NCBI GenBank assembly: GCA_001599595.1
Contig: BCHH01000005.1
Coordinates: forward strand, 1,061,552-1,125,551
Source: Beverwykella pulmonaria
Lineage: Eukaryota > Ascomycota > Dothideomycetes > Pleosporales > Melanommataceae
Length of the DNA stretch: 64,000 nt
Direction of reading: 5' to 3'
Positions within the stretch are counted from its first letter, which is position 1. Every line of letters starts with the position of its first letter. The translations under genes were made by a program, and so were the position numbers. This document shows positions 1-64,000 of this stretch, one piece after another. A model generated the notes under the pieces. It made no database searches. It saw only the letters and a program-made list of their open reading frames with translations, and was not told the DNA's origin.

Positions 1-778
1 AGTATGGAATATGTTCGGACCATTAGATCCGAAATAGAAACCTTCTTGCCTCGTATAGCTATGATGAGTCATAAATAGAGGCCAGGTGAAGGTATAATCA
101 GCCATAACGCACCTCGTGCACCTTAACCTGCACGACGCTAAGCTCATTTTGGATGACCGGCAAACGGTACAGACTCACAACGTTGAATATCCGCTTCTTC
201 CCTGCACCTCTAACACGCAGGACACGAGCTCAAATCCACTGGCTATGACTAAAGCTTCCCCTTCATCCCCTAAAGGCGCCTCACAACCAATCCGAACCGT
301 GGACGACAACCGCCACGAAGACTACATGGTTGCGCACGAGGGATGAATTTTATCAAATAACTAAATGTAAATGAATATTTCAGCTGGGAATTTTGCTGTA
401 AGCAGCGGTATGTTTAGGGGAGGATTGGCGGTGGATTTGCATACATACCACATACCAGCATGAGAAGCTTCCCAAGAATATCAGGCTATGTGTAAGGATG
501 AGGGAGGAGTATTCCTAGTGGGATTAGTGAGTGATGTCTTTGCGAAGAGAACGGGGGTAGTGAGGAATGAAAGCTAAAATAGCGCAGGTTGAATATCGCA
601 AGCGGTATGAAGACGAATATTGTTAAGAGGGTGTATCATGGATGATACTTTTACGTCGATTCCAGTTTGGGGAAGTTCTCATATCATCTTCTCGCTATCC
701 AGTATTCCGTATGAGCCTAGAACTCCCTACGTTCTTTTTCTAGTGATTCCCACGGGCTTCGTCCATCCCTTCTTAAAA
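1..778. other. Left-edge intergenic stretch
   Basis: No open frame here resembles a known family. Nothing beyond short random frames was seen. The right edge is the 3' flank of the oxalate decarboxylase gene. Confidence 0.5.
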
Positions 779-2288
779 TTACAACTCTGCTTTCTCATTG
801 TCCGCTAACTCAGGATTATCCTTGATAACATCCTTCTCCGCCCCCCAAATCGCCTTCTCGAACTTCTCTCCCGCCTTTTTATCGGTCGCAAACAAATGCT
901 CCTTCACCATCCGTCTGGGTGTCTCTCCTAGCCACTGGAACAAGGAGAAATCCTCGAATTTTGCCGCACGGAAGATCTCCAACACCTCGAGGGGCTCGTC
1001 GTCGCTGAGGTTCTCAATGAAGTGACCCATGTTGCGAGGTACAATGCCAACATCGCCCGCTTGATAGTCGAATGTGCGAGCGGTGCCTTCTGATGCGAAG
1101 ATAGTTACGCGAGCGCGGCCTTTGATGAAGAAGGACCACTCGTCCGCGTTGGGATGCCAGTGCATTTCCCTCATAGCGCCGGGCTGGATGTCCAAATGCG
1201 CTGCTGCCACCGTCTTGGAAATGGGAAAATTCCGTGAATCAGTAATGCGGACCTGGCCACCGGTGGCGTTTTGCGGTTCTTGGTTGAGCATTTTGTGCGT
1301 GAACTGCAACTTTGATTTCTTGTACCCTTTGCCGTCGGGGATCTCCTTCTCGATGGAGTCTGGGCTAGAGCCTTGGAAAATGTACTTTTCGTTCTTCGGG
1401 ATGGCTTTGAATACTTCTGGGGCGACGCGAAAGTTCTCAGCAAGGACTGACTTGGGGGTGTGGGCGATCCAATCAGTCAGGAGAAATGTTGAATCTTCGG
1501 AGAAATTGCCGTCATCGAAGACGAGGAGGAATTCGGTGCCGTTTGGCGACAGGCCTTGGAGGCTGTGCGGGTGGCCGGAGGGGAAGTACCATAAGTCACC
1601 TGATGTTGGTATATCATCAGCGTAGTTCTTTAGCTGGGTTAGATGAAGTGCGAATCGAAGTGTGGCTTACCTTTCTCCAAATCATCCACAAAAGATCCTC
1701 CCTCGGTGTCGAGAGCAGTGATCCGGACCCTGCCTTCAAGCACATACGCCCACTCGGCTTCCTTGTGCCAGTGCAGCTCTCGAATCACGCCTTCTTCGAG
1801 ACGCATATTGACACCGGCAAGCTCTTTGCTAGTCGGCAGCTCGCGAATGGTAGTTTGGCGAGTCCAGCCGCCTTCTTCGATCCGGATATGCGAGTCGGCG
1901 AAGGACCAACGCATATTCGGCATGTTGCCCTTGTCGGTACTCGGTGGACGGATGAGATCGGGGTTTTCTCTTTCGCGGGCTCGATTTCGCGGGCCCAGCA
2001 TGCTTGCGCCATCGCCATTTCTCTGATGTTCACGTCAGTGCACGAAATCCTGGGAGTGGGCTCAACGTTGCTCAACATTCAAATACTCACCCATGGCAAC
2101 GGCTGAAGCTTATCTCCAACGGCGTCAACTTTCCTGTCATACGGATCGAAGTGTTCAGGCGTATAAGGTTTCGCGTGTGGTCCCGCTTGGTATCCGCTTT
2201 CTGCCAATGATTGTTGTACAGTCAGAGGCGCTGCCAAGGTTATACCACCGAAATAGCTCCACACAGCCCATACCGAAGACAGATGCAT
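779..2288 (-). CDS. Secreted oxalate decarboxylase (bicupin)
   Basis: Converts oxalate to formate and CO2; in fungi it is a secreted Mn-dependent enzyme that handles oxalate in acid surroundings. I read three exons: 2288-2091, 2022-1671 and 1599-779, with GT..AG introns of 68 and 71 nt, giving about 456 aa, the normal length. An N-terminal hydrophobic stretch ending near LAAP looks like a signal peptide. Cupin 1 shows HWHKEAEW and later FPSGHPH; cupin 2 shows HWHPNADEW and VPRNMGH, so the His/Glu metal ligands of both domains are present. The lid motif SEDST between them keeps the Glu that, in bacterial OxdC, distinguishes decarboxylase from oxidase. Start chosen at the ATG heading the signal peptide. 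Transcribed divergently from the DUF1275 gene about 600 bp away. Looks intact. Confidence 0.95.
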
Positions 2289-2888
2289 GGCGATTCTTCA
2301 ATTGCACTCAGTTAATCTCCTCTGATCCAAACCAAACGTATATGGGACGGAATCGCGTCCCTTTTGATGCGCTCCTGAATGCCCCTCCTTTTCACGCGTG
2401 CCGATGACGACATTCCGTGGCGTCCCTTTCACCGCTTGGCAAGCTACCGTAACCTTAACTAAGCGCATATCTTCGCTTCTTATCCCCAATCCTCCACCTG
2501 TCAGACGAAGCCAAAACACTGTCTCTTGACACATATTTCCAATTGCAGAAGCTCTGTACCTCATCTCTACGCACAGCTTCTCATCATTGTGCCTCCTGCT
2601 CGGGACCGTGTCGGGCCCGGTTTTAGCTTGCCGCTCAAAAGTGAGTCGATGTTGTAACATACTTTATATCATCTCCTTTGCGTTCCTCGAATTGCCACCC
2701 CCCGCGGCCGGGCACGATCTCTTTGGCCTGGTCGGAGCTTTGGAGCTGTCACAGGCTACCTACGTTTAGACCGTCTTCTCAAGCTTTGTGGGCGATCCGT
2801 TTGCGCGCTAAGCATACGTCAACCTCTCACACCTTAACTGACTACCAATCCAATACCGACGTATGCAACATCAACAAAAAAAGGAAAC
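2289..2888. promoter_or_regulatory. Shared divergent intergenic/promoter region
   Basis: 600 bp between the start codons of two divergent genes (oxalate decarboxylase and DUF1275 protein). It must hold both promoters. I see no clear TATA box or named operator. Several open frames here have no family resemblance. Confidence 0.45.
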
Positions 2889-3782
2889 ATGAGTAGCTTG
2901 AATTCTTCTGGAGACATGGCGGAGAGCACACCCCTTCTCGGCCGGCACGGAAACGGGTCGGGTAAAGCATCGCCAACACTAACAGAACAGCTGAAGAAGC
3001 ACATGAAAGCTAACGTTAGCAAAAGCTGGGCAGATCTGGTGCTGCTATTCTGCTATGTTATCACGGGGTTGCTGGACAGTTCTGCAGTGTTCATCTGGGG
3101 CTCATTCGCCAGCATGCAAACTGGTAAGACATATATTCGTCAGCATGATTCCTCATTGACCACATGACTCACATGGTGTTCTGTAGGAAATACTGTGTAT
3201 TTGGGTCTCGGGCTTGTCGCACCGAACGAAGACAGTCGATGGGTCAAGGCCTTGACCTCGATATCCTTCTTTTGCCTTGGATCCTTCTTCTTCAGCCGCC
3301 TTCACCACCACTTTCCCCCACGCGCAAGATGGGTTCTTGTTGCGAGCTACACCTTCCAGTTGCTCCTCATTGTCACTGCGGCGTGGATAGTCACACTCGG
3401 ATCTAATACCTCGAACGACTTGCACTGGCGGGTCGTTGTTCCTCTCGCGGCTGTCGCATTCCAGGCAAGTGGGCAGGTCGTCGTCTCAAGGGCACTTCAG
3501 CACGGACCGTTGACGAGCGTGGTGTTGACCAGCAATTACTGTGATCTGTTCGCAGACACAAACTTGATGGCGTTGCACAATGTCGACAGAAATAGGAGGA
3601 CCACAGCACCGGTTTTAATGTTGCTTGGCGTTATGGCCGGTGGTATGTTCGCCCATAGCTCTGTCGGTATGGCGGGTGCATTGTGGACGGCTGCCATTCT
3701 AAAGGCAACGGTTGTTGTTGCTTGGTTCCTTTGGCCGACAGATCCGAAGGATCACCCTGAGGATCTTGTCTACCACAGCTGA
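2889..3782 (+). CDS. DUF1275 (YoaK-like) integral membrane protein
   Basis: Predicted multi-pass membrane protein of the DUF1275/YoaK family; the function of the family is not established. Two exons, 2889-3123 and 3187-3782, with a 63-nt intron (GTAAGA...TGTAG), encode 276 aa. After a polar N-terminus of about 45 residues there are several hydrophobic segments (around residues 48-70, 95-112, 125-145, 155-170, 205-222 and 228-250). The family hallmark is visible across the splice junction: the GLLDSS...FASMQTGN run, with the QTGN motif at the exon border. Stop follows a polar tail (DHPEDLVYHS). The ATG has an A at -3. Looks intact. Confidence 0.85.
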
Positions 3783-4202
3783 TCCAATTGCAGCCCTTCC
3801 GCACCCTTGTGCATCAACGAAATTTGTATTACAACACTGTTTTCTATGCAAGTATTCAAATAGTTGTTTTCATGCACTGTACAAGAAATTAGACGCATTG
3901 GGTTGTTGTGGTAAAACAATATGCACTCTGAAACCATGCACGTTGCGCAAGAGTTCTAGAAGACTGAGGAGGACCTTGAGAAACGTACCTCTGTCATAAT
4001 AAATTTTCCAGACTCTTCTTTTTCATATTTAACCTTGCGAGTTCTAGAGTCGCGGCTGTTCTTGCAGGTCCCTAAGGCGGAATCCACATGCCGTATCGAC
4101 TATCACCATAGTCCGTTTCTAGCAGTAAACAGTGAACGCAGAACCAGAAACGTAATTTCTCCGGACTTCCATAAGCAGCCAGCGTCAGCTGAAAACTGCA
4201 AA
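3783..4202. other. Intergenic, 3' flank of DUF1275 and promoter side of arrestin-like gene
   Basis: No gene seen. The open frame of the arrestin-like gene extends upstream to an ATG at 4035, but that extension is low-complexity-free, non-family sequence and is more likely 5' leader. Confidence 0.4.
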
Positions 4203-5711
4203 ATGGCAGTTACCGTTCAAGATCACCAACTCCTCACCACCTTCCCCCGTCCGCCCTCACACCTCTCCCCATCCCCTACACCAACAAGGTCCACAGCTGG
4301 GAGCCCCCTTCCCAGCCCACGTCCATCCGACTTCGGCTTCATCCACGTAGGGCTTGAGTCGGAAGAAGACACCGGTTCGATATACAAGAATGATGCCTCC
4401 TTCATCCCCGTACCGGTGCCAACACCGATTGGCAACTCGTCAAGTCTTCAACTTGTCCTTGATAACCCATCTAGGCTTTATGCTCCAGGCGAGACAATTA
4501 CGGGATATATTACTGGCTGGGGTTACTCGTCAGAGTCGTCGACACATATGCACATCGTTCTCGAGGGACGAGCAAAGACCTATATGCACGCAGGCGCCAC
4601 TGAGCACCACGACTGTGCTCCTCTATTGTATCAGGTAGTTCATCTGAACTCTGCAGACCAAGGCGTTGTACCGCGATTCTCCATTTCTATACCCGAGAAA
4701 TGTGCCACAAGGCTCGAAAAGTTGAATGGCTTCTCGCCTGAAGGCCGAAGGTTCTGGACACTTGACTGGCTTGCACAAGGTCCGTATGACTGTCAAGCTG
4801 GCCATCCACTGCCGCCCTCTATCAGCCTACCGAGTCGTACATCCCACACGCTTTCCTCACGAATCGCTGGGCGAGGCTACATTGAATACAAGCTCATCGC
4901 CGTGCGATCAACTCTCCAGCCCGACACCGGAAAGCTTGTCCCAGAAGCCAGTGCTCAAGTTCCACTCCAACTAACCACGCTTCGTCTCTCTCATTCCCAC
5001 ATCCAAGACCTCATGGGCCAAACCCACAACATCACAACACCCCTCTCTGTGCAAACCACGCAACTACTGAAAGACAGAAGGCTATCGATTTGCGAGCACG
5101 TCAAAGACGCATTCACCACCAGCACACCATCCTTCTACTTCTCTTCTACAGCCATCACACCACGTCTATCTATCCCCGGCGCGGACGTCAAAATCGGCAT
5201 CTCTGTTTCCATACTCCCTCCACCGATGGGAAAATTATACAACTTTCCCGTCCCCGACATTCGCGTAAAGCGCCTAGATGTGCGCATCCGCTCGTACCAA
5301 GGTCTGCGCGTCCTCGGTCCCTCACAAGACCTGCCACCAAACGAGCACACAAGCACGAAATCCCACACATTCAAGAGTTGGGAACTGCGCACGACACAAG
5401 AACCGCCCAGCGCAGTCTTCAAGCCTCAGCAGGGCAACTTCGACGGCCAATCGTGCATCATGACCGTCGCGCTGCCAAAGAATATACTGCCGAGCTTTAA
5501 GACGTATAATCTTTGGAGAAGTTATAGGCTCGAGTGCGATGTTACATTTAGGGTAGCGGGGAAGGAAACTACGGTGCGGACGGAGAGTGATTTGAATGTT
5601 GTTGCGAGGCTAGCAGGGAGTAGAGAGGTGAGGGAAGGGAGGTTGGAGGAGGAGGGGAAGTTGGAGAGCTTGGAGTGTGCAATGGAAATGGTTAGAAGGT
5701 CTGCTGGGTAG
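4203..5711 (+). CDS. Arrestin-fold (alpha-arrestin-like) protein
   Basis: Probable arrestin-like adaptor, a class that in fungi commonly links membrane proteins to ubiquitination. A single intronless exon gives 502 aa from the ATG at 4203 (context AAAATGG); an upstream in-frame ATG at 4035 would add 56 residues without family features, so I prefer 4203. The first 80 residues are Pro/Ser-rich and low complexity. From about residue 88 the beta-rich N-lobe begins with LQLVLDNPSRLYAPGETITG, the typical arrestin opening, followed by a hydrophobic, beta-strand-rich pattern to about residue 300 and a second lobe to about 470. The end is acidic/basic charged (REVREGRLEEEGK). I do not see a clear PPxY motif, so a Rsp5-type role is only a possibility. 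Sure of the fold class, not of the pathway. Confidence 0.75.
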   Translation: MAVTVQDHQLLTTFPRPPSHLSPSPTPTRSTAGSPLPSPRPSDFGFIHVGLESEEDTGSIYKNDASFIPVPVPTPIGNSSSLQLVLDNPSRLYAPGETITGYITGWGYSSESSTHMHIVLEGRAKTYMHAGATEHHDCAPLLYQVVHLNSADQGVVPRFSISIPEKCATRLEKLNGFSPEGRRFWTLDWLAQGPYDCQAGHPLPPSISLPSRTSHTLSSRIAGRGYIEYKLIAVRSTLQPDTGKLVPEASAQVPLQLTTLRLSHSHIQDLMGQTHNITTPLSVQTTQLLKDRRLSICEHVKDAFTTSTPSFYFSSTAITPRLSIPGADVKIGISVSILPPPMGKLYNFPVPDIRVKRLDVRIRSYQGLRVLGPSQDLPPNEHTSTKSHTFKSWELRTTQEPPSAVFKPQQGNFDGQSCIMTVALPKNILPSFKTYNLWRSYRLECDVTFRVAGKETTVRTESDLNVVARLAGSREVREGRLEEEGKLESLECAMEMVRRSAG

Positions 5712-6269
5712 TGATGGTGTTGTACGAGGATCGATTGAGAGGGGTTCTAGGAGTTCTGCTATCCGCATGGGCGATTCTGGCGAGATATCGAGGCATCACA
5801 GGAAGGAAAATTTGTTTTGATGCTTGGTAGCTGCTCAGTTTCATAGACATTCATAGTTTTAGCCCCACAAAATTGATCAGACGGAGAGGGAGCATACTCG
5901 TGCCACGCACGACTGAACGAGATGAAGGAGTGCGCGACGCGAGTCGGCAATGTTAATGTCGAAGAGAAGAGTAAGGTTGCACACTAAAAGGCAAAGAGAG
6001 CTGGGGAGCAGTGGCAGGGCGGGGTCAGCAGTTGAAGAAGCTCCGCATTGATATGCGACATCTTAACATTATGCTGTGTCGGTTCTTCGTATGGCGATCC
6101 CAATCGTGCGTCTCACAAACCTCACTCGGCATCACGTCGGCGCAGCACAGGCCTCGTGCTCGCTTGTGGTCCCCCAACCCACGGCCAAACCCACGCTCCG
6201 ACTGCTGCAGGCCTGATTTCCGGGCCGTGCATTGTCACATGACCTACTAGCGCGGGGCTTGTCGCTGCC
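5712..6269. other. Intergenic region upstream of U2 snRNA
   Basis: No protein gene recognised. The right end is the promoter of the U2 snRNA gene; proximal elements other than the TATA box could not be identified. Confidence 0.4.
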
Positions 6270-6276
6270 TATATAA
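6270..6276 (+). promoter_or_regulatory. TATA box of the U2 snRNA gene
   Basis: The string TATATAA lies 37 bp upstream of the inferred U2 5' end, a spacing usual for RNA polymerase II snRNA promoters with a TATA element. Confidence 0.75.
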
Positions 6277-6306
6277 TCCCCTCGTCCCCCCGCCCCTCTT
6301 CTGCTC

Positions 6307-6475
6307 ATCAGCTCTCTTTGCCTTTTGGCTTAGATCAAGTGTAGTATCTGTTCTTTTCAGTTTAATCTCTGAAACGTCACTACGGTGACATTTTAAGATT
6401 ATTCCTATTTTTGTGACTGGGTCTCCTCTCACTGGGCTTGCCTACAGTTGAGACCACAGTGTCGCCAGTGAGTCA
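6307..6475 (+). ncRNA. U2: U2 spliceosomal snRNA
   Basis: U2 snRNA pairs with the intron branch site in the spliceosome. The 5' region (from about 6317) reads CTTTTGGCTTAGATCAAGTG and continues into GTAGTATCTGTTCTTTTCAG, near-identical to U2 of other eukaryotes. The branch-site-pairing GTAGTA is at 6341-6346. Stem-loop IIa is seen as GTCAC-TAC-GGTGAC just downstream. An Sm site ATTTTTG is at 6407-6413, followed by a longer 3' hairpin whose arms include GGTCTC and GAGACC. The 3' end is estimated from the last hairpin and may be off by some bases. No overlapping protein gene. Confidence 0.96.
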
Positions 6476-7794
6476 TCTGCCCCATGATTGCCTCTATCAT
6501 TACTAAATTAGTCTAGATATTGCACTACCTTTGGCTGACGCGAACCTTTTCATTGAGACATCTGGCTTGCCAGTGCTTGAGGAAGAGTTTTTTCGTCTGT
6601 ATTGTTGAGGCAACGGTTTACAGTTAAGAACATGGTAGCTGTTTATTATCCTCGACCCGAGGAAATTTAGATGTGGTGAGTCAGAGCTTGCAGGCAGCAA
6701 GTCGATCCTGCGCGGCGGGTGGGAAACCTACGAAAACTTTGAACTGAAAACGCATTGCCAAGCTCTACCCTACGTTGGCTTCCGGGCCTTCGTAGCCTCA
6801 GGCACTGTTCGGTAGCCCAGAGATGGCAGGTGGAGCTGATAATGGGTTTCCACTAGAGCTACTGAGCTTGGCTGCATAAAATGACCCGCCCTACCAATTT
6901 GGGTAAGGATTTGTATAACCCAAGTCGACGAGTTCTCCCTACTGTTGCAGACATTACCAGCAGACATATGGCGCACGATAGACTATTCTAAGCCATGTCT
7001 ACCTAACTTGCTGCCATCCTGCTCGCTACTCGTCTGCTCTAGGTACCTGTATTGGAATTTGCTGTTAAATGCATTCCCACGGAATTTGCGAAGCCTGCAG
7101 GCTTTGGGTGAAAGGTCTTCATGGCCCATATAGGTAAGGCTCCCGGGCTGACATTTGTAGGAGATGGATCCAGTTCTGGGCTCTATGAGCGATCAAGAAA
7201 ATCATAAGCTTCATTTTTATCCATATCGCTTCTGATTGATCTAGGAAGGTGGAAAAACCATGTTTTATCATCATTGCTTGGTTCTTTAACATCTGGCCTG
7301 CAGAATCTATGGTTGTTATAAAACAGGAGAAGCCGGTTTGTCCAGATATCCACATGCAGATTCGAATAGCGAAGCTGTTGGATGTGTTCTTGAGCTGGGT
7401 GTAGGCGATATGAAACCATTGTCTAGTGCTTTATTTACCTCGCTTAGAATTCTTAACTTCTGCGTCCATCTCTCGAACTCGATCACTCAATAGACGGAGG
7501 TAAATACTTAATATAATGTGACCACAGTGTAGCCAAGTCATTCTGTAACGACTGAAACGCATCCGGCATGTGATAAATGTTACCACCGATTGCCACAGCC
7601 TCGCCGCCCCCTTGTTTGAACAGTGTGCTCCCGCCAAGGCTGCACTGCCCTCGTACCGCTTTCTCGCCCTCGCCACTCTCCCCTCATCACTGCTTCCGCA
7701 TTCTCGAATATTGCACTCAACAACTCCTTGAAGTGATCCATCTTGAGAGTCACTCCCCGAGCGAGACAGACTGTAACTTTACTTCTGCTTCGTG
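6476..7794. other. Intergenic, no gene recognised
   Basis: 1.3 kb of moderately AT-rich DNA between U2 and the pepsin-like gene. Short frames exist on both strands but none shows a domain, signal peptide or consistent splice structure. Confidence 0.4.
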
Positions 7795-9188
7795 ATGAGA
7801 ATATGGATTGCGTACGTAATCGCGGGAACATGGAGCAATACAATCGTTCAAGCAGGCATACACAGACTACCAATTCAGAGGCTCACGTACGGTTGGGACT
7901 TCCGCATGATGAATAAGGCTTTATACCCAGAAGTAAGTAGCGCGAGACATTCAAATTACACTCTCAACTCATAAAAGACTAGCAAAAGCCGCTTGCTGCG
8001 CCCAACCTGGAACAATCCCCGCTGCAGGAATTGGCAAGATCTTCCGTTGTGACTCACAACAAGATACGACAAGCGCCCCGACGACGTTACCGTCCGAATA
8101 ATGTCCCTTTCTTGAGTACAATGGATGAAGATTTTGTATGGACAAGTATGTACACGACTACCCTTGGTATTGGCAATCCGCAGGTCCTATTTCGAGCCCA
8201 GGTTGACACAAGTTGGGGTCCACTATTTGTGCCGTCGATATACTGCACGAATAAGCCGTGTTGGATGCATTGGGAGCATATTTACAATCCGCTCAACTCT
8301 TCAACCTCTCGCGCCAACCTTACTGGATGCCAAGTGACATATACTGGCCAGGGCTACGGCCTCTGGACATGGGGGAATAGGACGCAAGATACCGTTTACA
8401 TCACAGAACTGGAAATCAAAAACCAGCTCTTTGAAAGCGTTACATATTGGTGGCCGAGCCCACTTGAGCGGGACGACCTTTACGATACGGTTCTTGGCCT
8501 TGCGCTTCGCGATATCAAGAATATCAATACTACGTTGAACTCGCCGAGCTTGTTTCAGAGTATACTGGATCAGAGGCTGCTAGACGATGACTTGTTTACG
8601 CTTCGAATGTCGAGAAAAGATGAGGAAATAGGAGAGCTTACGTTAGGCGGCATCCCAGATTACATCGACGTGCATAAATTGGTGGAAATTCCTCTTACAC
8701 GGAACTATGATGGAGGAGACTTCGAGGAGGTACAGTTCTATTCATCCAACGGTTGGCAGGTTGCTTTGAACAATATTACTATATCAGACAACGCCTTAAC
8801 GCATCAGTCAGTACTCGCATCAAACTACACAGCAGTTTTATCAACCTCTTATCCCTGGATTGTTTTCCCGTGGGACGAGACCGATGCGATATGGTCACAG
8901 CTAGGTTTCGAAGGCGGCTCGGTGCCTTGCGACGCACGATTTCGTCTTCCGAATATAACTTTCGTATTCGGGCCGGACGAGCAGGAAGTCACACTGACAT
9001 CGTGGGACTACGTTTTAGAAGTCTATAACGACGTGTTAAGTAGACTCGAATGTCTGATCATGATTGGCGGCATGGAGGAAGAGGAGTCGAATGGGTTTGT
9101 GCTGCTAGGAAGTCCATTCTTAAATGGTCTGTATAGCGTGTGGGATGCGGGGAGGAAAACTGTATCTTTCGCGAACCGGCCTAGGTGA
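7795..9188 (+). CDS. Secreted pepsin-like (A1 family) protein, probably inactive
   Basis: Two exons, 7795-7932 and 7983-9188, joined by a 50-nt intron (GTAAGT...CTAG), give 447 aa. Exon 1 supplies a likely signal peptide (RIWIAYVIAGTW..QAG). The body follows the pepsin plan: a YTTTLGIGNPQ strand, first active-site loop, Cys pair (YCTNKPC), DTVLGLA, LTLGGIPDY, second active-site loop and GFVLLGSPFLNGLYSVWD near the end. Many N-x-S/T sites suggest secretion. The first loop reads QVDTSWG instead of D-T-G-S/T, and the second reads VLSTSYPW, where the catalytic Asp of D-T/S-G-T is replaced by Ser. With one Asp missing, proteolysis in the usual way is unlikely; it is best called a peptidase homologue. 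The frame is open throughout, so it is not an obvious pseudogene. Confidence 0.82.
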
Positions 9189-9464
9189 GATGAGATCTTA
9201 GGCTAGTCAAGATCTTATCCAAGCTTTTAGCCGTTACGAACCCAGATGCGGAAAGACGCTGTCCAGTACGGCACATGAATGCAGATGATACGAGCCATCA
9301 TAGAGCAGATTTGGCAAATGTACAGTGAGAATGATCCAGTGCGCTGTCCTGTCTTATTGTCCTATTATTGAATATCCTCTTGTACGATTTTCCTTAGCCT
9401 TTGTTGTAAGCTCGTGCGTGATGACGAGCACGGTTTTCATTATCGCGGACGCGGGGAGACAGTG

Positions 9465-9640
9465 ACAGAATAAGTAGGCTCTATTTCAGCTACACTAAGA
9501 TAGAGGGAGAAGAGGTACTCAGGGAAATCGATCCTATATACAGTGGGGCACGATCCGGGCGCAGGCCGGCTGAGCTTGTCCTGAGAGTGTAGCATGGCGT
9601 GGTATGTCGTGGCGGGCACACGTCGTATTACGTGGTTGAA
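9465..9640 (-). mobile_element. LTR fragment, inverted partner of 12896-13060
   Basis: Read on the minus strand this matches 12896-13060 over about 170 bp: TCAACCACGT at the start, a GTATATAGG TATA-type promoter in the middle and the shared string AGTGTAGCTGAAATAGAGCC near the end. A repeated unit with its own TATA box and a short transcribed tail fits a solo LTR. No coding partner adjacent. Confidence 0.6.
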
Positions 9641-9711
9641 CTGAACATGCGCCACTATCACATCTGATACGTGTTCATGTGATGCGTGGTTGAGCTGGCG
9701 GGCAGCACCGT

Positions 9712-9843
9712 CACACCGGGCACCATATCAGTCACGTGGATATGCCACTGACCAATCCGTCCGTCATCATATATATATCTCAGCTCTACATTACACATAT
9801 AACACACAAAATACAAATCTCCATACCCACACACTTGCTTACA
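9712..9843 (-). repeat. Short TGTAAGC/GCTTACA-type element, copy 1 (inverted)
   Basis: Near-mirror image of the copy at 9851-9984: shared CACGTGGATATGCCACT, an ATATATAT block and the terminal GCTTACA. The outer end is degenerate. With copy 2 it forms an inverted pair separated by only about 8 bp. See 13458-13588 for the best preserved copy. Confidence 0.6.
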
Positions 9844-9850
9844 TTTGTTA

Positions 9851-9984
9851 ATATAAGCAAAAATGTGGAGGAAAAAGTGTCAAGTTGTGTATTTGATGTG
9901 ATGTAGGTACAGCTGATATATATATATGACGGATTGATTAGTTAGTGGCATATCCACGTGACGGCTTGGTGTCCTGGGCTTACA
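9851..9984 (+). repeat. Short TGTAAGC/GCTTACA-type element, copy 2
   Basis: Matches 13458-13588 in the same orientation (GTGGAGGAAA, GTACAGCTGA, TGGCATATC.ACGTGACGG) and ends in GCTTACA; the start is degenerate (ATAAGC). No coding capacity; either a very short LTR or a MITE. Confidence 0.65.
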
Positions 9985-10447
9985 GTTAATAGATCACATC
10001 ATCTTTAAATAACGATATCTTGCCATCAATGCAAAGCCTTAACAGCATGTCGTCAATAACTAGGTATTAATGGTCATCAAATTACTAGGCAGCAAAGACC
10101 AGGCGCTCCAGAATTTTTTTCACTTCAAAAGCACTAAAACCATTCTACCAAGTATGTTCTTATAACAAATTTGTTGAATGGACTTTGCTAGCTAGCTTGG
10201 TGTTAGCAAGGTGAGCGGAGCAAAGCATGTTTTGCACGGTGTACACAGCGCGCGGGGATAGTAGGGTGGGCAAGTAACTGTTCGTTGATTAATTGCCTGC
10301 TGTTCTACGTACGAGGGGAGAGGGGCCACATATTGTTCGCGCTCGGTCCCAGCGCACTGGCCACATCACGTGGTCACACCACGTGATATTAACCTCTGTA
10401 ATATACAACACCACTGTTCGGACAAAATTTATTATAACGTATTCCAC

Positions 10448-10789
10448 CACCGAGCGGCTCACCCCAAAATACATCAAAATATCTTAACCACCACTCAATA
10501 ATAACCTTTAAAATTTGAGATTGATAGGCTTTCGTATATATAATCTGTATTCTATCAATTTCAAAGAGACTTATAAACATTCAGATAGCACAAAGTGGGG
10601 GCTATTTTAGCACCAAATCTCAATATTTAACGAATCAAATATTAAATATCTCTGTAATCAGTATATATCATAGAATACATTTACGTAAGCCCAAATCTGT
10701 AATTTTAAAGTTTATTATCGAGTGGTGGTTGAGATGTTTTGCTTCCAAATTCCGATATTTTGGTGTATTTTGGGGTGAGCCGTTTGGTG
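10448..10789. mobile_element. MITE-like element with long terminal inverted repeats
   Basis: The left end (CACCGAGCGGCTCACCCCAA, running to about 10513) is repeated in reverse complement at the right end (from about 10700 to 10789). The arms are about 60-85 bp, the right arm having about 22 extra bases. The 340-bp unit is AT-rich, non-coding and has a central loop of about 185 bp. This is the structure of a non-autonomous DNA transposon. No clear target duplication could be fixed. Confidence 0.75.
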
Positions 10790-11049
10790 ACAAAAAAAGA
10801 TGGCTGCACCAACTAAATGTACCCTCCGCCTTACCAGTCTCTACAACACCCTCCCCGCTTTCATCGTCCCAAGCATCTCAGAACGTCTTGTCTATTTTCT
10901 ATGCCTTGTTGATTTCTTAGCTATCTTATTAGTCTATCTGAACAAGAACTGGAAGCAGAACCGCATTGTCCTCTCCACGACCTTAAGCGACAAATGCAAT
11001 GGCCTAATTGTGACGGGCAGCTATTTGAGTAGAGAGATGAAAGCAGGTT

Positions 11050-11171
11050 GTGTTACAAGATAACTAGTTGCCGAGATGAGGTAGCTCGGCATCGTGGTTA
11101 TATGCACGGAATAAGCATGGGATGTGACCGTGTGGTTGTCACAGAGGTCATGTGACGGGGTCGTCACATCG
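11050..11171 (-). mobile_element. Putative 3' LTR of the Gypsy relic
   Basis: On the minus strand, just after the chromodomain relic and a purine run (GGAGGGGCGA) resembling a polypurine tract, a segment starts TGTGACGACCCC and runs to a CA-ending string near 11050. This is where the 3' LTR would be expected. No second LTR copy was found in the window, so the assignment is tentative. Confidence 0.4.
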
Positions 11172-11339
11172 CCCCTCCAGACCCGAGGCAAGTCCCCAGC
11201 ATCGGAGGTGCCGTCAAAGCCAAAATATATATATATAAGAAAAGCCTGCAAATACTACAGAGAAGCCCGCCCTGTTTACCTCCGGGTCGCGTTTTTGTGC
11301 TTTTGTTTCAATGTTCCAGAATAGACAATCAGTGCTCAA

Positions 11340-11960
11340 TCGTTGCTCCTAAGGGCTCTGCGGGTCAACCGCTCCGCACGTGAGCCGGCTGAGCGGGGAG
11401 CGGGATTGTCATCGTCGGGGTGTCGGGAAACATCCTCCTTGACCTCCCAGGCGTGTAACCATTCTTTGGGTCGCTTTGGAGGGCCTGGTTTGTCAGGATA
11501 GGCGTTGTGATAGTCGCGTAGCTTGTGTGGGGCACCCGCGAAAACTCCAGCGTAATATCAGGTTGCGTCAGGATTGTAGCCTGTCCAGTCGGCCTGGTAC
11601 TGCAGGTTACTATAGTAGAGGCGACTGTTCAAGATGTGCTCCACTGTGTACTTGTTTTCACCATTTACAACTGTAGGCTCTTCTAGGACGTCCTCTTACC
11701 CTAGCAAGGGGTTGTTAGCAGCTTTGCACAACTAATTAGCGTAGAAGAAGTTATTAATTTTCATGTGCGAGGAGATCCGCTGTGTAGGAGTGGCCAATCT
11801 TGCTAGTAATAGGCCAAGGGCCTTGCATCTAGTAGTCTAGTATGCGGCTTAGGTAACTAGTATCCTAGTTCTTAGGTACTATATACATTAGATCACCAAC
11901 GTCAAAATCCACAGGGCGACGATGTCTAGGAGAAAGAAAATTAGGAGAAAACCTAGCAGC
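11340..11960 (-). pseudogene. Gypsy (chromovirus) retrotransposon Pol C-terminus with chromodomain, decayed
   Basis: Minus-strand translation shows the end of an integrase region (PVDFDVGDL at about 11900, then WPITSKIGHSY) followed by a chromodomain (KYTVEHILNSRLYYSNLQYQ, ADWTGYNPDAT) and the post-chromodomain run HKLRDYHNAYPDKPGPP. Several in-frame stops interrupt it, including TGA where the family has Trp just after PDAT, and TAG/TAA codons upstream. Such stops are what C-to-T/G-to-A repeat-induced mutation gives. No intact reverse transcriptase lies upstream (12.0-12.9 kb), so only the 3' end survives. Confidence 0.75.
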
Positions 11961-12225
11961 TGAAGATAGTAATAGCTACAAATAATCGCAAGGTAGCAAA
12001 ACCCAGTAGTAATAGAGAGAAAGAGAGAGTTAGCTTAGATATCTAGAACTTTTAAGCATAGGGTGTTTTAGGAGTGAAACACAGATGTACGCCTAAACAA
12101 CTAACTTAATCCTCTGCCTTTGTGACGGTGCTGCTCACCAGCTCGACCACACATCATATGAACACGTATTGCGGTGGAGGAAAGGGTGTGTGAGAAAGAA
12201 ATATCACACGGGGGTAGGAGGTGTT

Positions 12226-12363
12226 GAGATGTGACGGAGTAGATTGAAAGGAAGATGATTGATATTGATTCTACAGAGGAACTACCGAAGAGATATAGAC
12301 TTACCAGGCAAGCTAGGAGCCTGCCAAGATAGTGAATCGCAAACATAAAGATGAGTCACATGA
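12226..12363 (+). repeat. Dispersed repeat, copy A (partner at 17554-17688)
   Basis: About 135 bp shared with 17554-17688 in the same orientation: GTGACG.AGTAGATT, ATTGATTCTA, GCTAGGAGCCTGCCAAG and GAGTCACATGAG. Non-coding. It is followed by a 25-bp tandem duplication at 12353-12402. Confidence 0.65.
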
Positions 12364-12402
12364 GCAAACACGGAAGTGAGTCACATGAGCAAACACGGAA
12401 GT
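12353..12402 (+). repeat. 25-bp tandem duplication
   Basis: Two exact copies of a 25-bp unit beginning GAGTCACATGAGCAAACACG (12353-12377 and 12378-12402). Confidence 0.85.
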
Positions 12403-12895
12403 TGTCTCAACATGTGACACACAGGCCGACAGGAGGGCGACTCGCCGCCATGCGATGTCCAAAAACAGCAATGCACTGAAGGAGGGAGAATCAAGGTGGA
12501 GGTTTGGCAGTAGACTGTTTGCAATTTTGTTGTATTTAGCTACCAAACCAAAATGAAAGAAACAATTGGGCGCGATGAAAGATATAAGAAATGGTCATGG
12601 TCTCGTTGGGTTGAGGGGCGTGTGTTCGGTGGCCATGGTATTCGTGATTGATGTTCTTGTAATGGTGGTCTATCTCGTTCGTTCCGTGTTTCGTGTTCGA
12701 TCCATGGGCGTCGTGTTCGGGTCCCCATATATATACGCCGCGTTGAGTGATGACGAAGCAAGCAGCTGACAGAGAAACCAAAACCTGTTCCCTACACCAT
12801 GCATCCAAGCCTTCAACCTGTGCCAGTGGTATATTCGCGCAAAGTAGCACTTTGCTACGACGCAGTATCAGAGGTGAAGGTAGCAGGCGGTGAGC

Positions 12896-13060
12896 TCAAC
12901 CACGTCGGACGACGTGTGCGCACCACGCTATACCACACTCTCAGGACATGCTCGGTCGGTCTGCACCCGAACCGTACCTTTCTGTATATAGGGTCGTTCC
13001 CCCATGAGTACCCCCTCTTCTCTCTCTATCTTAGTGTAGCTGAAATAGAGCCTACTTATC
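12896..13060 (+). mobile_element. LTR fragment, inverted partner of 9465-9640
   Basis: Plus-strand copy of the LTR-like unit at 9465-9640, with the same internal TATA-type sequence (GTATATAGGGTCG) and the CTATCTTAGTGTAGCTGAAA block. The surrounding 12.5-12.9 and 13.1-13.4 kb hold no recognisable coding sequence. Confidence 0.6.
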
Positions 13061-13457
13061 CCTTCAGTTACCTTGTGCATCCGCCATGGTGAAGACCAAG
13101 CTCGTCATCATAGCCTTCTAGATATCCTTAGAGATTACACCAGCCTAAGTAAGAGTTTAATACCGGAAGGAGAAGCATAGAGAAAAGAAAAGGGGTAGCA
13201 TTGATTGGCTATGGTATGACAGACGGTGTTCTATTTACTACTCTACCTACAGGCAAAGAAAGCCTATAAGGCTACTAGTTAAGAGGTCTGTAAGGGTTTT
13301 CCACGGCCTCAACTGAGGTGAATTCGGGTGCCTTTGGGGGCCTGTATAGTGCCAGCTAACAGGGGTAAAAGTGGCTGAAACAGTCTTGTCCCAAAACCGT
13401 TACAAGGTCTATATAATCAAGGACAATGCCCCTATACACGCAAAATTTGAGTGTCGC

Positions 13458-13588
13458 TGTAAGCAGAAGTGTGGAGGAAAGAGTATCAAGATGTGTATTC
13501 TGTGTAATGTATGTACAGCTGACATATATGACACGGACTGATTAGTCGGTGGCATATCTACGTGACGGTATGGTTTCCCGGGCTTACA
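13458..13588 (+). repeat. Short TGTAAGC/GCTTACA-type element, copy 3 (best preserved)
   Basis: 131 bp with perfect 7-bp terminal inverted repeats TGTAAGC and GCTTACA. Flanks GTCGC and GTCTC differ by one base and could be a decayed 5-bp target duplication. Similar to 9851-9984. TG..CA ends would also fit a tiny LTR. Confidence 0.65.
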
Positions 13589-14234
13589 GTCTCTTTGTTA
13601 ATAAGAGAGTAGAACTTCGTTATATAAACGTTGTGGAATGGCCTGTAGAATCACTGGATTTAAACAAGGTTAGGCAGGCGTGGGAACCTTAAAAGACAAT
13701 GTTGAGGCCCTCTGTATAACGACTTATACTGTTGGTCTCACAGGGTTATTGCAATTGCAATTGGGGGGTCTCAAACGATGTAATAATTCATTGTGTCACT
13801 CTCGAAGATGTGCGGCTGAGGGAATCATATCAACCTCACCGCCCTCTGCACTAGCCTAGTGCGGCTAGTGCTCCACGTAATCCCACGTGACCTACACATC
13901 AACACGTGATCTCCACGTTCTATATACTCCCAACATATACAAATTAACTACACAGAGACGCTATTAGGGAGAAACTGAAGGCAACATGGAACACTCGACG
14001 ACACTCTCACCCTGCCTATACGAGTTAAGTGGAATCGATTATAAAGCTTAGATTTAGGAGGCTTTACTGATTTATGAACGTGTAATAACATTATCTGTAA
14101 ATTAATCATTAATAAAAGAAACCATCGTACACTGAACTGAAGATGTTTGAATAACTGCATCTATTCTCTAGATCTTGCTCCTGCTCAGCGTCTCCCTACC
14201 ACTTCTTCACTTTTGTATCCTAATTCTTCCTTCT
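13589..14234. other. AT-rich intergenic DNA
   Basis: No gene or clear repeat recognised between copy 3 of the short element and the 3' end of the rhodopsin-domain gene. Confidence 0.4.
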
Positions 14235-15383
14235 TCACAACCTTTCTTCATCTTTATTATTACCACTGCAAGTTCCCCCAGAATATCCCTCCTGCTCAGA
14301 CATTCGGTCCCTCTCATTTTCTTTTATTTTTTGGGGGGGATTTTGACCTGAAGTTATGGTGGACAAAGTCCGACTGTGAGCGGTGTGGTGCATTTGATAG
14401 CTTTCACCATTATGTGAATTCAATGACTTATGTGACGATGGAACGCGGACAAGTACGCGGAGGAATGGAATCGATGCTGCGATAATAGCCATTGCGAGTT
14501 CGACCATGGTCCAGATGAGTATTTGCGCTGCTTGGTTGGCTGTATGTGATCAGCTTCGTATCTTTTTGGGGTGAACGGTGAACACACCAGTGGAATTACT
14601 CCAATGTATCATTTTAGGGACAAAGGACACCCTAATTGCTGCAGCAATACCTGCCAAGATACCAAGGGACATAGCAAAGATGATACCTGCCTTCTCTTTA
14701 CTGTTCATTAGTGATTGGCGGATGATTAGCCAAGGACATGCAGCGAGAAGAAAGTCGGTGCACATTGAGTATACTATGCTACCCATCAGCACGAATTTTC
14801 CCATCTGCTTGCGAGAGCGCTTTCAAAAGATCTAGCTTTGAGAGACTTACTGCTAGAAGACATGGCAATGCCCGTCACCGCCGTCTTACTCAGACACTTC
14901 CCCTCCACTGTCGGATCCCAAAGTCTCTCAACCGGTGAGCATTGCGTGAACAAGAAGATGGTGCACATCCACATGACCAAGTTTGTGCTGACGAGGAGGA
15001 AATAAATGAGCCATTTGTGAAATTTGCAGTCGGTAATGCGCAAAAGCGAAATTCCGAAGGAGGTTTTAGTAGTCGGCACTGCAAGTATGGCGAACAATTG
15101 TGCGAAGAACATGTACTTAAGATACTTGCTGTATCCGTACTCGAAAGACATAGTGACCGCTAGGACGTAAATAAGAACGAAGATCTGGACGTTCTCAGAA
15201 CAACGCAATTGAGTAGAGTTAGAGAGGGTGTACCCAAGATATGAGGAGAAGCACATCATCCAGGCCACCGAAGTGCTTACTATACCTATACTTAGCTAAA
15301 ATGCGAAGGACCATGAAAATAAAGGCCGTCATCGCGAGCACCCATAGCGACACGACGATTTCGGGTCTATATTCTTCCATCAT
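14235..15383 (-). CDS. Fungal rhodopsin-domain (PTH11-like) 7-TM membrane protein
   Basis: Integral membrane protein of the large fungal rhodopsin-domain family, whose best known members (PTH11) act as surface-sensing receptors; ligand unknown. Exons read: 15383-15234, 15184-14879, about 14807-14588 and 14527-14235, roughly 320 aa. Features in order: TM1 (IVVSLWVLAMTAFIFMVLRI), the GGLDDVLLLISW loop, TMs in FVLIYVLAVTMSF and LFAILAVP, the conserved Cys region FTQCSPVERLWDPTVEGKC, then DFLLAACPWLII, an EKAGIIFAMSLGILAG helix and final TM ILIWTMVELAMAIIAAS. Introns 1 and 3 are canonical; for intron 2 the strong GTAAGT site gives a stop, and only a weak GTGACG site keeps frame, so a splice change or a lesion is possible there. 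The ATG at 15383 was preferred because upstream codons lack an ATG. Confidence 0.72.
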
Positions 15384-15491
15384 TCTTAGGTGTGATAACG
15401 TTTGGAACAGCAATGGAGAATATGTTGGCTGGGGTTTTGTTGGCTTAAGGGTTCGAAACGTGGCCGTTGGCAGGATCGTGTGATACAGCAA

Positions 15492-17553
15492 GCCTCCTAG
15501 ATCTGTTTCTTCCTATTTCTTTTTATTTGAATCATCTCCATCCGCTAGTCGAAGCCAACATTCGCATTAACAGGGGGTATGCTTTCTAGACACGATTAGG
15601 ACAACCCCTCGTTTCCGAATATGGTAACTCGTGGCTCATACGAGCTCACTTAGAAAATTAGCGCAACATGCATAGGCGATCAGGAAATTTTAACACATAA
15701 GAGGGGGATAATGCAAGTACCAGATGATCGATCGTGGAGAACGGCGCCTCACTCGAGACCATTGGCTTGCAAGCAGTTCTAGCTATAAGGAGAGCTAAAG
15801 TTCCAATGTCAGAGCCTAAAGAGTCAGAACATCTCAAGTCGTCCAGTGCATTGAAAATCTTCTGCAAAGATTCCAAAAATTTTGTGCCACATCTCTAAAA
15901 TCAACCAACTGACAAGGCGTTGTGGTACTGAAAAATTTGGTCTTTGATACAAACCCCTGTTGATCGAATCTAATAGTACGAAAGCAGACTCCGTCACGCG
16001 GGAGAGTAACGAAAATCCAGTTCAATCAAGGCCTTTTTTTTTTGGCGAAAAATGTGGCTTATCTAACTTTTAGCTAGTCGAGTCCTGCAGTGCGCTATCA
16101 TGCTATTACTCTATGACCTGCATTCTAGACCAGAGCTAAGTCCCAACGGAGTTACTGGGAACGCCACTTGAACTATATTTTAACCTTCTCGCTATTAAAT
16201 TTTGCGACGAGATGCGGGATCGGCTCCGATTCGTTTCTGTCGCTACGGACATTGTGGAGGCAAAAGTGAACTGCCTCAGGGCCTGACTTTAAGACTCAGC
16301 GCTCAGAAACTTTTCTTTCGACGTTTTAAGAAGCAGGTGTAGATCAAGACATGGCTATCATCAACTTCGAACTGTCTTAAAAATCGAGTGGGAAATGCGT
16401 GAGAAACAAGCCTTCGTTGGTTGCCTAAGACTACTTTCGCGGTTCTCTTGAATCCCAGGCCCATGGTCTTGGACCCCGTTTCTCAAATAACTCTTCCTCG
16501 TCATGCATAGATCGCGCACTGTCCGCACTTTGAAATGACTCCCTGCTCTTTCAAACATGAGGCGTAAGCCTGCTAGTGGGTTCGATTAGTTGCTAGTATA
16601 GTGAGCTTCGAGGTCGTATTTTGCATGGATTTCGAGAACTCAACCTGTTGCTAGGTAAACGTTCTGCTGTGTATAGAATCTCTTCAAATCAAAGCATCAT
16701 AAAATCCAAATTCTGGATTTAGAACAGGGTTGAGGCTTTACGTGTCTAGCATCGAAACAGCAATTGGCTTTTGACATGGCTATCGTAAAACTTCAAGATA
16801 CAACCTAGTGCACAACTATGTCTACGTCGAATGCTTTCGTGTAATAGCTACACGCCATCACATTGCCCTCAAGCTCCGCAGACCCGCGTTAATACCGCCG
16901 TTAGTGCCGCCGCTAGCCGAAAAAAAGTACCCAAGCCTATCGCGCCCTCATGTTTCTAGAGCCCGTCACAATCAATCTCCACATACCAAGCAGCAGCAAG
17001 ATGTCTCTTATTAACACGGTGAATGGCATGCAACAGGATATGAGGCGCCTTAGATAAATTGGGGTAGGCAGCTTTGGGCATAGTAGGCGTGGAAGCGGAC
17101 GGTGACATAATGGGTGCTTCAGTTTGGCCTCTAAGGGTCATGAGGTGTTTGGATCGTTCATGTAATGAAATAAGTACGGTAGAGCAGAGCTGTGGTAGTG
17201 GCTATGCTTGGCAAGGCGCTACGCTATCTGGGGCTACATGCCGTGCTCTGTCACCGGCAACAATCCTTATAACTCTTTGCAATGCCACCCGTTCCAGACG
17301 TTCACGCAAAGGGTGTTGCCGGAGCGGGCCAGCCGTCCTCCCTGCTGGTGGTGGCAAAGTTTCGCCTCCGCTAACGCCTTCCGCTGACACGTGTAATTGA
17401 GGCTAGGTGAAGGCACTGTTGGTCCAATTCTTATCCAGCAAGTCCGAGACGGTGCTTTACAAGCGCTCGCACCTGTACCCCTACAAGCTAAAAGTGCGAT
17501 GATCGGGTTATTGGACGTTCCATAGGAGAGCCTAGAAAGGAATGATATCTGCC
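15492..17553. other. Gene-poor stretch
   Basis: No coding sequence with family features. A string of short frames lies at 16.3-17.4 kb, none convincing. Bounded on the right by copy B of the dispersed repeat. Confidence 0.4.
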
Positions 17554-17688
17554 GAGACGTGACGAAGTAGATTCAAAGAGTATTGATTCTATCGACGAGG
17601 AACTGCTAAAGAAATATGTATAGTATTACCAAGCATGCTAGGAGCCTGCCAAGGTAGTGAACACAAACATAGAGGTGAGTCACATGAG
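17554..17688 (+). repeat. Dispersed repeat, copy B (partner at 12226-12363)
   Basis: Same repeat as copy A in the same orientation, about 5.3 kb away, with scattered substitutions and small indels. Not coding; identity of the parent element unknown. Confidence 0.65.
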
Positions 17689-17872
17689 ACTGCTGTGCAT
17701 CTGTGGGTTGCTCGTGCTGATTGGAAAATATGGCCCGGCATAGGCATATCATGCCGGCTCTGGTGAAGGTGGCGGGAAATAGACATTTGGCTATTCGAAC
17801 GAATATTCGTGTACGTCGCTTGACCAATATTAAAAGAAATAATGCTTGAACGTTGTAGCATCAATTCAAATC

Positions 17873-18094
17873 CTAAGACACACTTCTGGAAGAATAGTTC
17901 TCTAAATTTCTAACATGTAGCAGGTCGTCTCCATCCTTGATGCACGCGCACGTAGCGTTGTACGTTATCGGGTCGCGGGTGTTTGTGCTCTCGGTTGAGG
18001 CAAAGGTGGTAGAGGGGTCGTACACGATGGTGTGGCAGCTGGGAACAGGGCAGCAGTGCTCTGTACGTCGACGTTTGCGGGGTGGAGACATAGT
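17873..18094 (-). CDS. Possible small hypothetical protein
   Basis: An ATG-started frame of about 73 residues opens with a basic SPPRKRRRTEH stretch (nuclear-signal-like) and holds five Cys in its middle (CCPVPSC and CAC). A TATA-type sequence TTATAAATA lies about 35-40 bp upstream of the ATG on the minus strand, which is the main reason to list it. No family recognised. It may be chance or a relic. Confidence 0.25.
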   Translation of the reverse strand, partial: TMSPPRKRRRTEHCCPVPSCHTIVYDPSTTFASTESTNTRDPITYNATCACIKDGDDLLHVRNLENYSSRSVS

Positions 18095-18100
18095 GATCAA

Positions 18101-19946
18101 CTGCAGCAGAATCTAAGAGTATTTATAAGCTGCTAGAGTCTCTACAATTCAATCTACATGCTTGTCCATAGTGCCTTTGCGTGCGCGCCGTATGGTTGAC
18201 AAAGCGGGCGCAGCTTGCAGTGTCGGAACTTTTTTAGCCGATATTTCAAGAAGAGGTTAGACTGCTAAGAGCCGTAGAATTGAAGATCTGCAAGATGAGA
18301 AATGGGTCAGCAATAGATATTACCAGTTGAAGGGTTCATGAAAGACAACCTAAAGGATCGTTCCAAAGAAGAAATTTACAGAGTTGTTCAGGGAGGAGAC
18401 AGTTTAACTCTCGCGGACAATTTGTGTTAACGGAAAGGTATTACTTATACCTCAACGCCAAGGTTTCGAACAGCAGGCAGCAGTAGTTCTGTGGCGTCTA
18501 TAATCAAAGCTGCTTTCCCAAAAAAAAAAATTTTGATATCCAATCACTGAATGACGCAAAGTCTTACTACTAGAGAGAAAATTATTTAGTTTCTTCCCAT
18601 CGTGTTAAGTCTTACCACCGCTCCAATCCTGTGCCGGATTTACCGATATTCCGACACTGGTACGGTCTGTCCGTGGATGATGAGGTGGGGCGTGCAGAGT
18701 TATCTTACATTAGCTAGGATTAGTTATTCGCTTCCACTAGAGATACCCATCGGCCTGGGGACCTGCATGAAGTTGCGCGCCACAGAGCGCATAGGGCTAC
18801 TAACAATTTTTTAGCATTGGAGAGAGGTTCTAAAGCTTTGATAAGGCTATTCTACGGAAATTCAGAGTAGTAACGGCTTAACGTTACCGCTGTGGGAAGT
18901 CACAACTGGCATCGTAGGTGGCAGCAAAGCACGGTTCGGGAAGTATTGGAGTTCAATGCAGTTCCAACCAAGGAGAAGAAAGGGCATGTCGATGAGGTGT
19001 TACACATACTGGAGCTAGATAGTTGCGCTGATGGGAGCAGGTGAGAATGCTCTCTCCGCAGTTTCAACTTTGAACATCCAACGCTAATTATAAGGCCTCA
19101 ACAACGACCAACGAAGGAGGCTCACAATAGGCGTCGAACCAGCCACAAGGCCCGAAGTATCGCTATTCATCGATACGGAATCCTCTTGGTCGTTTGAAGT
19201 GAACAGCAGTCTAATAGTGAGGTAGATGAGCCCACCTCTGGACCGGGCAGTCAAACCGCGTGGTCCATATGCACACTTCTCAGAAGACTAGCCGATCACA
19301 GACAAACGATCCTCTGCACAATTCACCAACCACCTGCCTCCCTACTAGAAATTTTGGATGGCTTGCTTCTTATTTCCTCTGGGGAAGCTCTCTATTTCGG
19401 CGATGTTGGTCCTAGTGGAAACGCCAGCTCCGATATTTCGATAGACACCGAGAGGGAGGCAACGAAAACCTGCAGAGAGCATTGCTGAATGGATACTTGA
19501 TATCACATCTAGCAGGAGCTTGGAAAAGGACTAGGGGAGGTTTGGAACACGTCAGAGGAGTATTCCAAAGTCAAGAGCTCGCAGGGTTAAAAACCCCAGG
19601 TGATCTTCCGTAACCAGAGCCATCGACCGTAGCACATGAGTACGCCCCTTCGCAGCTGTGGCAGATCTTGGTTTTGACCCGACGCGCCTTCTTTGAATAT
19701 TACAGAACTCTCGCCTATCTTTGGGGCAGAACTCTATTCTATGGAGGAGTGGTAAGGACCATATTGGCCTCGATGTAATGAAAATGAACTAATTCGCATA
19801 GGGAATACTAATCGGATTCTCTTTCTGGGACCTTCCAAATAGTATTCGAGGCCTCCAGAACGAACTATTCTCAGCACACTTCCTCTTGTTGACCTTTAGC
19901 TGTGTGATGCAGCAGCTGATTCCGCTATTTATCTCTCGTCGAAAGC
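18101..19946. other. Gene-poor stretch, nothing recognised
   Basis: 1.8 kb with only short frames, an A-run near 18520 and no family resemblance on either strand. Possibly old degraded repeat DNA. Confidence 0.35.
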
Positions 19947-21919
19947 TCATATCGGCACCTTCTCTGCAATCCCCTTCCAAAACTCACATCTCTTCCCCCT
20001 CCCTCCTTCCCACTCGTACGCATCCACAACCTTAAACAAGTTCTTCAACCCTGGATCCATAAACTGCGTGACATTAACGCCCCACTGCGTCGCCACCTCA
20101 TACGGTGTACCCCCCGTCTCATTCAGATTAACCATCCTACTGTTCATCCCAGGCAACCAGCCCGGCCAATTCTTCGTGGCAAGCTCGGATGAAACGGATG
20201 GGTTTGACTTCGTGATAAAATTGCCCCAGATTTGCCGGAAGGCGAGGGAAAAAGAGGGCGATTGGTTGGGGGCACTAGGGCCGAAGTATGCGGTCACGTC
20301 GTCACCGTGCGAGCCAAAGGGAACGCTGTATTGGTAGTGGAAGGAGCGTGTGGAGGCGTAGGCTGTATTGAGCCAGTAGCTGGGACAGACGAATGTGGCC
20401 TCGGCGTAAATATTCTGGGTTAGTCAGACGTTATTGAGCTCAGTTGTAATGGGGTTAGGTATGGGGTTCTTACGTATGCACGCTGTTGCTGGCCAGTAGC
20501 GATTTGACTCACGTTCACAGCGGTTGGTGTTCCGTATCCGTTGGTTGCGAACTTCGCGGCGTTTGGATCGACTGCAGTCTCCACACTCGGATACGCATCG
20601 ATCACTTTCTCGATATCTGCCACACTGAGTGTGGGAAACACTACATGCAACCACTCCTTCAAATTGCTGAGGGTGGTGACATTCCCTGGGACAAAGAGAG
20701 CGCCTTCATTCGCGTTATTGCCAACTAGAATGCTCTCTCCGTTGACTTTCTTTGCGTTTAGTGCGACACTGGGCAGTCCGGTGATGAACGTGTAATCCGT
20801 CACGGGGAGATAAGTCCAGCTGCCATAACCGCCCGCTATAGTGATGTCGTTGTTGGCTTTTTGAAGCGTGTCGGTGTCTTTTGCGCGGAGACACTCGAGC
20901 ACGGCGCCGGAAGTGCCGCATCCAACTCGAGATGAGAGGTCGTAGTAGTACTGGGTGGGGAGCGTGGCGTTGTAGTCGTACTGCGGTGGAAGATATGGCG
21001 ATGCTGCGATGCCCTGCGCCGAGGCGTCAGAAAGAGCTACTGAGAGAAAGGCCGCACTCTGATCGACTTACGTTCAAGAACAACGACGTCCCAACCGTGC
21101 CACCTTTGGCAATAGCCATCAACATGACGGCTCCGCCACCCGCAGATTCTCCTGAGATGGTGACTTTCTTTGCGTCTCCGCCGAATTTTCCGATGTGCTT
21201 CTGCACCCATTCGAGAGCGAAGGCAGTGTCTAGAAGCCCAGCATTGAGGACTCCGTTCGCCTTCACCTCATTAGAGGCGAGAAAGCCAAATGCACCAAGC
21301 TGCCCCTAATCAGCCCTAATTCATCAGCTATATCAATATACCTGCGCTCACCCGATACTGAATAGACACTGCCAAAAACCCCTTCTCGTTCGCATTGATG
21401 ATCTCGCTCATATCCTGCTTCCCATCGCCTAATCCATATCCACCACCATGGATATAGAACAGCACAGGAAGCTTCGCAGACGCGGTAGTTGGAGGCGCAT
21501 AGACGTTTAAGAAGAGACAATCCTCATTTCCGGGGAGGAACGGCGCGTTCGGTACGGCTGGAAACGCTTGTGGACAGTTGGGGCCAAAGTCGGTCGCCAG
21601 CGTGATGTTTCGATTTGTTTGTGGTGTCTGCGGTGCTTTCCATCGGAGAGCTCCTGAAGGCGAGGCTGCATAGCGGATTCTGCGGTCTTATTAGTATGTG
21701 ATCAAGAATCTGGCAATGGGTGATCATTGACCCTTTCCACACATTGAGGCCTGTGGTCTCGTTCTTGACTCCTTGGTATACAGCGTACTCGAGGTCGACC
21801 GTCAAATTCGAAGACGTCTGTCGAACTGCAAACTTCGCATTATTCGCAGGTGCTGCAATCGCGCCCACCAACAAAAACGCGCCAGTCGCAAATTTTAGAA
21901 ACATTGAACTCATTGACAT
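19947..21919 (-). CDS. Secreted carboxylesterase (type B, alpha/beta hydrolase)
   Basis: Hydrolyses carboxylic esters outside the cell; natural substrate unknown. Five exons, 21919-21732, 21679-21352, 21299-21072, 21013-20474 and 20414-19947, with four GT..AG introns, give 583 aa. A signal peptide is clear (FLKFATGAFLLVGAIAAPA). Family landmarks in order: NEDCLFLNVYAP, the oxyanion-hole motif YIHGGGYGLG, the nucleophile elbow GESAGGG with the catalytic Ser, an acid region (NNANEGALFVPG) and SVPFGSHGDDV with the likely catalytic His. Length is usual for fungal type B esterases and lipases. N-glycosylation sites (NLT, NIT, NVT) fit secretion. Three ATGs lie close together at the start; the first was taken. 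Intact. Confidence 0.92.
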
Positions 21920-22540
21920 CTTTCACTGGGACAAACATGCGGCATGAATGTACTGCACTTCTCTCCCCCTATATATTCCTCTATTGTTAGAGTACGTCAT
22001 CCAATAAACACCAGGATATTATCTCAAACCCATGTCGATGACCGGGCGTTCGGCTCAACAGGAGCCGCTTCCCCGATTGGTTTAGGGCATACTTAAGAAA
22101 TGTGATATACCCTAGAGTGGTTCAATGGCGGTGGTTCGATGGCGGTGGTTCGAACAAGCTTATTTACTGTGCCTCGGAAGAGTTTGCCTAGGGTGTTAAG
22201 AGTAGCAATCAAGCTTCAAAGTACCAAGGTGGCGTTACCCGGAATCGCTTGCGTGAGATTGAGGGCATTTCTGCTGTGGATTGCTCCTGCATAATTAAAT
22301 AGATGATTTGATGGGTCGTGGGAAATATGGCAACGATATGCTCTTGCTATACGTGGGAATTATACGAGGCTAGGATTTTGGCGGGATCCATGGATATGTT
22401 CCGAATCCTTGGGAATTATACGGAGGTGCCTTTCAAAAGTCCTTGCCCACCTTGGCCAGATAGGGTGTACGCCACATTCCTGATTCAGCAGGTACTCCGT
22501 TTATCGAACTCTACAATATTTCTACCCTTCCTTGTACTCA
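21920..22540. other. Intergenic, promoter side of the carboxylesterase
   Basis: Contains a short tandem string (GGCGGTGGTTCGATGGCGGT around 22125-22150). A TATATATT string about 45 bp upstream of the esterase ATG (21970-21977) could be its TATA box. No gene. Confidence 0.4.
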
Positions 22541-24810
22541 TTGCCTCTTTCTAATTCAATGATCTTCTAGATGTGTACAGGAATACGCTCAATCTAAGCT
22601 TGTATTTTGTCCTGAGGCAGGTCCTTCTAGCACTGCTCCCACACACGTATTGCTTCTGCTCTGCTCCCTTCTTCGTAGTAAACCTTTTCATCCATGGCCG
22701 GCACGGCTTGATAGCGTTTAAACTGGGTGAGTTGCCACACCAAAGCAGCTTCTGGATGCCGTGTAGATTGTATACATGTCTCTGTACGTAGTGGTTGTGA
22801 GCAGGTGCTTTGTCTTCTTAAACAATTGTTCCTGGCCGCTCAGCTATACATTGTTTAGCAAAGAGAAACAGCTTTAGAAATAGGATAATTGACTATATCA
22901 ATGTTAGTCAATTCCTGAGCCTTTGCCTCGTCCAATCTTTCTACTTGTCTTGTTCTACGTCTATTAAGGCTGCATGCCAAACTTATTCTGTAGACTAAGG
23001 CGACGCATGCTGGTTTCAAGCACCCAATGCTTTTTTATAATAGGCCTAAGCTAGAAAACGAAGCAGTCAACGAATACCAACAGGCAGACGGGCTATCATC
23101 GTGGGAACGAAGGAACAACGACGGCGAAGCGACTATCTGATCTGAACTGAAACTCATACCTACTACACCCCTACTCTCCTACCCATACCCTCACTATCTC
23201 TTATACTCAATCCCTTTTTCTTGATTTCCCCTGTACGGGGGCAAGCGTGACAGAACGGGCGGTCGAAAGTTAAGGAAAAGAAGCTATATACGCTCAAGAG
23301 CGTACAAACAGCACATAAGGCACACGAAAGGTTTTCCTTGTATATAGGTTTTTCCTAAGGTAATAGTCTGCATAGCTCTAGAGAGGGCTGGTAACAGACG
23401 GTAAATAGAAATAATAATAATAATAGGCCTAAGCTCGTTATTTAACTCATCAATCTTAACAATAGCAGCCTCCTTCTCTTTCTTCGTTTCTAGTGTCTAG
23501 CAGTGGCACTGTCACGACGACGGCATTCAGATTAAAACGCTAGATAACAAGTATCAGATTTAGAGCTGATTGCTACGCGCTACTGCCGTGATGGTTCAAG
23601 ACATCAAGATGCAGAGAAAGAGAAGTTTCCTCTGTCGGCTAAATACAATGCGTTCTTGGCTCGTGCGCAACCAAGGTATTAGATCGGGTAAAGTGTCAGG
23701 GGAATCAGATGTCATGACAACCAGGTGTCCGGGAACCAGAATGGTTACAGTGACAGTACCTTTCGGGCTCGTCGTTCGGAGGGTACTGTATTCTACAGTA
23801 CCCTTGACTGTGTCACTCCGTGACAGGCAAGGACCTTTCTTATTGTACCCTTCCACCTCTCGCGAATACAGCTTCAAACAAAGGCTTATCTGCTTTTCTC
23901 CAAATTCTATACCTACTACGTCTATAAAGAAGAAGAACAGATGTTTTGTCAGACTAAATAATCTTCTTCTACTCTAAAGACACCACTCAAATCATTCCTT
24001 CTTCATCTTCTTTGTCAACCCAGGCTTCCTCGTCAGTTTCTTTTTCTTTTTTTTTTTTTGAACTCCGCCTTCCTTAAGACTCGCTATACTGTTGCAGCTA
24101 AAATATTAAATCTTTCTTGATTAGGTTCGCCGGCAACGTTAGCACAAGACCTCTCTTAGCTATAGCAGTTATAGCGTACAGAATTAATAAGTCTTTCAGA
24201 GATTTCATCCTGTTTTAATAACCAGCTAGATTAATAGCCCTCTTCAAGGTATTTGTTGATAAGCTTTAGTGGCCGCTGGCATGGATCAAAGCCTCGTTTA
24301 ATTGCTTGCGCGAATACCAAGTTAATTGTCCATTTTGAAATTCCTGTCGGTATACCCGCCCGTGAAATGGGAAGGTCCTATAGACGCTGTTAATCGACTG
24401 CCCGTGGGTTTCGCAGAACGCTAGTCCACGGCGGTGCAAGAGCGCAGGGTACGGTAGAAAGAGTATGGATTGCTTGTGACCACGAATCTTCTACGTAGCA
24501 AGGGCTAGCAGCGACGTCGAAGTCCTCTGCTAGCTTGCCAATTGTAGGTTTTGATTCTCGGGTGTGTCCTCCTTCTAAATTGCCGGGGCCGTATATTTAT
24601 GCCTGTGCGGATCGCTCGCTTAATCCACCCAGTCCTCCTTCTGAGTCATTGTTATATACCGTGCAATCCACTGTAATACCAACAATTCCAGTCACGCCAG
24701 AAACTCCACCATTTGGTTTACCAGCTGCCTTTAGAGCAACAACTAAGGCACGAGTAGCAATATCATGAGGAGCCATTGTACAAAAGGTATAGAATTGAGT
24801 TGACAAACGA
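22541..24810 (-). pseudogene. Tc1/mariner-type transposase relic
   Basis: Two pieces on the minus strand look like the ends of one dead transposase. At 24.62-24.78 kb is an N-terminal helix-turn-helix start (MAPHDIATRALVVALKAAGK, then PNGGVSGVTGI). At 22.56-22.76 kb is the C-terminal end of a DDE domain: WCGNSPSLNAI, PWMKR.TTKKGA, and in another frame ERIPVHI.KIIELERGNEYK. The 1.8 kb between them is scrambled and holds no frame. The order and strand fit one old element of about 2.3 kb. Confidence 0.5.
23781..23803. repeat. Perfect 10-bp inverted repeat
   Basis: GGGTACTGTA, a TTC loop, then TACAGTACCC. It sits inside the transposase relic region and may be a foldback remnant; no function can be assigned. 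Confidence 0.7.
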
Positions 24811-25283
24811 TGCGGAAAAGGCGAGGTTGAGGAGCAAAGACCACGTCAGCTCGGAGCAATTCCTAAATCAGGAATGTGGCGTCTACCCTGTCTTGGGCAA
24901 GGACTTCTGAAAGGCACCTCCGCATTGTTCCGAGGCGTTGCATGTGCTCAGTCATAAATACCGATGGAGAAATTCGAGCGACAAGCCTTGCGAACACCTT
25001 CTGGATGGAGCCGGGGTATCGCTGTTTTGGTAACAATCGAACGATCGTGGTACTGATCAAGTTAAAGCCGGCGAGAAGGATGATCTAGTTCGGCTATTGG
25101 CAATATTACTTCTCTTGAAAGAACACACGCTACCGAAAGACAACGAGAGCGAAGCACCAAATGCGGTCATCAAAACCAACAAAATATGCAAGGGCAGGTG
25201 TTACAAACTAGTGTATTCCAACGCCGTCGCTATGCACTATATATCTTTTCAACATGCCTCCTCTTTTTCCAAGAATACAATAA

Positions 25284-27736
25284 CTACAACATTAGAGCAA
25301 AACTAAACGCAGCCACAACAACGGCGGTCAAAGCACTACCTAGCCTTGTGGCATCAGAGGCCTTGTTCGCGTTACCGTCCTTCAGCACTGCTTTCCCCTC
25401 AGTAGCAGACTTATCGCCGGTGCTGCCATCAACGCAGACCTTGGAAGCATCACCCCAGCGCGCATCAACGGCCTTCTTCCACACACTCGTGACGTTACGC
25501 ACCATGTCCGCTGTGTAGAACAACCGGCAGTCCGCAGCCTCGTAGATGAAATTGAGAGGAGTGGCCTTGGTATCGCCCTGGCGGATATTGTCGCGAAGAT
25601 TGATAACGGAGGCGCTTTCACCATTGGCTTGATAGGCTGTCCGGCCTTGGGGTCGTGTGGTGTAGATTAATTTACCGAAGTCAGTGTCGTTTAACTTGGT
25701 CTGGGCTTCTTCAGGGAGGTTGAGATATGCGCGTTCGGCTTCAGAGTACACTTGGGACCATGTGTAAACTTGGGAGCCTAAAAAAATTAGCATCTATATA
25801 CAAAGGGTACAGAGGGTTAAAATTAAAAGTACCTTTAGAGCCGGAAACACCTTGCATAGCCCCATTTCGCGGAACACCACCCACGACTACTTGGTTCACA
25901 CCTCCTTGGTTCTTCATGAATTCAGAAAAGACGGCGCAAGTTGACCCACAGCCACCTGAGAGTCAATTAGCAAATGTTGTACACTTAAGAGCGGGGAAAG
26001 TCATACCATCCTGCAATAATACGATGTTCTCAGACTTGAAGGGTTGGTTTTTGTTCAAGTCGTTGGCACGGGTGCGGTATCCAGTTACGTCCAAGGATAA
26101 ATCATCGGAGAAGAAATTGTTCAAATCCTTGCGAGAAACCGAGGTGAAGTTGTCGCCATTAATGACATGGGGGCCAAAGTAGTCTTGCCATGACGTGAAG
26201 TTCTTGTTGTCGACCGTGTTCGGGAGTTTATAATTGAAGATACTCTGCCACAAGATGCCGGCTGTGGCGTTTTCACCATTGGTTTGGAAGTCCTGCAATG
26301 CTTGTTCGTATGTGGTATTTTTCAGCACCTCGGTCATCCATTGACCGACGACGTCAAACGCCTCATTAGCGCGGAATTGAGAGGCACCATAGGGGTCCAT
26401 GCTAGGGAAAAGCTATGCAATGTCAGAATCCGTGTTGCGAGCGCGGCAAGAGGAGAGTGTGCTTACCTGTTTGAACAAATCGTAACCCAAGAAAACGCGG
26501 CCCCCACCGTTTCCACGCAAGTCAATAACAAGCTTCTTCTTTCCAGCAGCGACGGCGTTCTTCAAGAACGTGCCAGTAAGATCTTGGAACTCGGCAGGTC
26601 CATTGTCGGTTTCGGGCGAAAATGACGGCACGCTAAGAACCGCGACGTCATCATATCCTGTACCACTGAGATAGTATCCTCCGATGACTGCCTCCGAGTG
26701 CAAGATCTCAGGTTTCGGAAAACCAGTCGCGGTGGGTGCTGCAGTTTGACGCTTAACTTTGGTGGCATCGCGCTTCGAGTTCGATTTAGGAGGTCCCTGG
26801 TTGCAGAACGTATTGAAGAAGTCCGTACCATCCTGGATGTTGTCGAACGAGTTTAGGGGAACGCTAGCGCTGTTGATATATGTAAATTCAGAGCCATTCT
26901 TGTGCTTGATGTATGTGTTATCGCCATCGGGGGTATTAGAGCGTCCAAACTGGTTCACTCTCTGTCCTGTGGAAATCTGAGCCTGGTTGGGGAACAGGCG
27001 GTTGTAACGAGCGTGATCTTCGTGATATTGGAAGGGAACGGACCAATTTTGGAGATATTCGTCCGCAGTTTGGTTGTTGATCTCGACGATTGGCGACGCT
27101 GTCCAGCCTTCGTTTTGGCTTACCATTATGTCATCTAAGCAACCGTGTTAGCATTTGAAGACTTGCGCAGCGCCATGAACAATGCTTACAAAAATTGTAC
27201 AACTCGGGAAGAGCTTTCCCATCCGACGAAACGGATACAAGAGCGAATTCGTCCAACAGGCCCAGTCCAATATTGCCCCGCCTGAAGCGGAAGACATTGA
27301 CAATATCTGGATTCCATACGAAGTGGAAGTCGTAGGCCTTCGCTACCACCAAAGACAAATCCTTCTGAACCGAGTATTCGTCCTTGTAGCCCTTCATCTT
27401 TGCCGAAATGTCCACAATTTGCTGCTGTATATCTGCTTTCTTTTCCGTGTATCCCGAAGGAGGGTTTTCGATCCAAGCAAGATTAGATTGCCACTGAATG
27501 TAGTACTGCATTTCTTCGATCAAAGCCTGATCTTCCTTTACGTTGACCGGGACCGACTTCAGGCAGTCTTCGGCAGCTTGAGCAGGCACCAATGCAGCCG
27601 TAGCTTCGGGATACTGCGACATAAAAGCCGCAGACATGGAGCTGACTGACTGGCATGGAGTGAAGTCGGATGCAGCCCTTACTGTCCGGCTGTTAAGCAG
27701 GACAGCGGCGCTCACGACGAGAAGATCGAAAAGCAT
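25284..27736 (-). CDS. Secreted S41-family (C-terminal-processing-like) peptidase with GPI-type tail
   Basis: Probable extracellular serine peptidase of the S41/tail-specific fold. Five exons, 27736-27190, 27134-26467, 26412-26007, 25955-25833 and 25777-25284, give 745 aa; all introns are short and GT..AG. An N-terminal signal (LFDLLVVSAAVLLNSRTVRA) starts it. The S41 core is seen in the middle: DDVAVLSVPSF, then KKLVIDLRGNGGG at the end of exon 2. The likely nucleophile region is GGCGSTCAVFSEF in exon 4, followed by VVVGGVP. Many N-x-S/T sites and an exposed Cys-rich N-terminal part fit secretion. The last residues form a small-residue stretch plus hydrophobic end (SALTAVVVAAFSFALML), like a GPI-anchor signal, so it may be held at the wall or membrane. 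The exact catalytic residues are inferred. Confidence 0.85.
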
Positions 27737-30416
27737 CTTGAGCGACGAAAAGACGGTGCTGAAACCGACACACTGTAGTTACCGAACAACTACAGGGCCA
27801 GGGAAAAGGGTGCTGGAAACAAGTGCGAGGCTTGAAGAAGGGAGACAAGAAAAAAGACAAGAAGGAACATGCGGGAGGCAGGAGTTTAATAACATCTCCG
27901 GTTGGAAAGCGCCGCAAATCCCAGGGCATTGATTCGCGCCTGCGCCTCACTGTCACCACCAGGTACAGGCCAGGTACAGAACAAGCCATAATATGGCTGG
28001 GTAGCAAAAAGGATCGCAGAACCAAGTCCGCCAAGGCCAGCTGACCCCTAACGCTAAGACATTCTCAGATAAGCCTGGGGGCGGAGACGTGAAAGACGAA
28101 CAGAGACTGGCTTCGTGTAGGCCGTTCTAGGCAGAACTTAAACACGAACTGCGGCTGAGGGGGCGCTAAGGGCGGTTTGGGTTAACGAAATGGGCGCCAT
28201 GTGTTGCGCATGACTTTGAACTGGCGCCGTAGTGTAGGAGAGCAATGTTAACAACATGTTATTTCGAAAATGAAGGAACGAAATTCTTGGGACCAGCGAG
28301 CAAGTGCTGGGTAGCGCTCACATGGCGGGGTGCCTCACATCAGCACAGGTCCTCTTCCAACAGTGCGTTGGTCCGAGCCACATTTGATCGAATTTCAAAC
28401 TGACTAAAAGGGGCAAGCCTTGTGCCCTTGTGGCTGGGAGGAGGAATAAGCGCTTGCGGAGACGTCTTGGCTAATGCTTGGCCTCAGCACTAAATTTAGG
28501 CCCTGGAAATTGGGCCCGATTTCAAACTCGACAAGTCTCAGAAATCTGAAAGAGATGCTATTTTTCGGTAACTCTGTCTGCGATATTTGAAGGACGTTTG
28601 GGCGCTCAACATGTCGAGCAATGTGAGCGCTGTCATCAAGCGGAGGAGAAGCGACAATGAGAGCGATGTGCTGATGAGATCTTCTCTATGGGGCTAACAG
28701 AATTCGGTAGGTGCAGGAAAGCAATGCCGATGTTGGCAACGGTGGGGCTGTGAAATTCGATGGTGTTCTAGTAAAATGCCATTTGAGGTCACCGGAACCC
28801 TTGAAAGCTTATGTCCGGTCAGGCGCAAAACACGAAACTCTCCAACTGAAGCTCTTGTCTTCGCACGTTGTATTTCGAGCAAGGCTCATGCGGGACCCTT
28901 CTCCTTAGACTTAGGAGTTGGCCCTGTGTTCCACTTGAAACAAAGCGAAGGATTTCCAGGTGACATTTTACCAGATGAGCTCTTGGACGCCTTACCGTCC
29001 GTTTCTAGGAAATGGTTATAGTAATCCTGAAGGAAACTCCATGTCCAAGCCGACGTGTAGCCCCTATAAAGGAGCTCTTTGTGGCTGTTAGGCGGCTGAA
29101 CCGCCCGTGCCCAGTGTTGGATTGCTACCAGTTTATTTCTCTGGGGTTGCACGAGGTTGAAGCGACTATGCGCAACATCGATAGAGGTCTGTAGTACTGT
29201 TATCCAAATGCAGTTCTAGAATAGTTTCTGTCAAGGCTAATCTGCAGACTGGGTGCTGTGGCGATGAGTTGCGATGTGTAAGCGGCTAGTGCTGCAGCTG
29301 CGATGCAGCATGGCATTTCATTATCGCCCAATTCAGCCACCATGCAAAGGCAAACAAAATTCGGGCGGTGACAGTGGACAATCTACGATGGCGCCTAGTC
29401 ACTACTGTAAGTATCGAAGCCGCTCAGCCATACCAATTTGACAACAACGCACAGTAGATGCACAGATAGAAAGAAGAGATGCGAGTGATGAGAGAGTCCA
29501 TTAGAGGAATGGCGGGATGCGAATGCTAAGGTGTGAGTGTGCTGCCCCGTGCCGGCCGGCAAACAGCTTTCCGAGCTGCCTCATCAACTCTCGCCATTTT
29601 CACCACTTACACTCATCCCTTCGCAATGATGGATTCAACGCCGAGAATGCAGTAATATGGATATACAATCGTACAATAGATACTCATCAGCGCAAAACAC
29701 ACATGATAGTGCCGTCAGAAAGTCTATGGGTTGTAGCTGCTGCAACCCGCGTCTTCACCAGTCTGCAAATGCACAAATGGGCTGGCCTCCAACCTAGGAA
29801 TTCGCTATCATTTCCAGTACCCAGTATCATAGCTATTCCAAGAGTACAACTTCCTGAAAGCGATGGTCTTGCGTGCCATCCCTAGTCTGGCATTTGGCAC
29901 AAACCACTAGCCGGACACATAGTTTGCATGTGTCTGGCATTACCATATCTGGCTGTATTTTCGAGCGACATATAGCATCAACCAATTTGTCTGGTAAATT
30001 ATAGAGCAGATGCGACCTTTTGACAGTATCAAAACCTCCCACAGCAGATTTGACGTCTCCGGGAAGCGAGCGCGAGTGGCGGCGCCCGCACATGCACATC
30101 TTTTCGAACTTAACAGTGGAGAGAGTTGCTCTAACCGTCTAACCGAATAAACTCATGTCCCCATCTCCACATCTTTGTCCCTCAGGCGTTGGGCTAACTA
30201 GTCATATTTGAACATCCAGGCTATTTCCAAACTCGGGCGATACTGGGCACGAAATAGCAAGCAAGACATCTGCAGTGCTACTCGAGATGGTGTACCACGT
30301 TCTGGTCGTCGTACATGTTTGCGTTCATAACTGGCCCGCATCACATCTTTCAACGCGAAGAAGTGTTTGACTTTCTCCTTTCCTTAATCAATTGTCGCAA
30401 TTCACTCAAACACGAA
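27737..30416. other. Gene-poor stretch
   Basis: 2.7 kb without a gene I can support. A minus-strand frame at 28.70-29.15 kb stays open except for one TGA but matches no family I know. The right end would be the promoter of the split rhodopsin-domain gene. Confidence 0.4.
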
Positions 30417-31106
30417 TGAGCCCAGACACTACGTCCAACTCCACTTCGAAAAATGTATGTTACTATCAGACAGCTACCTCTTCATCGAGACCCGTACCCT
30501 ATTCCGGAGAACTCGAACTATAACAGGGGTTCTCTGTATCTTGCCATTACCGCTGCGCTGGTTTCCATCGCGCTATTGATCTTCTTGCTAAAAGTCCACA
30601 CTCGTACAAGACTTCTATGTTTTTTCGACGTCGATGACTGATTGATGATGGCCGCTGTAGTAAGTCGGCCGGAAGTTACGCTATCTATACGTGACGATCT
30701 GATCCTGAGTTCATATCAGCTATGCGCAATCGGAGTGCTAATCACCTTCACTGTACTGACAAGACTTAAGATTGGAAGACGCTATTGGGTAATTCCCTCC
30801 GAAGACGTTCTTAGAATAGCTCGTTGGGTATGGCTCTTCACTTTGCTCCTGGTCCTCGGCATGAGCTTCATCAAGCTTTCTGTCGCATTCTTCCTCCTTC
30901 GGACCATTCACCACACAAAATACCGATGAATTGTATATGGCATGATTGGTATATGTCCCTTCCAATCGACAGAAGCCATTTAGTGTGATTGACACGAAAA
31001 AGTTTTGTTAGTACCGTTGACCTTGACCTGGTTCGGAGTACTCGTCTTTCAATGTGTACCCATCTCAGCAGCTTGGGATCTCGTTGCATCCCGTCGGCAC
31101 TGCATA
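30417..31106 (+). pseudogene. N-terminal half of a split rhodopsin-domain gene
   Basis: Encodes TM1 to TM4 of a fungal rhodopsin-domain protein: TM1 (SLYLAITAALVSIALLIFLL), the FDVDD-stop-LMMAAV loop, LCAIGVLITFTV, WLFTLLLVLGMSFIKLSVAF, and after another intron WFGVLVFQCVPISAAWDLVA with the conserved Cys. Introns near 30663-30718 and 30948-31010 remain recognisable. Two Trp codons have become TGA (in DDW and in KYRW), both single G-to-A changes. The match ends abruptly after the Cys-Ile codons at 31106, where foreign DNA begins. The matching C-terminal half is at 46261-47547 on the same strand. The start region (ATG at 30417 or 30453) is uncertain. Confidence 0.8.
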
Positions 31107-31114
31107 TCGCTACT
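31107..31114 (+). repeat. Left terminal repeat of the inserted element (inferred)
   Basis: TCGCTACT at the left border pairs imperfectly (6 of 8) with the right-end reverse complement CCGCTATT. The dinucleotide TA just outside (31105-31106) recurs outside the right end (46261-46262). Short, so only suggestive. Confidence 0.4.
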
Positions 31115-31485
31115 AATATGTATGTGGTGGTGGAAACGCATCCATTTTCGGACGTCTTTTGCCGCCGCTTTCGCCGCCGCTTTCGCCAGCTTTTCCACCT
31201 CGCTTAGCCCTTGTCGCATCGCTGCTTTAAAGGAGGCTCCCCTCGCCTACGACTAAAAGTGCCAAGCGCAGCATCACTACGCCGCACCCATCCCCGTTTC
31301 CTGAGGGTGAGCATACCCACCACTTGTCCTCTGTCAGCTAATTATGGCACTCCCCTCGAAGCCGCCCACAGCCAGCGCCTACTTGAAGGGTCGACGGCCA
31401 GCCTGCCATGCCGTTGTTTCCAGGCATTTCACCCCACCTTAGCAATACTAAACCACTCTCTGTTTCTGCGCATATTGTTTGTTAC

Positions 31486-34003
31486 ATGTCAACATCCACC
31501 CTCGATACAACGCCTATGGGTCTTCAAAATCAACGATCCAAAGATTATGGCGCGCGTACGCGTGTTCGAACGACAGTCATTGCTGTTAGGGTAGCGAAGG
31601 AAAGTGCATCCGATACCGCTACCGTCCCGAACACCGTCCTAAATAGCACTCCGTATCCTACCCGCACTACAACCCTCTCCTCGACCTCGACCCCGACTAC
31701 CCACTCAGCCCATGAGATGGACTCAGACTTCAGCTCCTATTCGGATGCGTCCGCGGATCTAGAGACGCCATCGGATATAGACGCTGAGATAACCGCGGGA
31801 AAAGAACTCGGCATCAGCTTGTACGGAGAGTTAGGCGCGGCACTAAACCCTGAAGTAGAAGAGATAATGGGGGATATTGCTCGCTTTAGAGAGGAAGGGC
31901 CAACGAGGCCCAGACACACTCCTCGAACTACGGAACTGTGGAAGACAGAGAGTGAATTCTGGGCCAAGTAAGTTTGATACTATGCGCCTCCTCCCTATTT
32001 TCGCCACGTTCTGACAAGCCGGTGCTAGGTTTTGCTATAAGATTCGAAAGCGGACGGGATTAGGTGTAGAGGAATTACTACGTAGATGCGACCCAGCCAT
32101 ATTCAAATCGTACCTCTTCTGGCGGAAGAAAGAGTCCCGGATCAAGAAAGAGAGCACGATAGAGGCATATTGGAAACGAATTAGCATGTACTATCAAGAT
32201 GTCACGGGATATGCAATAGGGAATGAGGTCCTAAAAGATGTTCGAAATGTATGTTGCCACTATATTTCTCTAGTTATGAATCTATACTGATAACTAGAGA
32301 AGTGGCTACCGCGCCTAGGGCTTGACAGATCGAAGAAGGAAAAGCTTGCGATGTACGTCCAAACGCTCTACGCTATCATTCACGCACTCTTGGTCTGCTG
32401 TATTGGCAATCCGACTAAGAGCACAATTATTGTAAATGTGAACTTAGAGCACGTTAAGAACAAGGAGAAGGGTGGGACACCGTAGGTCGAATAAGAAAGA
32501 CGATTTCCCTAGCTCTTACTAATGTTGCTTAGGAAGAAGTTCACTTTCCGACTGGAAGGACTCCCTGCGCTCTGCATCGTCTTGCACGTCCTCAGTATCG
32601 CCCAAGGTCGAAATGCGTTCCGAAACAACATTACAAGCGTTCAACAAATATTTGACCTCGTTATACCAGCAGAGCGTAACGTGCTCCGCATCCAATAGAA
32701 AAAGGAAATGCTGGATAAACCGTTCTTCTGCGACTTCGACTATACAGTCAACAGAGGACGCATACAAGAAGATAGGGCTTTCCCGTATGCGAAATACCGT
32801 GATGGGTTCATGCAGTTAGGACTTGTCTTAGGAATTGAGGAACCCTTGGAGCTTTACGAGATACAACGAGCTTCAGGACAGAACATCAATAGTATGTAGG
32901 CCTCTTATTGCGCGTCCCGACCCTTCGTACCAAACTTATGTGATCACTCAGGCGCAGCCACTTCCGCGGAACGGAACCAGGCCATGGGCCACGACGGGGA
33001 CACATACGAGCGATACTATACGCCAACGCATATTGCACGCGACTTCCAGGCAATCTATTTTGGAACTCCCCCAGAAGAGGAGCTCATCCGATCTGTTGCG
33101 AGCATGGGCCTATCGCGAGACCGCCGCGCTCCAATAGAGCTTAATGATACGCAACAGAAGGAGGTACAGAACGACCCTTTACTTGCAAGCCTCCGCAGAG
33201 AACGAGAAACGTACAAGCAGGAGCTCAAAGTCCAGGGCTTTTATCCACTCTAGAGGGCAAAGGGAACCGATCTACACAACAGATATGAGCGGACGAACAA
33301 GGAAATTGCTAGTACCTATCAGCAATTATACAGATTGTGACTGAAGTAGGTTATTCGTGAATTCCATGACTCAATTGATACTATCAAGGTAGCTAAGCAG
33401 CTTAATGGAAAGACAGCGGTAGAAGTGCTAACGCTGCCGCCCGCTGAGTTTGAGCTTCGAGAGCGAGCGACCATAGCCGCCATGCTTTTCAAGCCAATGA
33501 AAATAGATAAGACTCGCATGAAGTTCGTTCACACCTTGGTTTGTTTATTCCCGTTGCGAGAGACGCGTCGGCTAAAGGCTACAAAACGTGCGGCGGCAGA
33601 GTTTGGGTTCGAAAGCTACGAAGAACCTACCGCGGCGAAACGAAAGACGAGCGCGGATGACCCCACGAAGTGCACAATAAGCCACAATAGCAAGTTTATC
33701 AAACAAGAGCCCGACCAATCCGAGTGCGAAGACTTTACGAAGATCGAGCCTCGACATTTGTACCCGAACGTGCCACCCCACCCAGTATGCGACTTCTGTT
33801 ATGGCATTAAGCAGCGCTCGCACAGGCAGCGGACCGAACATTGGCCACGAAAGGATGTTCTCAATAAACACGTAAACATCCACCTCCGGAATGCCGATTA
33901 CTAGAGAGAGTTCAAGTGTCCTTACCCTGACTGTCGTAGCGTAGTGCATGGTGCGATACATTTCAAAAAGCATTCGCTAGAGGTACACAACGTAGCTCAC
34001 TAA
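31486..34003 (+). pseudogene. DUF3435 tyrosine recombinase (Starship-captain family), degraded
   Basis: Captains are tyrosine recombinases that move Starships. The gene is recognisable with its introns: 31486-31967 (acidic N-terminus), then KSYLFWRKKESRIKKESTIE, GLDRSKKEKLAMYVQTLYAI, FTFRLEGLPALCIVLHVLSI, MLDKPFFCDFDYTV, the AERNQAMGHDGDTYERYY box with the His and the probable catalytic Tyr, and a C-terminal zinc-finger tail (CPYPDC..HFKKHSLEVH). In-frame stops lie at 32696 (TAG where Trp is expected), 33251 (TAG), 33338 (TGA), 33347 (TAG) and 33902 (TAG). The stretch that should hold the first catalytic Arg (a YTGxRPG-type motif) is missing between IHALL and GNPTKST, and IRR has become IQR. 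So it is catalytically dead. The introns still have good sites, so decay is mainly by point change. Confidence 0.82.
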
Positions 34004-34753
34004 TATATATAGACCTCTACTTCGCTGTATAGATGAGAGGCGGTGCTAGCCGAGATGGCATATTCATAGGCCTTGGATAATTGGGACAATTCGGCCTAGT
34101 CAAGGAAGAAAGTACGACTGCGGAGAGGCAACATAAGCATGACGAGTGTGAATTTTCTCTACCTACCTGTGCCAGTCTTAAGGGGTGGATAGCTAATAGT
34201 GAAGCGAAGCGTAGAGTAATAAGATGTGGTAACCTAGACTCGCGTGCTGAGCGTAAAGCTCCCCTAGAAGCAGACACAATAGAGCTAAAAGCGCGATGTA
34301 CTTAAATGGTGTTATTGAGAAAATGGTTGATGTTAATATAACTACTCTACGCATACTGTTCCTTGATGCGGGATATTATAACCATTGTCGATTAGCAATA
34401 GGCTCGCCAAAAGCCTCTGTTGCTTGCAGTCTTCGTCTCCTATCTTGAGCAGCTTATAAGATATCTCTTCTCTGTTTTTCTGTTGTCTGGAACATGCTCG
34501 GCGAGGGTGTTTGCTTTTAGTCGTGATCGTCCACATGTAATCCAAACACCGGATCGTCACTGTCCACTTGCACTTTCTACTACTGCAGGCTAACCTATCA
34601 TTCAGGCTACCTGATCGTGGTTGACTATGATGATGATGATGATGATGATCGTACCCATTATATCACGGCACCACCGAAACTTTACAAAGGTTCAGCCCAC
34701 TCCTCTTATGAGATAAGCGCCGCTGAGAGAAAGGGTACAATGTTAATAAGACC
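34004..34753. other. Spacer between captain relic and NLR, with GAT-repeat
   Basis: No gene seen. A (GAT)n microsatellite of about seven units lies near 34626-34648. The two flanking genes are convergent, so both 3' ends face this spacer. Confidence 0.5.
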
Positions 34754-37700
34754 TCAACTGCCCTTTTTAGACTTGTTGCCATTCCCTTCACTTTTGGCAT
34801 GGAAGAACTTATGCAGCTTCTTAAGGAATCCCTTTTTCATGTCTTTAGCTTTAGTCTCCGGACTTTTCTCCACCTCGCTGTCTCGAATAACCTGCGCCGT
34901 TGATTCGCCATCCGGACCATCCGCCCATTGTAGTGGAGTCCGACCATCTCGAGTTTTTGCGCCGACATCCGCTCCATGGTCGATCAGGACCCGAGCCACT
35001 TTTTCCTTCCTAAGGCCAACAGCTACATGCAAGGCCGTGGCTCCAGGCTGCATCTTCTGGTCGATTCGCATGCCGAGTTTTAGGGCTGCCGTGCCGCCTG
35101 CTTGAATCTTTCCATCCACTTCGGCTCCGCCCTTTATCAGCAGCACTGCCACGGTCTCGTGTCCAGCCCAGGCCGCCAGATGTAGTGGTGTCAACTGCAC
35201 TTGGACATTCGCGTTGAAATTGTTGTCCTGATGCTTGACCTCAACATCAACTTGGCAGCGCATGTCTGGGTCGGCGTCATGTTCGAGGAACTGGTTGATG
35301 ACCGCAACATCGTCCAATATCACTGCCAGATGTAAGCCAGTCAATTCAGCCTCCATCCTTGTTTCCACACTGTCAGCTTTCTGCAGCATTCGAATTACTC
35401 TTTCGTGTCCCAACACGGCTGAAAGATGCGGAGCTATCATCGCTGTATGAACGGTCCGTTCGATTCTCGCCTGGCCGGTATGCGAGACATTGGCGCCTTT
35501 CTCGAGCAGTAGTCGCACCATGCCGTCATGTTTCCACATGGCTGCCAGCATCAGCGGTGTCAAATCTGCTTGTAAGCCGTCTTGGACTCTGATCTGACAT
35601 TTCGAATTGATATCGGCGCCCTTGTCGATCAGTAACCGCGCCGCGTCCATGTTTCCTAGTATGGTGGCTAGGTGGAATACGGATAGCTCGGTTTCAATCT
35701 TCAATTCTACCGCCGCGCTGACTTGGTTCTGGAGTTTTCCCTCAAAGGCCGCGTCAACCGTAGCTTGAATCTTCACACTCAGCTTTTCGTCTACATCGTC
35801 CGCCCTCTCCAGAAGAAGCTTTAAAACGGTTTTGTACCCTAGCGCGGTCGCTAGGTAGAGCGCGAGGTTTCTTCCCAGCCCTTCCTGCTGTTCATCCTGA
35901 TCTTGCATTGCCTTTTTGAGGAGAGGCTCTGTCACTTCCCGGGTACGGAATACGGTTATGACATCCAGAATCTTAAGTTCAAATTGAATTATCATGTCAA
36001 TGCTAGCCAGGGACTTGGCATGAATGTCAACCTCGTTCTCAAACAGGCCGGGAATGCCTTCTTTGCCGGAGAGAGTGGCCAAGTGCAATGCCGAAAGCTC
36101 AGCCTGGAACTTTTTACTGACGCCCACGGTGTAACTTGCACAGAGATCGACGCCCTTGGCAAGTAGCAGCTCCACCAGCGACTCCCGGTTTAGCAGCAAC
36201 GCCAGGTGCAGGGCTGACAGTTGCGTACCCAAGTTTTGAACGCTGAGTTTGAGGCCGGTGTCGTCGTCCCCTCCTTTGCCTAGGAGGGTTTCTACCATCG
36301 CCTTAGAGCCTCGTGCGATGGCAAAGTGTATCGCTTTCAGTTCAGCATTGACGTTGAAGAGGCCTACTTGGAACTTATCGTGTGTTTGAGCTCCGTTATT
36401 CAAGAGGAGATCTGTAATACGAGATGCATTACACAAGGTCGAGAGATGCAATGATGTCCCAGTGATGTACCATTTATCGCCCGTACATTGAACTTCGGCG
36501 CGAGCGTCAGCTTTATACTTGAGGAGCACCCTGACCAGTTTACGGCCCTTCACTAGCGTAGCCAAGTGCAGAGGCGTCAGTCGGATAGACGAATGGCCAA
36601 TATTGATTTGAAGAGCTTGATGCACATCCGCTCCGTGCTTAAGGAGGTAGACCAGCAGGTTTTTTTTCCGCATAATGGCGGCCAGATGAAGAGCTGTGAA
36701 CTTGATTTCTACCCTTCGAAACTGTATCACCGAAATAGCGTTTACATCGACACCCTTTTCCGTGAGAAGTTTGACAAGGGTCATATGTGAAAAAAGGCCA
36801 GCCAAGCTCAGGGTGGACAGCACTGCACGAGACCTGTGAGTGGCAACTTGGAGGTTGGCAATGACGCTCGCACCATGTTTGATTAGCAACTTGGTCGCCT
36901 CTACGTTGCCCATCAGTAGGGCTAGGTGCAAGGGCGACACGTTGCTCTGTGTAATCGATCCATCCAACTCCTCGTTACTTAGGTGAGCCGTCGCTCCATT
37001 GTGCAAAAGTAACTGGATAGTGCTTGTCTGTCCAGTCAACGCGGCTATATGCAATGCAGTGAGGTTTGCCTTCAGCCGTGTGCCTATTGTAAAGCAGCAC
37101 ACCTCATTTACGTCGGCCCCGGCCTCGATCAGTGACTTGACTACATTTCTTCTCTCCCATAATGTGGCGAGAAATAGCATCGACACGTCGAAACGCGTCT
37201 TGTGAATGGTTACACTGCCCTTCATGGCAGGGTCGGCGCCCCTTTCGAGGAGCTGCTCCATCACTTTCCAATCTCCAACCATGGCAGCTAAATGCAGCAC
37301 GGATAACTCAATCCGCACTCTTGGAATGAAATCGACTCGGAAGGGGAGTGAAACATCCGCACCCTTTTCGAGTAGCGAACTCGTGGTCAACCGACCGTGA
37401 GGATTCGTCGGGGAGCTTTTGTATCCCAGAAGTAACATGAGGTGGAGCGGAGTAATGCAACTGTTACCAGTTTTGCTCTTGATCTGCACCTGTTGGTTGG
37501 CATCAGCGCCATTGCTGACCAGCATCTTTAGAAGCTTGCTGCGCTTCAATGCTGCTGCGATCTGGAGAGGTGTCAGGCTAATATCCGCAGAGGGGAATTT
37601 TATGCTACACGGCATGCCAATGTTGAAGCCATTTATGAGCAGAAGATTCGTTACCGCAGTGTTGCCTTTGACAGCTGCGAGATGCATCGCGGACATTTCA

Positions 37701-40700
37701 ATGCGCGCCTTGCCCACACAAATCAACGCCAGATTGTTTGCAGAACCCTGAAAAACGCCATTGCTGAGACCCATTTCTTGCGCAAAAAGAAGCAGAAATC
37801 GATCCAGTATCGCATCCTCATCTCCTACAAGTGCAGCGAGATGCAATGGACTCATCTCGAGGTGCAACACCTTGCCAACCATGACTCGAAATTTCGCATC
37901 CATAAGTGCCCCTGCTTCTATCAGGCTTCGGATCAGGTTGCCAGTGCCACAGTGCCAAATAGCCGCCAAATGGAGTGGCATCGCCTCCAGGATCAGGTCC
38001 TTTGCTTCTATAATGCACTTGCTGTTCACATCAGCACCGGATTCGAGAAGCACCTTGACCTTGGGTTCATTTTTGGACATCAAGGCCAGATGCAGCGCAT
38101 TAAGCTCAAAGTGAGCTTTTTGTTCTGCTTGCTCGTCTGTTCGCTGGGGTGTGTTCGTCTTTCCAAAAACGGATGATGGTAGGAGTTCGTCCCCTAGGAG
38201 AGCTGCAAACATGTTTGCTGTTCGTGCCATGATGTTTTCAGTCGTGAGTGGGAACTGTGAGCTCATGTCGCCTTGCAGCTTCTCGTGAACATCAGCGCCC
38301 GCTTTGAGGAGCAGCCGCACCATGGCTGCGTTTCCTCCCAAAGCTGCAAAATGCAAAGCGGTCCATTCTGCGTGAGCATACTTGTCGTTGTCGACCTGGC
38401 CTTTTGCGTGTACATTGGCGCCTTTGCTGAGGAGTTGCTTTACGACCGCTCTCGAATTGGACAATGCCGCCAGTTGCAAAGCGTTGACGCAAAGGCGGCT
38501 GTTGCCATCTACACCAAGTTGAGCGTTGGCATCAACGGATACTCCGTACGTGAGAAGCAGTTCGACTACATCTACGTGCCCTAGGAACGCAGCTACGTGA
38601 AGTGGCCCCAAGTTGAAATGGAAAAAGTCGATGCGCGCCTGGAGCTGGTTCGTGCAATCCGCTCCCTTTTGCAAGAGTTCACGCATCACATCTCGGTTGC
38701 CGAAAACGGAGGCAAGATGTATAACAGGCAGCTCGATGTCGGTGGTTAGGTTCAAGTTGAGCTGCATATAGCGGATTCCCCTTTGCAATTTGACGCTCTT
38801 GTCGGCAGTTAAGTAACATGGTGTCGTTGCACGCAGTCCGCGGGCGAGCAACAGCTTCACTACTTCGAGATGCCCCCAAATGATGGCGAGATGAAGCGAA
38901 GTGATCCTCGCCTTGACGTTCTTGAACTCTGCGTGGCAAGTTGCGTTGATATTGGCGCCTTTATCAAGAAACAGGCGTACAGCTTCCTTGTTGCCCGACA
39001 CCACGGCACAGTGCAATGCCGTCAGCTTTGCATTGAGCCAATCCTCACCGAGTCCTACTTCGCACACAGCCTCCGTATCTGCTCCCCTGTCTAGAAGCAT
39101 CTTTACCATGGGCTCGTGCCCGGACAGGCCTGCCATATGCAATGCCGTCGGTCTTGCGCTCATCTTGATGCGAAACTTGGTTGCGACTACGGCCCGGCAT
39201 TTTGCGTCCACATGGGCGCCTCTGTCCAGCAGCAGCCCAGCGACTGCTCCGTGTCCGCACTGGACAAGACATTGTAGTGCGGCGAGCTCGTCTTGGACGG
39301 CGAGAATCAGCCGCACCGTGGCTATTTGTTCTTGTTGCTTGGGCAGGAGCCAAGGAGGAACAAACTGATCCACTTTGGTGGAGAAATATAGCGTTGCGAG
39401 CATGCCGCGGTCGTTGGTGTTGAGATCCAGCGCGAAGCCATCTGGTGCATATGCCAAATCATCCTGCCAGTCTTTCCCGGCAGGTTCGCCTATGCCTATC
39501 ATAGCCAGCTTCTTCGGAAGATTGAATGTGTCACGCAACATGCCCGTCACTTTGGTTACTTTCTTCAACTGCTCCGCCCAGGTACTCGACTCGTCTTTGA
39601 ATTCAAGTTGTCGAAGCTTCGCCAGGTCGTGGCGCTTTTTGGAAGCCCAATGTAGCGCCGTCCATCCGTATGAATCTTTGGTATTGACGTCGGCACCACG
39701 GTTGATCAGCAGTTCGGCGACGGCTCGTTGGCCTTGGCCAGCCGCGCAGTGAAGCGCAGCAACGCCATCCTTTCCTCGCTCATGGACGTCCATTTGATCC
39801 AAAAGAACGTCAACTACGTCTTTCTTGCCAGTCCAGGCCGCCACATGCAACGCGTTCCAGCCTTCGTCGTCTTGCAAATTCGCGCGGGCCCCTTGTTGCA
39901 GAAGCGTCTTTACGACGCTACTGTGGCCATTCAAGGCCGCTAGATGCAACGCTGTGTGTCGGTGTGTTTTCTTCTGAAGATTAATATCGGCTCCTTTCTG
40001 GACCAGTAGCAGTACGACGTCGACATGCCCGTTCTCGGCTGCGCGGTGCAAGGCGGTTCCACCGTCTTCATCAGTCGTGGAGACATCTGCACCCTTGTCA
40101 AGGAGTCGCCCAACTATTTTCGTGAGGCCAAACGAGGCGGCAAGCTGCAATCCATTGGCTCCTTTGGTGAAGAACTGGCTGTACCCGGGGTACCGGTAGG
40201 CTGGGAGATGCAATACTTGATGAGAAGACCAGACATTTGATTCCATTCTTAGGAACAGCAGGGCCAGGTCTTCCGCTTCGTCACTCTCGCGTATGTGATT
40301 GCCCCATTCCTGCGCAGCGTATGCAAGGAACGGAAATTTTCGCAGTCGAGCGCGTAATCTCTCATCGCTGGAGCAAGGTCCAGCTGAGAGCGCGGAGAAG
40401 GAAAGATACGAAACACAGGCGCTGGCGATCGTTTCGTTTGCAGAGCATAGCCAATCTGGTCGGTTTGCGGGGTTTTTGAAGTAAATTCTCGCGGTTTGGT
40501 GCATCAACTGCACACTGTCGCTTTTCTTGTTAATCACAACCAAACCAGCGCAGAGCGCGACGGATTCCTCAAGGTTCCCCTCAAAGTAATCTTTGTCAAA
40601 GTCCTTTCCAATTCTCACGTTGAGGGCGTGTTGAAACTCCCGGCAAGAGAGAGATCGCTTGGCTAGAATCGTCCAAACCAGGATCCGGCGTGCTATCTGC

Positions 40701-42995
40701 TGGTCTTTGAGAGTGTGGCCGTCGATTCTCTTTAGAGTGCGTTCGTATACCGTGGCTATCTTATCGAGGCTCTCCTTGAGGGCTCTCAAGGCATCGTTGA
40801 TGTCCCCGACCGTTCGCTCGCTTCGCAACGAGTACAGGAACGGTTCGACGAGGACAAACCTTGGTCATAGTTACTAAAGCTTCATAGTGGACAGATGGGG
40901 ACGTAACGTACATACCATCTACTGCTTCGACTATCGTTTTTTTGATCTTGACTTGTAAATCCTTGTTTTCTCTTACCAACTTTGGCAACTTTTGTATGAG
41001 GGTATCAAGCACAGCTTTTACATCGTGTTCCGGGGCTTTGATTTCCATCGACTCATATTCTTCGAAGAACTCACCAAAGTCGATAGTTCGTCTAGATGTG
41101 GCTAGTAGCTTCATACCTGTGCTCTTCTGATAATCGCTTAGGTTGGACAGGAGGTCCCGTGTAGTGTCCTCGGAGCATTCATCCAGCGCATCTACTACGA
41201 GAAATACCTTGGGAAACTTTCGACTAACGTCAACCAAAACGGAAGATATCTCGTCCAAAAGCGGCTGGCTCTGATTCGTTGTGTGCGTAGTATGAAGCTC
41301 CGTTACCGACCTCGGAATTTCCGTGCACTGATGAGCAAGCTGTCTCAGAATCGCTGCCAGCAATGACTGGAGGGACTGCTCCTGTATTCTCTCATATTCG
41401 AGGTACAAACAAACAACTGCTGCTTTTTCATTTGGCGCCCTTTCGCTCTGAGCGGCGTGTAAACGATCGACTACGAGAGAAGCAAAGATGGTTTTTCCCG
41501 ACCCGGCGATACCATGACACCAAAGCGTTTGGGTCTGATTGTTGGTCCAGTCAAGAAAAGTCTGCGACTCCACAAAGGTTTTTCCGGTATCGCGGTGCCG
41601 TTTCGCTCGAGAATCCGCCCATTTCTTGGTATGCGTGTCCGAATCAAGCCAGTTCAATATTTTATCGCGTTCTTGTGTCTGTCCCCGCTGCGGTCGATCT
41701 TCAGTTTGTCAGTATGTCGGAACACATAAGGTATACTCAAGTTTTCACTTTCCTTTCTTCATGTCCTCTAGCTCTTTACGCATCTTGTCTATCTCTTCCT
41801 TGGCTGTGGAGACGGTTGGCTAAGAATTCAAACAAGACGATCTCATGCTCGCAGTCTACTCACTCGCTCCCGAACACGGTTCAACGACCTCTGCTTTCTG
41901 CACGGTTCCCAGTAACTCTTTTGCATATGCAGCCGCCGTCGCCGCAGCGTATCTTTGCCATATCTTGTGCTTGTGTGTATCGGAGTAATCACAGATACCG
42001 CGGATGACAAGGCAGGGGAAATCATTCATCAGCCCAGCAGCTTCCATCTCGAAACACAGGATGCCATATTTCTTTCGCAACTTCTCTCGCGTCTCACCGT
42101 GTCTCATGACCACATCTGCAGACGCAATGGTTCCGTAATGGATTACGGGATCTGTTTCCGGTCGAGGGTGCCTAGGCACTAGACGGCGTTTGTCACAACG
42201 GGGACATGGAAATCCAAGATGGCCAGGGGAATCGTTTGCGTTATCTTCAGGCCCTCGCGAGACAGAATGTGGTACATTTCTCTGCTCAAAATGCTCGTAG
42301 TCGGCCTCGAATAACTGATCATGTTCGGCACCCGGATACCGATATCTCTGCAGGGATTCCAGGTTTGCATCTTCGGCCTTGTGTTTCTTTTGAATCATGT
42401 CTGTGACATTGCGCGAGATGGAATTCTTCAAGGTTTCATGCTTGGACCGCAGAGCACTCACCGCCGTGGTGAGCAATGACGGCGGAACATTCAAAATGCC
42501 CGCGTGCTGAAATTCTCCGCCAGCTACGACTTTCCCACGATCATACTTGATTACAGCGCCTGTATTTACTCGGTAAGACATGGACTACTTCTGTTCCATG
42601 CGACATGGCATACCTAATTCCCCGTTCGGGATGCTTACCACGACATCGCCTAACCGAATGTCGTCCTCATCCGGACGTGCACTCGGATTTGGTGCACCCC
42701 CTCCAATGCCCACCATCAAACCAAAGCGAATCCTCGGGAAGCTGTGCATCATGTCGGCCGCAACGGTGGCAGCCGACGTTTGCCCTATGCTCCCAGTCGG
42801 GAGACATGCCATGGCAATGTTGTGCCCATGGATCTCGCCTAGAATATACTGGTTTTTATCGCCCTCCGCAACCCGGAGCGCCTCATGAACTTTATCCAGC
42901 ATTCCTTCGGACGCCGTCAATTCGAGAGGAAGGGCACAAATCCAGCCCACGGTGTAGTCGTTTGCGGTCGGTTTCCTGTCTCGCGCATTCGTCAC
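34754..42995 (-). CDS. NLR-type receptor: PNP_UDP - NACHT - about 40 ankyrin repeats
   Basis: Fungal NOD-like receptor, a class linked to non-self recognition and programmed cell death. Exons read: 42995-42614, 42559-41864, a small linker exon, a NACHT exon to 40912 and a 6.1-kb last exon 40859-34754; about 2,680 aa. The N-terminal domain is nucleoside-phosphorylase-like (TVGWICALPLELTA, MVGIGGGAP, CFEMEAAGLMN, GICDYSD). The NACHT part has Walker A GIAGSGKT and Walker B FLVVDALDEC. The rest is ankyrin units, most of about 40 residues instead of 33. A basic tail (KKGFLKKLHKFFHAK) ends it. Two oddities: the codon at the expected start is GTG with a TAG upstream, so the true first exon is unresolved; and no simple splice keeps frame between the PNP exon, the small coiled linker (KEEIDKMRKELEDMKK) and the NACHT exon. 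The last exon is open over 2,035 codons. Confidence 0.88.
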
Positions 42996-43627
42996 CAGCT
43001 GTTCACTTGATGTCCTCTAGGAAACGCGTCATACCTGGGCGACTGGGTCGTCATCGTGGTGGATCAGCGGAGTGCTGTATCGCACACAAGGAAGTCCACT
43101 TTGCATTTAGGATTTCGTAGCAAATGGGAGGATGGGGAGAGTTCAGAGGACCCAGCTGCATGATTCAGCATCAGGCTGTTATCAAGCGCTGGCTATCTAT
43201 GGTAGAAACGCCACGTCCTGTGTGGCGCCGAAAGCGCTGATATGGTACCGAATCGATTTTCACAAAACAGCTGGTCAAAACCTGAATGCATATGCGAGTC
43301 CTTGGGGGCCAATACGCTTAGGGGATGGAGCTGCCGGTGAGCAGCTGAAAAGCCACGATTCCTGTGCTGATTGGCTATATCAAGTCTATCAAGCGCAGCC
43401 CAGTCCCACCCTTGCACGATGTATGCAGGAGGACTACTGGTATCCCCTCAGAGAGCTGCTCTGACAGTGTCACACCTTATTGAGCCAAGACATCACTCGA
43501 TAACTGGTAGTCTATTTGTAGATCATTCGACTAGCATATAGGTTAGATTTTGCGCCTCGCAGCACCCGAGTCTTCACGATTGTCCACCACTTTGCCCCAG
43601 CAAAGTCGCCCTGCGGCATATATCACA

Positions 43628-45007
43628 ATGTCGCAAAACAATCAAGATGAACAGCTTCCAGAGAATATTACCGATGCACGCGACGTGTGCGGGGACTCTA
43701 AAGATGACAAAGTTTTGACTGCGTTCCAAGAAAAGGCACAAATCCAATAGAGCCCGTTTAATCAGTTGTGACGCTAATTTTGCCATAATTCAGACGCAAT
43801 CCAAACCACGCCGTTATCGGCATCTCTTGAAGAAAATGGCAGTTACTGCAGTCCAATCTGCTGGAGAGGAGTATTTGGCATCATGGCTTGCAAGAGATCG
43901 CGACAAATATGGTCACTTCTATACAAGCCGTATCCCGAAACATGCTCTTTATGGATCACTTATTCACGTCCCTATCGCCAACTGGCTGCTCAAGTGGGCT
44001 CGATATCTATTCCGTGGCCGAACAAGCCCCACTTCTAGGTTCCTTGCTATCCTGTTTGGCCTGCTGGTGGTATGTCATGGAAAGGGTGTACCATGGGGTG
44101 TGTGCCAGGACGACTACGATGCTGACTCCATTTCTCGCAGGTCGCTCCCATCCAGAGAATCATCTTTTTGGCGGCAGAGGGCATCATAATGGGCGCTAGA
44201 ACTTCTCTTCAAGTACGAGCCACCGTGCGCGCAGGATTTTCGTCAGCTATGAAAGTCGTGCTGCTTGCGTTTCCCATCGCCGTTTCCTTTGCAACGAATT
44301 TCCTCCCAGAGAGAGCTTGGCCCAAATTCTTCACCTTCGTAAACTTTGCGATAAACACTTACGCCAATGCTCATGTTAAGAAACGAAGACTTGCAGCTCT
44401 TAGGAAAAAGCACTACGGCGACTCAGAGGTCGTGAGAAAGGAAGAGGATGAATCAGACGCAGACTCAATTCCTATGCCCGCTACTTCACGACCGACCTCT
44501 CCACCAATCACTCGTAGTACTTTGGTTGTAGCACAGGGAAATGGTATATTAGATGCTGCCCAATCTGTCATGCCAACTGCTATAAAGTCAATCTATGCAC
44601 CAATCATTCGTAACGATTCAGACATAGGGCAGGCAGACGTTGAGTTGTACCGTGGGTCAAGCTATTCGAGTGATTCACCTACAGAGGGAGAAGAGATCGA
44701 ACCGGGTACAGTGCCAATTAGAACGCCATCTCCTTTTCAGTTATACTACAGGCAAAATTTTTCAGTTCCAGAGAGAGAAGGCGCCGGGCCGAGCACAAGA
44801 CAATCTGAAGCAGCTGCTGCAGCTGCTGAAGCTATTACTACACGACCGCTTGATAGTGCAAATGCTTGGCGGACGCTCACTAGTAGGGATAGCTCTAGCG
44901 ATTCGGACAGAGAAGAGAGGGGGGGGGAATCTGAGATAGACTCGGATACCAGTTCAGGCAGCGCTCACAACATTCGGCATTACCGACGGCGGTATTACCG
45001 ACGATAA
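43628..45007 (+). CDS. Mpv17/PMP22-like membrane protein with long Ser-rich tail
   Basis: Related to the Mpv17/PMP22 family of peroxisomal and mitochondrial membrane proteins, in which it may form a channel or affect membrane function. Clear exons are 43794-44069 and 44141-45007 joined by a 71-nt intron (GTATGT...CGCAG). The family pattern is seen: YLASWLARDRDKYGHFYTSR, KHALYGSLIHVPIANWLLKW, AILFGLLVVAPIQRIIFLAA, ARTSLQVRATVRAGF, FPIAVSFATNFLPERAWPKF and NTYANAHVKKRRLAALRKKH. After that comes an unusual polar tail of about 200 residues, acidic and Ser-rich with an Ala run (AAAAAAEA) and an Arg/Tyr-rich end. The first exon (ATG at 43628, ending in a stop at 43748) cannot be joined in frame by a normal donor; it may use a weak site or be damaged. 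Second candidate cargo gene of the element. Confidence 0.7.
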
Positions 45008-46218
45008 TTTCCTGTCGGTAAATGGTTTTCTGCAGTAGGTTACGTAGGGAAGTGGCAACCGTAAAAGGAATCGTATAGTCCTGAATTTGAAGCCGTATTA
45101 CCACTGTACGATTCCCAATTAGGAAGGAGGCGTAGGTTGCTTATTCAGGCCACATAGAGCAAATGCGGAGCTTTGGCCTCTGTCCTCATCCCTATAGATG
45201 TGCTGGGCATATAGATGAACCTTATTACGAAAGCTCTTATATACGGCAAAGGCCTGAGCAAATTAGAAGTCGAATTAGTAAGAGCGTCGCTTGCAGAAAA
45301 ATATGCCGAGTTCTGCCGAAACGGACTCCTGCTGAGTCGAGAAGCCGCTCCAGCCCTCTTATCCGCTTAATCTGTAACGCCGGGACACAGCCTGCCGTCA
45401 AGCAGACAGTCATGCCGAATAAAGCCCCACCAATTGGTGTCCGAGTGCAGATTGGGCGAGTACATGTCGGTATCGTCTGCATGGCTGAGCGGGTCGTAGC
45501 CTAGCTGAGTTTTGCCTCATACGACCCTCTAGTCAAATTGGGCCTGTAGCTAGGGTACTTCAGGCCAATTGTCTCCCAGAGGCTTGCAGTTCTGTAAAAT
45601 TGTTGAGGGTCCAGCTGATATTGCACGGGCTTGACCCCTTCTGAAGGGACGCTTTCGAGGCGTGCAAGGCGCTTCAGGTCAACAATCTCCAAGACGAGCA
45701 GACATGGGTCGACTTCTTTCTGAAAGGAGAAACCGAAGGAAATAGCTGCAGTTCGTCCATGGGCGAAGTCGAGGCAGGTAGATGCTATGAACACTGCTCA
45801 ATCATGACGAAGGCGAGGAAGCGAGAGCGGCCAAAATCCGTCAAGGCAGAGAGCTGCTCGTGGAGCATCGAAAAGAAGAGAGCTAGTGCCTCAGACAGCA
45901 CAGCGCCCTCTTTGTCGGTCCATCAAAGGGGGGAATATTGGGGGGCATCCGGGCGGTGCAGCGGTTGCATGATTGCCAAGGGGTTGAGAAAATGCCTCAC
46001 AGGGGAGTCTGAGCGACCAATTAGGAGAAATGGGGAGGAGCGAAGGTGTTGAGAGTAAAAAGGACGATGGGATGGGGAGGGTAGGCCGGCGAGGGCAGCA
46101 TGCTTATATGTGATGGGGTCCACGCACGGGCCAGATAAAAGCAGCGAACTGCCAAGCGAGCGTCCATTTTCTGCATGCAGAAGCGTCCATTTCCCGATGC
46201 AGTTCCACTCTCACCAAA

Positions 46219-46232
46219 ATACCTTAAGGTAT
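46219..46232. repeat. 14-bp perfect palindrome near the element's right end
   Basis: ATACCTTAAGGTAT, 28 bp inside the inferred right border. A possible recombinase-binding or hairpin site; function unknown. Confidence 0.6.
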
Positions 46233-46252
46233 ATAGTGGGATTGGTCTTGCC

Positions 46253-46260
46253 AATAGCGG
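46253..46260 (-). repeat. Right terminal repeat of the inserted element (inferred)
   Basis: AATAGCGG on the plus strand, that is CCGCTATT read inward, pairs imperfectly with TCGCTACT at 31107. The host gene continues with TAAGTGAAGCC at 46261. Confidence 0.4.
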
Positions 46261-47547
46261 TAAGTGAAGCCGACGTTAAAGAAACTCTGCTCATCTTTCC
46301 AGCTATCAACGCTGCTACAGACCTCGTTTTCGCAATTCTTCCGATCCCCATATTATGGGCACTTCGGGTCAGCCTTTGGACACGGATGTCCCTCATATGC
46401 GTGCTGAGCCTGGGCTTCTTGTATGTTTGTCGCACAACTATTGCTTTTTCAACGCTCACTCCACCAGCGCTTGCGCCGCCGCCATCATCAGGATACCCAT
46501 GATATACAAATTCCTGGGTTGGAGGAGACCCGTTTGTGTAGGCCTACTTACCACCATGTTGCACGAATCGGCAGCTGACTCTTTTTACAGCCATATCGCT
46601 TGATTGATGCTATGGAGCGTGCGAGTAGCGCCATTTCCCGGATTTCGGTTGCGTGCGAGCGTGTCAAGTGTGCGAGATCCAGCCATGGTGACTCGAGATG
46701 ATCGGGGGCTTCGCAAACGTCGCAAGTTGGCGCACATGTACAACGCGACAGGATGAGCATCTGGCGTATGTCTCATATCTCCCCGCTTTAGGCGAGATGC
46801 AAATGACGGGTTGTTGTATACATATGGACACCCGTGGCTCGCTCTTTCAGATCCAGTGTTCCTTTCATCGTTTCTACTCAAACTTCTCATTCTTTCCAAA
46901 TAGGTCTCTCAGAGACACATGTTCGATAGTTGACCACTCCATCCAGCATCGAAATGACCATCGGAATAACTGCCGCCTGTCTCCCCTCTCTCAAGCCGCT
47001 ACTGACGGTCCTCCTATCTGCACTCTCTCATTTCACTCCCTCACGCGGAACCTCACACACCTCACAATATACAACCCACAAATCTCACTACCCCTCCCAA
47101 CCCGACCGCAGGCACATCTCAACCTCGCGCATCGTTCCCTCCTTCACGCGCCCCAAGCACGCATACCTCCGGCGCTTCCACGATTACGAATCGTGTCTCG
47201 ACTTCGATCTCGAGACCCCGCCCCCGCGCAACCATAGTGGCATGACAAGCTTCAGCTCGCCGTTTGATCATATCATTGAGTACCCTCACGCGTTTGCGAA
47301 TCCGAGGTCTAAGTCAGGAAGCCGAGGACTGGAGGATGATGTGAGAGGATGGAGGTGCGGGTACGCAGTCAGTATCACGAGTGGGGAGACACCATGGGAC
47401 AATGGTGGTGGTGAGATGGAGAGCGATGGGAGGATGATTAGGAGGGTTGCAAGTGATGAGGAAAGTGCGTTTAGGTTGGGACTAGGCGAGGGGGAGGTTA
47501 ATGGAGGGATTGTGAGAACGACGACTACAGAGGTCACTATAACTTGA
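46261..47547 (+). pseudogene. C-terminal half of the split rhodopsin-domain gene
   Basis: Continues the gene broken at 31106: ADVKETLLIFPAINAATDLV, FAILPIPILWALRV and LICVLSLGF, a well-formed 47-nt intron (GTATGT...CCACCAG) ending near 46469, then ACAAAIIRIPMIYKFLG. After this the frame breaks (GGDPFV-like residues in another frame, then TAG) and about 390 bp of unrelated sequence follow. The last exon resumes near 46944 with IEMTIGITAACLPSLKPLLT, the final TM, and a 200-residue Ser/Thr/Pro-rich cytoplasmic tail ending at 47547. From the conserved Cys in the left half to NAATD here the spacing equals that of intact relatives once the insert is removed. Confidence 0.75.
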
Positions 47548-48354
47548 CCAAGCCTGGGGCTAGAATAGGCACATTCAACTATAAGAGATGAGATCTGGGC
47601 AATTTGGAGAGGGGCCTGATCGAGGTTGGAGCTTAGATAGGGAAGATTGGGAATGAGTGGTTAAGTATCGAGGGAGTCAAAAGGTCGTGTTTCTTTCGGT
47701 TGACTAGTCACTGCAGAGCTCCTTTCCTTTGCCTTGTCGTCACGATTGTCACTAGTATGGCTACATGTGTATGATAATGAATTAGATATCTTTATTGTTG
47801 TACCCCCACGGTCACCTCGGCGCACCTGATACAACATCTCAATCATGTTCCGACATCGGCCCTCTGCCTCAACTACGTGTTATTAATTGGCGGTCTGGTT
47901 TATCATGCAAGACTGGCGAGAGGTTCCGTATATGGCCACGCCATGTACGCAGTGTGTTTTCCGCATATAATTGTAAAACGCGTATCTCTTTTATCTTTTT
48001 AGCTTTACTTTGATGTCAAGTTAGCAGCTGTGGGCAAAGGGGTTTTTATCAAATTAGCGTTAACTCCAAGCTTTACAGGTTGCTGTACTGAACTTCCATC
48101 CCCGAAAGTACACGCATGCGAGAAAAAAAAGTCAATGAAACATAACAACATGAGGGCTGTTAGGAAGGTCAAAAAGTCCGCATCCGATAAGACTCCATTT
48201 GAACGAATGAACAGCCCATTCGGAAGCACACAAATGTGTCCGATATTTTGAACATGGCCGAAGCGCTGAGGTTGTCAAGGAGATAATGGAAAAGATGCAG
48301 GGAGAACCATGGCATCATGTATGTAATGGGACAGGGAATTCATTCCGCCGTTTT
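47548..48354. other. Intergenic, nothing recognised
   Basis: Short frames only; no family match, no repeat partner seen inside the window. Confidence 0.4.
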
Positions 48355-49640
48355 CAGTACGACATGTCTGAATCATAGTCTAGCTCGGCTTTCTCCTGCG
48401 TCCATATGTCGATCATGTTGAGATATTGTCGTATGAAAGTCCCTTTGAAGTAAATCGGGCCGGAGGGGAATTCCTCAAGAAGTAGTCCAAGTCAATTTTT
48501 GTCAATGAACTCATGTTGTCCCGTATTCACACGAGCAGTTCGATTTACCTTCCGTCGACTAAGAGTAGCTCATTCATTCAAAGCCCACAGATCGTATTTC
48601 GAAGAGGCCCGAGGACAGTGTCGAACTGCGGGAATGCAACACAGACACGTGCAAGTTCGAGTCGATGGATATGCTTCATCGCGTCCAAGGAAGTGATTTG
48701 CCTTAAAGAATCGACTTTCCGCGCGAAAGAAAGGCCTAGGGTGCGCAGGGAAGGTGCCACAGATAAGAGGGTAGAGGGCCAATAAAGCGCTCAAGGTAGA
48801 GAAGGGGGGAACATCTCTAATGAAAGCTAGGTGGATCTTCAGGACAGAGAGATTCACGAATGCAGAAGACGCGTTATTGCCGTTTTTGATAACGATGGGA
48901 AAGTCTAGCGGTGAGGTCCGAAATCCGTTCTTGTCGGGTCTATCGAAAGAATGGCAGCATCGATGCACTCGAGATCGAGATTTGCGTCCTGGGCAGCACG
49001 AAGCGCACGATATTGTGTCGCATCTAACGATATTCTATTGAAGTACGTACTCCCGCACCGACATTCTTAAGCACATGCTGTTCGCCGTATGATGTGCAAC
49101 AACCCAAGTCCGAACCATTGATGAGGTTTAGCGTGGTGATGCCGCTTACATTCTTGAGTGTTTTGTGAATCATGTCTGCATCCTCGCCCAATTGCATGTT
49201 TCGATTCTCCTGAGCATACTTCTCCATCTGAGTAACCATGGGGGGCAAGAGCCGGCGTTCGACATGGCTAGCAACGCTTGCAGCGCGTACTTGGAGAGCA
49301 TGAACTTCACCTCGGTGAAGTAGGTATTCGTAAAGTACAGAGTGTCTTGTTCTCAAGCTCTCTGCAGGCGAGCCGTAGGTTTTCAAGGGCGCCGCAGGGT
49401 ATGTATGAGAGGATGCCAGTGCGCGGTTTGCAACCCTTCAGGAAGCGAGCCACCACGGGCTGGCGCCAAATACAGACTTTGGCATGTCCTTCAGTTTCAT
49501 CTTCTGGAGCGCTGTGTTCTGTTAGCAGCGCTGACGAACTATTTGAAGACGCGCGCACGCTTACTTGTCGGATTCCTCTTTGTTGTGACCTTCATTGCAG
49601 CAGCCTTCTTCGGCTTGCTCTGGGCTTGAACTGGTGCGGG
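48355..49640 (-). pseudogene. F-box protein gene, frameshifted
   Basis: On the minus strand, pieces of one F-box protein appear in order but in different frames. An F-box-like helix pair (GILSYIPCGALENLRLACRE) is at about 49.37-49.43 kb. TYFTEVKFMLSKYALQALLA follows in a second frame, then QENRNMQLGEDADMIHKTLK in a third. ALRAAQDANLDLECIDAA comes after a probable intron, then FVNLSVLKIHLAFIRDVPPF, RLELARVCVAFPQFDTVLGP and an acidic end (DIWTQEKAELDYDSDMS). F-box proteins are substrate adaptors of SCF ubiquitin ligases. Several frame changes without usable introns make a working gene unlikely. Sequencing error at every break is improbable. Confidence 0.55.
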
Positions 49641-51470
49641 CGAATGCATTCGGCCGTGAAGGTCGGGCGCGCTAGGGGTGGGTGACGAATGAGGTAAAGG
49701 TGAAAGAAGGTAATTTGGGAAAGCGAGGCGAAGGATGCTTGTCGTTGCGGGCCGCCTCCCATCGCGAAGTCACGGTATCGCGCGATCGCATTGGATGGCA
49801 CGCTTCAGCGCGCCGCTGCATCGACCGTATCCATCCTCAGCCTCTTTCAAATCTCGCTTCGCCCGCTTCTTTCTTGTCCATGCTCCTCTGATCGCTCGGC
49901 GCGGCGTGTCGATCGCCTTGTGGTCTTGCGCGTGTGGATCATGTTGCCGCCGAGAAACCCGAGGAACCCTGGAACTCGAGGATTGGATCAGACGCCCAGG
50001 CGAGCGACGAAAGGAGAAAGACAGACAACCGGGCAAAGACGTGTTGGCGGGAGTCAAATCGAGATTCACGACGCTACCTCCACTTCACTAGCAGTCGTGT
50101 CGACACGTCTCCTAACCATTTCTCGCCCCTCTTGGTTGTCGTGGGGCCTTGAGAACGATGGAGGGCTTACCCAACGATTTCTCCTCAAGCTTGGAGATCC
50201 CAGTGCACTTCTCGCATCATCACGATGAAGGCTGTGATGGTGTGTGACAACGATGTGGAATAATTGGGGAGGGTTTGCGATTCGGGCGAGAAAGATAAGG
50301 GTCACCTGCCCAGCTAACCTTATAGGTGAGCTAGCCATCCCAAGGTTCGGCCCCCCTCAGAAATCTCCGGATAGCGTCCAAGCTTCAGCGCCGCTAGAGC
50401 TGCGCTTTTGCAAATTGTCACGTCATCATTGGACAATGCATCGGCTGTTCTGGTCAGCCGCTGAGCCTTGTTCTCGTGCCGAGTTCAGTGGCAGACGACC
50501 CGATGGTAGCGAATCCCTACTGCAGGGGGGCGGCGCCTCAAAAAGGAAGAGCCACATTATAGTGGTTTTGACACAGATCTTGACCTTGAGCTCGCAAAAC
50601 TGCTCTCTCCTTCTGCCACACTCTGTAGGAGATATGAATCGACATGTTGGAGACAACTTGTGACATGTACCTCGGATCGTCCAAACTATTGACTCCATAA
50701 CTACGTGGCATCTTTTGAAGCAGCAGGGCTCAGCCTTGTGAGAGCTACAGGAAAAGATCTGCTCGGCTAGTGACGCTTCTCATTAGACAACGCCCGAATT
50801 CACTCCTGGCTCCTGTACGCCACATATGCATGAGAAACCGCGGGGCCGCAGCCATCGTTGCTCTCATCCTCAACTACGGTATTTAAGGCCCAAACTGATA
50901 TTTCCCCTGTTTGAGGACCCGTGCGAGAACTACCAGTTCAGCGTCTTGATAGCAGCATGCTTAGATATGGTTCAGATGCAGCTGAGTCGAGCATGTTTCA
51001 AGACAAGCCTCGTTCTCGTAGCTGAAATTTCCACAACATGATGGGGTCAGTGAGCCGACTCAGCCTGCAAGGCCACCATGAGCAACGCATCGTTGGCGTC
51101 GCCGTTCACTCTGCAGATTCAATAGTCTAACATCGGGTAGTCCACCGAATCCGACCACTAATGCTCGACTTACTGCGTCTTAGGTTATGATCAGCCATCA
51201 AGTGCTGCCATAGCTGCCTGTCATCCTCTTAGCGCCATGCATTCGTGGCTTCGCGTATGAATATCTTGGCAGGGCTACAACTTACTGTAGAAACCTCTCA
51301 TCCGTCCCTGCACCATAGTGGCACCATAGATTCTAACTAGTAATGCCAATTTCAGTCATGTTCGACACCGTCAAGCCGGCATTCTGTCGGGTGTTTGCGC
51401 CACAGACACGGAACTACCGGGCGAGTCTGGCTCTTCTTTACTATTTTTGAGCATGTCTTGCTTCTCCGGG
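49641..51470. other. Intergenic, no gene supported
   Basis: 1.8 kb with overlapping frames on both strands, typical of GC-rich chance frames around 49.7-50.3 kb. No domain recognised. The right end is the promoter of the peroxidase gene. Confidence 0.4.
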
Positions 51471-51473
51471 ACG

Positions 51474-51481
51474 TATATAAA
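51474..51481 (+). promoter_or_regulatory. TATA box of the peroxidase gene
   Basis: TATATAAA lies 112 bp upstream of the peroxidase ATG at 51593, a normal distance allowing for a leader of about 80 nt. Confidence 0.6.
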
Positions 51482-51592
51482 GCTTATTGGGCATCTCCTT
51501 CGTTCAGTTGGACATCCAGCTACTCCCCGTTCTCGTATTGCATCCCTTTGGTCCATTCCTCAAGCGTTCATTCCCTCACTCGACTGCACATA

Positions 51593-52641
51593 ATGTATAT
51601 TTCAACCTCCCTCGTCACCCTCCTGGCTACGGCCAGCACTGCCCATGCCTTCCAGTTCTCAGATGTCAAGGCGGCTGCATCAGATGTCAAACGCTCTGTG
51701 AGTGAGGCGGCGAGCTCACTGTTCACTCGGCGAGGCGCATGCCCCGCTGTTTGGAATGAAATCTCAACCACCCTTACCGCTCAATTCCTTGCGGATGGAC
51801 AATGTACCGATGCTGCTCGCGCTGCGATCCGCGCGGCTTTCCACGATTGCTTCAATGGAGGTGAGTTTGCAAGAGATCAATGTCTTGTTTAAATCTTTAT
51901 TGACATATTTGAAGCCTGCGATGGCAGTTTAATCCTCGCCAACGAGTGCTCGAACTCTGAGAACAAGGGACTCGAACGCCTATGTGGAAATCTTGGAAAC
52001 TTAGCCCAGGAGAAATCGGTCGGAGTTGCGGATTTGATCCAGTTCGCCGCAGGTATGTAGCGCTGCTGACTCGCATTCCTCGCGGAACTCACTCTGACAC
52101 GATAATAGCCCACGCGATCAAGACCTGCCCAGGTGGTCCCACCGTCCCTGTGAAAGTCGGTCGCAAGGACTCCACCACCGCAAACGCCTTTGGTGTTCTC
52201 CCCAGCGCTAATGCTAACGGGGGTGACCTCATCAGGCTCTTCCAATCCAAGGGCTTCTCTGCCTATGACCTTGCTGCTCTCATCGGCGCCCACACAACCG
52301 CGAAGCAGTTTTCTACCGACCTGACCAAGGTCGGCGCCTCAATGGACTCCACCCCTGGCGTCTGGGACAACAAATTCTACAAAGAAACCATCTCCGGAAA
52401 GGCACCATTTACGCTCCAGTCCGACAAGAACATTGAGAGGAATCTCCTCACTGCTATCCCCTTTGCATCCTTTGCCGCCAGCCAGGCACTCTGGGCTTCG
52501 GCTTTCGTCCCTGCCATGCAGAAAATGAGCATGATGGGCGTGAGTGGGCCGCTTGTGGACTGCACGTCTGCGCTCCCTGGCGGTAGCGGTAAGCGCGATG
52601 TCAAGAGGGCACCTCTGTTTGACCGCCTTACGAAGTGGTGA
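51593..52641 (+). CDS. Secreted class II haem peroxidase (ligninase-like)
   Basis: Haem peroxidase of the fungal class II group, oxidising phenolic or other substrates with H2O2 outside the cell. Exons 51593-51860, 51915-52052 and 52109-52641 give 312 aa, somewhat shorter than basidiomycete lignin peroxidases. A signal peptide (YISTSLVTLLATASTAHA) starts it. The distal haem site RAAFHDCFNG holds the distal Arg and His and is split by intron 1; CDGSLIL follows. The proximal His is in AALIGAHTTAKQF. Several Cys pairs fit the usual disulfides. I could not confirm Mn-binding acids or the surface Trp of lignin peroxidases, so the substrate class is open. Intact, with a TATA box upstream. Confidence 0.92.
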
Positions 52642-55600
52642 GATGTTCGCCCGGCCGTGTCTAAAATCTCACAATATTCTCTTAATGGTGTGAGTATTGT
52701 TTTGAAAAGTCATGTAAGAATATTTCAAAGCGAATGTTGCTGCAACGGTGCGGTACGACAGGTTGTGGCGCTACGGTTTCACGATTTACAAACGGTGCTG
52801 TTTGCGGGAGGCGTTCGTAGGGTAATTTTTAATGCATTTGAGCGTGAACTCTATTTCTCTGCGCTTTTGGAGGCTGGCATTAGTGTCAGGGCGTCGAGCT
52901 AGGCATGCAGCTAATATACCTCATTCTTAAGGTTTTCACGTTTTCCGATGTGGCTGAATCGGTGTGACAAGATGCATTGAGGCTGTCACGAGCGCGTTGG
53001 GGTGTGTATATATATCGGCATAGATGCGCACGCAATACGCAGTGTTCCGATTGGTGAAAAATGAACGGTGAATAGTGGCTTGCCGTATATACGGCTCTCC
53101 AACTCTCCACCTCTCCCCAGGTATGTTCATTCCTCAAAGATAAGGCATGTTTTTCCAGACCTTCGGCTACTTGCACGAAACGACTTTAATAAGGGCCTCT
53201 CAGTCCTATCCGTTGCATCCGAGAGAGACGTTGTTCGAGTTAAGGTTGAAGTGCTGTGCCCGCGAGACCCCAGTTGTGGAACCGTCTAGTGGGTCCAAGA
53301 TCTTGTATGACGTTGGTCCCACGTGCGTGCGGCCGGGCTGTAGGGCTGTAGGTTTCGTGGGGTTAGTCGGTCGATCGGGTAGTGGTGTTCGATGTAAGAC
53401 TGCTAGTAAGTCTTACGTGCGTTGGTGTTACAGAGATATTGATGGACATCATGGTGTTGGTTGGGTGTGCGGGGTTGAATGTGTTGGGTAAGTGAGACTG
53501 AAGGGCTGATTCGTGGATGGTAAGCTCGGGCGAGGAATCTAGATCTCTGACTTGGATTTGCTTTAGGTTAGCGATGTGACTTCAGATAGCTAGGCTCCTA
53601 TTAGATGATATCAGAGCCCCCTCGTTTACAAGGAACAGCGGTGAATTGAATATCTTTTTGTGTGTACTGAGATGAAATTACATGAGAGGCTCATTGCCAT
53701 GCGCTACACCGCCGCTCGATTATCTAGTCATTGTAGATCGGATATCCACGGCCCATCAGACAGCGAGTCATGTTCTTGAGTTTTATGAGATCCATGCTCA
53801 TCGCCACCCTCTGCCATATATAATACCTCAGTGAGTACATTTAACCCGGCGACCGTCTATTCCTCTTAGTGGATTACTAATAATACCAGTGCTATATATC
53901 CTTTGATGTTCTTCCCAGTATTACAACCGGCATAGTTCCTAAGCTGGCTAATTGTTATCGAGTACCAACGTCTGTGGAAGAAGTTATCTCGCCCACTCTC
54001 GAGTTATATCATGTGCTTGGGGGTGATGAATAGCAAAGTTAGCATGAAGTAGTGAATGGTTGTGCTGCTGAGATTATTGGGGTGAAGAAGAGAGGTAAGG
54101 TACGAGGTTGCGTAGTGACAAAGCGTCACACCTACATTTGTCTAGTCCTTGGTAACATCCACCTGGGTATTTGGAGTATGTTGCTTTGCGTCTTCCTTCC
54201 AGAATTCATAGACATTAAGATAGTTATGCAATTCTCATGTATGTTGAAGGGGTTGACTTTCCAGCGCCATTATTGTTACTGTAGAACAATAGTGACGGGT
54301 TCCTCGGTGTTTGGGCGCTAGGGAGGGGGATGTAATGGCATCGACGCTGATTTGGTTCTCTTTAGAGAGCAAAAGTTAGTTCTGTACAGCAGGTGGATAT
54401 GATCGGACCATCGCTCCGTAGGCTTGCTTGTATGTCTTTCACATTGAGTTTGAAATATTAGGCGAGCTGCTGCTATTTGACGTGTGATACCCATTCCCGA
54501 GGCTTTGTCCGTTCAACCCATGTCCCTTCTTCTCTCGCATACCAAGGTATTTATAGTCCGTAACGGACAAGAATGTGCAAGAATGTTCCTACCCCAGGAC
54601 GGATACTCATTGACGAGTGCGAAAAATCGCGCACGTATGCGTTAGGAAAGCACACGCGATGTCAGCGTCTGTCTCGAGACATTGACGTTGACGTTGACGT
54701 TGACGGAACTTGTGACAGCTGCTAGCTGCCAGTGGGCCACGCGACGCAGGTTTGAAACCAGTCACTATATATGTCGAAACATGACAGCGGCGAAGGAAGT
54801 TGCGATGTGATGCTTCGTGGTAAGTACTTCTAAAGGTTAGGCGAACCCGATAGTCTACGTTTCCAGCTCCGAAGGGGGAAGCTAAAGGGAGCTCCACGCG
54901 ACTACGGAATCAGACCGCGCTCGAGGCATGAGCCACAGGGCGGAAAGAAAACACGACTAAACAATCTAGCTAGCGCGCGCACGCCCTCGACAGGGATACT
55001 CTTAGATCTAGAAACGTTAATTCGAAACCACTCTTCACCTAGTGGTTGCACTTGCCACATGGCAACGAGGCGCTAAGCTCCTCCGGAGTGCTACAGTTAA
55101 CATGTCAATGTCAACGTTATTATCGTTATCGTAAACCATCACAAATTCATCAATTAAGGGCTCGCACTCCCTCTTCCCAACTTCGGTCCAAAACAACATC
55201 GCAGTTTCTGCATTTCTCCCAGTGTAAACGCGAAACAAGAAGGTTTCACACAACCCCTCCCTCGGGGCCCAACGGCACCATCGCCCTGAGGAAACAGGCC
55301 GCTGATACCGCCGCTTTTCACGCCCGATGGGTCACTTCCTTTGCGTACTGTTTCCGGTTACAGACTCTGTGCGAGTAAAAAGCGAGAAGTGATAGGGAAC
55401 TAAAGCATTTTCCTCCATTTTCGGACAATTTCATTATGCTGCGAATGAGTATTAGTCCCTGATTGGCAGTACAAACGTCGCGATGAAGTGCGATGAAGCG
55501 CCCGCGCTGCAAGGCTTGTCAAAGCTTATGAAGCCCGAGCCTTGCTGCCCCATCTTGGAGTCTGAGGCTCGGCCGTGAAACTTGTACCATCTTCGTCAGG

Positions 55601-55716
55601 CTCCGTCTGCGAGTGAGGACGGTGGATGATGGTATCAGCACCTATGTAGAGGTTTGATGTGAGAGGGCTAGCGGGTTTCTCAGGTGGCATTGGAAGCGGA
55701 GAGATCGAATGGCGAG
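52642..55716. other. Long intergenic region
   Basis: 3.1 kb without a supported gene. A short GACGTT/TTGACG tandem run is at about 54683-54704. No repeat shared with other parts of the window was noticed. Confidence 0.4.
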
Positions 55717-55723
55717 TATAAAG
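55717..55723 (+). promoter_or_regulatory. TATA box upstream of the Egh16-like gene
   Basis: TATAAAG about 197 bp before the ATG at 55914; CT-rich DNA follows, as in many fungal promoters and leaders. Confidence 0.5.
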
Positions 55724-55913
55724 AGACGTGGGTTACTCTATCGTGGATATTTTCTCCTCACCAGCTACATCTCCTGCCTTCTCTTCTTCATTTCTTCCTC
55801 CTTTCCACATAGCAGCGCGATTGACTCGTGACGCATTATCCTACTATTTCAAATTTCTACTTTCAATCCGCATACTTCGCCCATAACCTTACACTTCGTT
55901 TCTAAACATCGCA

Positions 55914-56759
55914 ATGCGTTTCCAATCCTCCCTTCTCATCAGCTGCGCTCTTGCCGTCTCTCCCTTTGTCTCCGCCCACGGAAAGCTCGCCAGTGCGGTA
56001 GGTGACGCAGGAGGAAACGGCACCGCCCTTGGCATAACTGGCGGTATCGTCCCAGGAGCAGGGAAAAACAAGGTCACTGAAGTCGATACCACCGTTTTTG
56101 CGAAAACGAACATCGCCACTGATGGCCTTGGAAAGACAACAGGTGGCGGACAGAACAAAGCTGCTGATCTGTCAGCCGCAATGGCACAGTCGGGAAGCAC
56201 ACTTCCGCAGGTCAGTACGAGCGGTGGATCTATCAGTGGCGTATTCCACATCGTTACTACGGATGGTGCTGGGCCGGTCAGCGCAGTGATCGATTCGGGA
56301 GCCACGGGCGCTTTCTCGCAGGGTGTCGCAGCCAACGTCGTCACTGGTGAGTCTTCTATTTGAACAGCTATAGCTGAGCAACAACGCTTGCTAATTCTAT
56401 CAAGATGTACCCGGTAACAAGGGCAACATCAAAGCCAGCGGCGTAGTTCCTCGCGCACTCCAGGCCATGGGCCTCATGAAGCGAGCTGCAAATGTGAACA
56501 TGGACTTCCCAATCAAAATTGCGGTACCAGCTGGAACGAGCTGTACTGGTACTGTTGCCGGTCAGCAGAATGTGTGCTTCATGAAGATTGCAAACGGTAA
56601 GTCGCCCTCCGTGTCACACTCTAAGTCCAAGTGCTGATAGAAACAGCAAACAAGGCGGGCCCCTTTGGTGGTGTGATTGCCTTCCAAATGGCTGGTGCTT
56701 CTGCGGGTAATACTACAGCAGCGTCGGGAGCTACAGTTGCGAAACGGTTCACCTCCTGA
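55914..56759 (+). CDS. Egh16/GAS1-like secreted protein (DUF3129 family)
   Basis: Member of the Egh16-type secreted protein family, several of which (GAS1, MAS-type) are expressed during appressorium formation and plant entry in pathogens; molecular activity unknown. Exons 55914-56346, 56405-56596 and 56647-56759 encode 245 aa. A signal peptide (SLLISCALAVSPFVSAHG) starts it. The family core is seen: GAGKNKVTEVDTTVF, DGLGKTTGGGQNKAADLS, FHIVTTDGAGPVSAVIDSGA, then the region with SCTGTVAGQQNVC (Cys pair) and GPFGGVIAFQMAG. The end (GATVAKRFTS) may contain a KR processing site. Intact and with good promoter signals. Presence fits a plant-associated lifestyle but does not prove it. Confidence 0.88.
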
Positions 56760-58311
56760 GCGGAAAACCTCCTTCCCAATGCAGGCACGACTTCCCGATA
56801 AAGATTGACAGAAAGAATTGGTGATTGCCTTTCCATCTTATTGCTGTGCAATAAGGTACTGTAAATAGTTAAATTCTTCTCTATTCTGTAGAAATACATG
56901 TATGCAGATGTTGCTTTTTAGAAGAACATCGCAGGCATCTCATAGCTCCGAAACGTGACGACTGTATCGCTCTTGTAAACAGTAGACTATTGTTGACAGG
57001 TGCTGGACCAGGGTCCAATTTTCAAAATGGGCTGATGAAAGACGTTACGTACTCGGGTAAAGGGCAGATGATTGCACAAATATGGGTAGAGTTAAATAGC
57101 AGATTGAGTTGGGAAGAGCCCCTGCGCCGAGGATAGTGCGATGCACGGGAAAATTAGGCCGCGTTAGAACAGGTCGACGTAGAGGAACTTGTAGTAGAGG
57201 AAGATCAATTTTAAACGTTTCAATATGCACAGGTAGAGATGGGGTATAGATGAGATAAAAATGTTGTGCCATGTGGTATCTTGTGTAATATGTCGCGAGA
57301 TCACCATCGCCGGCGCGCTCTATATTTGTTCTCAGTAATTCGTGTTGGCGTGGAAAATTGAAGGGTGGAGCGGAAATTGTCTGTACATAGTAAGTAGGTA
57401 TTCATTCGTGATCAAAATATTGCGTGTGCAGCATGGGAACGACTAAGAGGGGCGACAGGAAAATAATGCTGTATACCAGAATTAAAGAGGGAATTAGAGG
57501 AGTGCATGGCCGGGAGAATCCACTTCACAAGTAGGAGCGATGCGAGGCCATACTGTGAAGAAAGTCTTAGAGCGAATGGAGAGATAGAAGTTTTACAAGA
57601 AGAGACAATGAACTACACACTTCGTACCAACAGAAAACACAGGTTGGAGTGAAGGAAACAGAGAAAGAACGAATTAAGAAAATTGGAACAGCAAACGCAA
57701 ACAAAACTCACTCCTTGTCCCATCTACAACTGGCTGGACCAAATTATTACGGGCTTCTCTGTTTCTCCCATTACAGTGATACACGAATGCGCACATATTG
57801 AGAACCACTCTATCGAAACCACCGTTCGACCTGTATCCGCTAGCCTAGCTAGTCCAATGCAGATAATTCACATCAAATTCCAAGTACGCCTCACCATGTT
57901 GATCATGAGGAAGTTGACGCCTGTACCACATCCTCCGCCTGCAGCCAATGTGAAAAGCATTCCTCGTTTACAATGGACGAAATGAGTGTGAACGCCCAGA
58001 ACTCAGAGCCACGCTCGAAGAGGGCTGTGCCGGCGGTTATTGGCCCTGCGACAGGATATATTAGCTTACATACGAGACTAAAAATTATCATTTTGGGTAA
58101 TGTCTGAAACAAGCGTGGGAAACGGGGTGCGGGGCGATTGGGGCCTGATTGACCCTTGGTGAGACAGGGTGGTGGATAGCGAAGATGTAGATTATCCATT
58201 CCTAGCACTTTCCTGTGAGATTTAGAGAGAATGCACGAGTCATGCACATGTGCTGCTGATGGCGGTAACTACAGCGTATGACAAGAGACCGACATCGAAA
58301 GGTCTTGGATA
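56760..58311. other. Intergenic, 3' flanks of two convergent genes
   Basis: Region between the Egh16-like gene and the convergent Zn2Cys6 gene. A minus frame at 57.90-58.25 kb has no recognised features; it could be a last exon of the regulator, but no splice evidence was found. Confidence 0.4.
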
Positions 58312-61040
58312 TCAATCGTGGGGTGATGGCGAACGGAACCTAGTGCGAGAGGCATGATGCCCTATTCTTTGGTGGAGGAGCTCAGAAGAGACAAAATACC
58401 ACTTACATATTATGTCGATCTGAAGTTCCTTGAGCATGTCCCACCAGTTCCATTCTGGCGCTCCTCTTAATCCATCCTCGTCTTGTGTCGGGAGCCCCCT
58501 TCTGTTCTCTTCAACGGCTGCAGAGTAAGCGTCAAGCTTGTCCCATGGTATGCTGAAATCCAACGTCTCGCCTCCTTGCGGGCTAGGTGATCTAGTTCTA
58601 CCTCCGGGTGGGTAGTTGTTGGCCATGCACTCTTTGAACTGCGTAAAGTAAGAGAAGCAGAGTTCGCGTTCCGGACTTCCATTCCGGCTAATAAGCGCGA
58701 GAATTAGAATAGGCATCAGGATGTAGCGAAAGTAGCTCGGATCGAGGATTTCGTGGAGACTGAAGCAACTCGTTGAGAGGTTAGAGAAGGCCTCGTTATG
58801 GAGCTGGTAGCGATTTTGCCATAATTCAGAGCTAGGAGGATTATTCAAAGGTTGAGGGGACGGACTCCTTGACAGGGGATCCCTACAATAAAATCCACTA
58901 GACAGGTAGTCCGGCTGGGTAGTGAAAGGAAATGGAGAGGAACTTCGTGACGGGGCATCGTTCAGATATAAGCCAGCGGAAAGGTGCTCATCGAGGGGTT
59001 CAGGGTCTCCCATCCTTGTGAAGAAGTCATCCATTTCAGCATCTTCTGAGCCCTGATAGTAGGAACCTAGATCTTCTTGAGATCTAAAGGTTATATTTGT
59101 TTGGCTTGCGTGGGATGGCGTTGGTGACGATCCTTGAGCCTGAGATTGTGGCGCGAGATTCGACCGCCTGAAGTAAAGGTACCGTAGAGCTAGGATAGTG
59201 ATCGCAGATTTCCAAGTAGTGTTTATCAATCTTTTAGATTGTAATCTTACATCGTTTGTGTCTTCGGGGTGATTCCTATGAGACGTTAGCGCATGACATC
59301 GAATTTTATGCGAAAAGAAAGGATGTGTTTCCGTGGGGGCAGAAGACTTCGAATGCCCTATGCCAAGTAAATCAAAGCAGCAGGACTGCGATATCTACTG
59401 AGGGTTGTATAGTCCTGCTGTGTGCTCTTGGTTACGATGCAGTGCATAGGACTGATGATAACGTAGATCATGCGGTTTCCGACGAACTTAAGAACTCTGG
59501 ATCTTATCGAATCATGTTGGAGGAGCAAAGCAATAGTAAGAACTTACCTTTGGTCATCAGGTTGAAATGCCAGGATTTCGCGGAGTATTCGTTCGCGTTT
59601 GTACATATCTCCAGTCGTGATAGGATTGAGAGTCTGAAGAGTACTCGAAGATAAAGATCCAATATCCCATACTGCGAGCATCATAGGTGCTGGACATGGG
59701 TTATAAAATCGTTGCTTTACAAGAGATGCGTTACACAACATTTCGACTGCTTCTCGAGAAGTCATTTTGACCTTGGTGATCGGGATGTGGGATAGGATGA
59801 CCCAAAACGTTTCGAAGAAAGCAATGCCTGTGAGAGGCAATTCAAGAGACGGAAAATATTTGATAAGATTGTCGATTCCACCAAAAGAGTTCATCACATT
59901 CATTGAACCTAGGAAGTGAATATTCCATCTTCCCATTCCATGCTCTAACAGCTAAGCAACTGCGTTAGTGCTGATGAAATGAACACGTCGGATCAACTTA
60001 CATCCATGGCAAAGATGAGAAGTCCCACACAAATGATTACATCTGCTCTTTGGTTTTGGGGGCTTTGCAGCAGACGGTTGAAGCTCTGGAACACGTTGAT
60101 TTTGGACTCAAGCGCAAGATTTTCTAATCGCCGATTCCCTGAATGCCGCGATGCCATATGGACCGCAGCGTTGCCGAGGACGCAATTTACTATATCTCTC
60201 GGGAGCCTTCGCATTAGTTTTGGTGATAGAGATGCAATCGCACGGTCGACGAATTCCGATTCTATGAACGGGACCTCGAATGTAACGTGTTCAGCACAGA
60301 ATATAGAGTTATCTAAAGACCGTGACTTGTCAGCCATTGCTCTAGAACTGCCCTCGCTTGTTGAAGAGTGGACGACTCACGATAATTCATCAGCTCTAGC
60401 AATGTGCCTTTATTCTGTGAGCCGTCAACGGGAGCACTCTCGATTGTATGAAGCCCGAAATGGGCTGCCTCTTTCATTGCCGAACTGGATTGCAATTGCA
60501 TTGTATTGCGGACAATGCTTACAACCTCGCCTTGTAATTGAATCAGTTGTTTGAATTGCGCGAAGGTATGAAAGCAGTCAAGACTCACTGTCTACCACAG
60601 GCTGAGATTTGCCCTTTAATTTTCCACGCACTGCCACCCCGTCGGCCCACCGCAGCGGCTTTTGGTAGCCTAGACATCGGACACCTTTCTTTGCACATTT
60701 GCTACACCCAGTTGGCGAGATCATGCGGTCACATTTCACGTGCCGCCGACGGCAGGTATACTGAGTCGGCATTAGCGTAGCAGAACGAATATTCCGAATG
60801 GGAACCTACGCAAGGCACATCTGATAGTTCTACTAGGTCTTGTGGTGGCGAGTTTGCGTTGCTTGAAGGGGCTTGACGGAACGGCTTATCGTTTTTCCTA
60901 CCGTAAGCAGAGGTAGAGGAAGGAAACATGTTGCTTGCCGGTTTTGGATATATCTGTGTGAATTGGCGTGTACTTGGCAGGGGAAGACATGAAGTCTTTA
61001 TAAGCTGTAAGGTTGTAGAGTTCATGATGGTTAGATGCAT
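58312..61040 (-). CDS. Zn(II)2Cys6 fungal transcription factor
   Basis: Nuclear regulator with a binuclear zinc cluster plus a fungal-specific middle domain; target genes unknown. Exons read: 61040-60810, 60760-60589, 60530-60381, 60312-60002, 59951-59548, then an unresolved part and a last large exon ending at 58312. The cluster is made only after splicing: PC at the end of exon 1 joins YTCRRRHVKCDRM, then CSKCAKKGVRC and the typical GYQKPLRW. The middle domain shows CVLGNAAVHMASRHSGNRRL, an EHGMGRWNIHFLGS helix and AFFETFWVILS. The last part has Ser/Pro-rich linkers and a FKECMAN...DFSIPWDKLDAY region. Between 59.5 and 59.2 kb no clean splice was found, so the C-terminus could be damaged or differently joined. 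The start may also be the ATG at 60929. Confidence 0.8.
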
Positions 61041-62700
61041 GGGGCCAAAATTGGACTCCTCGTTGGCGACTGCGCACCTCCAGATTTACGCCAGAGAAGT
61101 CTGGGGCCATGAAGCTGCGCTGGGCGCAGAAACATGCAAATGTTCCTGCGAAGTTGGTGGAAAGCGCGGAGGGGGAATGACCGAAACGTGAAGTGGTGGC
61201 AGTAGCAAGCCTTAAGCGCGCTGCTGTGATTGGCGGCTTTCCTCTATTTTTGATGGGGTAATCGCGTTTTCGTTGAATTATCCCCATCTTGGGCCTAGCG
61301 CTCGAATAAGACTTCACGCAGCCAAGCCCAAGTCCGTCCAACTGCCAACAAACCGAACCTACTGATGAGAATTTACTCTCGTGAAGTGTTCCTGTCATCC
61401 ACGCCCGAGCCACAGCGGCGTTGCCATGGCTAAGATACAACTGTGCTGTTACGGTCCCGTCCGTTTCCCGCATGAAAAACCCGAAAAGCTACGCGAGTGG
61501 CGCAGCAAGTGGCATCGGGGCGTCGTAGCCGCGGCCATTCTTCTACCTGCCATTGCAACGTGCAGGAGTCGGTGAGCCACAGTAAGGCTACAAAGCAGCC
61601 GTTGGGAGAGGACTAGGGAGGGGGCGGTGTGAGTCGACTTGTCCGAGGCTGTAAAAAGCTCAAGCCCTGCGCGGGCATGCCGTTACATCAGCTCCTTGTT
61701 CGCGAACGCGGTGTGTAGAGTGGTGATGGCGGTGATGTTGGAGGATGGCCGTGGTCGTTATGGCGGGTGGTGAGCATTGCAATGTCGCCTCTCACCGGGC
61801 TGATCGCTAGCGTCATTGGCTCATTTGTGCTAGCTTCCCGCCATGACTGAAAGGAATGCACTTAACACCATGCACCCTGTCTCCACATCCTTTATGGTTC
61901 CTCTCATAATTGTTTAGCTCGTTAACACGATGAATCTTCCAGATGGGTGGTATAACTCTGCGGGGTACGTCTGCGAGGCACGTCGGTGTAACCGCCCTGT
62001 GTAGAATTTTCGACTGCACTTTGAGCGACCAGCTAATTAGAGAACATGTATTTAATTTAACCCCCACCTCTCCCAACTCATGATACTACTTTTGGCAGTC
62101 TAAATGACACGGAAAACACCATTGGAGCGGAAAGAAAACTTGCGAAAAGCCGCAACGCCGGTCCGGTGGCTCAAGCGACCTTTAAGGCGTTCGGTAGTGT
62201 CAGACTCTCTACTAATGGCTGCAGGTGAACCATTGGGTGTTAAAGAAATCAGGACATCAGTGAGATGTGGCGCTTAAGGCTGAAAACTGTTCGCCATGAA
62301 GAAGATGGAAATTAAGAGATCAAACTGCTCAACCCGACCGTGTCGCAAGTCAGACACGGGGTAACCTTCTCAGTCGAAGGGGTGGGTAAATTTAGAAGAT
62401 GATGAGTAAATCACTTTCATGTCAAAGCGGAATTGCCCTATTTTATTTGTCGCCGGTCTTACGGAAGATTGAACGATCTTTCCGCCGCTACTTGAAATCG
62501 ATATTGATATCGAATGTCTCGAGCTGCGCCATAACACCGAGTACATATCACACGCATAATTTTTTTTGTAACTCTAGTAACGTCACTGCAATGTGCACAT
62601 TTCATAAGCTACTCTGAGTAAGATTACCTATTAAATATCACATAAAGAGCATACGGCCTCCCTAATTCTTCCCCACTCGAAGTTTGGCAAACCCTTTGGC
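61041..62700. other. Intergenic, promoter side of the transcription factor
   Basis: No gene supported. A 191-codon minus-strand frame at 60.90-61.47 kb overlaps the regulator's first exon in another frame and shows no domain, so I treat it as a chance frame. Confidence 0.4.
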
Positions 62701-62705
62701 GACTA

Positions 62706-63180
62706 TGGCATCAGAAGGCCCTTGGTTTATCCGACGAAGCGTTTGTAAGTGACAGAGTCCCACTTCGAACTTTTTTCAATTTCCAAGCTGTCCACATCGG
62801 TAATCATGGGGCACTCAAATAACTGTTGCATTGTCATCGGGATTTGCTTGAACGAGTCTACCAAGGTATTACCTGGTTCGTGCCATACACAACTGTTTCT
62901 TCTTCTCATTGAACTACTGCAAGGACTTCACTAGCCGCAGCTTGATTTTCCAGGGCCATGCACTTAATAAGGATTTTAAGGAGTTGCAGTAAACAGGGGG
63001 TGGATGTTGTATTGCCAGACGATATTCGCCATCACGCTTGCATTTTTCACCCTCATCCACAGTTGTATAGGGACAATGACGGTATCCGGCCTGGCGTTTC
63101 TGAATCAAAATGACCAGATTCCCACCATCGAATACCTTGACCGGAAGCTCAACGCATCTGCAACATATTTTCATGAGTTT
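62706..63180 (-). pseudogene. Possible broken gene of unknown family
   Basis: Minus-strand translation gives two protein-like pieces: HCPYTTVDEGEKCKRDGEYR up to SAWPWKIKLRLVKSL, then a stop and a frame change, then FKQIPMTMQQLFECPMITDV up to SKWDSVTYKRFVG. The composition is gene-like and the pieces are in order, but I do not recognise the family. An overlapping plus-strand frame (63004-63222) starts with a hydrophobic run and could look like a small secreted protein; the two cannot both be right. Confidence 0.3.
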
Positions 63181-63222
63181 AGTTGTTGGGCCTCATGGAT
63201 TCATGACCTAAGAGCTGCTTGA

Positions 63223-64000
63223 AAGCAGTGAGGGAAAATGGGGTTTCCACATGGTGAAGTGAGAATAGATCTTGAAAAAGAAGCCCATAGCAAGACCAAC
63301 TTCGTACCATGTCGCGGAGCATCATTCCAAGTAAAAGTCCTTAAAATAGAGCTAATAATCAGTAGTTAGTGTCAGAGGGATTGGCAAGATTTGAGTAAGT
63401 CGAAGACTAATTCAGTGGCCTAGCCAAGTCAGTGAATGCAAGCCGTAGATAAGTAAGCGGTACAGATAGTACCTGAATATAGCCATTCACTGTGCAAGCA
63501 TAGTGTCAAGAGAATAGAGACACCGGGGATTTCCTCACCACTTGTCCCATGCACGCACCTAATGGAATAATAACTTCTACGACACACGGCTATTGCAATC
63601 AAACACCAAACAAGAGACCAAGAGATAACAGACCAAACATTTTATCGATGAATGGCGACGACCACCGTTGAAATCCGTTCCTCTTACGGCAAGTCATGAC
63701 AAATTCTATTTGCTGTGAAGCATGCGGTGGGCTGAGATCGTGATTGAAATGGTAGCAGTCATTCAGTAAAAGCGGTTAAAACAAGCGAGACACGAAGTGG
63801 GTCTCTTCTTGTTAGCTCGATATCATACCTCCCGAACAACATCTCAATCACGCCTTTAAATCGGGCTGTGTGGTATCGCCTAGACTTTTGCTCATCTGAA
63901 GGTTATGGACAGCGTGGTCAACGTACCGTAGTACGCCATACAATTACGGACCGTAATGGTGAATTGCTCCGTACGTACGTAACAGCCATATGAGCCGTAC
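63223..64000. other. Right-edge intergenic stretch
   Basis: No gene seen. The last 100 bp are rich in overlapping CCGTA/GTACG strings (63925-63999), including GTACGTACGTAAC, which may belong to a repeat that continues past the edge. Confidence 0.4.

Follow-up and report, generated by a model that had tools for sequence, protein, structure and literature searches.

A rhodopsin-domain gene of Beverwykella pulmonaria split by a probable derelict Starship-like element of minimum size that carries an NLR

Starships are described as large transposons in which a gene for a DUF3435 tyrosine recombinase, the captain, comes first at the 5' edge and whose accessory genes include NLRs (PMC12506042; this and all further papers are cited from excerpts of their text). 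Their size is given as 15 to approximately 700 kbp in one source (PMC12134995) and as approximately 20-700 kb in another (PMC12153272). According to the latter, 19 of 20 elements have direct repeats of 2-12 bp and 18 of 20 have terminal inverted repeats. In the element Sanctuary, the captain lies approximately 350 bp from the edge (PMC12506042). Derelict Starships are immobile; those described are heavily hit by RIP and carry a formaldehyde-resistance cluster (PMC11623301).

Here we describe a locus in the window, i.e. the whole 64-kb stretch that was analysed (C5:1061552-1125551), which belongs to a 45.6-Mb assembly of 31 contigs; this assembly is the genome that was searched. A rhodopsin-domain gene (PF20684) is interrupted by approximately 15.1 kb of other DNA, and we regard the locus as probably a derelict, minimum-size Starship-like insertion within that gene. 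Its features are:

30453..31109, plus strand: rhodopsin-domain gene, left part (tblastn with residues 1-180 of P0001)
31110..46222, no strand: insert, 15,113 bp (joints giving 16 residues after the Cys, as in five relatives)
31110..31150, plus strand: left terminus (imperfectly resembles the right terminus in inverted orientation)
31717..34000, plus strand: dead DUF3435 captain with a C-terminal C2H2-like region (PF11917; alignment with 12 relatives; tblastn)
34754..43016, minus strand: NLR (Pfam; joints by eye; colinear with P0060 and P0061)
43836..45004, plus strand: Mpv17-like gene (exons 43836-44069 and 44141-45004, both open)
45018..45139, no strand: piece of a short dispersed repeat, nested within the insert (nine other copies compared)
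45316..46009, no strand: right-end region (two segments, 45316-45592 and 45962-46009, have counterparts at C1:600479-600807)
46223..46530, plus strand: rhodopsin-domain gene, right part (PF20684, 32.4 bits; tblastn; intron borders)
46942..47544, plus strand: rhodopsin-domain gene, last exon (SSIEMTIGITAACLPSLKPLL...; tblastn match; open frame to 47544)

With the Starship superfamily, as excerpted, the insert shares a DUF3435 gene that comes first at the edge and faces inward, NLR cargo, which is among the accessory genes NLR, PLP, FRE and DUF3723, and a length of 15,113 bp, at the lower limit of the printed range (15 kbp). Unlike the superfamily, its captain is dead, its terminal repeats are weak, and its recognised cargo amounts to two genes. 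The likeness to derelict Starships consists in a captain disabled by mutation and in cargo retained in the genome; in contrast to those described in the excerpted text (PMC11623301), any sign of RIP is faint here, and an NLR and an Mpv17-like gene form the cargo. Sanctuary and Horizon (excerpts of PMC12506042 and PMC9594970) also have a captain near the 5' edge and NLR or NACHT and ankyrin cargo, and the captain of Sanctuary possesses a C-terminal DNA-binding part; the one studied here has a C-terminal C2H2-like region. However, with 47.5 to 196 kbp and 143 kb, respectively, and many more genes, the two are unlike the 15,113-bp insert and are likened to it by layout and cargo. Cryptons share the enzyme type, a tyrosine recombinase, but their recombinase is very distantly related, and the excerpted source (PMC12134995) lists inverted repeats and variable cargo among the traits of Starships.

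The earlier note had called the stretch a small Starship-like element. The captain, the layout, the NLR and the size agree with this assignment; with a dead captain, terminal repeats that are only suggestive and no second whole copy found in the own genome, it falls short of a demonstrated complete Starship. By the present evidence Starship membership is therefore probable and short of proof; uninterrupted relatives of the split gene were compared at the protein level. The class and its derelict state are already known; the locus is notable for its minimal size and for a single large, whole NLR beside a dead captain in a decayed gene. A literature search found no published report of a Starship captain with Mpv17, and none of the related papers listed in further searches describes this locus in its listing.

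The captain matches PF11917 (DUF3435) with 184.8 bits over positions 60-394 of 418. Its introns were placed by eye at approximately 31968-32028, 32249-32302, 32482-32532 and 32892-32951. Possible starts are 31717 or, upstream, 31486, which puts the gene 0.4-0.6 kb from the left edge of the insert at 31110. It is the first gene at this edge and faces inward; the position and direction given in the earlier note are thus right, although the gene is broken. An alignment with 12 relatives revealed five stops in exons and a deletion of approximately 54 codons near 32394, damage from which the captain is judged to be dead. The eight stops within the DUF3435 match overstate the damage, as three of them fall in an intron. 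The closest relative is 59% identical, and the predicted structure of an intact relative (P0018) resembles Cre, XerH, XerD and lambda integrase. The genome contains 11 DUF3435 matches. The nearest relatives of the captain (Polyplosphaeria) and of the rhodopsin-domain gene (Melanomma) both come from Pleosporales, which most likely places the host among the dothideomycetes close to this order. The hosts of Sanctuary and Horizon belong to Pleosporales as well.

Pfam and profile matches confirmed that an NLR and an Mpv17-like gene lie inside the stretch, as the earlier note had reported. Pfam assigns to the NLR the domains PNP_UDP_1, NPHP3_N/NACHT and GPIID_WHD followed by ankyrin repeats; an N-terminal phosphorylase-like domain, a NACHT domain and repeats are the composition of a fungal NLR of the PNP-NACHT-ANK type. 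The gene consists of four open pieces (43016-42588, 42584-41859, 41708-40764 and 40864-34757), separated by introns whose GT...AG borders were read by eye. Since the pieces were chosen for being open, the actual test is whether they cover relatives from end to end (14 relatives out of the best 120 of 2930 were compared). The ankyrin piece comprises 2036 residues, of which residues 5-2036 align with P0060 at 53% identity. With P0061 (Trichoglossum) the four pieces are colinear throughout, although the alignment of the ankyrin piece stops at its residue 1367. Neither stops nor frame breaks were found in the approximately 2,650 codons aligned with relatives; damage might be hidden in the putative start exon. 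A frameshift suspected at the NACHT-WHD joint was discarded, as a GT...AG intron at this site restores the frame of the relatives.

For the 2653 aligned codons of the NLR, 17-21 disabling changes are expected at the captain's rate and about 38 at the rate of the rhodopsin-domain gene; the number observed is 0. The calculation takes the genes to be equally old and to decay neutrally, and its rhodopsin count (4 in 280 codons) was entered by hand. We tentatively suggest, giving the idea somewhat less than even weight, that selection may have kept the NLR after the death of the captain, so that a transposon-borne NLR would have become a resident host receptor. For the Mpv17-like gene, 2.4-5.2 disabling changes are expected and 0 observed, which is a weak test. 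This gene is the weakest of the eight PF04117 matches in the genome; its second exon alone scores 23.4 bits, below the cut-off of 27. No more than these two cargo genes were recognised in the insert.

Both end regions of the insert are repeated DNA, because the left-end DNA recurs on contig C3 and the right-end DNA on contig C1. The left-end DNA, from 31167 onward, is found once more, at C3:4036818-4037236, in a relic that joins counterparts of 31167-31292 and 32091-32394 directly (82% and 76% identity). Under permissive scoring this alignment extends leftward, but into the gene; thus, it does not fix the edge. Another part of the captain, 33014-33217, matches C3 near 2104 kb at 73%. On C1, the identity is 71% over 45331-45592, and the short piece 45962-46009 matches with an E-value of 0.04. 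The opposite end of the insert was found neither in the 20 kb around the C3 relic nor in the 10 kb around the C1 relic. Little but the position of the joints connects the left end with the right end, as the two relics lie in different places. The earlier note had proposed to look for other copies with the same ends: none was found in the species' own genome by queries with either end or with the entire insert and its flanks, which yielded only the separate, diverged pieces just described. The counts are lower bounds; the self match was absent among the matches listed for the whole insert plus flanks and present in both end searches.

The termini show an inverted similarity with a score of 31. 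Scores at least this high were obtained for 8 out of 1000 shuffles and for 11 out of 987 random pairs; the alignment includes a few gene bases on each side, and the similarity is only suggestive of terminal repeats. The direct repeat at the joints is CT only, and a repeat of 2 bp may be due to chance. Neither an Rfam match nor a tRNA was found at the insert ends; the one Rfam match of the window is far away.

A windowed RIP composite index was computed over 28001-50500. It is highest over 31001-34500, and the windows across 31001-35000 have values close to zero (-0.24 to +0.16); over the cargo it is mostly clearly negative (-0.83 in the ankyrin part), but reaches -0.12 at 40501-41500 and -0.17 at 44501-45500. 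In comparison with the relics, the captain has transition to transversion counts of 41:29 and 38:18, i.e. transitions do not dominate; at the right end, with 45:12, they are dominant. A mild, patchy effect of RIP is possible. RIP as the sole cause of the captain's death is supported neither by the index pattern nor by the transition counts.

These data bear on the strongest alternative, according to which a short captain element (approximately 31.1-34.5 kb) came first and the block of NLR and Mpv17-like gene plus the right part came later, so that the 15 kb never moved as a unit. The concentration of the highest RIP-like values on the captain part is in favour of this scenario, as are the dispersed repeat nested at 45018-45139 and the different loci of the left and right relics. 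On the other hand, the right-end DNA is itself recurrent, the two termini share a suggestive inverted similarity, and the right joint lies exactly where the rhodopsin-domain gene resumes. We consider a composite origin unlikely.

The left part of the rhodopsin-domain gene comprises three exons and two introns, terminates in Cys-Ile-Ser and contains two in-frame stops in exons; two further stops of the match fall within an intron and are not damage. The right part consists of an exon (46223-46259), an intron (46260-46302), an exon from 46303 and another short intron, after which the frame breaks; this break and one stop were read by eye. The exon before the first of these introns reads ...VYSGIGLANS, and the sequence following the GTAAGT...CAG intron reads NAATDLVFAILPIPILW. 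The last exon, SSIEMTIGITAACLPSLKPLL, corresponds to residues 264-311 of P0001 (65% identity, 46942-47097, tblastn) and is preceded by approximately 320 bp of additional sequence within the 3' portion of the gene. No other match to these 320 bp exists in the species' own genome, and a second transposon as their source is for this reason unsupported.

The claim that one rhodopsin-domain gene lies in two parts around the stretch holds, and the halves do not prefer different orthologues: among 16 relatives, P0001 (Melanomma pulvis-pyrius) is the top match for both the left (58%) and the right part (69%), and both lie on one strand. Moreover, the next-best places in the genome, in which the family has at least 162 matching stretches, coincide for both halves: three paralogues on C2, C3 and C11, with identities of 37-31% for the left and 56-44% for the right part.

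The exact borders differ from those first proposed. The earlier note had placed the left joint at 31106/31107; the tblastn match of P0001 ends with C-I-S at 31109 and puts the joint at 31109/31110. The right joint is not at 46260/46261, but approximately 38 bp upstream, at 46222/46223. As CT occurs at 31110-31111 and again at 46223-46224, the joint 31109/46223 is equivalent to all those up to 31111/46225. The proposed in-frame rejoining of Cys-Ile and Ser-Glu codons has to be rejected, because the "Ser-Glu" codons sit in the intron 46260-46302; furthermore, the frame meets a stop when 31106 is joined to 46261, and the frame that had been claimed requires 46263. The distance between the conserved Cys and NAATD (or the corresponding motif) is exactly 16 residues in each of the relatives P0001-P0005. 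Excising 31110-46222 and splicing the right exon gives the same spacing of 16 residues, of which 8, 9, 8, 5 and 7 are identical to the five relatives; the intron reading gives 3, 4, 4, 2 and 3 identical positions. The expected spacing was therefore a correct idea, although the 16 residues put forward for it included codons read from the intron and agreed in number by coincidence.

At the corrected joint no coding residues are lost. This finding, the order of both halves on the same strand, and the captain's inward-facing position at the very edge argue against a chromosomal rearrangement that split the gene and happened to have a dead DUF3435 relic at its breakpoint; such an event would be compatible with the several DUF3435 stretches of the genome (11 matches) and with the decay that the rhodopsin-domain gene underwent anyway, and we deem it improbable. 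That nothing was inserted, the parts being two separate genes or the exons of a single gene around a giant intron, can be practically dismissed despite the location of both parts on one strand, as P0001-P0005 are predicted as single proteins that are uninterrupted across the joint (at the protein level; four of the five are labelled partial) and as an intron of 15 kb that holds a captain and an NLR would be highly unusual for fungi of this kind.

That a captain-led, NLR-bearing element was inserted into the rhodopsin-domain gene is well supported. We infer that a small Starship-like transposon was inserted long ago by its own DUF3435 captain, presumably by cut-and-paste recombination into a short, CT-containing target site in the third exon. 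The insertion would have carried in the NLR and probably also the Mpv17-like gene, i.e. the cargo would have arrived jointly. Later, nonsense changes and the deletion would have disabled the captain and rendered the element immobile and derelict, and the split host gene would have decayed too. The frame of the NLR has remained open, and the gene may still have a role in non-self recognition.

Members of this class typically measure approximately 20-700 kb according to the excerpted source (PMC12153272); the locus extends the class by a very small insertion whose joint can be defined. It permits the loss of mobility to be compared with the retention of an NLR, and thereby bears on the question of whether Starships seed the immune-receptor repertoires of fungi.

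The insert that splits the rhodopsin-domain gene carries a fragment of a dispersed repeat at 45018-45139. This fragment is probably a non-autonomous DNA transposon nested within the insert; eight of the nine other repeat copies compared start with CAGCGC. On another contig of the same genome (C6), an open frame of 843 codons on the minus strand (L036:3519-6050) contains a DUF3435-like stretch and, as judged by eye, several C2H2-type fingers. It is perhaps a relative of the insert's disabled captain, the DUF3435 tyrosine recombinase, with less damage.

In the 3' part of the split gene, about 320 bp of additional DNA (46622-46942) lie immediately upstream of the last exon, and no further match to them was found elsewhere in the genome. 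Two other features were recorded in the window:

Gene for the U2 spliceosomal RNA, scoring 122.1 bits, at 6308-6502 on the plus strand
A further candidate rhodopsin-domain ORF (partial protein, judged by eye) at 14786-15295 on the minus strand

The fungal rhodopsin-domain family (PF20684) is large in this genome: with 150 of the 294 candidates scored, at least 162 matching stretches were counted in the whole genome, some of which are exons of a single gene.
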